Assembly: GCF_025965855.1 (NCBI RefSeq)
Contig: NZ_JAOPWB010000137.1
Coordinates: forward strand, 1-64,000
Direction: 5' to 3'
DNA from: Mycobacterium sp.
GTDB taxonomy: Bacteria; Actinomycetota; Actinomycetes; Mycobacteriales; Mycobacteriaceae
DNA length: 64,000 bases
Shown here: positions 1 to 64,000 of the stretch, piece by piece
How the letters are laid out: each line of letters starts with the position of its first letter
Numbering within the stretch: position 1 is the first letter of the stretch
Translations under genes and position numbers: made by a program
The notes under the pieces: generated by a model
The model's database searches: none
What the model saw: only the letters and a program-made list of their open reading frames with translations
What the model was told of the DNA's origin: nothing

Positions 1-2193
1 GCTCGGGAAGGCATGCTCGAGCTTCACCTGTCGATCCTGCACGGCGTGGCGGCGCGTTACCGCACCCCGTTCTTCAGCGCGCTCAAGGAGTACAGCCACC
101 GGCCCACCGGCGTCTTTCACGCCCTGCCGATTTCGCAGGGCAAATCGATCGTCAACTCGCACTGGATCAGGGACATGGTGGGCTTTTACGGCCTGGACGT
201 GTTCATGGCCGAGACGTCGGCGACGTGTGGCGGTCTGGACTCACTGCTCGAGCCGACCGGCCCGCTGCGCGAATCCCAGCAGCTCGCGGCGCAAGCCTAC
301 GGGTCGCGTCACACCTACTTCGTCACCAACGGAACGTCGACGGCGAACAAGATCGTCACGCAGGCGTTGGTGGCGCCCGGCGACATCGTGCTGCTGGACC
401 GCAACTGCCATCAGTCCCATCACTACGGGATGATGCTCGCCGGCGCGAATGTCGTTTATCTCGAGGCGTATCCGCTCAATGACTACTCGATGTACGGCGC
501 GGTTCCGCTGCGCGAGATCAAGTCGAAGTTGTTGGCCCTCAAGCGTGCCGGCAAGCTCGACCGGGTCAAGATGATGTCGCTGACGAACTGCACTTTCGAC
601 GGGATCGTCTATGACGTCGAGCGGGTCATGGAGGAGTGCCTGGCCATCAAGCCCGACCTCGTATTCCTTTGGGACGAGGCATGGTTCGCGTTCGCACGTT
701 TTCACCCGGTCTATCGGACACGCACCGCGATGGCCTCGGCCCGGGCACTGCGGGAGCGGCTGCAGGACCCGGACTACAAGCGTCGGTTTGAGGAGCACCT
801 GGCCGCCGAGACCGCCGAGGAACCCAGCGATGACGACCTGTTGGCGCGTCGCCTGATTCCCGACCCGGCACGAGCCCGGGTGCGGGTGTATGCGACCCAA
901 TCGACGCACAAGACGCTGACCGCGCTGCGGCAGGGATCGATGATCCATGTCTTCGATCAGGACTACGACCAGAAGGTGGCGGAGCCGTTCCACGAGGCCT
1001 ACATGGCGCACACTTCCACCTCACCCAACTACCAGATCCTCGCGTCGCTGGATCTCGGTCGCCGACAGGTGGCGTTGGAAGGTGTTGAACTGGTCCAGCG
1101 GCAGATCGAAAACGCGATGCAGCTGCGCGACGCGATCGACAACCATCCCCTACTGAGCAAGTACATGAGGTGCCTGCGGACTTCCGATTTGATCCCGGAG
1201 GGGTTCCGGCCGTCGGCCATCTCCCAGCCCCTGCGCTCGGGTCTGCGCAACATGATGGCCGCCTGGGATCAGGACGAGTTCGTACTCGATCCGTCCAGAA
1301 TCACGTTGTTCATCGGGCCCACCGGCTACGACGGAGACACGTTCAAGCGCCAACAGTTGATGGACCGCTACGGAATTCAGATCAATAAAACGTCGCGCAA
1401 CAGCGTGCTGTTCATGACCAATATCGGCACCACCCGCAGCTCGGTGGCCTTCCTGGTGGAAGTTCTCGTCAACATCGCCCGCGAGCTGGACCAGGACATC
1501 TCCGAGATGAGCCTCGGGGAGCGCGAACACTTCGAGCAGGCGGTGTATCGCCTGACCGAAATGTCCTTGGTGCTGCCCGATTTCAGCGGCTTCCACCCGG
1601 CATTCCGGGATCACAGCGGAAGCGAAGCGACGCCCGAAGGGGATGTCCGCCGAGCGTTCTACCTCTCCTACGACGACACCAATTGCCAATACCTCACCGG
1701 CGAGCAAATTGACGAACGGTTGGACGCGGGAGTCGACATCGTGTCGGCGACTTACGTAACGCCCTACCCTCCGGGGTTTCCGGTGTTGGTGCCCGGGCAG
1801 GTGTTCAGCCGGGAGATACTGCAGTTCATGCGCGACCTCGATACGCCCGAAATCCATGGTTACCGACCGAACTTCGGCTATCGCGTGTACACGGAGAAGG
1901 CCATCGAGATGGTCAGCGAGTCGATCGGGTTAACGCCCAACGGTCACCGTCCTTCGCGACGCAAGGCCGCGCCGAAAACGGCGAAAAAGAAGCCGGCCAA
2001 GCACGGAGGGGCCAACGGCGAGGGAAACCTTCCCGAGGTCGGTCACGACGAGCTGATCGGCCCGAATCAGCCCGGCGACGCGCTCGCGGCGGCCCCGCCA
2101 CCGGCCGATAGCGCTGTCCCCGAGGTCGGTGTGGAAGAACTCATCGGGGGGCAGCAGCCCGGCGACGCGGTGCAGGCCGACAACAGCTCCTAG
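1..2193 (+). CDS. Orn/Lys/Arg decarboxylase family PLP enzyme (5' end outside window)
   Basis: Open frame continues upstream of the ATG at 13; fold-type I motifs FVTNGTSTANKIV, ATQSTHKTLTALRQGS; C-terminal PEVGxxELIG repeats. Confidence 0.85.
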   Translation, partial: AREGMLELHLSILHGVAARYRTPFFSALKEYSHRPTGVFHALPISQGKSIVNSHWIRDMVGFYGLDVFMAETSATCGGLDSLLEPTGPLRESQQLAAQAYGSRHTYFVTNGTSTANKIVTQALVAPGDIVLLDRNCHQSHHYGMMLAGANVVYLEAYPLNDYSMYGAVPLREIKSKLLALKRAGKLDRVKMMSLTNCTFDGIVYDVERVMEECLAIKPDLVFLWDEAWFAFARFHPVYRTRTAMASARALRERLQDPDYKRRFEEHLAAETAEEPSDDDLLARRLIPDPARARVRVYATQSTHKTLTALRQGSMIHVFDQDYDQKVAEPFHEAYMAHTSTSPNYQILASLDLGRRQVALEGVELVQRQIENAMQLRDAIDNHPLLSKYMRCLRTSDLIPEGFRPSAISQPLRSGLRNMMAAWDQDEFVLDPSRITLFIGPTGYDGDTFKRQQLMDRYGIQINKTSRNSVLFMTNIGTTRSSVAFLVEVLVNIARELDQDISEMSLGEREHFEQAVYRLTEMSLVLPDFSGFHPAFRDHSGSEATPEGDVRRAFYLSYDDTNCQYLTGEQIDERLDAGVDIVSATYVTPYPPGFPVLVPGQVFSREILQFMRDLDTPEIHGYRPNFGYRVYTEKAIEMVSESIGLTPNGHRPSRRKAAPKTAKKKPAKHGGANGEGNLPEVGHDELIGPNQPGDALAAAPPPADSAVPEVGVEELIGGQQPGDAVQADNSS

Positions 2194-2361
2194 TGTCGTA
2201 GGTCATCAGTCCGGAGGCGCCCTTTGGGGCTCGGCAAGTCTTCGTCGAGATGCACGCGGGCGGGAAAAAGTACGAGTGGGCTGCACGGTGACGTCGATTT
2301 CGACGGCCAACGAGCTGCGGTTCGCATCGCTTCTGGGCCGAGCGTTCATGGGTTCCAAACC

Positions 2362-2931
2362 TCATCGAGCGCCAGCGCCCGGCAGGCGGTGCTCGATGAT
2401 CGTCAGTGCGCGCTCGCCCCAGCGGATATTCTCCTTTTCGAACGAAATTCCACGCAGCAGCGTCAGATAGGGGCCCACCCTTTCGGCATGGGCCAGGTAT
2501 TCCGCTTCGGTGCGGCCGTCGAGCATCCGAGCCCGCATCCGTTCATAGCGTTGCAGTTTGGCTTTCGCCCATTGCACTCGTTCCACCATGAAGTCGCGTA
2601 CGGCCTGCGCGTTGCCGGCGTCGATGGCCAGGACTTTGACCGCAAGTTCATCGCGGATCGCAGCGGGCTTCGGTGCGCGGGCGGTGAACTGCAGGATTGC
2701 TTCGTAACCTGCCTCGGTCAAGGAGAGCATGCGCTTGTTGGGGCGACGATCTTGGTGCACGATGCGTGCCTGGATGAGACCTTGCTCAGCGAGCCGGTCG
2801 AGTTCTCGATACAACTGCTGCGGGGTCGCCATCCAGAAGTTCGCCACCGAGGCGTCGAAGCGTTTAGCCAGGTCGTATCCGGAGGCCTCGCCCTCGAGGA
2901 GGGCGGCCAACACCGCATCACGCAGCGACAC
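2362..2931 (-). CDS. PadR family transcriptional regulator
   Basis: SLRDAVLAALLEGEASGYDLAKRFDASVANFWMATPQQLYRELDRLAEQG is PadR-like; likely GTG start at 2931. Confidence 0.85.
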   Translation of the reverse strand: MSLRDAVLAALLEGEASGYDLAKRFDASVANFWMATPQQLYRELDRLAEQGLIQARIVHQDRRPNKRMLSLTEAGYEAILQFTARAPKPAAIRDELAVKVLAIDAGNAQAVRDFMVERVQWAKAKLQRYERMRARMLDGRTEAEYLAHAERVGPYLTLLRGISFEKENIRWGERALTIIEHRLPGAGAR

Positions 2932-2952
2932 GGGTAACAGTATAACGAGGTG

Positions 2953-2974
2953 AATAATCAACAAAGTGATTAAT
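2953..2974. promoter_or_regulatory. Candidate PadR operator (imperfect inverted repeat)
   Basis: AATAATCA-ACAAAG-TGATTAAT in the PadR/SnoaL-like divergent intergenic region. Confidence 0.45.
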
Positions 2975-3030
2975 CGCACATCGACATACGGCCGAAGACG
3001 CTTTAGCGTCGACCACACCTACTCAACAAA

Positions 3031-3483
3031 TTGACTAACGTGAGGTATCTCGTGAGTTCTAAGCATCCCTTTCGCAAGGCGGTCGAGGAGCGCGACGAGA
3101 CGGCCATCCAGGCGATGTTGGCCGACACCGTGGTATTCACCAGCCCCGTGGCGTTCAAGCCGTATGTCGGTAAGCCGATCACCGCGGCGATCCTGCGCGG
3201 GGTGCTGCGGGTCTTCGAGGACTTCCACTACGTCCGTGAAATCGCCGACAGCAACGGGCGTGACCACGCGTTCGTGTTCGAGGCCGGGATTTCCGGCGCG
3301 CCGGGCGTCAAGATCACCGGTTGCGACTTCCTGCACTTCAACGACGACGGGCTGATCGACGACTTCATGGTGATGGTGCGGCCGCTGTCGGGCGCCACGG
3401 CACTCTCCGAGGCGATGGGCGCGCAGTTCGATCGGATTCGGCAAGAGGCTGTCGAACTGGCCAACCAGTTCGCCACGGCGTAG
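3031..3483 (+). CDS. SnoaL/NTF2-like fold protein
   Basis: Short alpha+beta barrel-like protein: HPFRKAVEERDETAIQAMLADTVVFTSPV... Confidence 0.65.
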   Translation: MTNVRYLVSSKHPFRKAVEERDETAIQAMLADTVVFTSPVAFKPYVGKPITAAILRGVLRVFEDFHYVREIADSNGRDHAFVFEAGISGAPGVKITGCDFLHFNDDGLIDDFMVMVRPLSGATALSEAMGAQFDRIRQEAVELANQFATA

Positions 3484-3494
3484 GGGTCTTTATC

Positions 3495-4532
3495 ATGCGG
3501 ATCGGATTGGGGATCAACTACGCGGGCGGGTTCAAGGAGGTCGCCGCCGAAGTGGCCGACCTGGAACGCGCCGGGTTGGACATGGTCTTTGTCCCCGAGG
3601 CGTATTCGTTCGACGCGGTGAGCGCGCTGGGCTACCTGGCGGCCAGCACGGAACGGGTTCAGTTGGCCTCGGGCATCCTGCAGCTCTACACGCGCACGCC
3701 CACCCTGACCGCGATGACCGCCGCCGGTCTCGACTACGTCTCCGACGGCCGGTTCACGCTCGGCTTAGGCGCCTCCGGCCCTCAGGTCATCGAGGGTTTC
3801 CACGGCGTGCCCTACGACGCCCCCATTGCGCGCACTCGCGAAGTCATCGACATCTGCCGTCAGGTGTGGCGGCGCGAGACCGTGCAACACCGGGGCAAGC
3901 ACTACACGATCCCGTTGCCCGCCGGACAGGGCAGCGGACTTGGAAAGCCGCTCAAACTCATCAATCAGCCCGTCAGAGAGCGCATTCCGATCCTGGTTGC
4001 CGCGCTGGGGCCCAAGAACGTCGAGCTGGCCGCCGAAATCGCCGAGGGCTGGCAGCCGATCTTTTATCTGCCGGAGAAGGCGCGCGACGTGTGGGGAGAG
4101 GCGCTGGCCGCCGGTCAGGCCAAGCGCGACCCCGCGCTGGGGCAACTGGACGTATACGCCGGACCGGCTCTGGCCATCGGCGAAAACGTCGAGCCACTGC
4201 GCGAATTCGTCAAACCGCACCTCGCGCTCTACATCGGGGGGATGGGCGCCAAGGGCAAGAACTTCTATCACACCCTCGCCACCAAGTATGGTTACGGTCC
4301 GCAAGCCGACCGGATCCAAGAGCTCTATCTGGCCGGCGACAAGGAGGGCGCGGCGAAGGTAGTGCCCGATGAGCTCGTGCGAGACGTCAACTTGATCGGC
4401 ACACGCGAGTTCGTCAAGGAACGTTTGGCCGCGTTCCGCGAGGCGGGGGTAAGCACGCTGAACGTTGCACCCATGGCGGGCACGCCGGCGGAGCGGATCA
4501 AGCTGATCGAGACGTTACGCCAACTGCTTTAG
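3495..4532 (+). CDS. LLM class F420-dependent oxidoreductase
   Basis: MRIGLGINYAGGF...GLDMVFVPEAYSFDAVSALGYLAASTERVQLASGILQLYTRTPTLTAMTAAGLD. Confidence 0.88.
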   Translation: MRIGLGINYAGGFKEVAAEVADLERAGLDMVFVPEAYSFDAVSALGYLAASTERVQLASGILQLYTRTPTLTAMTAAGLDYVSDGRFTLGLGASGPQVIEGFHGVPYDAPIARTREVIDICRQVWRRETVQHRGKHYTIPLPAGQGSGLGKPLKLINQPVRERIPILVAALGPKNVELAAEIAEGWQPIFYLPEKARDVWGEALAAGQAKRDPALGQLDVYAGPALAIGENVEPLREFVKPHLALYIGGMGAKGKNFYHTLATKYGYGPQADRIQELYLAGDKEGAAKVVPDELVRDVNLIGTREFVKERLAAFREAGVSTLNVAPMAGTPAERIKLIETLRQLL

Positions 4533-4542
4533 CGGCACTCCG

Positions 4543-5787
4543 TCAGTTCTGGCGGTGACCATCCCGTCGCAGCCGCATCGCACGACTCGTCGCTGTCACC
4601 AACGCCAGCACCGACATCGCCGCCAAGATCATCGTCGAAACCGCGGGCCCGGCAGTGGTCAATATCAGTGGCAGGCCGAAGCCGACGTAAGTCACAACGT
4701 AGAAGACTCCGACCAGCGCACCGCGCAGGCGCTGCGGCGCCGCGGCTTCGAGATCGATCAAGCCCTCACGCAAACACAGGCCGGACGCGCACCCCAGAAT
4801 CAAGAACAGGGACAGGCCCAGCGCCACCGACATGACCGGCGGGGCCACCGCGGTTACCGCGTAGCCGAGCGCGGCCAGCAGTGCACCGGCGGTGCCGGCG
4901 TGGGGCCCCCATCGAAGCGCGCGGGCCAGCGTTTGAATGAGTCCGCTAACGCCGTTCACGATCAGCGTGGCGGTTCCCGCGGCCATCGGAGCGGCGAGCC
5001 CGGTGTGCACGCGGCTGGGGATGGTGATGAATCCCAAAGTCGCCGAGGCGAACACCCACGGCGCGAGCGGCATGGCCCAACTCAGTGCCCACGCGGTTCC
5101 CCGCCGCGCCGCCGTCGACGGCTCCCAGCCGTGCGCCGTTGCCGGCGCGATCTTGCCCCCGCGCCGCACTGCCACGGCCGAAAAAACCGTCGCCGCCACG
5201 ACGAGGGCGGCGGCGAGCCCGAACGACACCCGAATGCCGAGTTCGCCCGCCCGCGCGATCACGCCCGCCGCGAATGGGCCGACGGCGAAACCGGCGAGCA
5301 ACACCGCTCCAGCGGCGGCCGCACCGGCAGGGCCCCTCAGATCGGAGGCCCATGCGGTGCACGAGCTCATCAAGAGACCGACACCGAGCCCGACGATCAA
5401 ACGTCCCGCCAGCAACACGTCGGGCTGCTGCGACAGCAGCATCGCCAACGTCCCCACCACAGCGGTCATCGAGCCCGCCGACGCCACCGGCCGACGCCCG
5501 AGCGCATCGGACGCGCGCCCGCCGAAAAGCAGTCCGGGCAACAATCCCAGCGCGTAGATCCCGAAGATCGCATCGAGGCCGGCCGCGTCGAGGTGTTGCC
5601 GGTCGCTGATCGACGGCATCAACGCGACGAAGTGGTTGGCGACCCATCCCGTTGACAGCAACAGGGCCAACACGCTGGCGAACACGGCTCGCGTCGCACC
5701 CGACCCGCCGCGCTCGTCCCGCTCCACCGCGGCCGACGCCGATCCCGTCCCGAGCCCAAGGCCGGTTGACGCGTTCGACGAGATCAC
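4543..5787 (-). CDS. MFS transporter
   Basis: Multiple TM segments; GRASDALGRRPV MFS loop motif. Confidence 0.85.
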   Translation of the reverse strand: MISSNASTGLGLGTGSASAAVERDERGGSGATRAVFASVLALLLSTGWVANHFVALMPSISDRQHLDAAGLDAIFGIYALGLLPGLLFGGRASDALGRRPVASAGSMTAVVGTLAMLLSQQPDVLLAGRLIVGLGVGLLMSSCTAWASDLRGPAGAAAAGAVLLAGFAVGPFAAGVIARAGELGIRVSFGLAAALVVAATVFSAVAVRRGGKIAPATAHGWEPSTAARRGTAWALSWAMPLAPWVFASATLGFITIPSRVHTGLAAPMAAGTATLIVNGVSGLIQTLARALRWGPHAGTAGALLAALGYAVTAVAPPVMSVALGLSLFLILGCASGLCLREGLIDLEAAAPQRLRGALVGVFYVVTYVGFGLPLILTTAGPAVSTMILAAMSVLALVTATSRAMRLRRDGHRQN

Positions 5788-5968
5788 TGCTTGTCCTCCC
5801 CGGGTTTGTGCGCGCGGCCGGCCGACAATGCCTACTAGACGTGGCCGCCCAGGGAGTTATTCCCACTTCGGCGCAAGCAAACACATGGCCCGCCGACGCA
5901 AATCGCAGTCAGGTTTGAAATCAGCCGATTTGGTGAACAGATAGCACAACCCGGACGTAGGAGGGCAA

Positions 5969-6250
5969 ATGATCAAGCAAACCGCCGCGGCCGCGATTGC
6001 GTTCGGCGCACTGCTGTCCGGAGCGTGTTCGGCCTCACAGATCATCAACACGGGCGGCGACACGAAATGCAAGGACTTCACCACGCAGGACGAAAAAAAG
6101 CAGAGCGATGAGGTTACCAAGATGCTCAAGGACAAGAACGGGACCGATCCGACCAACGTGGAGATCACGGCGACGCGGCTGTCCGCGATGACGTACTGCC
6201 AAACGCTGGGCAAGCCGGACACCAAGATCTCCGAGGCGCCCCACGGCTGA
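5969..6250 (+). CDS. Small secreted lipoprotein, HdeA-like
   Basis: Signal peptide with lipobox LSGAC; two further Cys (KCKDF, TYCQTL); RBS-like aggaggg upstream. Confidence 0.6.
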   Translation: MIKQTAAAAIAFGALLSGACSASQIINTGGDTKCKDFTTQDEKKQSDEVTKMLKDKNGTDPTNVEITATRLSAMTYCQTLGKPDTKISEAPHG

Positions 6251-6330
6251 CGCCGGTAGCGCGGCACGGGGTTTGAATCACGACCAACCCAAACCTGGCG
6301 GCCGCGCAGCGCGATTCCTAGGCTGCGCGG

Positions 6331-7155
6331 GTGATGTCGACCAACCCGGCGCCGGCATGTGTGTCCCTTCGCGGTGTCAACCGAACGTTCGGGACACGCA
6401 CCGTGCTGCACGACGTCGACATCGAGATCGAACCCGGCGAGGTGGTCGCTTTGCTCGGATCCTCGGGCAGCGGCAAGTCGACGCTGCTGCGGCTCGTCGC
6501 AGGTCTTGATCGTCCGACCCAAGGACGGATCGAGATCGACGGCAAGGCCGTTCGGGGGATCGATCCGCGCTGTGCCATGGTCTTCCAGGAACCCCGACTG
6601 CTGCCGTGGCGATCCTTGGCGGCCAACGTCACATTCGGGCTGCCGCGCGGCACGGGGTCGAAAGCGTCTGGGGCGGTGCAACATTGGCTGGATGTCGTGG
6701 GATTACACGAGTTCGGCAACCACTACCCGCGGCAAGTCTCCGGCGGCATGGCGCAACGGGCAGGCCTGGCACGCGCCCTCGCCCGGCGGCCCGGCGTCCT
6801 GCTGCTCGACGAGCCGCTGGCGGCGCTCGACGCGCTGACCCGGCTGCGGATGCAGGACCTGCTCGACACGGTGCAGCAAGAGGCAGGCACCACCACGCTT
6901 CTGGTGACGCACGACGTTGACGAGGCGGCGATCCTCGCCGACCGCGTGCTCATCCTGCGCGCCGGCGCACGCGCCGAAACAAAAAGCGCCGCAACCATTG
7001 CCGCGACGTTCGACGTTGCCCTCCCCAAGCCGCGGGACCGCGGCGACCCGCGCGTCGCCGCGCTGCGCGACCAGTTGCTGGACGCGCTCGGCGTACCCCG
7101 TCACGGCGGCGCCGGACCGCGGTACGCCATCGAAGAGGAGGCCAGCACGTGGTGA
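6331..7155 (+). CDS. ABC transporter ATP-binding protein, sulfonate/nitrate/taurine type
   Basis: Walker A GSSGSGKST, VSGGMAQRAGLARAL signature, LLLDEPLAALDALTR. Confidence 0.9.
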   Translation: MMSTNPAPACVSLRGVNRTFGTRTVLHDVDIEIEPGEVVALLGSSGSGKSTLLRLVAGLDRPTQGRIEIDGKAVRGIDPRCAMVFQEPRLLPWRSLAANVTFGLPRGTGSKASGAVQHWLDVVGLHEFGNHYPRQVSGGMAQRAGLARALARRPGVLLLDEPLAALDALTRLRMQDLLDTVQQEAGTTTLLVTHDVDEAAILADRVLILRAGARAETKSAATIAATFDVALPKPRDRGDPRVAALRDQLLDALGVPRHGGAGPRYAIEEEASTW

Positions 7156-8117
7156 AAGGGAGCCGCTTGGCGGCGATTTTGCTGCTCATCGCCATCACTG
7201 CCGCGTCTGCCTGCGGTTCGAACGCCGGCACGGCGGCGGCAAAGGGCATCCGGCTGGACTACGCCTACTACAACCCGTTGAGCCTCGTGGTGCGCGATCA
7301 GCGCCTGCTGGAAAGCCAGGGTTACAACGTCACCTGGGTGCTGTCGGCGGGCAGTAACAAGGCCAACGAGGGTCTGCGCTCCAATGGGCTCGACCTCGGG
7401 TCCACCGCCGGCTCGGCCGCGTTGGTCGCGCGGGCCAACGGCACACCGATCAAGATCGTCGACGTGTACAGCAAGCCGGAATGGACGGCTCTTGTTGTCG
7501 CAAAGAATTCGAGCATCAACTCGGTCGCCGATCTGAGGGGCAAGAAGATCGCGGTCACCAAAGGGACCGACCCCTACTTCTTCCTGTTGCAAACGCTTGC
7601 GACATCAGGTCTTTCGCCCGCCGATGTGGAAATCGTCAATCTGCAGCATGCCGACGGTAAAACCGCGCTCGAGCGCGGCGACGTCGACGCCTGGTCCGGA
7701 TTGGACCCCTTCATGGCGCAGACGGTTCAGCAACAGGGTTCGCGGCTGCTGTACCGCAACCCGGATTTCAATTCCTACGGCGTATTGAACGTTCGCGATG
7801 ACTTCAGCACCGCACATCCGGACCTCGTCCAATCCGTGGTCAACAGCTATGAGGAGGCCCGCAAATGGGCGAAGGCCCACCCCGACGAATTGGCGGCGTT
7901 GCTTGCCTCGCTGGCGAAGGTGACCACGAGCGTCGCCCAGGAGGAGCTGCAGCGAACGGCCTTGGACATCTCGCCGGCCCCGGGCGATCCGCAGCGGGCG
8001 GTCCTGACCAACATCTTGCCGATCGCCGTGGCGGACTCCGATATCAGATCCGACGAAGCCGGCCGCGGCGCCTTGAGCACGATCATCGACCCGAAGTACG
8101 CCCGGCAAGCGTCTTGA
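7149..8117 (+). CDS. ABC transporter substrate-binding protein (SsuA-like)
   Basis: Lipoprotein signal; NMT1-like fold; GTG start overlaps upstream stop. Confidence 0.88.
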   Translation: MVKGSRLAAILLLIAITAASACGSNAGTAAAKGIRLDYAYYNPLSLVVRDQRLLESQGYNVTWVLSAGSNKANEGLRSNGLDLGSTAGSAALVARANGTPIKIVDVYSKPEWTALVVAKNSSINSVADLRGKKIAVTKGTDPYFFLLQTLATSGLSPADVEIVNLQHADGKTALERGDVDAWSGLDPFMAQTVQQQGSRLLYRNPDFNSYGVLNVRDDFSTAHPDLVQSVVNSYEEARKWAKAHPDELAALLASLAKVTTSVAQEELQRTALDISPAPGDPQRAVLTNILPIAVADSDIRSDEAGRGALSTIIDPKYARQAS

Positions 8118-8875
8118 GGCTGCGCGCCGCCGCCCCGCGGGCGGTGGTGGGCCTGGTCGTCCCCATTCTGCTGCTGGCGGTGTGGCAACTGGTCACAGCC
8201 GCGGGATTGTTCTCCGCCAGTCAGTTGCCGCCTCCCGGCGACGTGCTGGCCGCCCTCGACGGGCTGCTCCGCCGCGGCGAACTATGGACGCATCTGCAAG
8301 CGAGCCTTTCGCGGGTTCTGCTCGGTTACCTGGCCGGGGTGGTGGCTGCGCTCGCGCTCGGTTCCCTCATCGGGTTATCGGTTATCGCGCGCGGGCTGCT
8401 GGCGCCGACAGTGGCGGCGCTTCGCACGGTGCCCTCGTTGGCGTGGGTGCCGTTGCTGCTCTTGTGGTTTGGGATCGACGAGACCCCGAAGGTGTTGCTC
8501 GTCGCAGTCGGGGCGTTCTTTCCCATCTACACGACGACGGCATCGGCGCTGTCGCACGTGGATCCGCAGCTCCTGGAGGTGGGCCGCGCCTACGGTCGAC
8601 ACGGCGCCTCGTTGTTGACGACCGTGATGCTGCCTGCCGCGGCGCCGGAACTGGTCAACGGGCTGCGATTGGGCCTGGCGAATGCGTGGCTGTTTCTGGT
8701 GGCAGCGGAGCTGATCGCGTCGTCGAAGGGTCTCGGGTTCCTGCTTATCGACAGCCAGAACACCGGTCGCACGGATGTAATGCTGCTGGCAATCGTCCTG
8801 CTCGCCGGATTGGGCAAACTCAGCGACGCCGCGTTGGGTGCGCTCGAGCGCCGGATGGTCGCGCGGCGCCACTAG
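8114..8875 (+). CDS. ABC transporter permease (SsuC-like)
   Basis: BPD-type permease; TTG start overlapping TGA of previous gene (TTGA); RTVPSLAWVPLLLLWFGIDETPKVLLVAVGAFFPIYTTT. Confidence 0.88.
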   Translation: MRLRAAAPRAVVGLVVPILLLAVWQLVTAAGLFSASQLPPPGDVLAALDGLLRRGELWTHLQASLSRVLLGYLAGVVAALALGSLIGLSVIARGLLAPTVAALRTVPSLAWVPLLLLWFGIDETPKVLLVAVGAFFPIYTTTASALSHVDPQLLEVGRAYGRHGASLLTTVMLPAAAPELVNGLRLGLANAWLFLVAAELIASSKGLGFLLIDSQNTGRTDVMLLAIVLLAGLGKLSDAALGALERRMVARRH

Positions 8876-8937
8876 CCCCCGGCTGTCGATTGAAAGGGAT
8901 GACGCCCGCCCGCGGCCATGTGCCGGCCACGGGCACT

Positions 8938-9423
8938 TCAGGCGAGCGCTGACCGGCGTCCGGCCAGCCGTCGCTCGGCATAGGCGCGCCCCCGGCCAGC
9001 ATCGCCCAGCACGAAGCCGGCGATGTCGGCCAGCCTCGCGATGCGTCCGCCACCGCCCCAGGTACCGTCGGGAATCTCGTTGGCAAATACCCAAATACGC
9101 AACGGGTCGCGGTGGTAACGCCCATCCTCGGCATCCAGGATTGCGTCGGTGACGGCGGCGACCATGCTCGCACGACGCTCGTCATCGAACTGACCCTCCG
9201 GCACCGACGCGATCACCCGATAGTGCGGCGCCGCGGGCTCTTCGCCAGCGTGCAGCACGGCCGCGGGCCGGTGCAGCCACACCTTGGCCAGCGCCCGAGC
9301 CGCCGGATTGGCCGGGTCCGCCCCCTCGTGTTCAAGCAGTACGTCGGTCAGCCGGACAAGCAGCGCTCTTTCCGCCTCGGCAGGGAGCGCACCCTCGGGA
9401 ATGTATGCGTCGAGCATGGGCAT
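8938..9423 (-). CDS. Tautomerase-like protein
   Basis: MPMLDAYIPEGALPAEAERALLVRLTDVLLEHEG; two tautomerase-like halves. Confidence 0.6.
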   Translation of the reverse strand: MPMLDAYIPEGALPAEAERALLVRLTDVLLEHEGADPANPAARALAKVWLHRPAAVLHAGEEPAAPHYRVIASVPEGQFDDERRASMVAAVTDAILDAEDGRYHRDPLRIWVFANEIPDGTWGGGGRIARLADIAGFVLGDAGRGRAYAERRLAGRRSALA

Positions 9424-9511
9424 ATCAGGACCTCCAGTTCGTCGGCAAAGCTCTGAATTTACTTTCACAACGCAGCCTATCGAGTCCTGAGTTGCAAAGT
9501 CAAACCCTGCT

Positions 9512-10003
9512 ATGCTGAGCATTGTGTTTGCATCCCGAGACAGCTACAGCGCCGAAAACTGCTCCGTGAAGCGCGCGCTCGACATCGTCGGAGAGAAGTG
9601 GACGCTGCTGGTGCTGCGGGAAGCCTTCTACGGAGCACGGCGCTTCGAGCAGTTCCAGGCCCACGTCGGATGCGCCCGCAACCTGCTCAGCGAACGGCTC
9701 AACACCCTGGTCGAAGCGGGGGTGATGCAGCGTGTTCCTTACCGTGAACCCGGCCAACGCGAACGCCACGAATACCGCCTGACCGATAAGGGTCTCGACC
9801 TGCTGCCCGCCGTTATCGCGCTGATGCGGTGGGGCGACCGCTGGGAGGCCGACCCCGAGGGCCCGGCCGTTGAGATCGTTCACCGCGATTGCGGACGGCC
9901 CGTGGACCTGATGCTGCGCTGCAGTCGCGACGACGTCCCGCTCGGCGCGCGAGACGTTCAGCCCAAGCCTGGCCCCGGAGCCCGCGCCGTGCAGTCCGTG
10001 TAG
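9512..10003 (+). CDS. HxlR family transcriptional regulator
   Basis: CSVKRALDIVGEKWTLLVLREAFYGARRFEQFQ HxlR wHTH motif. Confidence 0.92.
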   Translation: MLSIVFASRDSYSAENCSVKRALDIVGEKWTLLVLREAFYGARRFEQFQAHVGCARNLLSERLNTLVEAGVMQRVPYREPGQRERHEYRLTDKGLDLLPAVIALMRWGDRWEADPEGPAVEIVHRDCGRPVDLMLRCSRDDVPLGARDVQPKPGPGARAVQSV

Positions 10004-10042
10004 CATCACGCGCTCGCACTGAACACGTTGTGGTGCAGGGCT

Positions 10043-10990
10043 TTAACCGAGCAGAGCGAGGTCTTTTGGCAGCTCGTCGCTCAGCACGGCCTGGGCGAGC
10101 AACTCGCCGAGCAGGGGACCGAACTTCATGAGGTTGCTGCCGACGAAGGCGACGACGCGGCCCCGCCGAGCCACCGTCCAGCCGTCGCCGCCCGAGTCCA
10201 ACCACGGGGCGCGAACCGTCACGCAGTCCACCTGATCCACGGGCGACAGGGACGGGAACAGCGCGCGCACGGTCGCGGGGTTGTGCACCTCCTGCCCGAA
10301 GGCCCAGCGACCCGTGCTGCCCAGCGGCAACCCGTAGCCCTCGGGCGCGGAAAGGCATGCGGCGCCGGTCGCTTCGGCGCCATCGTAGGTGAAGCGGGTG
10401 TGCGGGGCGAACTCGACGCCGAGCGGGCCGAAGAGGGCCGGCGTCTGGACACCGGCGCAGATGAGCACGCGGTCCGCGCGTACGACCGTGCCGTCTCCAA
10501 GCGTCGTCACGCCGTCGTCGGCGACCGACACGACCTCGTCGCGTTTGATGACCGCACGCCGCGCCAGGGCATCGAGCGCGCGGCGGATGCGCAGGCTGCC
10601 GCCCAGCGGGTCGAACACTCCGAATTCCCACGGCGCGGCCAGGAACGGGATTCGCGCCGTGATTTCCGATCGGTTAAGCCAGGAGTAAGCGGCGCCGGCA
10701 TCGTCCATTGCGGCCGCGGTGTCGGACGCGCCGGCGGCGATGAAGCCTTCCGTGCCAAGCAGGCGCCCGGCGCCGAATTCGGCCTCCCAGCGCCGCCATC
10801 CGCCGCGCGCTCTCATAGCGAGCCTGCACAACGTCGGGCGCCGATGCGCGATGCGGAAGATCCGTGCCAGTCCCGCGGATTGCTCGGCGAACGGCCGGCC
10901 CCGTTCGAGCACAACCGGATTCTCGCCGCGGCGCGACAACTCGTAGGAGGCCGCCAGCCCGCAGATCCCCGCGCCGACGATGACGATCAT
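10043..10990 (-). CDS. FAD-dependent oxidoreductase (DAO / sarcosine oxidase-like)
   Basis: MIVIVGAGICGLAASYELSRRGENPVVLERG dinucleotide-binding motif. Confidence 0.88.
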   Translation of the reverse strand: MIVIVGAGICGLAASYELSRRGENPVVLERGRPFAEQSAGLARIFRIAHRRPTLCRLAMRARGGWRRWEAEFGAGRLLGTEGFIAAGASDTAAAMDDAGAAYSWLNRSEITARIPFLAAPWEFGVFDPLGGSLRIRRALDALARRAVIKRDEVVSVADDGVTTLGDGTVVRADRVLICAGVQTPALFGPLGVEFAPHTRFTYDGAEATGAACLSAPEGYGLPLGSTGRWAFGQEVHNPATVRALFPSLSPVDQVDCVTVRAPWLDSGGDGWTVARRGRVVAFVGSNLMKFGPLLGELLAQAVLSDELPKDLALLG

Positions 10991-10992
10991 CG

Positions 10993-12210
10993 CTAGAAGA
11001 AGAATCCGGCGTGCGGCGCTTCGGGCACCGCGAACAGGCGATCGGCGAGGGCAAGCGTCGCCGGATCGTCGGCCCGTGCCAGCCCGGCGGCGGCCAGGCC
11101 GCGCCAGGTCGCGCCGCCGAGCAGCACCGCGCCTAGGGCTTCGACGCCGGTGTGCAGCTGGGCGCGTCGGTCCGTCGGTTCCGCGCCCTCGGCGGTGACG
11201 GTGAAGCTCGCCGAATTGTCCGGCAACAGCGGGTCGTCGACGGCGATGGTCACCGCGCCGTCCCCAACGTATCCGCGTGCGGCCAGCGCCTTTCGCGCAT
11301 CGACGACGCGAAGCCACGTTTCGTCGTGCACCGCGCTCACCCGCGCGGCTCGCCGATCGACGAGCAGCCAGGGCAGCGGATCGTCGATGGGAAGCATCCA
11401 GAAGACCACGCGGTCAATAAGATCCAGCTCGAGCAGGAAACGCAGCAGCCCGACGTAGGCCTCCATGGTGGGCGCGAAGAAGTCCTCGACCGCGATGGTG
11501 CGCTGGTCGCTGACGAACCACGCCTCGGTGTCGACGGGGCGGTAGCGAGCGAATCCGGACTCTGATCCCACTTCGCCGTGCACCGCGACATACGAAGGGC
11601 CCGGCGAGGATTCGGTACGCATCCGCAAGCCCTGCCACCACACCCCCGGGCGGTCGATGGTTCCCGGGCGGGACGGACGATTCTCGGCGTAGATCCGGGG
11701 CAGGACGTCCCACGCTTCGCTCCCCTCCAGCAGTCGCACCGGACCGCCGGCGCCGATGTCGGGGCGCAGCGCCGCCCTCGCCGTTTGGACCTCTACGGTG
11801 TGCGATGAACTCGCCACACCGTAGCCATAGCGCTCGTAGATGATCGCCTCCGATGCGCGCAGCGTTGCGACCACCTCATCGCGTGCGACGATGTCGCGCA
11901 ACTGATGATGTATCAGGTCGGTGGCGATGCCTTTTCGGGTGAACGACGGCAGCACCCCGATGTGGGTCACCGCGGCATGGCCCACGATCGCCCCGCCGGG
12001 AAGAGTCAATCCGCTCGTCGCCGCGTCGGCGGTGCCAACGAGTTGCCCTCCGACGAAAGCCCCGATCGTGCGGCCGGGTTCGAGCAGCTCGGTGATCTGC
12101 CCGGGCGCCAGGTTCGCCAGCGGGGGAAACCCGACCATGGCGGCGCGAAACACGTTCGCCGCGGCGATGAGGTCGTCCTCGCTGTCGAGCACACGGATGT
12201 CGGTGGTCAT
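10993..12210 (-). CDS. Eis-like GNAT family N-acetyltransferase
   Basis: GNAT motif THIGVLPSFTRKGIATDLIHHQLRDI, LRASEAIIYERYGYGVAS as in Eis; C-terminal SCP2-like domain. Confidence 0.85.
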   Translation of the reverse strand: MTTDIRVLDSEDDLIAAANVFRAAMVGFPPLANLAPGQITELLEPGRTIGAFVGGQLVGTADAATSGLTLPGGAIVGHAAVTHIGVLPSFTRKGIATDLIHHQLRDIVARDEVVATLRASEAIIYERYGYGVASSSHTVEVQTARAALRPDIGAGGPVRLLEGSEAWDVLPRIYAENRPSRPGTIDRPGVWWQGLRMRTESSPGPSYVAVHGEVGSESGFARYRPVDTEAWFVSDQRTIAVEDFFAPTMEAYVGLLRFLLELDLIDRVVFWMLPIDDPLPWLLVDRRAARVSAVHDETWLRVVDARKALAARGYVGDGAVTIAVDDPLLPDNSASFTVTAEGAEPTDRRAQLHTGVEALGAVLLGGATWRGLAAAGLARADDPATLALADRLFAVPEAPHAGFFF

Positions 12211-12242
12211 CCCGCCATCATGTCTCAGCTGACGCCGAAGCT

Positions 12243-13454
12243 CTAACGAATCGGCAGGCCGGTCAGCGCCCGCGAAATGACGAGGCGCTGAATCTCGCTC
12301 GTTCCCTCGAAGATGGTGAAGATCTTGGCGTCGCGGTGCATCCGCTCCACGGGGTAGTCGCGGGTATACCCGTTGCCGCCCAGGATCTGGATGGCCTCGT
12401 CGGTCACATAGACCGCGGTCTCGCTGGCCACCAGCTTGGCCATCGAGCCCTCCGCTGAGTCGAAGCTCTGATTGTTGCGCGCCATCCAGCCGGCCCGCCA
12501 CACCAGCATGCGCGCCGCGTCGATGCGGCTCTTCATATCCGCCAGCTTGAACGCGATCGCCTGGAATTCGCCGATCTTGTGCCCGAATTGCTCGCGCTGG
12601 CAGGCGTATTCGAGGGCGTATTCATACGCGGCCCGGGCCACCCCGACGGCCATCGCACCGACCGTGGGCCTGGTGCGCTCGAAGGTTTTCATCGCGGCCT
12701 GCCCGCGCGACGAGGCGCCGGACTTGACCCGGGCGATGCGCTCCTCGAACTTCTCCCGGCCGCCGAGAATCGTGTCCTCGGGCAGCCGGACGTTGTCCAG
12801 CACCACCTCGGCGGTATGCGACGCACGGATCCCGTGCTTTTTGAATTTTTGGCCTTGGGTCAGCCCGTGGGTCCCCGGAGGGATGACAAACGTGGCCTGA
12901 CCACGGGTGCCGAGCTCGGGATAGACCGAGGCCACCACGATGTGCACGTTGGCGATGCCGCCATTTGTCGCCCATGTCTTGGTGCCGTTGAGGACCCATT
13001 CGCCGGCCGCCTCGTCATAGCGTGCACGAGTGCGGATGGCGCCGACGTCAGATCCCGCGTCGGGCTCGGAGGAACAGAACGCGCCGAGTTTGGGTTCGTC
13101 GGGCGTACCGAACATCTCGGGAAGCCAGCGGCCCAGCTGTTCCGGAGTTCCGTTGCCCGCCAACGCCGCCGCGGCCAGACCGGTAGCCAGGATGGACAGG
13201 GCGATGCCGGCGTCACCCCAAAACATCTCCTCGAACGTGGTGAGAAAGCCCAGCCCCGTCGGCTCGGCCGCCTGTTGCGCGAAGAAGTCGGGGGAGTACA
13301 GGCCGACCTTCGCGGCCTCCTGGATCACGGGCCACGGAGTTTCCTCCCGCTCATCCCATTCCGAGGCGGCGGGGCGGATCACCTCGGCTGAAAACTTGTG
13401 CACCCAATCGCGCACCTCGATTACGTCGTCGCTCAGTTGCAGTGAGAATGTCAC
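12243..13454 (-). CDS. Acyl-CoA dehydrogenase
   Basis: [54 protein letters not shown]. Confidence 0.95.
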
Positions 13455-14113
13455 GGCTTGACTCCTGAAATAGGTTGCTGGTCAGTGGTTTTAGGATTGC
13501 GATATTGCCTGAGGACGCTGAGCGTTTGGTTCACCCACGCCTCGATGTAGCGGCCTTCGGCGATATTGCCGGGCAAACGCCCGGTCAGCGCCTGCAGTGT
13601 CGCGGCGTAGGACAACGAGCCGATCGCCACGGCCGCGGCCGCCGTGGGATCGGGTATGTGTGTCCGGCCGGACAGATTCAACGCGGCCAGTTCGTCGGCG
13701 AACCGCTGATAGGCGTTGTCGGTGATGACCTGCCATGTTTTCTCGTCGAGATCGCCGAGCTCATCGGGCTCGCGCAGCATGACCTTGAGCAAATCCTCGC
13801 CCTGTTTGAGGTTGTTCCAGATCAGCTGGCCCGCGGTGCGCACCGCCTGCTCGACACTGCCGGGCTCTCCAGCGTCGAACTGCTCCCGGGCCGCCACGAT
13901 GCTGTCGATCCGGTGCGCGACGGCGGCCTCCAACAGCTCTCGCTTGGAGCCGAAGTGCTTGTAGAGCGCACCCGACCCCGGCGCCAGGCCGGATGCCCGC
14001 TGGATGTCGGCAACCGAGGTCGCCGCGTAACCCTTGTCGGCGAAGAGCCTCAGCGCTTCGCCCAGCAGCCGGTCACGTCCCGAAGGTTGCACGGTGAGAG
14101 AGTACTCACTCAC
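13451..14113 (-). CDS. TetR family transcriptional regulator
   Basis: [41 protein letters not shown]; 4-bp overlap with the downstream acyl-CoA dehydrogenase; GTG start (or alternative GTG near 14089). Confidence 0.92.
14094..14113. promoter_or_regulatory. Candidate TetR operator, 18/20 palindrome
   Basis: GTGAGAGAGTACTCACTCAC overlapping the predicted TetR start. Confidence 0.65.
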
Positions 14114-14356
14114 CTAGGCGGAAGCCAAATCAGTGTGGCGCACTTCACAGACCGCTCGTTGAAACACTGGTGCGGCGCGCGCCCACCGGGTTGCCCGCAT
14201 CCGAACGCCCCAATTACCTTTCACCACAGGGGCCGGGAATTCTCAGCCGACGAAATAAGCCGGCAGTTGCATAAATGCCTAAGCCCCAACGCGTTACGTA
14301 GACGCTAGTGCCGCAGATGGCGGAATGCCCAGCCAACACCTAACCGGAAGCGAGCA

Positions 14357-14509
14357 ATGCAGCACGCCGGAGAACCCCGCAAGCACGGCGCCGCTCGCGG
14401 CCAGGTTTCACGAAAGCACCGGCTGCGCTCGATGATTCGGAGCGACCTGCCAACATCGCTGGTCGTTTTCCTGATTGCGCTGCCGGCATGGTGCAGGTCC
14501 ACGGCGTGA
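14357..14509 (+). pseudogene. Truncated SulP (sulfate permease/SLC26-like) N-terminal fragment
   Basis: ...RSMIRSDLPTSLVVFLIALP then an unrelated tail and TGA; matches the SulP N-terminal signature DxPASLVVFLVALPLSLGIA (recalled). Confidence 0.6.
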
Positions 14510-14810
14510 TCGAGCCGGACGGACCCCGCCGGTCCGACGGTAGGCCGGCAAACGCTGAGCGCCGCGGTGTCGGGCTGACCTTGGTCGACACCAAGACGGT
14601 GACCTCCCAAGGGAGCTGACCGCCGCGCCGCCGTCGGTTGACCCGCGCGTGTGAACCGCTAACCTCAGACATCGCGCCTATATCCTGAGCTCGTTGGCCA
14701 AGCCGGGGGCGAACAGGGAAGGCAAGATGCCACAGAAACTCGCTGCGGGGGGCCGGCTGACCCACGGCCCGCGTGCGATGCTTCGGCAGCTGCCGCGGGC
14801 GGTATGAGTA

Positions 14811-16181
14811 ATGGCGACCGATATGCCCCTGTTTCACCATGTACAGCTGCCGATGAAGGTGCTGTCACTGCGCACCATCGTCATCGTCGCCGCGTTATCG
14901 GTGATCACGCTCGTCGTCCTTTTGGGCGCCTGGGTGTGGATCGGCGTCACCAACGATCAGTACAGCCAGCTCGACCGCCGGCTGGATTCGGTGAGCAGTT
15001 TGGGCGACATCAACACGCTGATCAACACCGGGCAGCTCGCCACTCCCGATCGGCCGACGCCGGACGGCAACCTGGTGCGCACCGCGCGCATCGGGGGTGT
15101 GACCGTGTCCGTTCCCGGCAATATCTCTCTGCCCCAACTCCCGAACGGATACGCGAACACCACCATCAACGGCGTGCAATACCGCGTCCGCACCTTCAGC
15201 GCGGGCCCCGCCTCCATCGCCCTCGCCGCGCCGCTGGCCGAGGCTCAACACCGGATCAACGAACTGCACCTGCGGGTATTGCTGATCTGCGGCAGCGTCA
15301 TCGGCGGCACGATCCTCGTCGGCTGGGTGATCTCGTTGATCATGGTCAATCCGTTCCTGCTGCTGGCCCAGCAGGCCCGCGCCATCAATGCTCAGTCCAG
15401 CCCCGACGAAGTCCAGGTTCGCGGCGTGCGTGAGGCCGTGGAAATCGCCGAAGCGGTCGAAGGCATGCTGGCCCGCATCGGCAACGAGCAACAGCGCACC
15501 AGGGCGGCGCTCGAGTCGGCCCGCGACTTCGCCGCCGTCGCGTCACACGAGCTGCGCACCCCGCTGACCGCCATGCGCACCAACCTAGAAGTGTTGTCCA
15601 CCTTGGAAATACCCCGCGAGCAGCGCCAAGAGGTAATCGGTGACGTCATACGCACCCAGAGTCGGATCGAAGCGACGCTGACGGCGCTCGAACGGCTGGC
15701 GCAGGGCGAACTGACCACCGTCGATGATTTTGCCCCCTTCGACATCACCGAACTTCTGGATCGTGCCGCGCACGACGCACTTCGGATATACCCCGACGTG
15801 CAGGTGTCGCTGGTACCGTCGCCAACGGTGCTGATGGTGGGGCTGCCGACCGGGCTGAGGCTGGTGATAGACAATGCCATCGCCAACGCCGTCAAGCACG
15901 GCAGCGCCAACGAAATCCGGCTCAACGTAAGCAGTTCCGGCGAAGGCGTGGAAATCGCTATCGACGACAATGGCAGCGGGGTGCCCGAAGCGGAACGCAC
16001 CGCGGTCTTCGAACGCTTCTCGCGCGGGTCGACCGCATCGCGCTCCGGGTCGGGGCTAGGGCTGGCCCTGGTCGCCCAGCAGGCCGAATTGCACGGCGGG
16101 AAAGCGTCCCTGCACTCCAGTCCGCTGGGCGGCACGCGCCTCCTGCTCCGGCTGGCCGGTGACGGGCGCGGGCCGGCGTGA
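14811..16181 (+). CDS. Sensor histidine kinase, PrrB-like
   Basis: SHELRTPLTAMRTNLEVLSTLEIPREQRQEVIGDVIRTQSRIEATLTALERLAQGEL; N and G boxes; strong recalled similarity to mycobacterial PrrB. Confidence 0.9.
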   Translation: MATDMPLFHHVQLPMKVLSLRTIVIVAALSVITLVVLLGAWVWIGVTNDQYSQLDRRLDSVSSLGDINTLINTGQLATPDRPTPDGNLVRTARIGGVTVSVPGNISLPQLPNGYANTTINGVQYRVRTFSAGPASIALAAPLAEAQHRINELHLRVLLICGSVIGGTILVGWVISLIMVNPFLLLAQQARAINAQSSPDEVQVRGVREAVEIAEAVEGMLARIGNEQQRTRAALESARDFAAVASHELRTPLTAMRTNLEVLSTLEIPREQRQEVIGDVIRTQSRIEATLTALERLAQGELTTVDDFAPFDITELLDRAAHDALRIYPDVQVSLVPSPTVLMVGLPTGLRLVIDNAIANAVKHGSANEIRLNVSSSGEGVEIAIDDNGSGVPEAERTAVFERFSRGSTASRSGSGLGLALVAQQAELHGGKASLHSSPLGGTRLLLRLAGDGRGPA

Positions 16182-16224
16182 AGGTGACCGTGCCGACGAA
16201 CCCGCGCCGTGGTTGGCTGATGCG

Positions 16225-16401
16225 ATGCTAGGCCACCTTGGCATCAACGTGCCGGATCTCCCAGCCGCGAAGCACTACTACGGCATGGTCATCCACCTCC
16301 CACAGCATTTTCCGCAGTACCCGGGGCACTACTACGCCACCTTTTGGTACGACCCGTTCGGTCTCAAGCTAGAGGCCGTGTGCCACCACGACCGCGACTA
16401 A
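16225..16401 (+). pseudogene. Internally deleted glyoxalase/VOC family gene
   Basis: MLGHLGINVPDLPAAKHYYG joined directly to LPQHFPQYPGHYYATFWYDPFGLKLEAVCHHDRD; central VOC region missing. Confidence 0.7.
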
Positions 16402-16412
16402 GCGCCGCAGGT

Positions 16413-16450
16413 ATCAGGCATCTTGACATGCATCAGGCAAGTTGATATCA
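16413..16450. repeat. Tandem imperfect 19-bp repeat upstream of the DDN-like gene
   Basis: ATCAGGCAtcTTGAcATgc / ATCAGGCAagTTGAtATca; the second copy contains ATCA-N7-TGAT. Confidence 0.55.
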
Positions 16451-16502
16451 CTTAGGGAAAGCACCTCCACACGGATTCGCCAACGAGTTACCTGGGGACG
16501 CA

Positions 16503-16952
16503 ATGTCTGATCCCAAACCGCCAGCCTGGCTCAAGACGATGAACAAGGCCCTCATCGCGATGCAAAGCCTCGGTATCGCCACCGGGCCGATACGTGTGCT
16601 GACGGTGCCCGGCCGCAAGTCGGGTGAGCCGCGCAGCACGCCGGCCACCCCCTTCACGCTTGATGATGGCCTCTATGTCGTCGGTGGATATCCGCGGGCC
16701 GACTGGGTGCTCAACGCCCGTGCCGCCGGCACGGGAACCGTCACCCGGGGGCGCAAGGCGAAGCGCGTCACGTTCGTCGAGCTCACCGCGGACGAGGCCC
16801 GCCCGGTGCTCCGCGCTTTTCCTGACAAAGTGCCGAGGGGCGTCGGCTTTTTCAAGCGCTCGGGGCTGGTGCGGCAAGGAACCGCCGATGAGTTCGAGGC
16901 CCTTGCCGGCCGCTGCGCGGTGTTCCGGCTGGACGCGGTACCGGCATTCTGA
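16503..16952 (+). CDS. Deazaflavin (F420)-dependent nitroreductase family protein (DDN-like)
   Basis: VLTVPGRKSGEPRSTPATPF, YVVGGYPRADWVLNARA. Confidence 0.88.
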   Translation: MSDPKPPAWLKTMNKALIAMQSLGIATGPIRVLTVPGRKSGEPRSTPATPFTLDDGLYVVGGYPRADWVLNARAAGTGTVTRGRKAKRVTFVELTADEARPVLRAFPDKVPRGVGFFKRSGLVRQGTADEFEALAGRCAVFRLDAVPAF

Positions 16953-16955
16953 CAC

Positions 16956-19820
16956 TTAGGTGTGACCGACCGGAACAAGTTGACGCTCCGGCGCTTTCGT
17001 TGGCGCTGCGGCGCGTGGCCGGAGGCCGCGCGGCCAGAAGAACCACCTACCCAGTAGTGCCACGATGGAGGGCACCACGAGTGCCCGCACGACCAGGGTG
17101 TCCACCATCAGCCCGACCGCGATGGTCGTGCCGATCTGGGCGATGCTGAGCACGCTGCTGCCCACCAGCGCGAGCATGGTGAGCCCGAAGACGATGCCGG
17201 CGGTGGTGACCACCCCACCGGTACCCCCGAACGCGCGAATGATGCCCGTTCTGATGCCTGCGGTTGCCTCCTGCTTGATCCGCAGCGCCAGGAGCAGGTT
17301 GTAGTCCGCGCCGACGGCGATCAGCGCGATGAAAGCGATGGGCGCGACGGCCCAGTGCAGGTCGTGATGGAGCAGGCGCTGCCAAATCAGCGCGCTGGTG
17401 CCCAGCGCCGACGCGTAGGAGGCGGCGACGGTGCCGACGACCACCAGTCCGGCCACGGGACTGCGGAGCATCGCCGTGACGATCATGAAGATGAGAACAA
17501 GTGCCGCACCCACGAGCAATGCGCTGTCGCGGGCGACGAACCGCTGCAGGTCGGCGGTCACCGGACCGACACCGGCCAGGTCGACCCCCATCGGGGTCAG
17601 CGTCCCCTCCTTGGTGGCCTCCCTGATCGCGGTGCGCACCTGATCCGCCCGCCCGGCGCCCTCGGCGCCCCATTCGTTGCCGTCGCCGTAGACCAGCAGG
17701 TAGATGGCGCGACCGTCGGCGGAAATCAGTTGGTGCAGCACGTCGACGTAGCGCGGGTCGCTCAGTGCTCGCTGCGGCAGGTAGAAACCGGACGCGGCGC
17801 TGCCCTGAAATTGCGTGGCGATCTCGGTCAGGTAGTCGGTCAACTGGTGCAGCTGCGGCCCAATCGTCTCGCTCAGGCCCAACAAGTCGCGGGTGGCCGA
17901 ACGCGCCTGTCCCAGCGCGTCTTTCATCGACGTCACGGTTTGCGGTAAGCCCGAGATGGCCGTCGCGGCGGCGCTTGACCCCCTGGTCAGCTTCGCCGCG
18001 CCGTCGCCGAGCCGCGTCGAGGTCTGCACAAGGCTGTCGACGGGCTGGACAACACGGTCCACCGTCGAGCAGACGGGGTTGGCGGCGCAGTCCGGAGTCC
18101 GCGAAACGAAATCCCGCAGGGGGTCAAGGTAACCCGATACCGTCGTGACGGAGCGTTGCACGCCGTCCATGCCGCTGCGCATGTCGTCCGCGGCCGCGGA
18201 CATGTCGGCCAGTCCCATACTGCCGCCGCGCAATCCACCGCCGAGCCAGTCCACCGCGGATTGCGCCTGCGCGAGGGCGTTGTCGAGTTCGGATACCCGG
18301 TTCAGCCGGTGGGTCAGTGAGTCGATCGTGTCCCCGAGCTGACGGCCGAGCACGCCGGTCTGATACGTCAACGTCGCCTGGTCGGGCACCCTGCCGTCGG
18401 GGCGGCTCGCGGACTGCACCCTGCGCACGCCCGGTATCGCCATGACCTGGCGTGTGATCCGCTCGACGGCTATCAGACCCCCCGGGTTGCGCAGATCGTG
18501 GTCGGCCTGAATGGTCACGACGTCGGGCAGCAGCGAATTGGACGCGAAGTGCCGGTCGCTGGCCGCGTACCCGCGGCTGGATTCGGCGGCGGACGGAGTG
18601 GCGGCGGGTTCGTTCCAGCCGACCCGCATGCCGGCCAGGGGCAGCGTCACCAGCAGGGTCAACCCGCCCGCGGTGATGAGGATGGGTCCGGGCCAACGCG
18701 CCACCGCGGCTCCCACGTGCCGCCAGCGCCGCGACGTCGTCGAGGGCCGCGGTTCGAGAAACCCGCGGCGCAGCGCCAAGCCCATGAGCGCCGGCGTCAG
18801 CGTCAAGGCCGCGGCCATGGTTACCAGAATCCCGATGGCGCCGGGTATCCCGGCGCTGCGGAACATCCCCACCTTGGCGAAGCCCAGGCATCCCAGCGCC
18901 ACCGACACTGTCAGCGCCGATCCGATCACCACCGGCGCGACGGCACGGTAGGCCTCGATCAGCGCCTGCGTCGGTGCAACGCCGCGACGCCGGCCCTCCT
19001 GGTAGCGGCCGATGAGGAATATGGCGTAGTCGGTGCCGGCACCCAGCGTCATCGCCGCCATGAGTGCCACCGAGAACAGCGACACCTCAACGACATTCGC
19101 CTGGCCAAACGCCGCTGCGACGGCCCGTGCCACGGCCAGCGCGATGCCGACCGACATCAGCGGGATCGCCGCGGCGATCGGCGATCGGTACACCAACAGC
19201 AGCAACAGCAGGATGACACCGACCGTCGCGGCTGTGATCGTGAGCATTTGCCGGTCGATCGCGGCGAATTCGTCGACGATCGTGGCGCCGGGACCCGTGA
19301 CGAGGACTCGCAGGCCCGACGGCGGAGACAGTTTGGCCACGGTGCCACGCACGGAATTCACCGAATCGCGCGCCGCCGACGTGCCGAGCATCCCGGCGAG
19401 CCGCACCATCACGCTGACCGCCCTCCCGTCGGAACTCTGTGCACCGGCGGCCGTGGCGGGCTGTGACCACAAGTCGGTCAGCGCATGCACGTGACCACGA
19501 TCGGAGGAGAGGGACGCGGTCAGCGCGTCATAGAACTGGCGGTCAGGCGGCGAGAGTCGCTGATCCCGTTCCAGCACAACATAAACGAAGTTGTTGCTGG
19601 GTTTTTGAGCGAACAGCTCTGCGGCGCGGGACGCGGCGACGGAACTCGGCGCGTCGGCGGGCATGAACGCGCGGGCGTGGGTGTCCACGACCCGCTCCAG
19701 TCGCGCCACGGCCAAATTGGCGGCGGCCGCCGCCAATGCCCACAGGCCCACGACCAGGATCGCGAATCGGCCTGTGAACAAGCAGGGGCGGCGCAAGAGC
19801 ATTCCGGTTCCGTCATGCAA
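16956..19820 (-). CDS. MmpL/RND family transporter
   Basis: 954 aa, two TM bundles, GAGTDYAIFLIGRYQEGRRRG and VGADYNLLLALRIKQE motifs. Confidence 0.95.
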   Translation of the reverse strand: MHDGTGMLLRRPCLFTGRFAILVVGLWALAAAAANLAVARLERVVDTHARAFMPADAPSSVAASRAAELFAQKPSNNFVYVVLERDQRLSPPDRQFYDALTASLSSDRGHVHALTDLWSQPATAAGAQSSDGRAVSVMVRLAGMLGTSAARDSVNSVRGTVAKLSPPSGLRVLVTGPGATIVDEFAAIDRQMLTITAATVGVILLLLLLVYRSPIAAAIPLMSVGIALAVARAVAAAFGQANVVEVSLFSVALMAAMTLGAGTDYAIFLIGRYQEGRRRGVAPTQALIEAYRAVAPVVIGSALTVSVALGCLGFAKVGMFRSAGIPGAIGILVTMAAALTLTPALMGLALRRGFLEPRPSTTSRRWRHVGAAVARWPGPILITAGGLTLLVTLPLAGMRVGWNEPAATPSAAESSRGYAASDRHFASNSLLPDVVTIQADHDLRNPGGLIAVERITRQVMAIPGVRRVQSASRPDGRVPDQATLTYQTGVLGRQLGDTIDSLTHRLNRVSELDNALAQAQSAVDWLGGGLRGGSMGLADMSAAADDMRSGMDGVQRSVTTVSGYLDPLRDFVSRTPDCAANPVCSTVDRVVQPVDSLVQTSTRLGDGAAKLTRGSSAAATAISGLPQTVTSMKDALGQARSATRDLLGLSETIGPQLHQLTDYLTEIATQFQGSAASGFYLPQRALSDPRYVDVLHQLISADGRAIYLLVYGDGNEWGAEGAGRADQVRTAIREATKEGTLTPMGVDLAGVGPVTADLQRFVARDSALLVGAALVLIFMIVTAMLRSPVAGLVVVGTVAASYASALGTSALIWQRLLHHDLHWAVAPIAFIALIAVGADYNLLLALRIKQEATAGIRTGIIRAFGGTGGVVTTAGIVFGLTMLALVGSSVLSIAQIGTTIAVGLMVDTLVVRALVVPSIVALLGRWFFWPRGLRPRAAAPTKAPERQLVPVGHT

Positions 19821-20190
19821 CGGTCTGCCGATCGCTCGGTCCGCCCAACAACTCCATGACCCGCTGCTCGCCCCCGGACAGGGACCGCACCCGCAGCGAT
19901 CGCCGGGACGCGACCTCCATCAGGGCGTGCAGCCCGGGCTCCGCCGCGGCGAGGCCGGCCCTCACCTGCTCGGCCGCGACGCCGTCGTGCGCCGCCTGAT
20001 CCAGCTTGGCGATCAGCATCGTCATCCAGCGTTGCCGCAGCGAAAGCAGCAGCCCCTCCTCGCCACCGAACAGCCGAGACAACTCGGATGAACCGTCGGC
20101 CAGCGCGAGCGCCGCATCGGGATCGGTCTCGGCGGCTTGTATCACGTCGGCCATGAAAGCCATGCGGTCGTGCAGCAGTGTCCATGTCAT
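19813..20190 (-). CDS. Conserved hypothetical protein, overlapping MmpL start
   Basis: ORF overlaps the mmpL 5' end by 8 bp on the same strand; coding-like composition. Confidence 0.65.
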   Translation of the reverse strand: MTWTLLHDRMAFMADVIQAAETDPDAALALADGSSELSRLFGGEEGLLLSLRQRWMTMLIAKLDQAAHDGVAAEQVRAGLAAAEPGLHALMEVASRRSLRVRSLSGGEQRVMELLGGPSDRQTVA

Positions 20191-20284
20191 GACTCGACGT
20201 TAGGAAAGCAGCCAGCTGTCGCGCGTCGTGCCCAAGTGCAGTCTTTGTCTCCTACCACGGTCGGAGGCCGGTGCCGACCCCGGC

Positions 20285-21532
20285 ATGATGTGGGTAGACG
20301 GCACGCAGTTCTACGATTGTTTGATGTTGCGTGCCGCAGCAGCCGTACTGCGAGAACAGCTACGCCGACGAAGCGACCTGATCCCTGTCGGCATCACCTG
20401 GGCGTCGCTGATCGCCGTCGATGCCACCGTCGTGCTAGGCGGGGTAATCGCGACGCTGCAGCGACCCACCGCCGACCTGCCCGTCGCGTTGATTGCGTTC
20501 GCGGTAGCCCTGTCGCCGGAGCTGACGTTCTTCGTCTTCAACTTGAAGCTCGCCCCAACGCCGTTGTGGCTGACGTGGTCGACGGCCACCGCGCTGATGC
20601 TGTTCGCTACGTCGACGCCCATTCACGCCGATTTCGCCCCGGCATTTTTGGTCTTGATGGTGCTGGCCGTCGCGACATTGGCCTCGATTTCGGGTGGCAT
20701 TTTGGCGGCCGCTTCGGCGGCCGCGCTGCTGGTCGCCGCATCGGCGCTGCACCGCCTCGACGCGGTGGCTCTCTACTTGGGTTTTGTGGCGGCGGGTTGG
20801 CTGCTCGGCTACGTGATGCGGACTCAACGGCTGCTGCTGGCCGAACAGATCGAGGCGCAGAAGATGTTGGCCGAGCACGCCGCGGCCGACGAGCGACGGC
20901 GCATCGCCCGTGAGGTGCACGACGTCATCGCCCACTCGCTCAGCATCACGCTGTTGCATGTGACCGGCGCGCGTAGGGTGCTGCAGCAGGATCGCGACGT
21001 CGACGACGCGCTCGAGGCGCTTGAACAGGCCGAGCGGCTGGGCCGACAGGCGATGGCCGACATCCGCCGGACCGTCGGGCTTCTTGACACTTCGCCGATG
21101 AAAATCACCCCCGAACCCGGCATCGACGACATCGATGCTCTCGTTGCGGATTTTGAGCGGGCCGGCCTGGACGTCACTCTGTGCAGCGACGGATCCGTCA
21201 AACGCGTCTCGGCCGCGGTCGGCCACGCGCTGTACCGCATCACCCAAGAATCGCTGGCCAACATCGCGAAACACGCGCCCGACTCGAAATCCACGGTGGC
21301 GCTGACGGTTTCAGCAGCGTCGGCAAGCCTCATCGTCAATAATCAGCTGCTGGCCGTGGTCCTCGCCGCGCCGTCGGCGGAAGGGCGGGGTGTGAGCGGC
21401 ATGCGCCAGCGCGTCGAGCTGCTCGGCGGGGCCATTGATGTCGGCCCGACCCGCGACGGGTGGTCGGTGCGCGCCGAGATCCCGCTCGGAGAGGGCGACA
21501 CCGGTTGGCGCCCGCCGTGGTGCAAGTTGTGA
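20285..21532 (+). CDS. NarL/DegS-type sensor histidine kinase (HisKA_3)
   Basis: DERRRIAREVHDVIAHSLSITLLHVTGARR; N-terminal TM segments; start uncertain (20285-20323). Confidence 0.88.
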   Translation: MMWVDGTQFYDCLMLRAAAAVLREQLRRRSDLIPVGITWASLIAVDATVVLGGVIATLQRPTADLPVALIAFAVALSPELTFFVFNLKLAPTPLWLTWSTATALMLFATSTPIHADFAPAFLVLMVLAVATLASISGGILAAASAAALLVAASALHRLDAVALYLGFVAAGWLLGYVMRTQRLLLAEQIEAQKMLAEHAAADERRRIAREVHDVIAHSLSITLLHVTGARRVLQQDRDVDDALEALEQAERLGRQAMADIRRTVGLLDTSPMKITPEPGIDDIDALVADFERAGLDVTLCSDGSVKRVSAAVGHALYRITQESLANIAKHAPDSKSTVALTVSAASASLIVNNQLLAVVLAAPSAEGRGVSGMRQRVELLGGAIDVGPTRDGWSVRAEIPLGEGDTGWRPPWCKL

Positions 21533-22203
21533 TCCCCGATATCGCTGAATCACCCGAGATTGCGGTGCTGCTGGTCGACGACCAGGACCTGGTGCGCTCC
21601 GGGTTGCGCCGGATCCTGCGCCGCAAGGACGGTTTCAATGTCATCGCCGAATGCGCGGACGGAGACGAGGTGCCCGCGGCGGTGGCCGAGCATCGACCCG
21701 ATGTCGTCGTGATGGACCTGCGGATGCGACGAGTCGACGGCATCGAGGCGACGCGACGACTGGCCGGGGGCCCGCCGGTGCTCGCATTGACCACATTCAA
21801 CGAGGACGACCTGTTGTCCGGGGCACTACGGGCCGGCGCCGCCGGATTCGTGCTCAAGGACTCGTCGGCCGAGGAGTTGATCCGCGCTGTGCGGACGGTG
21901 GCCAGGGGAGACAGCTACCTGGATCCCGCGGTCACCTCACGCGTGCTCACCACCTACCGCAAGACCGCCAACGGCTCCTGTGAAAGACATGGCAAGGAGA
22001 TCGCCCAGCTCACCACCCGCGAGCTGGACGTTCTGACACTGATCGGAAAGGGTTTGTCCAACAGCGAAATCGCCGACGAACTGTGCATCTCGGGTGTCAC
22101 CGTCAAAAGCCATGTCGGCCGGATCTTCGGGAAACTCGGCCTGCGGGACCGCGCCGCGGCGATCGTCTACGCCTACGACAACGGGATCGTCGCGCCACGC
22201 TGA
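21529..22203 (+). CDS. LuxR-type response regulator
   Basis: VLLVDDQDLVRSGLRRIL receiver; LTTRELDVLTLIGKGLSNSEIADELCISGVTVKSHVGRIFGKL HTH; GTGA overlap with kinase gene. Confidence 0.95.
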   Translation: MIPDIAESPEIAVLLVDDQDLVRSGLRRILRRKDGFNVIAECADGDEVPAAVAEHRPDVVVMDLRMRRVDGIEATRRLAGGPPVLALTTFNEDDLLSGALRAGAAGFVLKDSSAEELIRAVRTVARGDSYLDPAVTSRVLTTYRKTANGSCERHGKEIAQLTTRELDVLTLIGKGLSNSEIADELCISGVTVKSHVGRIFGKLGLRDRAAAIVYAYDNGIVAPR

Positions 22204-22231
22204 AACGTCGAGCAGGTGCGGCGACCCGAAT

Positions 22232-22612
22232 TCACAACGGGGTGGCCTGCTGGGCCAGGTTCAGCAAGACGTAGGCGACGCACAAAAGGAAGTTGAGTAC
22301 GACCAGGACCAGGCCTATGAACAGCAGTGACCGGGTGGCGCGCCGCTTCAGGCGCTTGACCCTCGCGCCGCGGGCCTCGCGGTTCAGCTGCATCGCTATC
22401 AAAGCGAAGTTGACATCCGTCACTTCGTCGTCCGCGACGGGCGCACCCGCCACTATCTGCCGCAGCCGTTCGGGAGCGGTGTGGACTCCGACGCGCTCAA
22501 AGCGGTGACACAGCCGCCGCGCCCGCCTGCGGCCGAGCGCCTGACATCGCATCTGTACCTGATGCAAGAGTTGCCGCCGTTCGTAGCCCCAGGCATCGGA
22601 CGGACTCGTCAC
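22232..22612 (-). CDS. Short membrane protein, hypothetical
   Basis: One strong C-terminal TM segment SLLFIGLVLVVLNFLLCVAYVLLNL; plausible GTG start. Confidence 0.55.
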   Translation of the reverse strand: MTSPSDAWGYERRQLLHQVQMRCQALGRRRARRLCHRFERVGVHTAPERLRQIVAGAPVADDEVTDVNFALIAMQLNREARGARVKRLKRRATRSLLFIGLVLVVLNFLLCVAYVLLNLAQQATPL

Positions 22613-22677
22613 AAGCCGGGAGTCTAATGCGCTTATACCCGGTTTCGGGAGGTCTAAGCCAATTACGTCGGCACCTT

Positions 22678-24003
22678 TTAACTGCCGGTCATCCGCTCGG
22701 ATTCGGGCAGGTCGAGGTAGCGCTCGAGGTTGCGATGCATGTTGATCACGCGCCGTTCTTCGCTGGAGAGCGCCAGGTGGGTGAAGCCGGGCTGGTGCAG
22801 GCCGCGCTGTAGGCCCGCGAGCAGCTGGATGTCCTGGGTGAGCACCAGGCCGGGTTCGGCTTCCCCGGCGGTGGTCCGCACGTCCGCCGGCTTGCTGCGG
22901 GGCGCGCCCCTCGACATCCGGGTCATCAGGAAGATGACCATTTCGCCGTGATCGGGATCTGGGCCGGGTCGCGAGCACATGAGCGTCAGGTGATCGGCGT
23001 TGGCCAGAAGCGTCATGTTGGGAAACACGTTGTACTGGTGCAGCCGGGTGATCCGGTCGGTGTCGGCCCAGTCGAGGTCCACCCCGCGGCTGGCCGCAAA
23101 CGCCCGCGTGCGGTCCGCGATCAAGTCCTGGACCGTCTGCCCGGGCCGGCGTTCGTCGGCGGGGAACGGCGTGCCTTCGGCCACACCCATCAGCGCGCCC
23201 TGCGTGTAGACGTAGGCGTCCCAGACCTCTTCGTCGCTCAGCGCGCCCTCAAAGCGTGGGCTCGGCACGCCATACGGCTGGTCGGACTTGCCGGTGTGAC
23301 CCCAGATCTGTTGTGGCGCATGGATGTCATCGACGCAGTGCAGCAACTCGGGGTGCAACGTCTGGATGTGGTAGGTCTCGCTGTAGCCATCGGCGATCGT
23401 CTTCCAGTTGGCGTCGACGTCGACGGTGAGCGTCGCGCAGCAACGGAAGTCGCCCAGCTGGCACCACGCGATGTCGTCGGGCACCGCTTCCAGGTAGTCG
23501 AGCAACGGCATCGCGTCGACGTCGAGATTGACGAAGACCTGCCCCTCCCAGGCGTCGACCCGGGCCGGTTTCAGCGGGAAGTCGGACATCCGCAGGGCGC
23601 CGAAGCCCTTGCGGTCGGGCACACGCTTGAGCGCGCCGGCCAGGTCCCAGGTCCAGCCGTGATAGCCGCACTTGAGCTCGCGCAGCCCCGAACCCGAGCC
23701 CACGCAGAGCGAGTTGCCACGATGACGGCAGGCGTTCTGAAATGCGCGCAACACGCCGTCGTCACCGCGGACGATCAGCACCCCGTACGGGCCGCAGCGG
23801 TACTCGAAGTAGTCGCCCGGCTCGGCGACGTGGTCGACCATGCAGGCGAGCTGCCACACCTTCGGCCACATCCGTTCGACCTCGAGTTGGGCGAACGGCC
23901 GGGAGTAATAGCGCTCGGCCGGCACCAGGGTCGGGCAGGCGGGCGGGGTGCCGATCGCGTCCTCGTCGCGGGTGCGAGTTGGGTTGCCGGCGGGCGCGTT
24001 CAT
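22678..24003 (-). CDS. Rieske [2Fe-2S] aromatic ring-hydroxylating oxygenase alpha subunit
   Basis: CRHRGNSLC...CGYHGWTWDLAG Rieske motif; Fe site EtYHIQTLHPELLHCVDD. Confidence 0.92.
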   Translation of the reverse strand: MNAPAGNPTRTRDEDAIGTPPACPTLVPAERYYSRPFAQLEVERMWPKVWQLACMVDHVAEPGDYFEYRCGPYGVLIVRGDDGVLRAFQNACRHRGNSLCVGSGSGLRELKCGYHGWTWDLAGALKRVPDRKGFGALRMSDFPLKPARVDAWEGQVFVNLDVDAMPLLDYLEAVPDDIAWCQLGDFRCCATLTVDVDANWKTIADGYSETYHIQTLHPELLHCVDDIHAPQQIWGHTGKSDQPYGVPSPRFEGALSDEEVWDAYVYTQGALMGVAEGTPFPADERRPGQTVQDLIADRTRAFAASRGVDLDWADTDRITRLHQYNVFPNMTLLANADHLTLMCSRPGPDPDHGEMVIFLMTRMSRGAPRSKPADVRTTAGEAEPGLVLTQDIQLLAGLQRGLHQPGFTHLALSSEERRVINMHRNLERYLDLPESERMTGS

Positions 24004-24013
24004 GCCCGGGGCC

Positions 24014-25786
24014 TCAGCGCGCTCCGCGCACCAGGCGGCCGGGGCGGGCCCCGGTGTCGACATCGTTACGGCGGGTCACCGTCCCGCTGACGATCGTCGC
24101 GGCGTAGCCGCTCGCGCCCTGCAGGATCCGGTGGCCGCCGGCGGGCAGGTCGAAGGCCATCGCCGCGGGGTGCAGTCGCAGGGCGTCCATGTCGACCACG
24201 TTGATGTCGGCCTTCTTACCGGCTTTGATGGTGCCGCGGTCGGTGAGGCCGAACAGATGCGCGGTGTCGCGGGACTGCTTGCGGATCACGTATTCCAGCG
24301 GCAACTTCTCGCCCCGGTGACGGTCCCGCGCCCAGTGCGTCAGCAGGAAGGTGGGATAGGAAGCGTCACAGATCATTCCGCAGTGGGCGCCGCCGTCGGA
24401 GAGCCCCAATACGCCCGCGGGGTGCATCATCATTTCCCGGATCGCGTCGCAGTTGCCGTCGGCGTAGTTGAAGAGCGGCAGCATCAGCATGTTGCGCGCG
24501 TTCGACTCAAGCATGAGGTCGTAGAGGGTAGCCAGCGGGTCCTCGCCGCGCTCCTCGGCGATCGCCGCGACGGTGCGGTCGTGCGCGGGCTCGTAGTCGG
24601 GGGGATCGCCGAGCGCGTAGAGACGGTGCAGTGAGTGCTGCACCAGGGCGAACATCCCGTCGAACAACATTGCCGGGTCGACGGGCAGATCGTCCTCGGA
24701 AAGGATCGCCGCCTTCACCGCGGGATCGGCGAGGCGCTGCGCGAGCTCCTCGCGGCTGCATTCGGCATCGAGCCTGCGGTACGTCGGCCGGTGACTGAAG
24801 CCGTGATGCCCCTGGAAACCGATCATCATGCCGAACGGACGCGCCGCGATCTGCGGGTGCAACCGGCTGCCGGCCTCATGCGCGGCCGCGGACAGGTCCA
24901 ACTGCTCGCGCCAGAGTTTCGGGTCGGCGTCCACCTGGATGAGGGCGAACGACACCGGCCGGTCGATTTCGGCGCCCAGCCGCCGCATCCACTCCAGTTC
25001 CTTCTTGGGTGCGACGATGTCCTCGCCCGCGGCCCCCTGCGGGGCCAGCTCGAACACGGCCTGACCGCCGGCCGCCATCGCGCGCCCGAGACCGAACAGT
25101 TCTTCCTCGGCGGCAAAGGTGCCGGGTACGGGCTCGCCGTCCATCGCGCGGTGGCCCAGCGTGCGGGAGGTCGAAAACCCGAGCGCGCCGGCCTCGATCG
25201 CTTCGGTGACCAGCCGCGCCATGGCCGCGATGTCGTCGGGCGTGGCCGGCTCGTTACGGGCACCCCGCTCGCCCATCGCGTAGGCGCGGATGGCGCCGTG
25301 GGCGACCTGGCTGCCCACGTCGATCGCGAAGTTCTGCTTGCCGATGGCGTCGAGGTACTCGGGGTAGCTCTCCCAGCCCCAGGTGATGCCCTCGGTCAGG
25401 GCGGTGCCGGGGATGTCCTCGACACCCTCCATCAATGCGATCAGCCAGTCTTCGGCGCCCGGCCGCACCGGTGCAAATCCGACACCGCAGTTGCCGGTGA
25501 CCACGGTGGTGACTCCGTGACCGCTGGACGGCTCGAGCAGGCTGTCCCAGCTCACCTGGCCGTCGTAGTGGGTATGGATGTCGACGAACCCGGGGGCCAC
25601 CAGATGCCCTGTCGCATCGATGGTTTCGGCAGCATCGGCCATCTCCAAGCCGGCCATCTCGGGGCCGTCGGCGCCGCGCCGCACGACGTCGACGATCACG
25701 CCGTCCTTGATGCCGATGTCAGCCCGATAGCGCTCCCCGCCCGTGCCGTCAACGACAGTGCCACCGGTGATCTTCAGGTCGAACAT
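24014..25786 (-). CDS. N-acyl-D-amino-acid deacylase family amidohydrolase
   Basis: [61 protein letters not shown]. Confidence 0.92.
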
Positions 25787-25834
25787 GAGGGCCTCTCCTC
25801 GTCGCCATGCACTGTCGCCGTCAGACACACGGCA

Positions 25835-25857
25835 TTACGCTACGCTACGTAGCGTAA
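25835..25857. promoter_or_regulatory. Perfect inverted repeat / candidate TetR-type operator
   Basis: TTACGCTACG-CTA-CGTAGCGTAA; contains the perfect 14-bp palindrome ACGCTACGTAGCGT; 49-71 bp upstream of the amidohydrolase start. Confidence 0.7.
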
Positions 25858-26048
25858 GTAGTGACGATATTCCTCCCGCCACGTCCAGTCAATGAATCTT
25901 GCGAACTTCGCGGCCGAACGCGATTGAGCATGTGACGCGCCGGCGCTACAAACAACTCTTTAGTGCCGCAATGGTTTCCAAGTCGTGTCGGGTCCTGCCG
26001 CGCGACGAACGCATCCAGCGGGTGCTGGCGCACGCCAGGTAGCGTGCG

Positions 26049-26546
26049 TCAGGCGTGAGCCCCTGCGTCAGGTCGGTTCAGCGTCAGGTCGGTCCAGACC
26101 AACGTGACGTGTGTCCCCTGCGGGGTGCGGTCGATGGTCACCTCGTCGGCGAGCGCCCGCATCAGCGGGATGCCACGGCCCCGAAGCTGCGGCCGCCGCC
26201 CCACGGTGGCCGGTTCCGGAACCTTCTGACGCCAGCGGCCGCGATCGTAGATGGTGACGGCAAGGGTGTGGGAATCGTCGTCGTAGGCTGCGCTGACGTC
26301 GACGGTTCCGCGCTGCGACACGTCGACGTAGGCGAATTCCGCGGCGTTGGCGAGCGCTTCGTTCACCGCGAGAACCAAGTCGCTGAGGCGTTGGGGGCCC
26401 AGCGTGAAATGCCTTTCGAGCCAACTCCCGAACTCGGCTCGGGTCCGAGCCGCGCTCCGTCCATCGGCGGTGACTCGGGTTCGCACGAAGCGGGATCGGT
26501 CATCGACGTCGGAAACTCCATCCGGCCCACGTGTAGCGCGTCCCAT
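26049..26546 (-). CDS. RsbW-like anti-sigma factor (HATPase_c)
   Basis: LAVNEALANAAEFAYVD N-box, GRGIPLMRALADEVTI G-box. Confidence 0.88.
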   Translation of the reverse strand: MGRATRGPDGVSDVDDRSRFVRTRVTADGRSAARTRAEFGSWLERHFTLGPQRLSDLVLAVNEALANAAEFAYVDVSQRGTVDVSAAYDDDSHTLAVTIYDRGRWRQKVPEPATVGRRPQLRGRGIPLMRALADEVTIDRTPQGTHVTLVWTDLTLNRPDAGAHA

Positions 26547-26577
26547 CGGCCCAGCTGCATCCTCACTCTCTCAAGGC

Positions 26578-26955
26578 TCAACCGTCGGCGACGCGGCTCA
26601 GTGCGCTGTCGAGCGTGCCGTAAAGCGACAAAACGTTGTCTAACCCCATGAGCTTGATCGGCCTGCTGGTGGCCGGCCCATTCGCGACGACCGCGAACCG
26701 AGTGGGCGGCGCGACGTCGGCCTGCGCTGTCACCAGGACGGTCATCCCGGCTGAGGCCAGAAAATCCACTTTCGACAGGTCAACGACCAGGCCCGCGGGT
26801 CCGGTGGCCAGTGCTGTGTGTATCGCCTCGGCGAGTTGCGGCGCGCTGAGCATGTCCACTTCGCCCGAGACGGTTAGCACGACCGTCCCGTCTACTTGGT
26901 GTTTTTCTACCTCGAAGACCGTCGGATCGGCCGAATCGCCGGATTGTTCGATCAT
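26578..26955 (-). CDS. STAS-domain anti-sigma factor antagonist
   Basis: VVLTVSGEVDMLSAPQLAEAI...LVVDLSKVDFLASAGMTVLV with phosphorylatable-Ser motif. Confidence 0.92.
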   Translation of the reverse strand: MIEQSGDSADPTVFEVEKHQVDGTVVLTVSGEVDMLSAPQLAEAIHTALATGPAGLVVDLSKVDFLASAGMTVLVTAQADVAPPTRFAVVANGPATSRPIKLMGLDNVLSLYGTLDSALSRVADG

Positions 26956-27349
26956 GGTTTATCACTCACATTCGCCCCGTGCGGGACACCGAGAAACAAC
27001 AGCCATTGCCATCCCGGGGCTGTCGATTCAACCCGCGTAACACGCCTTCTTGAGGAGAAACGCTCCATAGATCCTGCGCCGCAAGGCGGAGGCGCAGCCG
27101 CACGTGGTCATTCGATAGTAAGCCATGCCGAAAACGGCCGCTCGTAGCTGTGGCTTTGAGCCGTCTGTCGTGCCACGCCGGCAGTGACGAATTCGACTGA
27201 ACGAATTGTCGCGTCGCGCCGTCGTCCGGATGTGCGCGATCGTCGCCGGACATGTTGCGCGCGGGAGCCTCCCGTGGATGAATTGGGTCCACCGAGCTCG
27301 TTCCCAGGCTGCACGGCTTGGCCCGGCAAGACGGGAAAGGACGGTGGGC

Positions 27350-28480
27350 ATGGAGCCCGATGGTCACGAGGGAGCCCCAGACGGCGAAGCCGACGAAACC
27401 CAGCCCGAACGTTCTCGTCGCGCCGCGCTGAATCGTCGGAGCGCACTGCTCGGCATGGGTGCGGTCGCCGGTTTCGCCGCGGTGGACGTGGGCGGGTTCG
27501 CCTACGCCGGCGGCTGGCTGCGGCCGGACGCGCTGACACCGCCCCGGTTCGCCGATCGCTTCGAACACGTCTACGGCCGCCATGACGGGTTTCGCCGCAA
27601 CCATGCCAAAGGGCTGGCCGCCACGGGGTCTTTCGCGAGCACCGGGGCGGGCGCGGCCATCTGCCGGGCCGCGGTCTTCCGGTCGGGCACCGTTCCGCTG
27701 CTCGGCCGGTTTTCGCTGGGTGGCGGCCTGCCGGACCAGGCCGACAAGCCCGATACCGTCCGCGGCCTCGGGCTGCTGTTCCAGGCCGACGGCGAGCAGT
27801 GGCGCACCGCGATGGTCAACGTTCCCGTTTTCCCGGACAGCACCCCGCAGGGGTTTTATGAGCGGTTGCTCGCGTCCAAACCGCTGCCCGACACCGGCAA
27901 GCCCGACCCACAGAAGATGGCCGCGTTCCTCGATCGCCATCCCGAAACCGTCGCCGCGATGAAAATCATCAAACAGTCCCCACCCAGCGCGGGGTTTGCC
28001 GACAGCACGTTTTACGGGCTCAACGCCTTCTGGTTCACCAACGGCTCCGACGCCACCGTTCCGGTGCGCTGGTCGGCGGTGCCGCAGGACGCCGGCGGGA
28101 GCGGCGCCCCGCAGCCGCCGCGCGGTAAGGACTACTTGTTCGACGACCTCATCCGCACGTTGGCGCAGCGGCCGCTGAAGTGGCGGCTGGTCCTCACGAT
28201 CGGCGAGCCGGGCGATCCGACCCACGACGCCACCAAGCCGTGGCCGCAATCGCGGCGGTCCATCGACGCCGGCACCATCACCATCACCGCGGTTCAGACC
28301 GAGGAGGCCGGCAATGCGCGCGACATCAACTTCGACCCGCTGGTGCTGCCGGACGGCATCATGGCGTCCGATGATCCCTTGCTGGCGGCGAGGTCGGCCG
28401 TCTACGCGCGGTCCTTCACCCGCCGCGCCGAGGAGCCCAAGTCGCCCAGCGAGGTCAATGTCGCCCAGGTGCTCTCATGA
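27350..28480 (+). CDS. Catalase-related heme peroxidase (SrpA-like), probably exported
   Basis: FADRFEHVYGRHDGFRRNHAKGLAATGSF catalase-like core; N-terminal RRSALLGMGAVAGFAAV Tat-like/TM segment. Confidence 0.85.
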   Translation: MEPDGHEGAPDGEADETQPERSRRAALNRRSALLGMGAVAGFAAVDVGGFAYAGGWLRPDALTPPRFADRFEHVYGRHDGFRRNHAKGLAATGSFASTGAGAAICRAAVFRSGTVPLLGRFSLGGGLPDQADKPDTVRGLGLLFQADGEQWRTAMVNVPVFPDSTPQGFYERLLASKPLPDTGKPDPQKMAAFLDRHPETVAAMKIIKQSPPSAGFADSTFYGLNAFWFTNGSDATVPVRWSAVPQDAGGSGAPQPPRGKDYLFDDLIRTLAQRPLKWRLVLTIGEPGDPTHDATKPWPQSRRSIDAGTITITAVQTEEAGNARDINFDPLVLPDGIMASDDPLLAARSAVYARSFTRRAEEPKSPSEVNVAQVLS

Positions 28481-29094
28481 CGGGCACCGCAAGCGAAACC
28501 ACTAGCACCCCAACGCGTTTCGCCCTGCCATCCCGAATTCTGCACTGGCTGATGGCGCCGATGGTCATCGTTCAGCTGCTGATCGGCGTGACCATGATCG
28601 CCTCGCTGAGCTATTATCCGCTGCTCCTGGCCATACATCGCCCGCTGGGTGTGTTGATCCTGGCCTTCGCCGCGGTGCGCCTGGCGAACCGGCTCACCCA
28701 CCGGCTTCCGCCCTTCCTGGCCACCATGGGCCCCGTCGAACGCCGCATCGCGTCGTGGTCGGAGTACCTGCTCTACGCGCTGTTACTCGTCCAGCCGCTG
28801 ATCGGGTGGGCCATGCTGTCGGCGGCGCGATTCCCGATCACCCTGGCGGGGCCGCTGCATCTGCCGGGCATCGCGCCGCACAACCTCGATCTCTACGCGG
28901 TGCTTCGTCAGGCCCACAGCGTCTTCGCCTTCTTGCTGTTCCTGACTTTCACCGCCCACGTCTGCGCGGTGCTGTTTCACACTCTGGTGCTGCGCGACGG
29001 CCTGCTTGACCGCATGGCGCTGTGGCCCACCAAACGCGTCCCCCCACAACGGGACGAAACCACGGTCCAGGCTCCGCCAGACGGATCCCCTTAG
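28477..29094 (+). CDS. Cytochrome b561 family protein
   Basis: Four TM helices with conserved His; ATGA overlap with the catalase-like gene. Confidence 0.88.
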   Translation: MTGTASETTSTPTRFALPSRILHWLMAPMVIVQLLIGVTMIASLSYYPLLLAIHRPLGVLILAFAAVRLANRLTHRLPPFLATMGPVERRIASWSEYLLYALLLVQPLIGWAMLSAARFPITLAGPLHLPGIAPHNLDLYAVLRQAHSVFAFLLFLTFTAHVCAVLFHTLVLRDGLLDRMALWPTKRVPPQRDETTVQAPPDGSP

Positions 29095-29140
29095 CCGCCA
29101 GCGCAACTCGCCGACCCGCCACAACGGGTTTCGTGCGAAC

Positions 29141-29761
29141 ATGACCAACGTGGCGTACGAGAACGATCTCACCGGCCTTGTCGTCATCGACCCGTACAAC
29201 GATTTCATTTCCGAGGGCGGCAAAGTGTGGGATCGCCTGAAGGGTGTCGCCGAGGCCAACCAGTGCGTCCCACACATGCGGCAAGTCCTCGACGCCGCAC
29301 GAGCCGCCGGCGTCCGTGTTTTCTACGCGCTGCACCACCGGTACCGGCCCGGCGACTATGAGACGTGGAAGTACATCGCGCCGATCCAGAGGGCGGCGTG
29401 GTCGCGCAGGACCTTCGAATACGGAACCTGGGGCGGTGAGCTACGCCCCGAGTTCGAGCCCCAGCCGGGGGACATCGTCGCCAAAGAGCATTGGTGTTCC
29501 AGTGGTTTCGCCAACACCGACCTGGATCTTCTGCTCAAGAGGCATGGCATCCATCGGCTCATCATGGTGGGACTCATAGCGCACACCTGTCTCGAGGCGA
29601 CGGTTCGATACGGCGCCGAACTCGGCTATGAGGTCACGGTGGTCAAGGACGCGACCGCGAGCTATTCGGATACGGAGATGCATGCCGCACTCGAGGTCAA
29701 TATCCCGAACTACGCCAGCGCCATTCTCACCGCGGACGAGGTCGTGGACGCGCTGACGTAG
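29141..29761 (+). CDS. Isochorismatase-family cysteine hydrolase
   Basis: LVVIDPYNDFIS, GLIAHTCLEATVRYGAELGYEVTVVKDATA. Confidence 0.92.
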   Translation: MTNVAYENDLTGLVVIDPYNDFISEGGKVWDRLKGVAEANQCVPHMRQVLDAARAAGVRVFYALHHRYRPGDYETWKYIAPIQRAAWSRRTFEYGTWGGELRPEFEPQPGDIVAKEHWCSSGFANTDLDLLLKRHGIHRLIMVGLIAHTCLEATVRYGAELGYEVTVVKDATASYSDTEMHAALEVNIPNYASAILTADEVVDALT

Positions 29762-29813
29762 GTACCGCAAAAACACCCTGTCCGGAAAAGTGCGACGGCG
29801 GTAGCCCCTGAGC

Positions 29814-30881
29814 ATGCTGATCGCGGCCCTACGCGATATCCAATGGCGACGGCGGCGCCTCGTCATCGCGATCATCAGCACGGGTTTGGTCTTCGCGATG
29901 ACGCTCGTCTTGACGGGGCTGGCGAACGGCTTCCGCGTCGAGGCCCAGCGAACCGTCGATGCCATGGGCGTCGACGCGTTCGTGGTCAAGGCTGGTGCGG
30001 CCGGGCCGTTCCTCGGTTCGACACCGTTCGCCCAGGTCGACGTGGCGCGGGTGGCCGCCGCGCCCGGAGTGGAGGCCGCGGCCCCGCTGGCGACCGCGGC
30101 CTCGACCATCAGGGAAGGCGCCTCGGCTCGAAATGCGACGGCCTTCGGCGCGCCGGCGCGCGGACCCGGCATGCCGCAAGCCTCGGAGGGTCGGACACCG
30201 ACGGCGCCCGACGAGGTCGAGGTGTCGAGCACGCTTGGCAAGCACATCGGCGAGGACCTGCAGGTCGGTGCGCGCACACTGCGGATCGTCGGGATCGTGC
30301 CCAATGCCACCGCGCTGGCGAAGACGCCGTGCATCTTCCTGACGACCGAGGGCCTGCAGCAACTGGCTTACAACGGGCAGCCGATGCTCACCTCGATCGG
30401 GATCATCGGCAGCCCCCGACAGCTCCCGGACGGCTACCAGAGCGTCGAGCGGGCGGCCGGCGTCAACGATCTGTTGCGCCCATTGAAGGTGGCGGTTGCC
30501 GCGATCACGATCGTGGCTTTCCTGCTGTGGATCGTGGCGGTGCTTATCGTCGGCTCCCTGTGGGGCGATCAAGTTCGGTGGCATCGACGTCACCGCGCTC
30601 GACGGCCGAGAGCTGGGGAAGTATCGGCGCGACACGGTGGGCATCGTCTTCCAGGCGTTCAATCTGGTCCCCAGCCTCACCGCCCTGGAGAACGTGATGG
30701 TTCCGCTGCGCGCCGCCGGGTGGTCGCGCGCGGCCTCGCGCCGGCGCGCCGAGCAACTGCTCAACCGCGTCAATCTCGCCGATCGGATGAATCACCGCCC
30801 TGGGGACCTCAGCGGCGGGCAGCAGCAACGGGTTGCGGTGGCTCGCGCGATCGCACTGGAACCGCCGTTGATCCTCGCTGA
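29814..30881 (+). pseudogene. FtsX-like ABC permease, truncated by deletion (native sequence ends about 30556)
   Basis: MLIAALRDIQWRRRRLVIAIISTGLVFAMTLVLTGLANGFR...FLLWIVAVLIVGS then missense Arg-rich frame across ABC ATPase sequence. Confidence 0.8.
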
Positions 30882-31377
30882 CGAGCCGACCGCGCACCTC
30901 CACTTCATCCAGGTGGAGGAGGTGTTGCGGCTGATCCGCTCGCTGGCGGAGGGCGAGCGTGTGGTGGTGGTCGCGACCCACGACAGCCGGATACTGCCGA
31001 TGGCCGATCACGTCGTCGAGCTGGCGCCCGCGCACGCATCGACGAACCGGCTCCCCGAAACCGTCCAGCTGAAGGCCGGCGAGGTGCTGTTTGAGCAGTG
31101 CACGATGGGGGATTTGATCTATGTGGTGTCCGAGGGTGAGTTCGATATCGTCCGCGAACTGGCCGACGGTGGTGAGGAGCTGGTCAAGGTGGCCGGGCCG
31201 GGGGACTACTTCGGCGAAATGGGCGTGCTGTTCCACATGCCGCGTTCGGCGACGGTGCGCGCCCGAACCGACGCGACGGCGGTCGGCTACACGGCCCAGG
31301 CGTTCCGTGAGCGACTCGGCGCGGCGGGTATCAGCGGGGTGGTCGGGCAACACGAGCTGGCACGGACCGACGGATGA
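30558..31377 (+). pseudogene. ABC ATPase with C-terminal cyclic-nucleotide-binding-like domain, 5' truncated (no Walker A)
   Basis: Starts at GAIKFGGIDVTALDG; Q-loop, LSGGQQQRVAVARA and ADEPTA retained; Walker A absent; CNB-like GDLIYVVSEGEFDIV...GDYFGEMGVL. Confidence 0.8.
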
Positions 31378-31476
31378 CCTGCCTGCTCGCGCGCCGATCC
31401 GGCGAATATGATCGGCACGATTCGAGCTTGACGGTGTGCCGTCACCGACAGTGCCACGAGGGAGTGGGGAATTTCC

Positions 31477-32370
31477 ATGCCGAACCAGCAGCAAGCCGAC
31501 CGCATGACGTCGGGCAAGGGGTTCATTGCAGCGCTCGACCAGAGCGGAGGCTCTACGCCCAAGGCGCTGCGCCTGTACGGCATCGAGGAGGACGCGTATT
31601 CCTCCGAGGAGGAGATGTTCGACCTCATCCACCAGATGCGTTCGCGGATCATCACCTCCCCGGCGTTCAACGGCGACCGGGTGCTGGCGGCGATCCTGTT
31701 CGAACAGACCATGGACCGTGACATCGAGGGCAAGCCGTCGACCACCTACCTGTGGGAAACCAAGGGCGTGGTGCCCTTCCTCAAAATCGACAAGGGTCTG
31801 GCGGAGGCGTCCGACGGCGTGCAGCTGATGAAGCCGATACCGGGGCTGGACCAGCTACTCGAGCGGGCGGTGAGCAAGGGTGTTTTCGGCACCAAGGAAC
31901 GGTCGGTGATCGGCGGCGCCAACGCCGACGGCATCGCCGCGGTGGTGGCCCAGCAGTTCGAGCTGGCCCACCAGGTGCTGTCGCACGGCCTGGTGCCCAT
32001 CATCGAGCCCGAGGTCACCATCTCGATCCCGGACAAAGCCCAGGCTGAGGGCATCCTGCGCGACGAAATCACCAAGCAACTCGAAACCGTGCCCGACGGG
32101 CAGCGCGTGATGCTCAAGGTGAGCCTGCCGACCCAGGTCAACTTCTACCTTCCCCTGATCGAACACCCGAAGGTGATGCGCGTGGTCGCGCTGTCCGGCG
32201 GCTACTCTCGCGAGGAGGCCAACGAGCTGCTGGCGAAGAACAAGGGATTGATCGCCAGCTTCAGCCGTGCGCTGACCGAGGGGCTTAGGGTCGACCAGTC
32301 CGACGAGCAGTTCAACGCCACGCTGGACAAGGCGATCCAGTCGATCTACGACGCTTCGGTCGCCGGCTGA
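31477..32370 (+). CDS. Class I fructose-bisphosphate aldolase
   Basis: [48 protein letters not shown]. Confidence 0.93.
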
Positions 32371-32382
32371 ACGGGACGCGCA

Positions 32383-33471
32383 TTAGTAGCGGTGGTTCGC
32401 CATTGGCGGCCCGCGCTGGCCGGGGTCGCCGTCGTCCGACACCAACGCGGGCACCATTTCACTCGTCACCAATCCCTCGCGCTGAGTGAGTTCGTCGATC
32501 ACGGCAAAGGATTCGGCGATGTTGGCCGGGGTATCGATGACGATGGTGACCGCCGGGACGCGACGCCTCAGCGAGAGCAGCTTGTCCCCGTGTGGTTGGT
32601 GCTCTCCGTGGTAACCCCAGATGCCCCGCACCACAGTGGCGCCGTCCGCCGATTCGCGCTGACGAAGCCGTTGGACGATCGCGCGGTGAATCGGCACACC
32701 GTCGTGAAGGCCCGATTCGGAGGTATAGACCATCAGCTTCTGCCACAGGGGCAGGCCGTGTTCGTCGACCCCCGGCAAGGCGTGCGGCCGTTCCAGTAAT
32801 TCGCCGTCGCGCTTGCACACGCGGACCCGCTCGAGCGTGAACATGGGCCGGCGGACCAGCGCGCCGAGCTCCGGCAGCACCCGGGCGATGCGGTCGCCGG
32901 ACCCGACCGCAACGATCATCATCGGGACATCGCCATTGCGACCGAAAAAGCGCGCGCGTTGGCGTTGTCCGTGGGTGAGGCCGTCTACGCCCAGGAATAC
33001 CGTTGCGCCGGCGACGCGGCGCCGGTGCATCAAATCGCAGATCGCGATGTAGGCCGGCACGCCGTGGACGCGTTCCTTGCGGCCGACGTAAATCGTCAGC
33101 TTGACGGCTTCGCGCAAGTCGTCGGGAAGTGCCGGAACCCCGCTGATGTTGGAGTCCTCGCGCACCAGCCGCGCGCGCTCCAGCGTTACCAGGCCTCGCT
33201 GTTTGATCTCGAGCACCGGGTCGATCAGCGCCTCGACCGTTTTCCGGGTATCCACCGCGACGATCACCACCGGCGGGTCCTCGGACAGCGTCAGCGACTC
33301 GTCGGTTCTGAGGTGGCGCCCAGTCCCGAAGCCGCCGATGCCGCGCAGCACGACGCAGCTGGCGATGCGGTGCTGTTCGTAGAGGCGCAGCAGCGCGTCG
33401 GACACGAAGCCCTCGCGGGTGCGTCGTCGCTCGGCCATATAGGTACTGAGCTTCAGACAGTCTTCGTCCAC
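32383..33471 (-). CDS. Protein with three tandem DUF190 domains
   Basis: Three repeats each with KL(S/T/M)xYxxE..., VxRGIxGxG, and (L/F)xLERxRV-type ends. Confidence 0.85.
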   Translation of the reverse strand: MDEDCLKLSTYMAERRRTREGFVSDALLRLYEQHRIASCVVLRGIGGFGTGRHLRTDESLTLSEDPPVVIVAVDTRKTVEALIDPVLEIKQRGLVTLERARLVREDSNISGVPALPDDLREAVKLTIYVGRKERVHGVPAYIAICDLMHRRRVAGATVFLGVDGLTHGQRQRARFFGRNGDVPMMIVAVGSGDRIARVLPELGALVRRPMFTLERVRVCKRDGELLERPHALPGVDEHGLPLWQKLMVYTSESGLHDGVPIHRAIVQRLRQRESADGATVVRGIWGYHGEHQPHGDKLLSLRRRVPAVTIVIDTPANIAESFAVIDELTQREGLVTSEMVPALVSDDGDPGQRGPPMANHRY

Positions 33472-33528
33472 GCCCGCTCCTCAGGCCTTGCTGTCCGGGA
33501 GTTTCGGCGCCCCCACTCGCTGGGGAAA

Positions 33529-33565
33529 CCCGCACGTCCTGTCGCCGTGCGGGATCTTACCCGCA
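33529..33565 (-). promoter_or_regulatory. Two mutually exclusive hairpins in the 5' leader of the DUF190 gene
   Basis: CCCGCACG(33529-33536)/CGTGCGGG(33546-33553) versus TGCGGG(33548-33553)/CCCGCA(33560-33565). Confidence 0.4.
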
Positions 33566-33875
33566 GGATGACGTGCCGCCCGCCCGATGGCTCGCGTCTA
33601 GGTCCCGGCGCGCGCCGGACTTGGGACCAATCCCTCGGCTGCAGCGTGGTAGGAACCGCTATTGTGGTGTCTGCCGTGATGATTCGCATCGGAACCGCTA
33701 CGCGGACGTTCACACCGCGTGGTCGCGCAACCGCGAAACAAGGAGTCGTCGTGCGCTAGTGAGCGCATGGCCGACCGGTTCAACGGCACCCCGCGGAGCG
33801 AACCGCCACCGGCCAAGGCTGATGGCAGAGCACTACTACAAGAAGAGCGCGTTGCTGCGTCCGCTGCGTTCTTGG

Positions 33876-34475
33876 TCAGCGGCCCGGCCCGAGTGCCTCG
33901 ACGATGATTCGGGTGGTGCGCTCGGCCCGACGTCGTGAGTATTGTTGCGCCCCAGACAGTATCGGGTACACCGTCCCACCGACGATGGCGTCCGCCGCTG
34001 AGTCGGCGGCCGACGCGTCGATGCCGTCGGCGACGAGCCGGGCCCGGACGCTGTCGTGCAACGGCGCACTGAACCCGGCGCGGAGTTTGATCGCGATGTC
34101 CTCGTGCTCCATGCAGGCGGCGGTCAGGATTCGCAGCATGGCCGACCCGCGCGCCGTTGTCAGGCTCGCGACGAGTCTGCCCACCCACCGCACCAGGTCG
34201 GCGGACAGGTCCTCGGTGTGGTCCACCGACGCCAGGATCTTGTCGGCGTCCTCGAGCATGACGTCGGCGACCAGTGCGGGACGGCTGGGCCACCAGCGAT
34301 AGATGGTCTGTTTTCCCACACCCGCCCGGGCGGCGACCGCCTCGATGGTCAAGCCGTCGAATCCGCGCTCGAGAAGCAGTTCTCGGGTTGCGGTGACGAT
34401 CGCCGTGCGCGATTTCTCGCTGCGGCGCCGTGGGGAGCTCGCCGGGGGGTTCTCCTGGGTGAGATCGGTTGGCAT
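33876..34475 (-). CDS. TetR family transcriptional regulator
   Basis: [39 protein letters not shown]. Confidence 0.93.
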
Positions 34476-34561
34476 CTAAGTGATCCTCATCTCCCAATGT
34501 CCCTCTGGTCGCCCGCCGGGTCGGGCCGCTTTACATATCCTGACCCGCCCCGTAGTCTGCC

Positions 34562-34585
34562 ACAAGACGAGACGGTTCGTCTTGT
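34562..34585. promoter_or_regulatory. Palindromic TetR operator candidate
   Basis: ACAAGACGA-GACGGT-TCGTCTTGT, 9-bp perfect arms between divergent TetR and acyl-CoA dehydrogenase. Confidence 0.75.
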
Positions 34586-34642
34586 AAAGAAGGGGCAGCG
34601 GTCTTCGATGGCGTGTCGTCTCAGCCGCGCGGGGTCGTGGTC

Positions 34643-36868
34643 ATGACGCTGGGACTGACCCCGGAGCAGCAGGACCTCAGCGACGCCGTCGCCAAGTTCG
34701 CCAGTCGGCACGCCCCGATCGCCGCGACCCGCGAGACTTTCGAGGGGTTGGCTGCCGGTCGCCTTCCGGGATGGTGGGACGCGCTGGTCGCCAATGGCTT
34801 TCACGCCGTGCACCTGCCGGAGCGCCTCGGTGGCCAGGGCGGGCGGCTGATCGACGCGGCATGTGTGCTGGAATCGGCCGGCAAGGCGTTGCTTCCCGGC
34901 CCGCTGCTGCCGACGGTCACCGCGGGAGCCGTTGCGCTGCTGGCCGATCCGAGCCCAACCGCGGAATCATTGGTGCGTGACCTCGCGTCGGGCTTACCCG
35001 CGGCGGTGGTCCTTCCCGGCGGCGGAGACTTCCATGCGCGCGCCGACGGCCAACGATGGCTGGTCAGCGGCGCGTCGGACGTCACGGCGGGCGTGTGCTC
35101 GGCGCGGGTGGTCCTGGTTTGCGCTCGGACCGGGGACGGCGACCTCGTCTGGGTACTGGTGGATGCCAAAAAGCCCGCCGTCGCAGTTGAATCCATGCAT
35201 GGAACGGACCTGGTGACCGATGTCGGGATCCTGAGGCTGAACGAGTATGGCGCCGCCGAGTCCGACCTGCTCAGCGGGATCGACGCCGACCGCGCACAGT
35301 GCATCGCCCTGGGGCTGGTGGCCAGCGTGATGGCCGGTATCGCGCAGTGGTGCGTCGACGCGGTCACCGCGCATCTGCGAATCCGCGAGCAGTTCGGCAA
35401 GGTGATCGGCACCTTTCAGGCACTGCAGCACAACGCGGCGATGCTGCTGGTTAACAGCGAGCTGGCCACCGCGGCGGCCTGGGACGCCGTGCGCGCCGTC
35501 GACGAATCGCTCGACCAACTCCGATTGGCGGCGGCCGGAGCGGCGGTGACCGCGATCTCGCCGATGCCGGATTTCGTGCTCGACGCGCTGACGATGTTCG
35601 GCGCCGTCGGTTACACCTGGGAACACGACGTGCACCTCTACTGGAGGCGGGCCACAAGTCTGGCCGCGTCAATCGGCCCGGCAAGCCGGTGGGCGCGCCG
35701 CCTGGGGCAGCTCACGTGCGCCCAGCAACGCGACATGTCGGTCGATCTCGGCGAGGCCGAACTGGAATTCCGGGCGCGGGTGGCCGAAACCCTGGATGCG
35801 GCGCTGAGACTGCGCAACGACCGACCCGGACGGCAGGGCGACTACGAATACTTCGAGACGGGGCCGCAACGCACGTTGATCGCCGAGGCGGGCCTGATCG
35901 AACCGCACTGGCCGCCGCCGTGGGGAGTCGACGCGGGCCCGCTGCAGCAGCTCATCATCGACGAGGAGTTCGAAAAGCGGCCCGCACTGGTCCGGCCCTC
36001 GCTGGGGATCGCCGAATGGATCCTGCCCTCGGTGCTTCGCGCCGGGCCAAAAGATCTGCAGGAGCGGCTGATTCCGCCGACGCAACGCGGCGAGATGGCG
36101 TGGTGCCAGTTGTTCAGTGAGCCCGGCGCCGGTTCCGATCTCGCGTCGCTGACCACTCGCGCAACCAAGGTCGACGGCGGCTGGATGATCAAGGGACACA
36201 AGATCTGGACGTCGGCCGCGCACCGGGCCGATTTCGGGGCGCTGCTGGCGCGCACCGACCCCGACGCGAGCAAGCACCGCGGCATCGGCTACTTCATCCT
36301 CGACATGCGGTCCCCCGGGATAGGGATCCAACCGATCAAGACCGCGACCGGCGAGGCGCACTTCAACGAGGTCTTCCTCAACGACGTCTTCATACCCGAC
36401 GAGATGCTACTGGGTGGCGCGGGCGACGGTTGGAACCTCGCGATCGCCACGATGTCCGAAGAGCGCTCGGCCATCAGCGGATACGTCAAGTTCGATCGGG
36501 CGAGCGCGCTGCGCCGGCTTGCGGGGGAGCCGGGACCGGACCGCGACGATGCGCAGCGCGCTCTCGGTGAACTGGACGCCTACACCAACGCGATCAAAGC
36601 TCTCGGTGTGCGGGAAACGATCCGGCTGCTGAACGGCCAGGCATCCGGGCCGGCGTCGAGCATCGCCAAAGTGGCGATGAACGTGCTGCTGCGTCGGACG
36701 TTCAAGGCCACGCTGGAGTTGACCGGGCGGACGGCGATGGTCGCCGACACGGATCCCGCGATCGTGGAGCCGTACCTTCACTTGCCCGCCGAGCTGCTCG
36801 GCGGCGGAACCAGAGAGATCCAGCTGAACATCATCGCCCAGATGATTCTCGGCCTGCCCCGAAAATAG
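34643..36868 (+). CDS. Fused two-domain acyl-CoA dehydrogenase (FadE6/FadE34-like)
   Basis: Two ACAD modules in one about 741-aa chain; second contains FSEPGAGSDLASLTTRATKVDGGWMIKGHKIWTS. Confidence 0.9.
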   Translation: MTLGLTPEQQDLSDAVAKFASRHAPIAATRETFEGLAAGRLPGWWDALVANGFHAVHLPERLGGQGGRLIDAACVLESAGKALLPGPLLPTVTAGAVALLADPSPTAESLVRDLASGLPAAVVLPGGGDFHARADGQRWLVSGASDVTAGVCSARVVLVCARTGDGDLVWVLVDAKKPAVAVESMHGTDLVTDVGILRLNEYGAAESDLLSGIDADRAQCIALGLVASVMAGIAQWCVDAVTAHLRIREQFGKVIGTFQALQHNAAMLLVNSELATAAAWDAVRAVDESLDQLRLAAAGAAVTAISPMPDFVLDALTMFGAVGYTWEHDVHLYWRRATSLAASIGPASRWARRLGQLTCAQQRDMSVDLGEAELEFRARVAETLDAALRLRNDRPGRQGDYEYFETGPQRTLIAEAGLIEPHWPPPWGVDAGPLQQLIIDEEFEKRPALVRPSLGIAEWILPSVLRAGPKDLQERLIPPTQRGEMAWCQLFSEPGAGSDLASLTTRATKVDGGWMIKGHKIWTSAAHRADFGALLARTDPDASKHRGIGYFILDMRSPGIGIQPIKTATGEAHFNEVFLNDVFIPDEMLLGGAGDGWNLAIATMSEERSAISGYVKFDRASALRRLAGEPGPDRDDAQRALGELDAYTNAIKALGVRETIRLLNGQASGPASSIAKVAMNVLLRRTFKATLELTGRTAMVADTDPAIVEPYLHLPAELLGGGTREIQLNIIAQMILGLPRK

Positions 36869-36876
36869 GACACCAC

Positions 36877-38085
36877 ATGGGATTACGTGGAGAAGCCGCG
36901 ATCGTCGGCTACGTCGAGCTTCCGCCCGAGCGGCTCAACAACGCGTCGCCGGCGCCGTTCGTCCTCGAGCAATGGGCCGAACTCGCCGCGACCGCGCTCG
37001 AGGATGCCGGGCTGTCGGGCGACGTCGTTAATGGCATCGTGGCGTCGCATCTGGCCGAGTCGGAGATCTTCGTGCCCTCGACCATCGCCGAATACCTCGG
37101 AATCGGGGCGCGATTCGCCGAGCTGGTGGATCTCGGGGGAGCCAGCGCCGCGGCCATGGTTTGGCGGGCCGCCGCGGTGATCGAACTCGGCATCTGCGAC
37201 GCCGTCCTTTGCGCGCTGCCCGCCCGATACATCACGCCGTCCTCCAAGAAGAAGCCCCGGCGTCCGGTGGACGCGATGTTCTTCGGCTCGTCGAGCAACC
37301 AATACGGCTCTCCGCAGGCGGAATTCGAAATCCCGTACGGCAACCTCGGCCAGAACGGCCCCTACGGCCAGGTGGCCCAGCGCTACGCGGCGGTCTACGG
37401 CTACGAAGAGCGGGCGATGGCCAAGATCGTCGTCGATCAGCGGGTCAACGCCAACCACACCGAAGGCGCGATCTGGAAGGACAAGCCGCTCACCGTGGAG
37501 GACGTCCTCGCCAGCCCCGTCATCGCCGACCCGCTGCACATGCTGGAGATCGTGATGCCCTGCGTCGGGGGCGCCGCCGTCGTCGTCGCGAATGCTGACA
37601 TCGCTAAACGGGCGCGCCACCGCCCGGTGTGGATCAAGGGATTCGGCGAACACGTTCCGTTCAAGACCCCGACCTACGCCGAGGATCTGCTGAACACCCC
37701 GATCGCGGCGGCCGCCGATACGGCCTTCGCCATGACCGATTTGGGCCGTGACGAGATGGACATGGTGTCGATCTACGACTGCTACACCATCACCGTGCTG
37801 CTGTCGCTGGAGGACGCCGGTTTCTGCGAAAAGGGCAAGGGCATGGAGTTCGTCGCCAACCGCGACCTGACCTTCCGTGGCGACTTCCCGCTGAATACCG
37901 CCGGCGGGCAACTGGGTTTCGGTCAAGCGGGATTGGCGGGCGGAATGCACCACGTGTGCGACGCCACCCGCCAGATCATGGGGCGCGCCGGCGCGGCCCA
38001 GGTCGCCGACTGCAACCGCGCCTTCGTGTCCGGCAACGGCGGCATCCTCTCCGAGCAGACGACGCTCATCCTGCAGGGGGACTGA
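36877..38085 (+). CDS. Thiolase-fold lipid-transfer protein/aldolase-like (nucleophile Cys absent)
   Basis: Thiolase-like layout; LVDLGGASAAAMVWRAAAVIELG where thiolases have the Cys; C-terminal GNGGILSEQ. Confidence 0.85.
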   Translation: MGLRGEAAIVGYVELPPERLNNASPAPFVLEQWAELAATALEDAGLSGDVVNGIVASHLAESEIFVPSTIAEYLGIGARFAELVDLGGASAAAMVWRAAAVIELGICDAVLCALPARYITPSSKKKPRRPVDAMFFGSSSNQYGSPQAEFEIPYGNLGQNGPYGQVAQRYAAVYGYEERAMAKIVVDQRVNANHTEGAIWKDKPLTVEDVLASPVIADPLHMLEIVMPCVGGAAVVVANADIAKRARHRPVWIKGFGEHVPFKTPTYAEDLLNTPIAAAADTAFAMTDLGRDEMDMVSIYDCYTITVLLSLEDAGFCEKGKGMEFVANRDLTFRGDFPLNTAGGQLGFGQAGLAGGMHHVCDATRQIMGRAGAAQVADCNRAFVSGNGGILSEQTTLILQGD

Positions 38086-38087
38086 CG

Positions 38088-38498
38088 ATGAACTTCGAGC
38101 GGCCCATGCCCGTCAAAACGCCCACCACGGAGCCGTTTTGGGATGCGTTGGCACAGCACCGCATCGTCATCCAGTACTCGCCGTCGTCACAGAGCTACGT
38201 GTTCTATCCGCGGGTGCGCGCGCCGCGCACGCTGGCCGACGACCTGGAATGGCGCGAGATATCCGGGATGGGAACGCTGTACTCGTTCACCGTCGCGCGC
38301 CGGCCCGTCGGCCCGCACTTCGCCGACGCCGTTCCGCAGCTGTTGGCCATCGTCGAATGGGACGAGGGGCCAAGGTTTTCCACCGAGATGGTGAATGTCG
38401 ACCCGGAGGATCTCAGGGTCGGGATGCGGGTGCGCCCCGTGTTCTGCGACTACCCTGAGCACGACGTCACCATGCTGCGCTATGAGCCCGCCGAGTAG
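38088..38498 (+). CDS. DUF35 OB-fold protein with degenerate zinc ribbon
   Basis: EPFWDALAQHRIVIQYSPSSQSYVFYPRVRAP; OB part GTLYSFTVARRPVGPHFADAVPQLLAIVEWDEG. Confidence 0.85.
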   Translation: MNFERPMPVKTPTTEPFWDALAQHRIVIQYSPSSQSYVFYPRVRAPRTLADDLEWREISGMGTLYSFTVARRPVGPHFADAVPQLLAIVEWDEGPRFSTEMVNVDPEDLRVGMRVRPVFCDYPEHDVTMLRYEPAE

Positions 38499-38525
38499 AC
38501 GACGTTCTCGGCGTCGGGTGGGAAT

Positions 38526-39698
38526 TCAGCGCAGCTGCTCGGTCGGTACGCCGTAGCGGTCCTGATAAGCGCTCACCCGGTCGCGGACGTCGGCGGCGTC
38601 CAGGCCAGTGTCCGACCACCTGTAGCGGCTGCCCCCGCCGTCTCCGGGATGGGCGGCCAGGAAGTCACGCATGCGCTGCGCGGTGTCGGGCCGCAGCTCG
38701 CGGCCCAGCCTCCGATAGATGTCCTTGATCGTGGTCCCGGGGTCATTCATGAAATCGGTGAACAACACGTCGATCACGCGGCCGGCGGGGACCGCGCCGC
38801 TGTCGCGCATCGTCATTTCACGCTCGAGGCCGACGACGATCTCTTCGTAGGACTGCGCCGCGCACTCGGCGATGTTCGATTCGTCGCTGGCCATCCGCCG
38901 GAGGTGGTGGGTCAGCGCGGCGATTGACGAGATGACGTTGAGGGGATCGCGGTGCGTCTGCACGATCAACGCGTCGGGGTATTCGGCGAGTAGGGCGTCG
39001 AGGTGCCACAGGTGTGCCGGCGATTTCAGGAGCCACTGACCGGAAAGGCCGGACTGCAGGTGCTGCAGGAAGATTCGGTGGAAGCGGTAGGCGCCGGCAT
39101 GATCCGCCTCATACAGCAGCCAGCGGTAGTAGCTCGGCAGCCGGTACTGCACCGAGAAGATCATGCTGACGAACTCGCCGGCCGTGATGCGGACGCACTC
39201 CTGCCCGACGAGAGCCCCCATCGGGTGAAACGCCAAGAATCCCGGGATGATCTGCTCGGAGAGCTCGATGCCGGCCTGCGTCTGCGCGATCCGCGGATCG
39301 GTGTGGTAGGTCTCGGGCTGCGGGACCGGGCAGGGCGCATCGACCTCCCAGGTCAGCGGCGCGCGCAGCTCGGGGTCTTGGGCGAGCAGGTCGTAGAGGA
39401 TCGTGGTGCCGGTGCGGGGCTGGCCGACGATGAAAATCGGCGCCTTGATCGGCTTGCGGGAGACCTCGGGATGTTTTTTGCGCCAATCGATTACGCCGAG
39501 CCGGTTCTTCAGCGCGCGCATGATGTCGAGGTAGGCGATCTCCACACCGATCGCCGAGAGGCGAGCCTCGTTGATCAGCCCGTCGGTGAGCCGCTGCAGC
39601 CCGGGCTGCCAGCCGTCCTCGCCGAAGTCGTCGCTTCCCGCTTCCTCGCAGGCGGTGGCGACGAGCCGTTGCGGGACGAACCGCTCCTGCAGCGTCAT
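38526..39698 (-). CDS. Sulfotransferase family protein
   Basis: PIFIVGQPRTGTTILYDLLAQDP 5'-PSB motif; VQTHRDPLNVISS 3'-PB motif. Confidence 0.92.
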   Translation of the reverse strand: MTLQERFVPQRLVATACEEAGSDDFGEDGWQPGLQRLTDGLINEARLSAIGVEIAYLDIMRALKNRLGVIDWRKKHPEVSRKPIKAPIFIVGQPRTGTTILYDLLAQDPELRAPLTWEVDAPCPVPQPETYHTDPRIAQTQAGIELSEQIIPGFLAFHPMGALVGQECVRITAGEFVSMIFSVQYRLPSYYRWLLYEADHAGAYRFHRIFLQHLQSGLSGQWLLKSPAHLWHLDALLAEYPDALIVQTHRDPLNVISSIAALTHHLRRMASDESNIAECAAQSYEEIVVGLEREMTMRDSGAVPAGRVIDVLFTDFMNDPGTTIKDIYRRLGRELRPDTAQRMRDFLAAHPGDGGGSRYRWSDTGLDAADVRDRVSAYQDRYGVPTEQLR

Positions 39699-40798
39699 GC
39701 CCGGCCCACTCCTTCGCGGACCGACACGGAGACGTCGGGCGGGCTGGGGTTGTCCAGCCAGCGCACGACCACGAACCCGCGATGGCGGCCACCGGTGTCG
39801 AGCCACTGGCCGAATCCGAAGTCCTCCGCCGAGATTGAGATCCGCACCCGCCCGTCCTCGCCGGGCCGCACCGCACGATTGGTCACCGAGCTGTGCCGTC
39901 GGCGGGGCTCCAGGCACTCGTGCCAGACGTTTTCCAGCGTCACGTTCCAGTAGCGAGTGTCGGGTGGCTCGATGTCGAGCACGAGCGCCTGGCCGGGCTG
40001 CAGCCGGAAGGTTCCCAACATGTACAGGTTGTCCGGGGTGGTGTCGGCCGCGCCCAGATCGGCGGCCTCGGAGGTCAGCAGCGTGTTGGGGTTATCCAAG
40101 AGCTCGGGCTTGATAGTGCGGTGCAGCGTAACGAGTTTCATCAGCGACCACGCCATCGCGGTGAACTGCTGGGCGAGGTCGCCGTCGGTCAACGGTGCCA
40201 CGGGGTCGCGGTCCAGCGCGTCGATGCGCATGGTGGCCAGCGTCTCGGAGGCGGGATCGCCGATATATTCCCGGACGACGACCGATGATGCGTCGTCGGG
40301 AGTCTTCACCCACTGGGCGCCGGCGAGTTCGGCAGGTTCTTCCGCCGATAGCACCAACGCGAATTCGTCGCCGCTCAGCACCAGGTCGTTGTCGCTGACA
40401 TAGTTGGCCATCCGGCGGGGGGTCAGGCCGGTGCCGGCGAGGATCTGAAATCCAAGGTAGGCACTTGTGCCGCGGGTGCCGGTGATCCGGTAGCGCCGGT
40501 CACCGCGGATCATCGCCAGGTAGTAATTGCCGTCGGGGTTGGGCCCACCGATCATCCTTGTCGGAGAACACATGTCGAAGAACGACGGCCGGTCGGGGTC
40601 GGCCTCGACGGAAAGCTGCGAGCACAACGACGAGACGCGGGCGATGACGCGCAGCCCTTCGAGGAGTTCCCGTTCCGATTCGGCGTCCTCGGTCACGATC
40701 TTGGTGACATCGGTCAGCATCTGCTGGAAGAACTGCCACGCCGCACGCGCCTTCGGGGCGACCTGCTCCGAGGGCTCCGACACCAGATTTTGAGACAT
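39695..40798 (-). CDS. DUF1214 domain-containing protein
   Basis: PDGNYYLAMIRGDRRYRITGTRG, NRAVRPGEDGRVRISISAEDFGFGQWLDTGGRHRGFVVVRWLD; ATGA overlap with sulfotransferase. Confidence 0.8.
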   Translation of the reverse strand: MSQNLVSEPSEQVAPKARAAWQFFQQMLTDVTKIVTEDAESERELLEGLRVIARVSSLCSQLSVEADPDRPSFFDMCSPTRMIGGPNPDGNYYLAMIRGDRRYRITGTRGTSAYLGFQILAGTGLTPRRMANYVSDNDLVLSGDEFALVLSAEEPAELAGAQWVKTPDDASSVVVREYIGDPASETLATMRIDALDRDPVAPLTDGDLAQQFTAMAWSLMKLVTLHRTIKPELLDNPNTLLTSEAADLGAADTTPDNLYMLGTFRLQPGQALVLDIEPPDTRYWNVTLENVWHECLEPRRRHSSVTNRAVRPGEDGRVRISISAEDFGFGQWLDTGGRHRGFVVVRWLDNPSPPDVSVSVREGVGRA

Positions 40799-40822
40799 AG
40801 TCTTATGCTTAGACTATGTCTC
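40792..40822. promoter_or_regulatory. 12-bp perfect inverted repeat spanning both start codons
   Basis: GAGACATAGTCT-TATGCTT-AGACTATGTCTC. Confidence 0.8.
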
Positions 40823-41433
40823 ACTCGTTGGCAACCGATTCTGGTGGAGATCGTGAGCGAATGTCGCTAGCCGAACGTAGGCGCACGGCGACGCGTCGGC
40901 GCATCGCTGAGGCGGCAGCCCAGCTTGTTGGCAGCGTTGGTCTGGCGGGTGCGACGGTGGACCGAATCGCGGACACGGCAGCCATCGGGCGCGCGACCTT
41001 CTTCCGCTACTTCAACTCGAAGGAAGACGCCGTCGCCGAGGGCATGAATGCCCATTGGCTGAACCGCATCACCAGCGCGCTGGCCGCCCAGCCGGCGGGC
41101 CTGTCTGCCACCGAGGCCGTCGTCGGCGCCTTCCATGACCTCGCCCTCGGATTCGCCGAAATAGAGGACCAGGTTCGTGAATTAGCCACGCTGACAAGGT
41201 CATCCGAGACGCTGGATGCCTGGACGCTGCGCATCTATGTCCGGTACGAATCGGCGATTGCCGAACTTATCGCGCCGCGGATATCCCAATTGGCTCCCCA
41301 GGATGCCCGGCCTCGGCTGATCGGTGCGTTGGCGATGGCGGCTGTGCGCGTCGCCCTGGACGACTGGCTGACCCACGGGGGATCGCTACCCGACCGGGTG
41401 CGTCAGGGTCTGTCCGCGATCACGATCGGGTAA
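40816..41433 (+). CDS. TetR family transcriptional regulator
   Basis: AQLVGSVGLAGATVDRIADTAAIGRATFFRYFNSKEDAV HTH; alternative ATG at 40861. Confidence 0.93.
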   Translation: MSHSLATDSGGDRERMSLAERRRTATRRRIAEAAAQLVGSVGLAGATVDRIADTAAIGRATFFRYFNSKEDAVAEGMNAHWLNRITSALAAQPAGLSATEAVVGAFHDLALGFAEIEDQVRELATLTRSSETLDAWTLRIYVRYESAIAELIAPRISQLAPQDARPRLIGALAMAAVRVALDDWLTHGGSLPDRVRQGLSAITIG

Positions 41434-41515
41434 TCCCGTCGGATTGATGATGCTTGGGTTCGACCTGGCGTGGCCGCCGAGCGTGGGCCCTAAGTATGTG
41501 ATCTGCCCCGAATGA

Positions 41516-42970
41516 TTACATCTGCGCCCAGACGACCTTCGTCTGCAGGTACGTCTCCAGGCCCGCTTTGCCGGACTCGTAGCCCCACCCGGACTGCTTG
41601 TACCCGCCGAACGGCATGGAGTGGTCGAACTGCAGCTGGCAGTTCAGCCCCACGGTTCCGGCCTTGAGCCGCTTGGCTATCCGATGCGCACGGCCGAGGT
41701 CTGACGTCCAGGCAGTGGCGGCCAGCCCGTAGGTGCTGTCGTTGGCCAGCGCGACCGCCTCGTCCTCGTCATCGAACGGGATGACCGCGACGACCGGGCC
41801 GAAGATCTCCTCCTGGAACAGCCTGCTCGTGGAGTCGACGTTGGTGAGCACGGTGGGGTGGACGAAGTAACCCTTCCGGTCCAGCCGGTGCCCGCCGGTC
41901 ACGACGTCGACACCATCGGACCTGCCCTGGTCGAGGTAGCCCAGGACGCGGGTGAGCTGCTTCTGGCTGATCAGCGGGCCGATCAAGCTGCCCTCGTCCT
42001 TGGGGCCGCCTTGCGGCAGTCCGTTGGCGACGTTCGCCAGGCTCTCCACGAACTGCTCGTAGATGCCGCGCTGGACGAAGATGCGCGACCCGCAGACACA
42101 CGCCTGACCGGAGTGGATGAAGGTGCCGAACGCCGCCATGGGGACGGCCTTCGCCAGGTCGGCGTCGTCGAAGACCACCACCGGCGATTTGCCGCCGAGT
42201 TCAAGCGTGACCTTTTTGAGGTTGCTCTCGCCCGCCGCGTGCACGATCGCCCTGCCGACCTCGGTCGAGCCGGTGAAGGCGACCTTCTCGACGTCGGGAT
42301 GCGCGGTGATCGCCGCGCCCGCGGTGTGGCCGTAGCCCAACAGCAGGTTTGCTACCCCCTCGGGTACCCCGGCCTCATGCAGGATGTCGTCCAACACCAA
42401 CGCCGACAGCGGGGTCTCCTCGGCCGGCTTGACGACGCTGCTGCAGCCCGCCGCCAGCGACGGTGCGAGCTTGGCGCAGAAATTGAATACCGGCCCGTTC
42501 CAGGGAAATATCAGCCCTACCACGCCGTAGGGCTCCTTGAGGGTATATGCGTGCTGGTGTGAGTCGATGCCCGTGAGACCGCCGGTGTGCACGTCGGCCG
42601 CGATGCCCTCGATCTTGGTGCACCAGCCGGCGTAGTAGCGGAAAAACTCGGAGCCGACGGTCACGGTTCCCTGCGCTTGCAGCGGGGTCATGCCGGCGTT
42701 TAGCGATTCGAGCTCGGCCAGGATCTCCGCGTTCTGGTCGATCAGCTCGCCGACACGCCACAGGATCTTGGCCCGTTCGCTGGGAGGCAGATCCCGCCAG
42801 ACGCCCGACTCGAAGGACGCCTTCGCGCGCGCGACCGCGTCGTTCACGGCTTCCGGGCCGCAGTCTTTGAACTCGGTGACCTGTTCTTCGGTGGCGGGGT
42901 CGACAACCGCAATCACCTCACCGGTGCCGGGTCGTTCACGGATCTCGTCCAGCACAGCCTGCACCGACAT
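41516..42970 (-). CDS. Aldehyde dehydrogenase
   Basis: VAFTGSTEVGRAIVHAAGESNLKKVTLELGGKSPVVVFDDADL, SGQACVCGSRIFVQ catalytic Cys. Confidence 0.96.
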   Translation of the reverse strand: MSVQAVLDEIRERPGTGEVIAVVDPATEEQVTEFKDCGPEAVNDAVARAKASFESGVWRDLPPSERAKILWRVGELIDQNAEILAELESLNAGMTPLQAQGTVTVGSEFFRYYAGWCTKIEGIAADVHTGGLTGIDSHQHAYTLKEPYGVVGLIFPWNGPVFNFCAKLAPSLAAGCSSVVKPAEETPLSALVLDDILHEAGVPEGVANLLLGYGHTAGAAITAHPDVEKVAFTGSTEVGRAIVHAAGESNLKKVTLELGGKSPVVVFDDADLAKAVPMAAFGTFIHSGQACVCGSRIFVQRGIYEQFVESLANVANGLPQGGPKDEGSLIGPLISQKQLTRVLGYLDQGRSDGVDVVTGGHRLDRKGYFVHPTVLTNVDSTSRLFQEEIFGPVVAVIPFDDEDEAVALANDSTYGLAATAWTSDLGRAHRIAKRLKAGTVGLNCQLQFDHSMPFGGYKQSGWGYESGKAGLETYLQTKVVWAQM

Positions 42971-43010
42971 GAATTTCCCTTCTCGCGACTTTGCGACTCC
43001 TCACCGCCGA

Positions 43011-43026
43011 GGTTATGCGCTTAACC
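43011..43026. promoter_or_regulatory. LacI-family operator candidate
   Basis: GGTTATGCGCTTAACC, 14/16 palindrome with central CG, about 41 bp upstream of the aldehyde dehydrogenase start. Confidence 0.7.
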
Positions 43027-43101
43027 ACCGAATGTCTAGCCTCGTTGCGCACCCGCAGATGCGGTTGGCCAACGGCCAAATCTCGGCATATGCGGGGCAG
43101 G

Positions 43102-44073
43102 TTAGGTCGAAGATCGCACGATGAGGCTCGCGACCTCGGTCGGCGCTTCGGATGGCGGCGTTGCCAGCCCCAACCGCTCGAAGAGTGCGGCGACCGCGGC
43201 ATCGGCGACCGCGCGCGGGTTGAATTCCACCGTCGTCAACGGCGGCGTGCTCATCACGCCCATAGGACTGGCGTCGACGCCGATCACGGCGAGATCGTGG
43301 GGACAGCGCAGCCGCGCTTGGTGCATGCCGTACAGGGCGAGGCAGGCGATCTCGTCGCTCTGTGCGCACACGGCGGTCGCGCCGTCGTGTACCCAACCCG
43401 CCACCACCTCCGCGGCGTTGTCCAGGGTGAGCTCGCCGACGCGGAGTGGCGGAAGGTGGTGCAATCGCGCCGCGCGCGCGACGCCTTCCAACCAGTAGTC
43501 GCCGAGGAGGCGCCATTTCGCGATACCGGTGTAGGCGAACGCGATCTCTCGGTGACCACGTGAGACGAGATGGTCGACGCGCATCTCGCCGATCGACAGG
43601 TGTGGATCGCCGAGCGCGGGCAAGGCGCCGATGTTGATGTGCGGTATGCCCGCCGCTTGCACGGCCCGCAGGACGGCCTCGCTGAGCGGGAACAGGCTCA
43701 TGACGGCGACCGGGTCCAGATTCTCGATCGCGTCGACGACATGCTGATCGTCGTCGGTCTCGAAAATCTGCACCTGAAGCAGGCCCTGGCGCGCCAGCTC
43801 CGTCGTCATCCGGCTACCGGCTTGCATCGGCATCTCGCCCACCGCGACGTGCGGCACCACATACAGCACCACACCGCCCTTACCGCGGGCGAGATTTCGC
43901 GCAGCGAGGTTGGGTCGATAACCGAGTAGCTTCGCGGCTCGGTGGACGGCCTCCCGGGTTTGCGCCGAGATTCTGTGGCCCTCGGCGTCGTTCAGTACGT
44001 AGCTGACGGTCGCGGTCGACACGCTGGCCAGTCGGGCCACGTCGGCGGTGGTGGGCCGCGCGGCCTTGTTCAT
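43102..44073 (-). CDS. LacI family transcriptional regulator
   Basis: PTTADVARLASVSTATVSYVLNDAEGHRISAQTREAVHRAAKLLGYRPN. Confidence 0.95.
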   Translation of the reverse strand: MNKAARPTTADVARLASVSTATVSYVLNDAEGHRISAQTREAVHRAAKLLGYRPNLAARNLARGKGGVVLYVVPHVAVGEMPMQAGSRMTTELARQGLLQVQIFETDDDQHVVDAIENLDPVAVMSLFPLSEAVLRAVQAAGIPHINIGALPALGDPHLSIGEMRVDHLVSRGHREIAFAYTGIAKWRLLGDYWLEGVARAARLHHLPPLRVGELTLDNAAEVVAGWVHDGATAVCAQSDEIACLALYGMHQARLRCPHDLAVIGVDASPMGVMSTPPLTTVEFNPRAVADAAVAALFERLGLATPPSEAPTEVASLIVRSST

Positions 44074-44386
44074 GCTCAACTGCACCACCTTCCGGGCCGC
44101 GCCATGCCCCATGGTGGCATGGCATGGCATCGGCAGCGTCCGATCATCGATCCGGCGGCATCGACGGTCGTGCCGTAATGCGGACTAATAGTCACTTAAT
44201 ATGGGCGACATAACGTGGTAGTTGCTCGCGCTCGCTCCTTCGGCATCGGCTGTATGTCGGCGCGGATTTACCGTTGAGGGACAGCTGTTATGAGCTAGCG
44301 CGGCCGGGGCTCTACACCCGGCGTTCGGGCCGTTGACACTGTGACTCGGGCCATTGTCTACTAGTCGATTGAGCGAGGAGTGCGTA

Positions 44387-45748
44387 ATGAACAAGGACGA
44401 CCTGATCCTGATCAGCGTGGACGATCACATCGCCGAGCCGGCCGACATGTTCGACGCGCATGTTCCCGCCAAGTACAGGGACCTCGCGCCCCGGGTGGTC
44501 ATCGAACCCGATGGCGTCCAGCAGTGGTACTACGGCGAGGTTCGGGGGCGGAATATGGGCCTGAACGCAGTCGCCGGTAAGCCCCGCGAGATGTACAACA
44601 TCGACGCCTCGCGCTACGACGAGATGCGGCCGGGCTGCTTCAATGTTGACGAGCGGGTCCGCGACATGAACGCCGGCGGTCAGCTGGCGGGTTTGAACTT
44701 CCCGAACTTCACCGGCTTCTCGGGTCAGGTGCTCAACCAGGGCCCCGACCGCGACGTCAACCTCGTGATGATCAAGGCCTACAACGACTGGCACGTCGAC
44801 GAGTGGTGCGCGACCTACCCGGGCCGGTTCATCCCGTGCGGCATCCTGCCGCTGTTCGACGTGGCCGAGGCCGCCAAGGAAGTCAACCGACTGGCCGACA
44901 AGGGCTGCCACGCCGTGACGTTCTCGGAGAATCCTGAAGCGTTGCAAATGCCCAGCATCCACACCAAGTATTGGTATCCGCTGTTCGAGGCCGTCTGCGA
45001 GAACAAGACGGTGCTGTGCACCCATGTCGGCTCGGCATCCCGGTCTCCGCAGGTGTCGACGGACGCCCCGCCCAGTGTGCAGATGACGGCTTCGTCGATG
45101 ATGAGCATGTTCACCTTCATCGAGCTGATCTGGGCCGAATTCTGGGCCGACTTTCCGCAACTGAAGTTTTCCCTCACCGAGGGCGACGTCGGCTGGATAC
45201 CGTACTTTCTCTGGCGCGCCGAGCACGTCTTCAACCGGCACTCGGGCTGGACGCTGGCGAAGTTCCCGCCCGGCTACGGCGGGCCCAGCGACGTGTTCAA
45301 GCGCCACTTCTACACCTGCTTCATCAGCGACAAGGTCGGCGTGCGCAACATGGCCTGGTTCAACGAGGACATGCTGTGCTGGGAGTCCGACTTCCCGCAC
45401 TCCGACAGCAATTGGCCGTTCGCGCCGGAGGACGTCGTGGAGACCATGGGCCACCTGGACGACTCGGTCATCAACAAGGTCACGCACGAAAACGCCATGG
45501 CCGCATACTCGTTCGACCCGTTCCGGCACATCCCCAAGGAGCACGCCCGTGCAGGGTTCCTGCGCTCGGAGGCCACCGACGTCGACATCGTCACGCACGT
45601 CGGTCGCCACGCCAGCCAGCGTGATCTCGATGCGTGGACCCGGATGACGCAGTTCGCGCAGCAGTCGCAGGAAGCTGGACAAGCCCCCGAGCCGGTCACG
45701 GCCGAGGTGACCGGCGTCGCCGGGCGCGCCACCACGCTGGGCAACTGA
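44387..45748 (+). CDS. Amidohydrolase family (COG2159-like) metal-dependent hydrolase
   Basis: LISVDDHIAEPADMFDAHVP, ESDFPHSDSNWPFAPE. Confidence 0.9.
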   Translation: MNKDDLILISVDDHIAEPADMFDAHVPAKYRDLAPRVVIEPDGVQQWYYGEVRGRNMGLNAVAGKPREMYNIDASRYDEMRPGCFNVDERVRDMNAGGQLAGLNFPNFTGFSGQVLNQGPDRDVNLVMIKAYNDWHVDEWCATYPGRFIPCGILPLFDVAEAAKEVNRLADKGCHAVTFSENPEALQMPSIHTKYWYPLFEAVCENKTVLCTHVGSASRSPQVSTDAPPSVQMTASSMMSMFTFIELIWAEFWADFPQLKFSLTEGDVGWIPYFLWRAEHVFNRHSGWTLAKFPPGYGGPSDVFKRHFYTCFISDKVGVRNMAWFNEDMLCWESDFPHSDSNWPFAPEDVVETMGHLDDSVINKVTHENAMAAYSFDPFRHIPKEHARAGFLRSEATDVDIVTHVGRHASQRDLDAWTRMTQFAQQSQEAGQAPEPVTAEVTGVAGRATTLGN

Positions 45749-45750
45749 GC

Positions 45751-48084
45751 GTGGCCGACCGGGCGCCCTTCGCGGACTGGCGGGTGCTAGAGTTGTCCAA
45801 CGGCATCGCCGTGTCCTACTGCGGCAAGATGTTCGCGGATGCGGGCGCCGACGTCGTGAAAATCGAATCACCGCGCGGTGATTCACTGCGGAGCTGGTCG
45901 GCCGGGGGCCCGGCCGGGGCGCTGTTCGGCTACCTGGCCGCGGGCAAGAAGTCGGTGAACGACCGGGCGGAGACCCCGGCGCTACTGGCCGGTGCCGACA
46001 TCGTGCTCACCGACCTGACCGACGGCTGGACCCTCGACGACATCGCGGCTCACACCGCACCGTCGGCGGTGGTCGTGGCCGTGACGCCGTTCGGCACCAC
46101 GGGTCCCTACGTCGAAGACCAGGTGGTCGCCAACGAGTTCATTCTGCAGGCGCTGTGCGGCTCGATCGCCGGCCGCGGTTGGCCGGGCGATGAACCGGTG
46201 CAGGCGGGCGGGCGGCTCGGCGAGTGGCTGGCCGGCTCGTTCGCCGCGCCGGTCGCCGCCGCGACGGCCCGGCGCGCCGCCAGGGGCGGGAGCGGTGAGG
46301 TCATCGATGTCTCGACCTACGAGGCGATGGCGATCGCGATGGGCGGCCTGTCCGCAATGTCGGCCAGCGTGCTGGGTGCGGATTCCCTTCAACAACAACG
46401 CAGTCTGGAATTGCCGTCGATCGTTCCCACGGCCGACGGCATGGTCGGCTTCTGCACGATCACAGCGCAACAGTTCCAAGACTTTCTGGTGATGATCGAT
46501 CGCGCCGATCTGGTCGACGACGCCGAGCTGGCGTCGTTCGCCGGCCGAGTCGGGCGCCGCCACGAATTCCTCTACATGGTCACGCAATGGACGGAAACCC
46601 GCACCACGCAAGAGATCATCGATGTCGCGGTGGCCTTCCGAATCCCGGTGGCCCCCATCGGCACCCCCGCCACCCTGCCAAAGGTCGACCACTTCGTCGA
46701 ACGCGGCGTCTTCGTCGAATCGAAAGCCGGGGTGCTGCAGCCGCGGGTGCCTTATCGGAGCGATGCGATGGCGACCAGGCCGCCCGGAAGGCCTCCGCTG
46801 CCGGGCGCGGACAACGGCCGCGTCCACTGGCCGCCACGACCCAACCGGCCGCAACTTGCCGAGGCAGACGCACTTCCCTTGTCCGACATACGGGTAACCG
46901 ACTTCACCGCGTTTTGGGCGGGGCCGGTCGCCACCCAATTCCTGGGCGCCCTTGGCGCCGACGTGATCAAGCTCGAGGGCGTCCGCCGGCCCGACGGCAT
47001 GAGGTTCGCCGCCGGCCGCCCTCCCGACTGGGACCAATGGTGGGAGTGGGGCCCGGTGTTTTTGTGCAGCAACAACAACAAGCGCGGCATCAGCGTCGAA
47101 CTCAGCGCCGACGCCGGACGCGCCATCGCGTTAGAGCTCATTGCTGCGAGCGATCTCGTCATCGAGAACTTTTCACCGCGGGTGATGGAAAATTTCGGCT
47201 TGGAGTGGGATGCCGTGACCGCGGCAAATCCGCGCGCCATCATGGTCCGGATGCCGGCGTTTGGCCTCGACGGCCCGTGGCGCGACCGCGTCGGCTTCGC
47301 ACAGACGATGGAGCAGGCGACGGGCATGGCCTGGATGACCGGACATGCCGACGGCCCGCCGGTGATTCCGCGCGGGGTGTGCGACCCGATCGCGGGCCTG
47401 CACGCCGCGTTCGCCGCGGTTGCGGCGCTGGTGATTCGTGACCGGGACGGGACCGGAATGCACGTCGAGTCGACCATGGTCGAGGCCGCGCTGAACGTGG
47501 CCGCCGAGATGCTGGTTGAATACTCGCGCAACGGGATTGAGCTGCACCGCGATGGGAACAAGGGCCCGGGCGCAAGCCCCCAGGGAGTCTACCCGTGCCG
47601 GGGCGACGACGAATGGGTCGCGCTCGCCGCGATGGAAGGCGCCGCGCGCGCTTCGTTGGCGGCGCTGATCGACCGAACCGACCTCGGCGCGGACGTGGCC
47701 GCGTGGTGCGAACGGGCCGACGAAATCGACAAGCTGATCTCCGATTGGATGGCGCGGCACTCGGTGGCCGATGCGGTGGAAGCGCTGCGCGCCGTCGGGG
47801 TAGCGGCGGCGCGCGTCACGCCGCCCGCGGATCTGCTGAGCGACCCGCAGTTGCTCGCCCGCGGCTTCTGGGAAACGGTCGACCACCCGGTGGCCGGCTC
47901 GTTCTCATGCACCGGCATGCCCTTCGCTTTCGTCGGGAAATCACGCCGCTGGATTCGGCGGGTGCCGCCGTTGTATGGCCAGCACACCGACGAGGTGCTG
48001 ACGGGAATTCTAGGGCGCAGCGAGCGGGATCTGTTGGAGTTGCGCGCCTTCGGGGCCACCAACGCGCGGCCGGCGGGACTGTGA
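45751..48084 (+). CDS. Tandem-fused CaiB/BaiF (class III) CoA-transferase
   Basis: Two CoA-transferase III modules: WRVLELSNGIAVSYCGKMFADAGADVVKIESPRGD and IRVTDFTAFWAGPVATQFLGALGADVIKLEGVRRPDG; GTG start. Confidence 0.92.
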   Translation: MADRAPFADWRVLELSNGIAVSYCGKMFADAGADVVKIESPRGDSLRSWSAGGPAGALFGYLAAGKKSVNDRAETPALLAGADIVLTDLTDGWTLDDIAAHTAPSAVVVAVTPFGTTGPYVEDQVVANEFILQALCGSIAGRGWPGDEPVQAGGRLGEWLAGSFAAPVAAATARRAARGGSGEVIDVSTYEAMAIAMGGLSAMSASVLGADSLQQQRSLELPSIVPTADGMVGFCTITAQQFQDFLVMIDRADLVDDAELASFAGRVGRRHEFLYMVTQWTETRTTQEIIDVAVAFRIPVAPIGTPATLPKVDHFVERGVFVESKAGVLQPRVPYRSDAMATRPPGRPPLPGADNGRVHWPPRPNRPQLAEADALPLSDIRVTDFTAFWAGPVATQFLGALGADVIKLEGVRRPDGMRFAAGRPPDWDQWWEWGPVFLCSNNNKRGISVELSADAGRAIALELIAASDLVIENFSPRVMENFGLEWDAVTAANPRAIMVRMPAFGLDGPWRDRVGFAQTMEQATGMAWMTGHADGPPVIPRGVCDPIAGLHAAFAAVAALVIRDRDGTGMHVESTMVEAALNVAAEMLVEYSRNGIELHRDGNKGPGASPQGVYPCRGDDEWVALAAMEGAARASLAALIDRTDLGADVAAWCERADEIDKLISDWMARHSVADAVEALRAVGVAAARVTPPADLLSDPQLLARGFWETVDHPVAGSFSCTGMPFAFVGKSRRWIRRVPPLYGQHTDEVLTGILGRSERDLLELRAFGATNARPAGL

Positions 48085-48085
48085 C

Positions 48086-48424
48086 GTGGCAGTCACGCTG
48101 TGCGTCCCGCCGCGCGCCGGCGAGCTCTGCGCGCCCGTCCGCTTCCTGGTGCGCCACGACTCCGTGGTGATGGAGCTGACGGCCCGCCACCGGATCACCG
48201 GTGTCTCGTGGGACGAGAGCGAACGCGCGGTGGCGATGGTCGTCGAGATCACCGACCCGCAAACGGCGAGGCCGATAGACGTGCGGATCGACGTGCTCGA
48301 AACGGGCGCGGGGCGCGCTGGGAGCACAGCGGCGCGGGCCACGACGATCGGGACCATCGAGCGTGACGGGCGAGAATACGACGTGGTGGGCACCTACCTG
48401 GGAGTTGTGGCAGATGAGAACTAG
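48086..48424 (+). CDS. Conserved hypothetical in the catabolic operon
   Basis: ORF packed between CoA-transferase and thiolase-like genes; GTG start. Confidence 0.6.
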   Translation: MAVTLCVPPRAGELCAPVRFLVRHDSVVMELTARHRITGVSWDESERAVAMVVEITDPQTARPIDVRIDVLETGAGRAGSTAARATTIGTIERDGREYDVVGTYLGVVADEN

Positions 48425-49592
48425 CCCGGCGAAGCGCACCGCGGCGATCGTCGGCGTGCACAACACCCGACAGGGCCGCCGACTGGACGGTGAAACCTCA
48501 CGAAGCCTGGCGCTCAAGGCCATTCATGGGGCACTCGCCGACGCCGGCCTGGGCCTCGATGACGTCGACGGGATCAGCGCGAGCCCCCATTCCACCTCGT
48601 TGATCTACGACCTGCGACTCGGCCCCGCCTGGCAAGGACTGGGGTTTGGGGTCGGCATGATCACCGAGGCGCTGACCGCGATCGAACATGGCATGGCCGA
48701 CGTCGTCGTCCTCGTCGCCGCTCAGGCGGGTGAGTACCGCGACCACGAGGCCACGGCACCGTGGACCAGGCCGGAGAACGAATTCGTCGCGCCCTGGGGG
48801 ATGTTCACCACCGCCGAGTTCGCGCTCATCGCCCGGCGTCACATGCACGTCTACGGCACGACGCGCGAACAACTGTCCATCGTCGCGGCGACCATTCGCA
48901 ACAACGGATCGCGAAACCCGGAAGCCGTTTACTACCAACGGGGACCTTTCGCGCCGGAGGACATCACCGCGTCCCGGCGCATCGCCGACCCGTTCCATCT
49001 CCTCGATTGCGCCACCACCTCCGAGGGCGGGTGTGCACTGGTGATAGCGAACTTGGAGAAAGTGTTAGACAAAGTGGATGTCGCCGGCCGGCCGATCCAC
49101 GTGTTGGGCAGCGGCGCGGACTTCCACGGCCCGTCGTATCAGCATCCACCCGCGTGGGATCTCGTCGGCCGGCGCGGCGACCACGTTAACGGCGTGGTCG
49201 GCAGGCGCGCGGCCGAGCGTGCGTTCAGCCACGCCGGACTGCGGCCCGACGACGTGGACGTGCTGGAACTCTACGATCCGTTCTCCTTCGAAATCATCCG
49301 CCAGCTAGAGGCTTTCGGATTCTGCGGCGATGGCGAGGGCGGACCGTTCGTCGCCGACGGCCAGATCGGGATCGAAGGCAGCCATCCCGTCACCACCGAC
49401 GGGGGAACCATGTCCTTCAGCCACGCGGGCTCCAATCCGCAGATGATGCAGCGGGCCGTTCGAGCCGTCCAGCAGTTGCGCGGCCAGGCCGGTGACCTCC
49501 AGGTCCCCGGCGCGCATATCGCGTTGTGCAGCAACGGGGGAGCGGGAGCCCTATTCACCACGGTGCTGATCCTGGGAGACGAGCCGCTATGA
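48414..49592 (+). CDS. Thiolase-fold lipid-transfer protein/aldolase-like
   Basis: AAIVGVHNTRQGRRLDGETSRSLALKAIHGALADAGLGLDDVDGI; C-terminal SNGGAGALF; followed by DUF35. Confidence 0.88.
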   Translation: MRTSPAKRTAAIVGVHNTRQGRRLDGETSRSLALKAIHGALADAGLGLDDVDGISASPHSTSLIYDLRLGPAWQGLGFGVGMITEALTAIEHGMADVVVLVAAQAGEYRDHEATAPWTRPENEFVAPWGMFTTAEFALIARRHMHVYGTTREQLSIVAATIRNNGSRNPEAVYYQRGPFAPEDITASRRIADPFHLLDCATTSEGGCALVIANLEKVLDKVDVAGRPIHVLGSGADFHGPSYQHPPAWDLVGRRGDHVNGVVGRRAAERAFSHAGLRPDDVDVLELYDPFSFEIIRQLEAFGFCGDGEGGPFVADGQIGIEGSHPVTTDGGTMSFSHAGSNPQMMQRAVRAVQQLRGQAGDLQVPGAHIALCSNGGAGALFTTVLILGDEPL

Positions 49593-50020
49593 CTTTCGAG
49601 ACCTCCGAACCGTTGCGGCCCCAGACCGGGCCGGTGCCCCACGCCAGCAGCGAGCTCAGCCTTCCCTTCTGGCAGGGATGCGGAGCCCGGGAATTGCGCT
49701 ACCAATGCTGCGAGTCGTGTGGCCTGCCGAACTTTCCGCCGACTGAGCACTGCCGCCAATGCCTTTCGGCCGAATTGCGGTGGGAGCGCAGCGGCGGGCT
49801 CGGCGAGATATACAGCTGGACCGTGGTGCATCGCCCGGTCACGGCGGAGTTCGAACCGCCCTATGCGCCGGCGATCGTCACGCTGGACGAGGGCTATCAG
49901 ATGCTGACCAACGTCGTCGGCGTGGCCCCGGGCGACCTGGCCATCGGCATGCGCGTGCGGGTGCAGTTCCATGCCGTCGGCACCGACGTGACCCTCCCGT
50001 ATTTCACCGGGCTGGGGTAG
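49589..50020 (+). CDS. DUF35 Zn-ribbon/OB-fold protein
   Basis: CCESCG...EHCRQCLS zinc ribbon; OB part YSWTVVHRPVTAEFEPPYAPAIVTLDEG. Confidence 0.9.
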   Translation: MTFETSEPLRPQTGPVPHASSELSLPFWQGCGARELRYQCCESCGLPNFPPTEHCRQCLSAELRWERSGGLGEIYSWTVVHRPVTAEFEPPYAPAIVTLDEGYQMLTNVVGVAPGDLAIGMRVRVQFHAVGTDVTLPYFTGLG

Positions 50021-50026
50021 ACGGGG

Positions 50027-50680
50027 ATGAGTCCCGCACGAACCAGCAACGGCCTGCCGGTAACCGCCTACCTGGTCCTGGGCGTGCTGGCGGCCAATGA
50101 CGAACAACTCACCGCCGGCGAAATCAAGATGCGTGCCGAACTGTCGGTGGGCCACTTCTATTGGTCGCCGTCGGTGAGCCACGTGCGGCGCGAACTGAAC
50201 CGGTTGTTGGCGCGCGGGATGGTCAGCGAGATCGGCGCCCAATCCGGCAAGCGCGCGATCACCCTGTACGAGACGACCGACTCCGGGCTCGATTCGCTGC
50301 GCCGGTGGGTCCAGCACTTTCCGGGTCAGGACCGGGTCGTCATCAAGCACCCCGTCATTCTCAAGACCTGGCTTGCGCGCGGCGACGATCCCGAACACGT
50401 GATCGACACGCTGGACCGCCACCTCGAGGCCACCCGGGGCCGGCTGGACGAGGCGCTGTGGTCGCGGCAGCGCGCCCGCGACCTCGGCATAGCCGATGAC
50501 CCGGACCAGCGTTCTTCGTTCGCCGTCCTCGACTACGCGATCCGCGGTTTGTATGCGGAGATCTCCAACATCGCGCAGCTGCGCGACGAGATCGCCGGCG
50601 GCACAAGCCGGGATCCCGTCAAACGGGTGCGACGGACGAAGGGGCAGATCCGCCGTCGGGTACCCAGGGAGCCGAGTTAG
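50027..50680 (+). CDS. PadR family transcriptional regulator
   Basis: YLVLGVLAANDEQLTAGEIKMRAELSVGHFYWSPSVSHVRRELNRLLARGMVSEIG. Confidence 0.88.
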   Translation: MSPARTSNGLPVTAYLVLGVLAANDEQLTAGEIKMRAELSVGHFYWSPSVSHVRRELNRLLARGMVSEIGAQSGKRAITLYETTDSGLDSLRRWVQHFPGQDRVVIKHPVILKTWLARGDDPEHVIDTLDRHLEATRGRLDEALWSRQRARDLGIADDPDQRSSFAVLDYAIRGLYAEISNIAQLRDEIAGGTSRDPVKRVRRTKGQIRRRVPREPS

Positions 50681-52262
50681 TCGCGGTGTGTCGGTAAGCG
50701 GTGCCGCGCGCTTCGCGCTCCCAAAGCATTTCGCCCTCGCCGGCGGCCGCCCCTTCGGCGATCAGGTGGCGCTTGAGCACCTTGTGGGTGGCGGTGCTGG
50801 GCAGGTCGGCGGCGATGCGGACGTATCGCGGCCAGGCCTTCGCAGACAGGTCGGGTTGCGCGCGCAGGAACGCTTCGAATGAATCGGGGACGAGCTTGGC
50901 GCCGTCGTTGAGGACGACGGCGGCCATCACCTGGTCGCCGACCCGCTCATCCGGGACGGCGTACACCGCGGCGCGGTTGATGGCCCTGTGCCGCAACAGG
51001 ATCCGCTCGATGGGTGCCGCGGCCAGGTTCTCACCGTCGACCCGCATCCAGTCGGCGGTGCGGCCGGCCAGATAGATCCAGCCCTCGGCGTCGCGATAGG
51101 CGAGGTCACCGGACCAGTACATGCCGTGGCGCATGCGTTCGGCGTTGGCCTCGGGGTCGTTGTAGTAGCCGGTGAAGAAACCCGACCCTGCCGTGTTGAC
51201 CAACTCACCCACCGCCTCGTCGGCGTTGGCCAGCGCTCCGTTGGCATCGAAGCGTGCGACGGCGCATTCGGTGACGGTCTCGCTGTTGTACACCGCGACC
51301 CCGTCGACCCCCCGGCCGATCGACCCCTTGGGCGTGCCGGGTTCGCGGATCACGATGACCGCGTTCTCCGTCGAGCCGAAGCCGTCCTCGACCTGAACGC
51401 CGAATCGGCGAGCGAACTCCTCAATGTCCTTGTCGTTGGCCTCGTTACCGAACGCCACCCGCAGCGGGTTGTCGGCGTCGTCGTCGCGCTCGGTGGTGGC
51501 GAGGATGTAGGCGAGGGGCTTGCCGACGTAGTTCATGTACGTGGCCCCGTAACGGCGGATGTCATCGAGGAAGTTGCTCGCCGAGAACTTCGCCGGCACG
51601 ATCGCGGCGCCCGAGGCGACCGCGGGCGCCCATCCGGCGACGACCGCGTTGGAGTGAAACAGCGGCATCGACACATAACAGGTGTCCTGCTCGGTCAGGC
51701 CGAAACGCCCGACCAGGCTGAGGCCGGCGATGGTGGCCATGAGGTGGGATACCTGGACGGCCTTGGGATTTCCACTGGTTCCCGACGTGAAGATCATCAT
51801 GAACGCGTCCGTGACGGTGACCTGGCGATGGGGGACCAGTTCGCCGGCGCCGCTGATGAATTCGGCCCATTGCGGCGTCGATGTGTCCAGGATTCGCGTG
51901 CCCTCGAGGTCCAGGCCGTCCAGCAGCGGCCGATGCTCGTCGTCGGTCACGACGAACTGGCAGTCCGCCCGCCGGACGTCGGCGGCCAGTGCCTCGCCGC
52001 GGCGCGTGGTGTTCAGGCCGCAGAGCACGTAGCCGCCGAGCCCGGCCGCCGCCATCTGGGCCAGCATCTCGGGCGTGTTTCCCAGCAGGGCGCCGATGTG
52101 CATCGGTCGTCGCGGATCGGCGGCGGCGATCAGGGCCGCGGCCCGCGCCGTCGCCTCGGTGAGGTATTGACCCCAACTCCATTGCCGATTGCCGTGTTTG
52201 ACGGCGACGGCGGGGTCGGACAGGCGCTTACGCAGCAGCGCCTGGATCGTGTCGTCGGCCAT
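50619..52262 (-). CDS. Fatty-acyl-CoA synthetase (FadD family)
   Basis: MIFTSGTSGNPKAVQVSH, YVSMPLFHSNAVVAGW, YWSGDLAYRDAEGWIYLAGRTADWMRVDGENLA. Confidence 0.93.
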   Translation of the reverse strand: MADDTIQALLRKRLSDPAVAVKHGNRQWSWGQYLTEATARAAALIAAADPRRPMHIGALLGNTPEMLAQMAAAGLGGYVLCGLNTTRRGEALAADVRRADCQFVVTDDEHRPLLDGLDLEGTRILDTSTPQWAEFISGAGELVPHRQVTVTDAFMMIFTSGTSGNPKAVQVSHLMATIAGLSLVGRFGLTEQDTCYVSMPLFHSNAVVAGWAPAVASGAAIVPAKFSASNFLDDIRRYGATYMNYVGKPLAYILATTERDDDADNPLRVAFGNEANDKDIEEFARRFGVQVEDGFGSTENAVIVIREPGTPKGSIGRGVDGVAVYNSETVTECAVARFDANGALANADEAVGELVNTAGSGFFTGYYNDPEANAERMRHGMYWSGDLAYRDAEGWIYLAGRTADWMRVDGENLAAAPIERILLRHRAINRAAVYAVPDERVGDQVMAAVVLNDGAKLVPDSFEAFLRAQPDLSAKAWPRYVRIAADLPSTATHKVLKRHLIAEGAAAGEGEMLWEREARGTAYRHTATNSAPWVPDGGSAPSSVAPV

Positions 52263-52286
52263 CGGATCGGTCCACCTTCAGTTACG

Positions 52287-52305
52287 AGACGAGACGGCCC
52301 GTCTT
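52287..52305. promoter_or_regulatory. Second copy of the TetR operator core, upstream of fadD
   Basis: AGACGAGACGGCCCGTCTT, 17/19 identical to 34565-34583. Confidence 0.65.
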
Positions 52306-52336
52306 ATCGTAGCGGCGGTCCACGGTCGCCCGGTCC

Positions 52337-53098
52337 TCAGCCGCCCACCATCATCAGGCCGCCGTCGACGGCCAGCAGTTGCCCCGTGATGAAGCCCGAG
52401 CCCGGGCCGGCCAGAAACACCAGCATCGGCCCGACGTCTCGCGCGGCGTCTCCCAGCGTCCCGCCGAGCGGAATCATCATCTGCATCTGCTGGTCGATGA
52501 GGGCCCCTGCCTCCGGACCGAGGAACTCGCGCAAACGGTCGGCCCCGGCCGTCTGCACCGCCGGTGCCAAAGCGTTGACGGTGACATTGTCGGCGGCCCA
52601 CGCTTTGGCGGCCGATCGTGTCCAGGCCTGCACCGCGCCCTTGGTCGCGGCGTAGACGGCCGAGATGGGGCTGCCCATAACGGCTTCGGAAGACCCGAAA
52701 TTGATGATCCTGCCGCCCTTGGGATTTTGGTCTTTCATCACCGCGTAGGCCGCCTGGTTGGTCAGGATGGTGGCCTTCACGTTGGTGTCCAACAGGAACG
52801 AAATCTCGTCGACGCCGATGTATCCGGGGATTCCGGCCTGCCATAGCCCCGCGGCGTTCACCAAGACGTCGAGCCCGCCAAGGCGCTCGACCGCTTGTTG
52901 CACCATCGCGGAAACGGCTTCGGCTTCGCGCACATCGCACTGCAGCCATGTGGCCGTGAGGTCATCCGGCGGCGGGGTCCGGTGGTAGGTGGCAGCGACC
53001 CCGGCCCCCGCCGCGCCGAGGGTTCGGACGGCGGCCGCGCCGATTCCGGTCGCTCCGCCGGTAACCAGGATCCGTCGGCCATGCAGCGCATTTTCCAT
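52337..53098 (-). CDS. SDR family oxidoreductase
   Basis: GRRILVTGGATGIGAAAVRTLGAAGAGV; NAAG; SAVYAATKGAVQAWTRSAAKAWA. Confidence 0.95.
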   Translation of the reverse strand: MENALHGRRILVTGGATGIGAAAVRTLGAAGAGVAATYHRTPPPDDLTATWLQCDVREAEAVSAMVQQAVERLGGLDVLVNAAGLWQAGIPGYIGVDEISFLLDTNVKATILTNQAAYAVMKDQNPKGGRIINFGSSEAVMGSPISAVYAATKGAVQAWTRSAAKAWAADNVTVNALAPAVQTAGADRLREFLGPEAGALIDQQMQMMIPLGGTLGDAARDVGPMLVFLAGPGSGFITGQLLAVDGGLMMVGG

Positions 53099-53108
53099 GC
53101 CCGCGAGC

Positions 53109-53154
53109 GTAACGCCACGGCGAAATTCCGCTCGATTTTTCGCCGTGGCGTTAC
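53109..53154. repeat. 17-bp perfect inverted repeat (strong hairpin)
   Basis: GTAACGCCACGGCGAAA-TTCCGCTCGATT-TTTCGCCGTGGCGTTAC between hydrolase and SDR genes. Confidence 0.85.
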
Positions 53155-53177
53155 AACCGCGAAGGCGTGAGCCCGCG

Positions 53178-54008
53178 CTAGGCGCGCACGGCGATAGACG
53201 ACAGCAGGTCGGCGAGCCGCTCCGGCTGGTCGAGCATGGAGAAGGTCCGCGCTCCCTCGATCACCTCCAGGCGGGCGTTCGGGATCGTCGCAGCCAGCCG
53301 TTCGCCGTCCCCGAGCTCGAAGAACACGTCGTCGGCCGACCAGGCGATGAGCGCGGGCTTGTCGAATTCGTGCAGCCGCGCAGCGACGCCGGTGGTGACC
53401 TCCGTGCGCATCGAGAGGGTGAACTGGCGCAGGTCCTCGGCGATGGCCGGATCTGAGAGCCCCGGGCGGACCCACTCTTCCGTGAGGTCGTCGATGTTGC
53501 GGTGGGCCAGGCCGTCGAACGCGCGCTTGCGAGCGGCCGGCACGCGCATGGCCTGGGCCACGGTCCGAAACATCGTCTTGGACTTGGCCGCCAGGATCAC
53601 CGGCTTGAGGATGGGCGGCGGGAAGTGTTCGAACGCATCGCAACTGGTGAGGACCAGCGCACCGAGCCGCTCGGGATGGTGCACCGCGACGAGCTGCGTG
53701 ACCACCCCGCCGGTGTCGTTGCCGACCAGTACCACGTCCTCGAGGTCGAGAGCGGCAAGCACCTCGGCGACGATGCCGGCGACGCCGTTGATGGTGCGGT
53801 CGGCGCCGGGTCGCAGCGCCTGCGGGTGCGCACCCAGCGGCCAGGTGGGGGCGATGCAGCGCAGACCGAGATCGGCGAGGCGTACGCCGACCTGGCGCCA
53901 CAGTTGCCCGCCCATCATGTATCCGTGCACGAACACGACGGGCCTGCCGTCCTCGGGTCCGGTTGCTTCGTAATGGATAGTTCCGGCATTAATGTCGATC
54001 GTCGACAT
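53178..54008 (-). CDS. Alpha/beta hydrolase
   Basis: PVVFVHGYMMGGQLWRQV, VVLVGNDTGGVVTQLVA nucleophile-elbow region. Confidence 0.92.
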   Translation of the reverse strand: MSTIDINAGTIHYEATGPEDGRPVVFVHGYMMGGQLWRQVGVRLADLGLRCIAPTWPLGAHPQALRPGADRTINGVAGIVAEVLAALDLEDVVLVGNDTGGVVTQLVAVHHPERLGALVLTSCDAFEHFPPPILKPVILAAKSKTMFRTVAQAMRVPAARKRAFDGLAHRNIDDLTEEWVRPGLSDPAIAEDLRQFTLSMRTEVTTGVAARLHEFDKPALIAWSADDVFFELGDGERLAATIPNARLEVIEGARTFSMLDQPERLADLLSSIAVRA

Positions 54009-54033
54009 AGCTAGCTCCCACCTTCGAGATACA

Positions 54034-54060
54034 CTTACAAACAGGCTGTCTGTTCGTAAG
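54034..54060. promoter_or_regulatory. TetR operator candidate
   Basis: CTTACAAACAG-GCTGT-CTGTTCGTAAG (10/11 arms) between divergent hydrolase and TetR. Confidence 0.75.
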
Positions 54061-54075
54061 TTACCAACAGGTTGT

Positions 54076-54684
54076 ATGGAAATCAAGAGACGGACTCAGG
54101 AGGAGCGCTCCGCGGCGACCCGTGAGGCGCTGATCTCGGCCGCGCGCAAACTGTGGGGCCTACGCGGGTACGCGGAGGTGGGGACGCCGGAGGTCGCCAC
54201 GGCCGCGGGCGTCACCCGCGGCGCGATGTACCACCAATTCGCCGACAAGGCAACGCTTTTCGCCGAGGTCGTCGAAGCCGTGGAGCAGGATGTCATGGCC
54301 CGGATGGCCACGCTGGTCGCCGAGTCGGGGGCGACGACCCCCGCCGATGCGATCCGGGCCGCCGTCGACGCCTGGCTCGATGTGTCCGGCGATCCGGAGG
54401 TGCGGCAGCTGATCCTGTTGGACGCGCCGAGCGTCCTTGGCTGGGCCGCCTTCCGCGACGTCGCCCAGCGCTACAGCCTGGGAATGACCGAACAGCTGCT
54501 CATCGAGGCCATCAAGGCGGGTCAGCTGGCCGATCAACCGGTGCGGGCGCTGGGCCATGTGCTGATCGGTGCGCTCGACGAGGCGGCCATGGCCGTCGCC
54601 ACCGCCGATGATCCGAAACGTGCCCGCCGGGAGATCGGGGAGGTGCTGCACCGGCTGATCGGCGCGATGCTGGACGAGCGTTGA
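54076..54684 (+). CDS. TetR family transcriptional regulator
   Basis: GYAEVGTPEVATAAGVTRGAMYHQFADKATLFAEVVEAV. Confidence 0.93.
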   Translation: MEIKRRTQEERSAATREALISAARKLWGLRGYAEVGTPEVATAAGVTRGAMYHQFADKATLFAEVVEAVEQDVMARMATLVAESGATTPADAIRAAVDAWLDVSGDPEVRQLILLDAPSVLGWAAFRDVAQRYSLGMTEQLLIEAIKAGQLADQPVRALGHVLIGALDEAAMAVATADDPKRARREIGEVLHRLIGAMLDER

Positions 54685-54776
54685 TGGTCAGACATGTTGT
54701 GGCCGAGCGTCGAGTTGGTGGGCCGAAATCGCGCTTGGGTTCAAACAAGTCGACGCTCGAGGCGCGAAGCGTCGTC

Positions 54777-55718
54777 TCAGCGGTGGCTCTGGGTGAAGAA
54801 CTCCCAGATGGTGGCGGTGGCGTTGAGCGCCGTCGACGGTTCGGGAATCCCCGCGAGTTCCGCGAGCGGGCTGGGCTGGCCGCCGGGCCATTGGTGACCG
54901 GCGCCGGCCACCGAGATCAACTCCACGGTGCGCCCGTCGGGGCATCCGGCCGTCTGGGTGGTCACGCTGCCGGCGGTGGTTGAGGTCGGGGGGCCGCACG
55001 CGTCGATGGACCGCCAGGTGGCGTTGACCGACTCTACCGAGGGGCCGTCGACGCGTGGATTTCCGTTGATGGCGAAGGCTTTTCCGGGGCCGCCGTTGTA
55101 AGGGACTCGGTCGTCGGCGGTGCCGTGAATTTGTAGCACCGATGTCGGTCGCGCTTGGGAGCAATCGGTCAGCAGGGTGCCGGCCACGGGGGCGATGGCG
55201 GCGAAGGTGTCGGTCTGGCAGCCCAGTCGAAGTGCCATCATGGCCCCGTTCGACATCCCCGTGGCATAGACGCGTGCGCGATCAACGGGGATCTCCTGCT
55301 CGACGGCCCCCACCATCGCGGTGAGGAAACCGACGTCGTCGGCGTTGATGCGCTGTGGTTCACCGCAGCACGTTCCGGCATTCCAGGCGCGGTTGAGGCC
55401 GTCGGGGTAGGCGACCAGGAAATGCCCGGCGTCCGCCTCGGCGTCCCAGTTGTAGGACCGCTCGGCCTGCGCGCCGTTGCCAAAGCCGCCGTGCAACATC
55501 ACCACCAACGGTGCCGCGTCGGGCAAGCCCTGCGGTCGGTACAGGTGAAAGGTCCGGCTGACCCCGCCAGAGTCGATGGATTGGGTGGACCGTCCGACCG
55601 GAATCGGTTGGGAGCCTGGCGTTCCCAACGCGTGCCCGCCGCCGACGCAGCCGCCGAGCACGACAACCAAGGTCGAGGCGAGACAGACACCGAACGCCCG
55701 AGCGCATAGCGATCGCAT
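54777..55718 (-). CDS. LpqC-like esterase/PHB depolymerase-family lipoprotein
   Basis: Lipobox LGGC; PLVVMLHGGFGNGAQAERSYNWD; GMSNGAMMALRLGCQ nucleophile motif. Confidence 0.88.
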   Translation of the reverse strand: MRSLCARAFGVCLASTLVVVLGGCVGGGHALGTPGSQPIPVGRSTQSIDSGGVSRTFHLYRPQGLPDAAPLVVMLHGGFGNGAQAERSYNWDAEADAGHFLVAYPDGLNRAWNAGTCCGEPQRINADDVGFLTAMVGAVEQEIPVDRARVYATGMSNGAMMALRLGCQTDTFAAIAPVAGTLLTDCSQARPTSVLQIHGTADDRVPYNGGPGKAFAINGNPRVDGPSVESVNATWRSIDACGPPTSTTAGSVTTQTAGCPDGRTVELISVAGAGHQWPGGQPSPLAELAGIPEPSTALNATATIWEFFTQSHR

Positions 55719-55745
55719 GCACTGATCGTGGCAGCCGGAGCTGAA

Positions 55746-55766
55746 TTTGACAAGCAGCTTGTCAAA
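55746..55766. promoter_or_regulatory. Perfect MarR-type operator candidate
   Basis: TTTGACAAGC-A-GCTTGTCAAA between divergent lpqC-like and marR genes. Confidence 0.8.
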
Positions 55767-55792
55767 GTGCCCTCGGGTGGCAGACTCATGCC

Positions 55793-56251
55793 ATGCGACG
55801 TGTCGTGGATGCCGAGTGGAAGCCCACCGTCCCAGCGCTGGTGAGCTTGGTGGCCGCCTCGGGGGCGCCGCACTTGAGAGCGGCGTTCGCCGCCGCCGGA
55901 CTCGACGGGATCCGGCCGGCGCAAGCGGTTGCGCTGGTGCCGCTGGCGGCCGGCGGCCTGCACGCATCGGATCTGGCCGACCGGCTGAACGTGAGTCGCC
56001 AGGCAGTGGCCCAGGCGATCGCCGGCCTGGAGCGGCACGGCTATGTCACCCGAGTGACCGATCCCGTCGACGCCCGGGCCCGAATCATCGAGCTGACGCC
56101 GCGCGGTCGCCAAACGCTGCGCGTGATGCGTTCCAACGCAATCGCTTCGGAGAAGCGGTGGGAGGAGGTTCTGGGACCCAAGCGACTGGGCGAATTGCGG
56201 GAAACCTTGCAGATGTTGCTCTCCAGCGAGACCGACGCGGCGCGCGATTGA
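55793..56251 (+). CDS. MarR family transcriptional regulator
   Basis: LHASDLADRLNVSRQAVAQAIAGLERHGYVTRVTDPVDARARIIELTPRG. Confidence 0.93.
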   Translation: MRRVVDAEWKPTVPALVSLVAASGAPHLRAAFAAAGLDGIRPAQAVALVPLAAGGLHASDLADRLNVSRQAVAQAIAGLERHGYVTRVTDPVDARARIIELTPRGRQTLRVMRSNAIASEKRWEEVLGPKRLGELRETLQMLLSSETDAARD

Positions 56252-56317
56252 CGCCGCCGAGAACTCCCTGCTGCTCTCGTTCCGTGGGGTTGCCAACTGT
56301 TGTGGTGCGAGTGGTCG

Positions 56318-56901
56318 GTAGTTGTCGGTGGTGTGCTGCACCACTGAACTTTCCCGGCTGCATCGCCGGGTCAACGATGTCCGCACCCATCATTTGCATG
56401 TGCTGACAACACGATTGGCTAAAACTCACGGCCGGATCGTGGTTGAAAGGTTTGGACGCGTCCGGGCTGCTGCAACAGAAAGGACTGCCTGGCGCTCGCG
56501 CCCGGCGGCGTGGGCTGTCTGATGCGGCGCTGGGCACTGCCTGACGTCACCTGTCTTACAAGACAGCTTGGTACGGCTCACATTTGGTGGTTGCGGACCG
56601 GTGGTTCCCGTCATCGAAAACCTGCCATGCCTGTGGGCATGTGCAGGACATCGGCTGGGCCGAACACTGGCAATGCGATTCGTGTTCGGCACCAGTCCAT
56701 CAGCGGGATGACAACGCCGCAATGAACCTCGCGCGGTGGGAGCAACCAGCCACCGCCGTCGGCCCAGTTGGGGCCGCCGTCAAGCGTGGAGCCGACCGTA
56801 AGACCGGGCCACGCCCGGCAGGTGGCCGTGAAGCGCGGAAGGGAACCGGCCACCTGGCTGGGGAACAACCCGAGATGGGGTGCGAGTCGCGTGACCACTA
56901 A
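56318..56901 (+). pseudogene. TnpB (IS605/IS607-type OrfB) transposase remnant
   Basis: LSRLHRRVNDVRTHHLHVLTTRLAKTHGRIVVE + (frame shift) GLDASGLLQQKGL...stop...YKTAWYGSHLVVADRWFPSSKTCHACGHVQ...CDSC...RDDNAAMNLAR. Confidence 0.85.
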
Positions 56902-56953
56902 AGATCACTCGCAACGGCGTAGGTTCGACCCAAGACAACGACAGGAGTCCGCT

Positions 56954-57223
56954 GTGCCCATCTTCATGGTCGAGCGCAACTTTGCCGAGGAAATGGAACC
57001 GAACTTCGAGGTCGCCGACGGCATCAACCGGATCAACGACCACGAGGGCGTTCGCTGGATGTACTCGTTTCTGTCGGCGGACAAGCGGAAGACCTACTGC
57101 CTGTACGAGGCGCCGTCGCCCGAGGCCATCAGGACCGCGGCGGCCAGGGCCGGCCTCCCCGCCGACGTCATCGTCGAGGTGCGTGATCGCGTCATGCCCG
57201 ACGGAGGGCTGTCCGATATCTGA
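56954..57223 (+). CDS. DUF4242 (SCO4226-like) domain protein
   Basis: PIFMVERNFAEEMEPNFEVADGINRINDHEGVRWMYSFLSADKRKTYCLYEAPSPEAIRTAAARAGLPADVIVEV; GTG start. Confidence 0.8.
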   Translation: MPIFMVERNFAEEMEPNFEVADGINRINDHEGVRWMYSFLSADKRKTYCLYEAPSPEAIRTAAARAGLPADVIVEVRDRVMPDGGLSDI

Positions 57224-57227
57224 GGCC

Positions 57228-60128
57228 TCACCCGAGCAGCTCGTGATCGGCGGCGTACATCGCCGCCTGGGTGCGGTTCGCGGCGCCCGTTTTGATCAAG
57301 ATGTTGCGCACGTGGTTGGCCGCCGTGTTGGTGCTGATGTAGAGGCGTTCGCCGATCGCCCGATTGCTCAACCCCTCGGCCAGCAGCCGCAGCACTTCGA
57401 CCTCCCGGTCCGTCAAGCCGTCCGGGCCAGTCATCAGCAATGAATCCACCAGGTCGGCGACGCGGTTCTGGCCGATCGATGTGGCGATGGCGCGCGCCTC
57501 GTCGGCCAGGCGCCGGGCGTCCTCGGTGCGCCCGCGCGACGCCGCGAAAAGCGCATGCCGGGCCAGCGTTTCGCTGACATGGACCACCGATCCCATCCGG
57601 CGATCCATTTCGAGCGCCGCGCCGAAATGCCGCTCGGCCGCGGCGGTGTCCCCGTCGAGTGCCGCGATCCGGGCGAGGTATCGGTCGGCGCTGCCGAACA
57701 GGGCGACGAACTGGCCGGCGACCAGGTTTTTGCCGGCATAGCGCGATATGTATGGCCGCAGCGAATGCAGCGCTTCGCGGTTGCCCAGCTCCAACGCCGC
57801 CTCGACCATGAACACCAGCTCCATCGGCCACTGCGCCTCGTTGGTGCGATCGCCCAGTTTGCGGTTGAGCAGATGATTGAGGGCGCGGGTCATGCCCGCT
57901 TCGCAGTCGAGCTCGGTGTACAGCGCCAGCAGGCCGGGCACCCAGCGTCCGGCGAATGTCTCGCTGCCGTCGATGAACCCGGCGAATCTCTTCAGGTCTG
58001 AGGTCTCGCGCCGGATCATGAACATCTGGACCCCGTTCGAGCCCTCGGTGTCCTCCGCGTCGAACAAATCACCTGTGCGCAAGGCGATGTCGGCCCACCG
58101 TTCGGCGCCGGCGAAGTCGCCGCGCAGATATGCCAGCGCCTGCTCGACGCACGCCCCGACGAAGCCGAAGACCGGTTGTCCGCAGGCCTGGCCCGCCCGC
58201 CGCATGTCCACGGTGGACGCGGCCAGGTCCTCGGGCCGGCCGGCCAGATAGCTGACCATGGCGCGAAAGTGCGAGGACGCCCCCAGCGCCTCGTAGTCAC
58301 GGCGCGCCAGCGCCATGCGGGACACCTCGGCCGATCGCTCCGCCTGGATTTCGCACAGCTCCGGGGTGAGCCCGTGCCACAGGCTCGCCTTGAGGGTGTG
58401 CATCAGGACCGCGGGATCGTCCGCGGCCCGTGCGCGGTCGATGGCGTTGTTGCCGACCTCGCGCGCCCGCGCCGCCTCGCCGGCGAAGGCCAGCGCGCGC
58501 CCGAAACTGCCGAGTGCCTGCACGTAGCGGGGGTCGTCGGTATCCAACCCGCAGGATTCCAGTGCCGACGCCAGCAGGTCGGCGGCCTTCGAATCGGACT
58601 GCCCGCGACGCCAATTCGCTTCCTCGTAGCCGACGGCCGCCCCGAGGCGGATCAGCGGGTCGTCCATCACGCTGATGCGTTCGTAGATCGCCCGCGACCG
58701 GGCGAAATCGCCGGCGCGCACGTGATTTGCGGCCGCGTCGAGGTCCAGCCGCGCCCGATCGGTGCGGCTCATCTCGGGCAGCGACGCCGCCCGCTCGAAC
58801 CACCTCGCCGCGTCCTCGTAGGCCAGGCTCTGTTCGGCCATCCGGGCCGCCTGGTGCGCATACCGCAACGCCTGCTCGTGGTAGCCCAGCACGTGCGCCC
58901 GCAGGTAGTGGTTCGCCAGGCGGGGAACAACCGATGGGTCCGCCCGGCCTTCCAGCGCTTCGGCGGCCCGCGCGTGCATGATCCGCAGTCGCGACGCCGC
59001 CATTCCGCCGGCCACGGACTCCCGGGTGAGCGCGTGCACGAACGAGAACTCGCCGTCGGAGTCGCGAACCGGCCGGATCAACCCGACGCCTTCGGCCGAA
59101 TCGACCGCCGCCAGCGTCGCGGCAAGATCGGTATCGCTGGCGGCGATGAGCGCGGGCAGATCGAACGTTTCGCCCAGCACCGCCGCCTGTTCGATGACGC
59201 CCCGGACGCCGGCACCCAGTCCGCTGAGGCGGCGGGCAATGGCGTCGCCGATCGATGCCGGGACGGTCTGCTGCACACCAAGCGTGGCCAGCCCGCCGCG
59301 GAACTCCAGGTCGTTGACCAGTTCGGTCAGGAAAAACGGGTTGCCGCCGGTCTTGTCGCGCAGCAAGGCGGCGGCAGTGCGCGCCGACGCTGGAGCCAGC
59401 TGCTGGGTTCGCCTCACGAACTCGGCGATCGCCTCGGTGTCCAGCCCAGCGAGATCCAGACGCCGGACCCCGTCGAAGCGGTGCAGTTCGGCCAGCCGGG
59501 TGGTGAGCTCGTCGGAGCGGTCCGGTTCGGTCGTGCGGAACGTGGCGACCACCAGCATGCGGACGTCGGCGCAACCGATCAGCACGCGTTCGAGCATCAC
59601 GAGGGTGGGCAGCTGCGCCCAATGCAGGTCGTCGAGGATCAACGCGATCGGACGATCGACCGCCAGGCGCCCCAGGAAACCGGTCAAGGCGTCGAAAAGC
59701 GCCTGCCTGGGCGGCCCGACGTCTTCTGCGGGGCCGATATCGGGCAAATGGCGGGCCACCTGGGTTGACAGCCGCCGCAGTTGCGGCGCCGCGTCGGCCA
59801 GGGCGTCCGCCATCGAACCCGGTGGAGTGGCGCTCAGCAGCCGATCCAGCGCTTCGGCGAACGGCGCGTACGGCACGTCCGCGTCGGCCGTCGAGCTCCC
59901 GACGAGCACGCCGACGCCATGGTCGGCCAGCGATCCGGCCACCTCGGCGGCCAGGCGCGTCTTGCCCGCCCCGGGTTCACCGCCGATGAACACCGCCTGG
60001 CGGCTGCCGCCCTCGACCCGCTCCCAGGCCTGCTCGAACGCCGCAAGCTCCGCGTCGCGACCGACGAGCGGGCCCCGGCGACGTGCGATCAGTTCCGCTG
60101 GAAGCGGCGGCGGCACCCATTGCGCCAT
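57228..60128 (-). CDS. LAL-type LuxR regulator (AAA ATPase + LuxR HTH)
   Basis: GRDAELAAFEQAWERV, FIGGEPGAGKTRLAAEV Walker A, C-terminal LTDREVEVLRLLAEGLSNRAIGERLYISTNTAANHVRNILIKTGAANRTQAA. Confidence 0.95.
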   Translation of the reverse strand: MAQWVPPPLPAELIARRRGPLVGRDAELAAFEQAWERVEGGSRQAVFIGGEPGAGKTRLAAEVAGSLADHGVGVLVGSSTADADVPYAPFAEALDRLLSATPPGSMADALADAAPQLRRLSTQVARHLPDIGPAEDVGPPRQALFDALTGFLGRLAVDRPIALILDDLHWAQLPTLVMLERVLIGCADVRMLVVATFRTTEPDRSDELTTRLAELHRFDGVRRLDLAGLDTEAIAEFVRRTQQLAPASARTAAALLRDKTGGNPFFLTELVNDLEFRGGLATLGVQQTVPASIGDAIARRLSGLGAGVRGVIEQAAVLGETFDLPALIAASDTDLAATLAAVDSAEGVGLIRPVRDSDGEFSFVHALTRESVAGGMAASRLRIMHARAAEALEGRADPSVVPRLANHYLRAHVLGYHEQALRYAHQAARMAEQSLAYEDAARWFERAASLPEMSRTDRARLDLDAAANHVRAGDFARSRAIYERISVMDDPLIRLGAAVGYEEANWRRGQSDSKAADLLASALESCGLDTDDPRYVQALGSFGRALAFAGEAARAREVGNNAIDRARAADDPAVLMHTLKASLWHGLTPELCEIQAERSAEVSRMALARRDYEALGASSHFRAMVSYLAGRPEDLAASTVDMRRAGQACGQPVFGFVGACVEQALAYLRGDFAGAERWADIALRTGDLFDAEDTEGSNGVQMFMIRRETSDLKRFAGFIDGSETFAGRWVPGLLALYTELDCEAGMTRALNHLLNRKLGDRTNEAQWPMELVFMVEAALELGNREALHSLRPYISRYAGKNLVAGQFVALFGSADRYLARIAALDGDTAAAERHFGAALEMDRRMGSVVHVSETLARHALFAASRGRTEDARRLADEARAIATSIGQNRVADLVDSLLMTGPDGLTDREVEVLRLLAEGLSNRAIGERLYISTNTAANHVRNILIKTGAANRTQAAMYAADHELLG

Positions 60129-60160
60129 GGAATCAAGGTAACCGTGCCGAATTGCCCGGT

Positions 60161-60182
60161 CGATAGTCAGATCTAACTATCG
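60161..60182. promoter_or_regulatory. 20/22 palindrome, candidate LuxR-type box
   Basis: CGATAGTCAGATCTAACTATCG between divergent LAL regulator and FAD-oxidoreductase. Confidence 0.65.
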
Positions 60183-60286
60183 TTGGGTGCCTGGGAAATG
60201 CTTCGTTGTGGTCATGACGCACGGCCTTTGCATCTCGTAGCGTCACGGCATCAAGACCTGCGAAGCAACCAGAGGAGGTGCGGGCC

Positions 60287-61678
60287 ATGAGCGTGACAAC
60301 CGCAACCGATGAACTCCGCGGCCGGTTCGGAGCACAGCTGATCCTGCCCGACGACGCCGGATATGACGAGGCTCGGGCGCTGCACAACGCCATGATCGAC
60401 AAGCGGCCCGCGGTGATCGTGCGCTGCGGATCCACCGGCGACATCGCCGGCGCCCTCCAGTTCGCGCGGGCGTCGAACCTCGCGGTCGCCGTCCGCGGGG
60501 GCGGACACAACGGACCCGGTTTCGGTTGCGTCGAGGGCGGCCTCGTCATCGACCTGTCGCCGATGAACCGCGTCGACGTGGACCCGGACGGGCGGATCGC
60601 CCGCGTCCAGGGCGGAGCCACGTGGGCGCAGGTGGACGGCGCGACCCACGCGCACGGCCTGGCGACGCCGGCCGGCATCATCTCGAGCACCGGCGTCGGT
60701 GGCCTCACCCTGGGCGGTGGCCACGGCTATCTGACCCGCAAGTATGGCCTGACCATCGACAACCTGCTGCAGGCTGAGGTCGTGCTGGCCGATGGCCGCG
60801 TGGTGACGGCGTCGGAATCCGAGCACCCCGACCTGTTCTGGGCGCTGCGCGGGGGCGGCGGAAACTTCGGCGTGGTCAGCTCGTTCACATTCCGCCTGCA
60901 CCCGGTGCACACCGTGATTTGCGGACCCACGGCGTGGCCCGCATCGGCCACCGCCGACATCCTCAGCTGGTACCGGGATTTCCTGCCCGCCCAAGACGAG
61001 GATCTCTACGGCTTCTTCGCAAGCATGACCGTGCCGCCGGCGCCGCCGTTCCCCGAGGTGTTCCACCTGCAGAAGGCGTGCGCCGTGGTCTGGTGCTACA
61101 CCGGCGATCCCGCCCGTGCCGACGAGGCGTTCGAGCCGGTCCGGCAGATGCAGCCGGCCTTCGAGGGCCTCGTCGCGGCCCCGTATCCCGCGCTGAACTC
61201 CACCTTCGACGCCCTGTATCCGAAAGGGCTGCAGTGGTATTGGCGCGGCGACTTCGTCCGGACGGTGCCCGACGCCGCCGTTGCAGCCCATGCCCGCTTC
61301 ACCGAGGAGCTGCCGACGATGCACTCCACGATGCACCTCTACCCGATCGACGGCGCGGTCCACCGCGTCGGCCAGACCGAAAGCGCTTGGGCCTACCGGG
61401 ATGTGAACTTCTCACAGGTCATCGCGGGCGTCGACCCCGACCCGGCGACCGCCGAGGTGTTGAAGCGCTGGACAAAGGAGTACTGGGAAGCCATCCACCC
61501 TTACTCGGCCGGGGGAGCTTACGTGAACTTCATGATGGACGAGGGCCAGGACCGGGTCCGCGCGACCTACGGCCCGAATTACCAGCGGCTCAGCGAGATC
61601 AAGGCGCAGTACGATCCGGGCAACGTGTTCCACATCAACCAGAACATTTTCCCGGCCGGATCCACCGACACCGCATGA
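60287..61678 (+). CDS. FAD-linked oxidase with berberine-bridge (BBE) C-terminus
   Basis: AVAVRGGGHNGPGFGCVEGGLVIDLSPMNRVDVDP; C-terminal YGPNYQRLSEIKAQYDPGNVFHINQNI. Confidence 0.95.
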   Translation: MSVTTATDELRGRFGAQLILPDDAGYDEARALHNAMIDKRPAVIVRCGSTGDIAGALQFARASNLAVAVRGGGHNGPGFGCVEGGLVIDLSPMNRVDVDPDGRIARVQGGATWAQVDGATHAHGLATPAGIISSTGVGGLTLGGGHGYLTRKYGLTIDNLLQAEVVLADGRVVTASESEHPDLFWALRGGGGNFGVVSSFTFRLHPVHTVICGPTAWPASATADILSWYRDFLPAQDEDLYGFFASMTVPPAPPFPEVFHLQKACAVVWCYTGDPARADEAFEPVRQMQPAFEGLVAAPYPALNSTFDALYPKGLQWYWRGDFVRTVPDAAVAAHARFTEELPTMHSTMHLYPIDGAVHRVGQTESAWAYRDVNFSQVIAGVDPDPATAEVLKRWTKEYWEAIHPYSAGGAYVNFMMDEGQDRVRATYGPNYQRLSEIKAQYDPGNVFHINQNIFPAGSTDTA

Positions 61679-61719
61679 GCGGTCCCGTGAGGCCCGCCTT
61701 CGCGCATAATCATCGTGTG

Positions 61720-61977
61720 ATGGAAGACCCCCACCTCGACCGCCGTCTCGCGCTGCTCGAACAGCAGGTGCGCCTGCTCTCGGATCGGCTCGGGGTTCCG
61801 TGCCCGACTTTCGGTAGCGACGTGGGCTCCACCCCGGCAGGGCTACTCGAAGGCGGCGTGCCCGCCGAAGTCGTCGCCCTCGCCCGCGCGGGGAACGCGA
61901 TCGCCGCGATCAAGCTGTACCGCGAGCTGACCGGCGCGGGCTTGCGCGAGGCGAAAGGGGTTGTCGATTCTCTATAA
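61720..61977 (+). CDS. Ribosomal L7/L12 C-terminal-like small protein
   Basis: NAIAAIKLYRELTGAGLREAKGVVDSL resembles the L7/L12 CTD. Confidence 0.7.
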   Translation: MEDPHLDRRLALLEQQVRLLSDRLGVPCPTFGSDVGSTPAGLLEGGVPAEVVALARAGNAIAAIKLYRELTGAGLREAKGVVDSL

Positions 61978-61991
61978 AGGGGCCGTCACGT

Positions 61992-62834
61992 CTACGCCCG
62001 GCGGAAAGCGCTGTTCATCCGCCGCTTGAAGGCGCGATCGAAACGTCGGTAGCCGCTGCGCAACGTGTGGCCCGGCCAACGGACTTCGGTGAGCTCGACG
62101 GGCAGCAGCGGGTCGAGCTGAAGGTGGCGGACCACGGCAATCGACAGCGCGAACTCATAGGTGAAGCGTTCGGTCGAATCGTCACGCGTGCCCGTGTTGA
62201 GCGCGGCCTCCATGGCGTCGATGAGCGCCCTGGCATCGTCGGCCCACTCATCGAGGGAAAAGAGTGATCGCACCCTGTCGGCCGTGATGTCCGTGGCGGC
62301 GCCGTGAAAGTGGGTGCACTGCTGGTCCAGTACCGCCCTGAAGGTCGGAAACCGTTGCGGATCAAGGTTATCCGGGCGGATCCAGACGCCCTCCCGAAGC
62401 TCGGCCAGATGCAGGGCCGTGGCCGCCTTTCGCAGCTCCAGGCGATCGGTCGCCGATCTGCGCTCCAGCGCCACGATCGCCAGTTCCCACGTTCCGTCCC
62501 ATCGGTGGGCGGCCGCGTCGTCGATCCGGGACGCCTCGTCGACGCGCTGGCGGCGCTCCGACAGTCGACCCGCGAGTGTGTAGCTGCCGTCGTCGGCGGT
62601 CAATTCGCCGTTGGACACCATCCGCCACAGGCACGTGCGGGCCGCGCCGGGGCTGATGCCGAACAGCGAGCCCACCGCGACCAGTTCCGCCACCGTGAGA
62701 CGCCCCAGGTCGGAGCCCAGCAGCGCCGAGGCCAGCACCGAGCGCGCGCTCAGCGGCCGGTTGTCGATCAGGTCGCTCGCTCGGGATCGAGGTAGGGCGG
62801 GCACGGATGGCAACGGTATCACCAAATCATTGAC
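61992..62834 (-). CDS. PaaX-like transcriptional regulator
   Basis: SARSVLASALLGSDLGRLTVAELVAVGSLFGISPGAARTCLWRMVSNGELTADDGSYTLAGRL; WDGTWELAIV. Confidence 0.88.
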   Translation of the reverse strand, partial: VNDLVIPLPSVPALPRSRASDLIDNRPLSARSVLASALLGSDLGRLTVAELVAVGSLFGISPGAARTCLWRMVSNGELTADDGSYTLAGRLSERRQRVDEASRIDDAAAHRWDGTWELAIVALERRSATDRLELRKAATALHLAELREGVWIRPDNLDPQRFPTFRAVLDQQCTHFHGAATDITADRVRSLFSLDEWADDARALIDAMEAALNTGTRDDSTERFTYEFALSIAVVRHLQLDPLLPVELTEVRWPGHTLRSGYRRFDRAFKRRMNSAFRRA

Positions 62835-62865
62835 GCGTGACGTCCATAGTGTGATACTGACACGC

Positions 62866-64000
62866 ATGCGCTCGCCGACGAAGTCGGTGCTCGCCGACGA
62901 TGTCGAGATCGTCCGGCGCGTCCTCGCCCATATCGACGCCGGTACCACCGACGAGGGTGCGGCCTGGCGCGAGCGGGTCGAAAACTACCTGAGCCCAAGC
63001 CGATTCGCCGAGGAGCTCCGGTTGCTTCGCGCGATGCCGAGCGTGTTCGTGCCCTCGGCGACGATCCCGACCCCGGGCGACCACGTCGAGCGAATCGCCT
63101 TCGGCGTGCCGCTGTTCGCCGTCCGGGGGCGTGACCAACGGGCGCGGGTGTTCCGCAACGCATGCCGGCATCGCGGTTTCGCCCTGGTCGAGGAGGCCGG
63201 CTGCTCCCGCACCCTGGTGTGCCGCTACCACGGCTGGACCTATCGCCTGGACGGTTCGCTCTCGCATGTGCCCAACGCCGAGGCGTTTACCGGTCTGGAC
63301 CCCTCGACCCGCGGTTTGGTCGAGGTCCCCAGCCACGAGGTGGATGGGCTCATCGTCATCGGCGCGCTGGACACTAATGCGGGCGCGCAAACCTGGATCG
63401 ACGAGGCGTTGGCCTCGCTGACCGACGGGGCCCCCTGGCGGGACAAGTTGGTCCCGGCGCGACGGCTCGTGTACGCGGAGTCCACTGCTAAGGCGATGAA
63501 TTGGAAGGTGCTGGTCGAACAGTTCCTCGAGGGTTACCACATTCGCTCGACGCACAAGGACACCTTCTTCCCGGTGCAATACGATGACCTCAATGTGGTC
63601 GAGACATTCGGTCCGAACAGTCGAATCACCTTCCCGTACCGCAACATTGAACGACTGCGCGACCGTCCGGAGACCAGCTGGACGACGGACGCGCGGGTGA
63701 CATACGTGTACCAGCTGTTTCCCAACGTCATGGTGGCGACCTTCCCGGACCTGGTGCTCGTGATCGTGGTGGACCCGGTGGACATCGACCGCAGCACGCT
63801 CGTCGTCTACACGATGGTGCGGCCCGAGTTTGTCGACCAGGCCGACCGAGCGTCGGGCGGTGCACCGAGCAACCCGGCGGGGGCGGGTAGCTTCATCGCG
63901 CGCGGCGCGGTGGAGGACAACGAGATGTCGGTGGGTGTGCAACGTGGATTGCGCTCAGGGGCAAACGAATTCGTGGAATTTGGCCGGCACGAGAGCGCGA
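62866..64000 (+). CDS. Rieske [2Fe-2S] aromatic ring-hydroxylating oxygenase alpha subunit (3' truncated by window)
   Basis: CRHRGFALVEEAGCSRTLVCRYHGWTYRLDG; EGYHIRSTHKDTF Fe site; open frame runs off the window. Confidence 0.9.
   Translation, partial: MRSPTKSVLADDVEIVRRVLAHIDAGTTDEGAAWRERVENYLSPSRFAEELRLLRAMPSVFVPSATIPTPGDHVERIAFGVPLFAVRGRDQRARVFRNACRHRGFALVEEAGCSRTLVCRYHGWTYRLDGSLSHVPNAEAFTGLDPSTRGLVEVPSHEVDGLIVIGALDTNAGAQTWIDEALASLTDGAPWRDKLVPARRLVYAESTAKAMNWKVLVEQFLEGYHIRSTHKDTFFPVQYDDLNVVETFGPNSRITFPYRNIERLRDRPETSWTTDARVTYVYQLFPNVMVATFPDLVLVIVVDPVDIDRSTLVVYTMVRPEFVDQADRASGGAPSNPAGAGSFIARGAVEDNEMSVGVQRGLRSGANEFVEFGRHESA

Follow-up and report, generated by a model that had tools for sequence, protein, structure and literature searches.

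The start codons of a tetR-family gene and of a divergent DUF1214 gene both lie inside a single palindromic element at positions 40791 to 40823 of the window, that is, of the whole stretch of 64,000 nucleotides of Mycobacterium sp. DNA that was analysed. Comparison with relatives resolves this palindrome into two 15-bp dyads, each centered on one of the two ATGs. The reading that best explains the element, and that we consider probable, is that it would serve as a leaderless bidirectional promoter placed under a two-dyad TetR operator, acting locally, through which TetR would autoregulate its own gene and repress the DUF1214-sulfotransferase genes. This reading follows from the placement of the putative -10 elements, from the leaderless initiation known in mycobacteria, and from the 18-bp spacing of transcription start sites (TSSs) in bidirectional promoters.

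The palindrome and its genes

The DUF1214 gene (39695 to 40798, minus strand; 367 aa) was assigned through Pfam PF06742 (31.1 bits, cutoff 25), and its predicted leaderless start is at 40798. The gene facing away from it (40816 to 41433, plus strand; 205 aa), with a predicted leaderless start at 40816, belongs to the TetR family, as its product combines a TetR_N helix-turn-helix domain (PF00440, 39.8 bits, cutoff 24) with a helical regulatory C-terminal domain, TetR_C_14 (PF17754, 40.9 bits, cutoff 22.7), both from Pfam. On the minus strand, a sulfotransferase gene (Sulfotransfer_3, 38526 to 39698) begins with an ATG that overlaps the DUF1214 stop codon (ATGA, 39695 to 39698), and the two genes probably share an operon.

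The first-pass annotation had described perfect 12-bp arms; the arms are indeed perfect, but they extend to 13 bp, with the left arm TGAGACATAGTCT (40791 to 40803) and the right arm AGACTATGTCTCA (40811 to 40823) being 100% complementary across a 7-nt spacer, TATGCTT. The left dyad, TGAGAC-ATA-GTCTTA (40791 to 40805), is centered on 40798, the A of the DUF1214 ATG (40798 to 40796, minus strand), and the right dyad, TTAGAC-TAT-GTCTCA (40809 to 40823), is centered on 40816, the A of the TetR ATG (40816 to 40818, plus strand). The dyad centers are 18 bp apart, as are the two starts, and the inclusion of both ATGs in the palindrome, the 17 bp between them, and the opening residues MSQ and MSH of the two proteins all agree with what had been reported at first. 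N-terminal residues such as these can be dictated by a DNA element, and not by the function of the protein.

In first-order Markov sequence, perfect 13-bp arms separated by no more than 20 nt would arise about 0.13 times per 64 kb, and when up to three mismatches were allowed, the element was found once in the window versus not at all in 100 shuffles. It is present as a single copy in the whole 6.15-Mb genome, and on this ground the possibility that it is the end of a mobile element was rejected. The genus-wide conservation described below is far stronger evidence than this estimate of chance occurrence.

Elsewhere in the window, an inverted repeat with perfect 17-bp arms (GTAACGCCACGGCGAAA and TTTCGCCGTGGCGTTAC, 53109 to 53154), operator- or terminator-like in appearance, lies just upstream of an SDR-type ORF (52337 to 53098, minus strand) and past the end of a hydrolase-type ORF (53178 to 54086, minus strand). 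An operator-like dyad, TTACGCTACGCTACGTAGCGTAA (25835 to 25857), stands immediately upstream of an amidohydrolase-type ORF (24014 to 25828, minus strand).

Conservation of the dyad pair and its variant forms

A search for orthologues in 199 genomes of the genus found close TetR orthologues in about 70, with M. interjectum, M. triplex, M. asiaticum, M. gordonae, M. scrofulaceum, and M. colombiense among the named holders. The conserved unit in the intergenic DNA of 70 loci consists of two GAGACnnnGTCTC-like dyads with centers 17 or 18 bp apart. At a threshold of at least 16 of 20, the dyad pair was detected upstream of tetR in 63 of these 70 orthologue loci, whereas all 581 control windows (300 bp each, taken from the same loci) lacked it. 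More distant forms of the TetR occur in Gordonia and Lentzea, and dyads precede those homologues too. Of 401 genomes of the family, 8 carried the full 18-bp form, and all 8 belong to this genus. The initial description of an operator-like element over both starts is supported by these data, because, across the genus, the element is kept at this gene pair and is absent elsewhere; the corrections to it are the 13-bp arms and the composite structure. One genome (G162; locus L019, L170, L172) has its DUF1214 match split into two frames and has lost the operator beside tetR, which together suggest a decaying copy of the locus.

Elsewhere in the window's own genome, as in nine relatives, single-dyad matches stayed at control level, and no regulon was seen in them. 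One such match, a dyad with one mismatch (TTAGACCATGACTCA, L073 1501 to 1515), covers the ATG of a phosphoribosyltransferase-type gene in another part of the genome; as matches of this kind are at control level, it is best taken as chance rather than as a regulon site. The divergent-ATG geometry showed no excess genome-wide, with 11 matches against about 16 expected from a base-composition estimate and 2 in a reversed control; the 10-bp divergent geometry gave 10 matches.

The arrangement of dyads and genes varies within the genus. In one group (group C), the TetR ATG is 10 bp from the left dyad center, and CATAGT occupies -12 to -7 in 24 of 24 loci. Another (group D) consists mostly of loci in which DUF1214 lies downstream on the same strand; the dyads still precede tetR there, and TANNNT is found at -12 to -7 of a start set on the right dyad center in 13 of 15. 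In an insertion clade (L024 1 to 1470; L168, L169, L082, L093, L011), an acetamidase/formamidase-family gene (PF03069 in L024, where it adjoins tetR) or other DNA separates DUF1214 from tetR. The DUF1214 gene of this clade retains a single perfect dyad centered on its ATG and a full TANNNT at -12 to -7, without a TANNNT copy at -18, and its tetR, about 1.6 kb from that dyad, has lost its own. These 18-bp, 10-bp, same-strand, and single-dyad forms provide a natural series in mycobacteria in which the mutual constraint of operator, promoter, and start codon might be tested.

In a sister group (group B; M. scrofulaceum, M. colombiense, M. nebraskense, and others), the palindrome is kept, the TetR start sits about 40 bp or more downstream behind a purine-rich Shine-Dalgarno (SD) sequence, and the palindrome ATG is often out of the TetR frame or stopped almost at once (MS* in L020, L022, L026, and L081). 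The TetR tree, several deeper forks of which are weak, places nearly all SD-start loci in one group within the 18-bp loci; together with the leaderless-type starts of the outgroups, this makes the SD-led start look derived. In this group, the tetR mRNA would begin with a leaderless upstream ORF opened by the palindrome ATG, and the candidates, found in the four loci just named and also in L006, L012, and L018, are either a minimal ATG TCT TAG or an out-of-frame overlap with tetR. We see an even chance that the locus is a conserved leaderless bidirectional promoter with one ANNNT core as the -10 of both strands and a repressor dyad centered on each start codon, so that one and the same sequence acts as operator and promoter and encodes the first codons of both proteins, and that the sister clade keeps an operator-imposed leaderless upstream ORF (for example AUG UCU UAG).

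Start codons and a putative shared promoter

Reading frames point to the palindrome as the start of both genes. In 48 of the 49 distinct loci with 18-bp spacing, the left-dyad ATG is in the DUF1214 reading frame, despite an N-terminus of varying length. The right-dyad ATG shares the TetR frame in the window's clade as well as in the M. asiaticum, M. gordonae, and related groups, where differences in TetR length are multiples of three and several loci have no other in-frame ATG or GTG. The codon-position signal of the opening TetR codons, from the palindrome up to residue 16, was uninformative either way.

Mycobacterium tuberculosis uses a TANNNT -10 element and frequently produces leaderless mRNAs (PMC3898074), and in mycobacteria, leaderless initiation requires a 5' ATG or GTG, which is also sufficient for it (PMC4633059). 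For a transcript beginning at the A of either ATG, the -10 is expected at -12 to -7. At this position, the candidate tetR -10 is TATGCT (40804 to 40809, plus strand), a full TANNNT at -12 to -7 of 40816, and the candidate DUF1214 -10 is AAGCAT (40805 to 40810, minus strand), which lies at -12 to -7 of 40798 and has no T at -12. A-11 and T-7 are present in both directions in 48 of the 49 distinct 18-bp loci, the window included. With this 18-bp spacing of the starts, A40805 and T40809 would serve both strands, such that one ANNNT (40805 to 40809) is common to both candidate -10s. Where bidirectional promoters have shared -10 symmetry, their TSSs are most often separated by 18 bp and commonly also by 10 bp, and polymerases heading in opposite directions exclude each other (PMC12825309). 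Of the spacings given for such promoters by Warman and Grainger (about 18, 10, or 23 bp), the sequence geometry corresponds to 18 bp here and to 10 bp in group C.

Taken together, these features suggest how the locus may operate. The ANNNT core would provide the key -10 bases to both strands and, because this one core supplies both -10s, RNA polymerase would start tetR at 40816 or the DUF1214-sulfotransferase transcript at 40798, but not both at once. Both mRNAs would be leaderless, each beginning with its own AUG. TetR dimers bound to the two dyads would mask both +1 positions as well as the -10 common to the two strands, and since the site lies exactly over both starts, one binding event should silence both genes, which would remain repressed until a putative ligand releases TetR.

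The first-pass annotation had posed a choice between two leaderless transcripts and internal starts such as ATG 40861, and this choice is now largely decided in favor of leaderless starts by the DUF1214 frame and by the codon at 40861, which is not kept. An arrangement in which only DUF1214 starts at the palindrome and TetR at 40861, putting the right dyad at the start of a tetR leader about 45 nt long, would draw on the SD-like GGTGGAG 11 nt upstream of that ATG (40843 to 40863 together, plus strand) and on the use of an SD-led ATG at about this distance in group B. We nevertheless regard it as unlikely, as the corresponding codon is ATC in five of the nearest relatives (L004, L078, L080, L083, and L084) and TTG in L005, the palindrome ATG is the only or best in-frame start in these loci, and the palindrome frame is kept across the clade; the ATC codons in particular make 40861 improbable as a general TetR start.

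It is also doubtful that both genes start at the palindrome ATGs with leaders of about 6 nt, transcribed from TANNNT copies inside the dyads. Such copies do exist, at -18 to -13 of DUF1214 in 45 of the 49 two-dyad loci and as TAGTCT at 40798 to 40803 (plus strand) in the window, but about half of the 18-bp loci are without the plus-strand copy, ATC replacing ATA, and groups C and D have their -10 at -12 to -7 of the start. The single-dyad insertion clade lacks the -18 copy while keeping TANNNT at -12 to -7, which favors the -12 position for the DUF1214 -10. The same clade provides an argument for a different regulator as the owner of the dyads, with the neighboring TetR not the binder, as its dyad stays with DUF1214 while its tetR is distant and dyad-less. 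However, the dyads precede tetR where DUF1214 is not divergent, as in group D, and upstream of the Gordonia and Lentzea homologues, and local TetR repressors usually have a single locus-specific operator next to the tetR gene, all of which leaves another regulator very improbable. The preferred reading, a leaderless bidirectional promoter beneath a TetR operator, would also help to correct the start-site annotation of both genes.

Relation to known systems

Among openly licensed papers, a search for the operator sequence returned only an unrelated Alu paper, a search for DUF1214 with mycobacteria returned nothing, and the combination of leaderless starts, a bidirectional promoter, and a double operator was not found described, which within that body of literature is weak evidence of novelty. 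TetR repressors of the QacR type place two dimers on one operator, and the composite operator here would likewise be able to hold two dimers, although on two separate 15-bp dyads, 17 to 18 bp apart.

A closely similar promoter arrangement is that of PacrA/acrR in Escherichia coli, a bidirectional promoter controlled by the TetR-family repressor AcrR (PMC12825309). In both systems, a single bidirectional promoter lies between a tetR-family gene and its divergent target and is repressed by the TetR protein, with polymerases competing for it; the promoter, the competition, and the repression are predicted in our case. Unlike in PacrA/acrR, both start codons here would coincide with +1 and each is the center of an operator dyad; the passages of PMC12825309 consulted describe no leaderless starts for acrR/acrA. 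The clpC2 gene of mycobacteria (PMC10030653) offers an actinobacterial parallel, as an autorepressor acts there on repeated palindromic operators over the promoter of an apparently leaderless gene. However, the clpC2 operator lies 1 to 2 nt upstream of one gene only and is not centered on two start codons, and ClpC2 is not a TetR protein.

MftR of Mycobacterium smegmatis, which responds to long-chain acyl-CoAs, shares the TetR_C_14 C-terminal family with the TetR described here and likewise has a palindromic operator conserved across mycobacteria (PMC8728441). The dyads do not resemble the MftR operator, whose core is T-N2-GGCA-N5-TGCC-N2-A and which lies well upstream of mftA, at -78 to -52 of the start codon in M. 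tuberculosis (PMC8728441). Identity with MftR was rejected, as the TetR scored 92.6 bits against the NCBIfam equivalog TIGR03968, for which the cutoff is 224.9. Each ingredient of the locus is separately known from systems such as these, and their combination, in which leaderless genes, a bidirectional promoter, and a double TetR-type operator are predicted to be joined within 33 bp, is an unusually compact form of a familiar switch.
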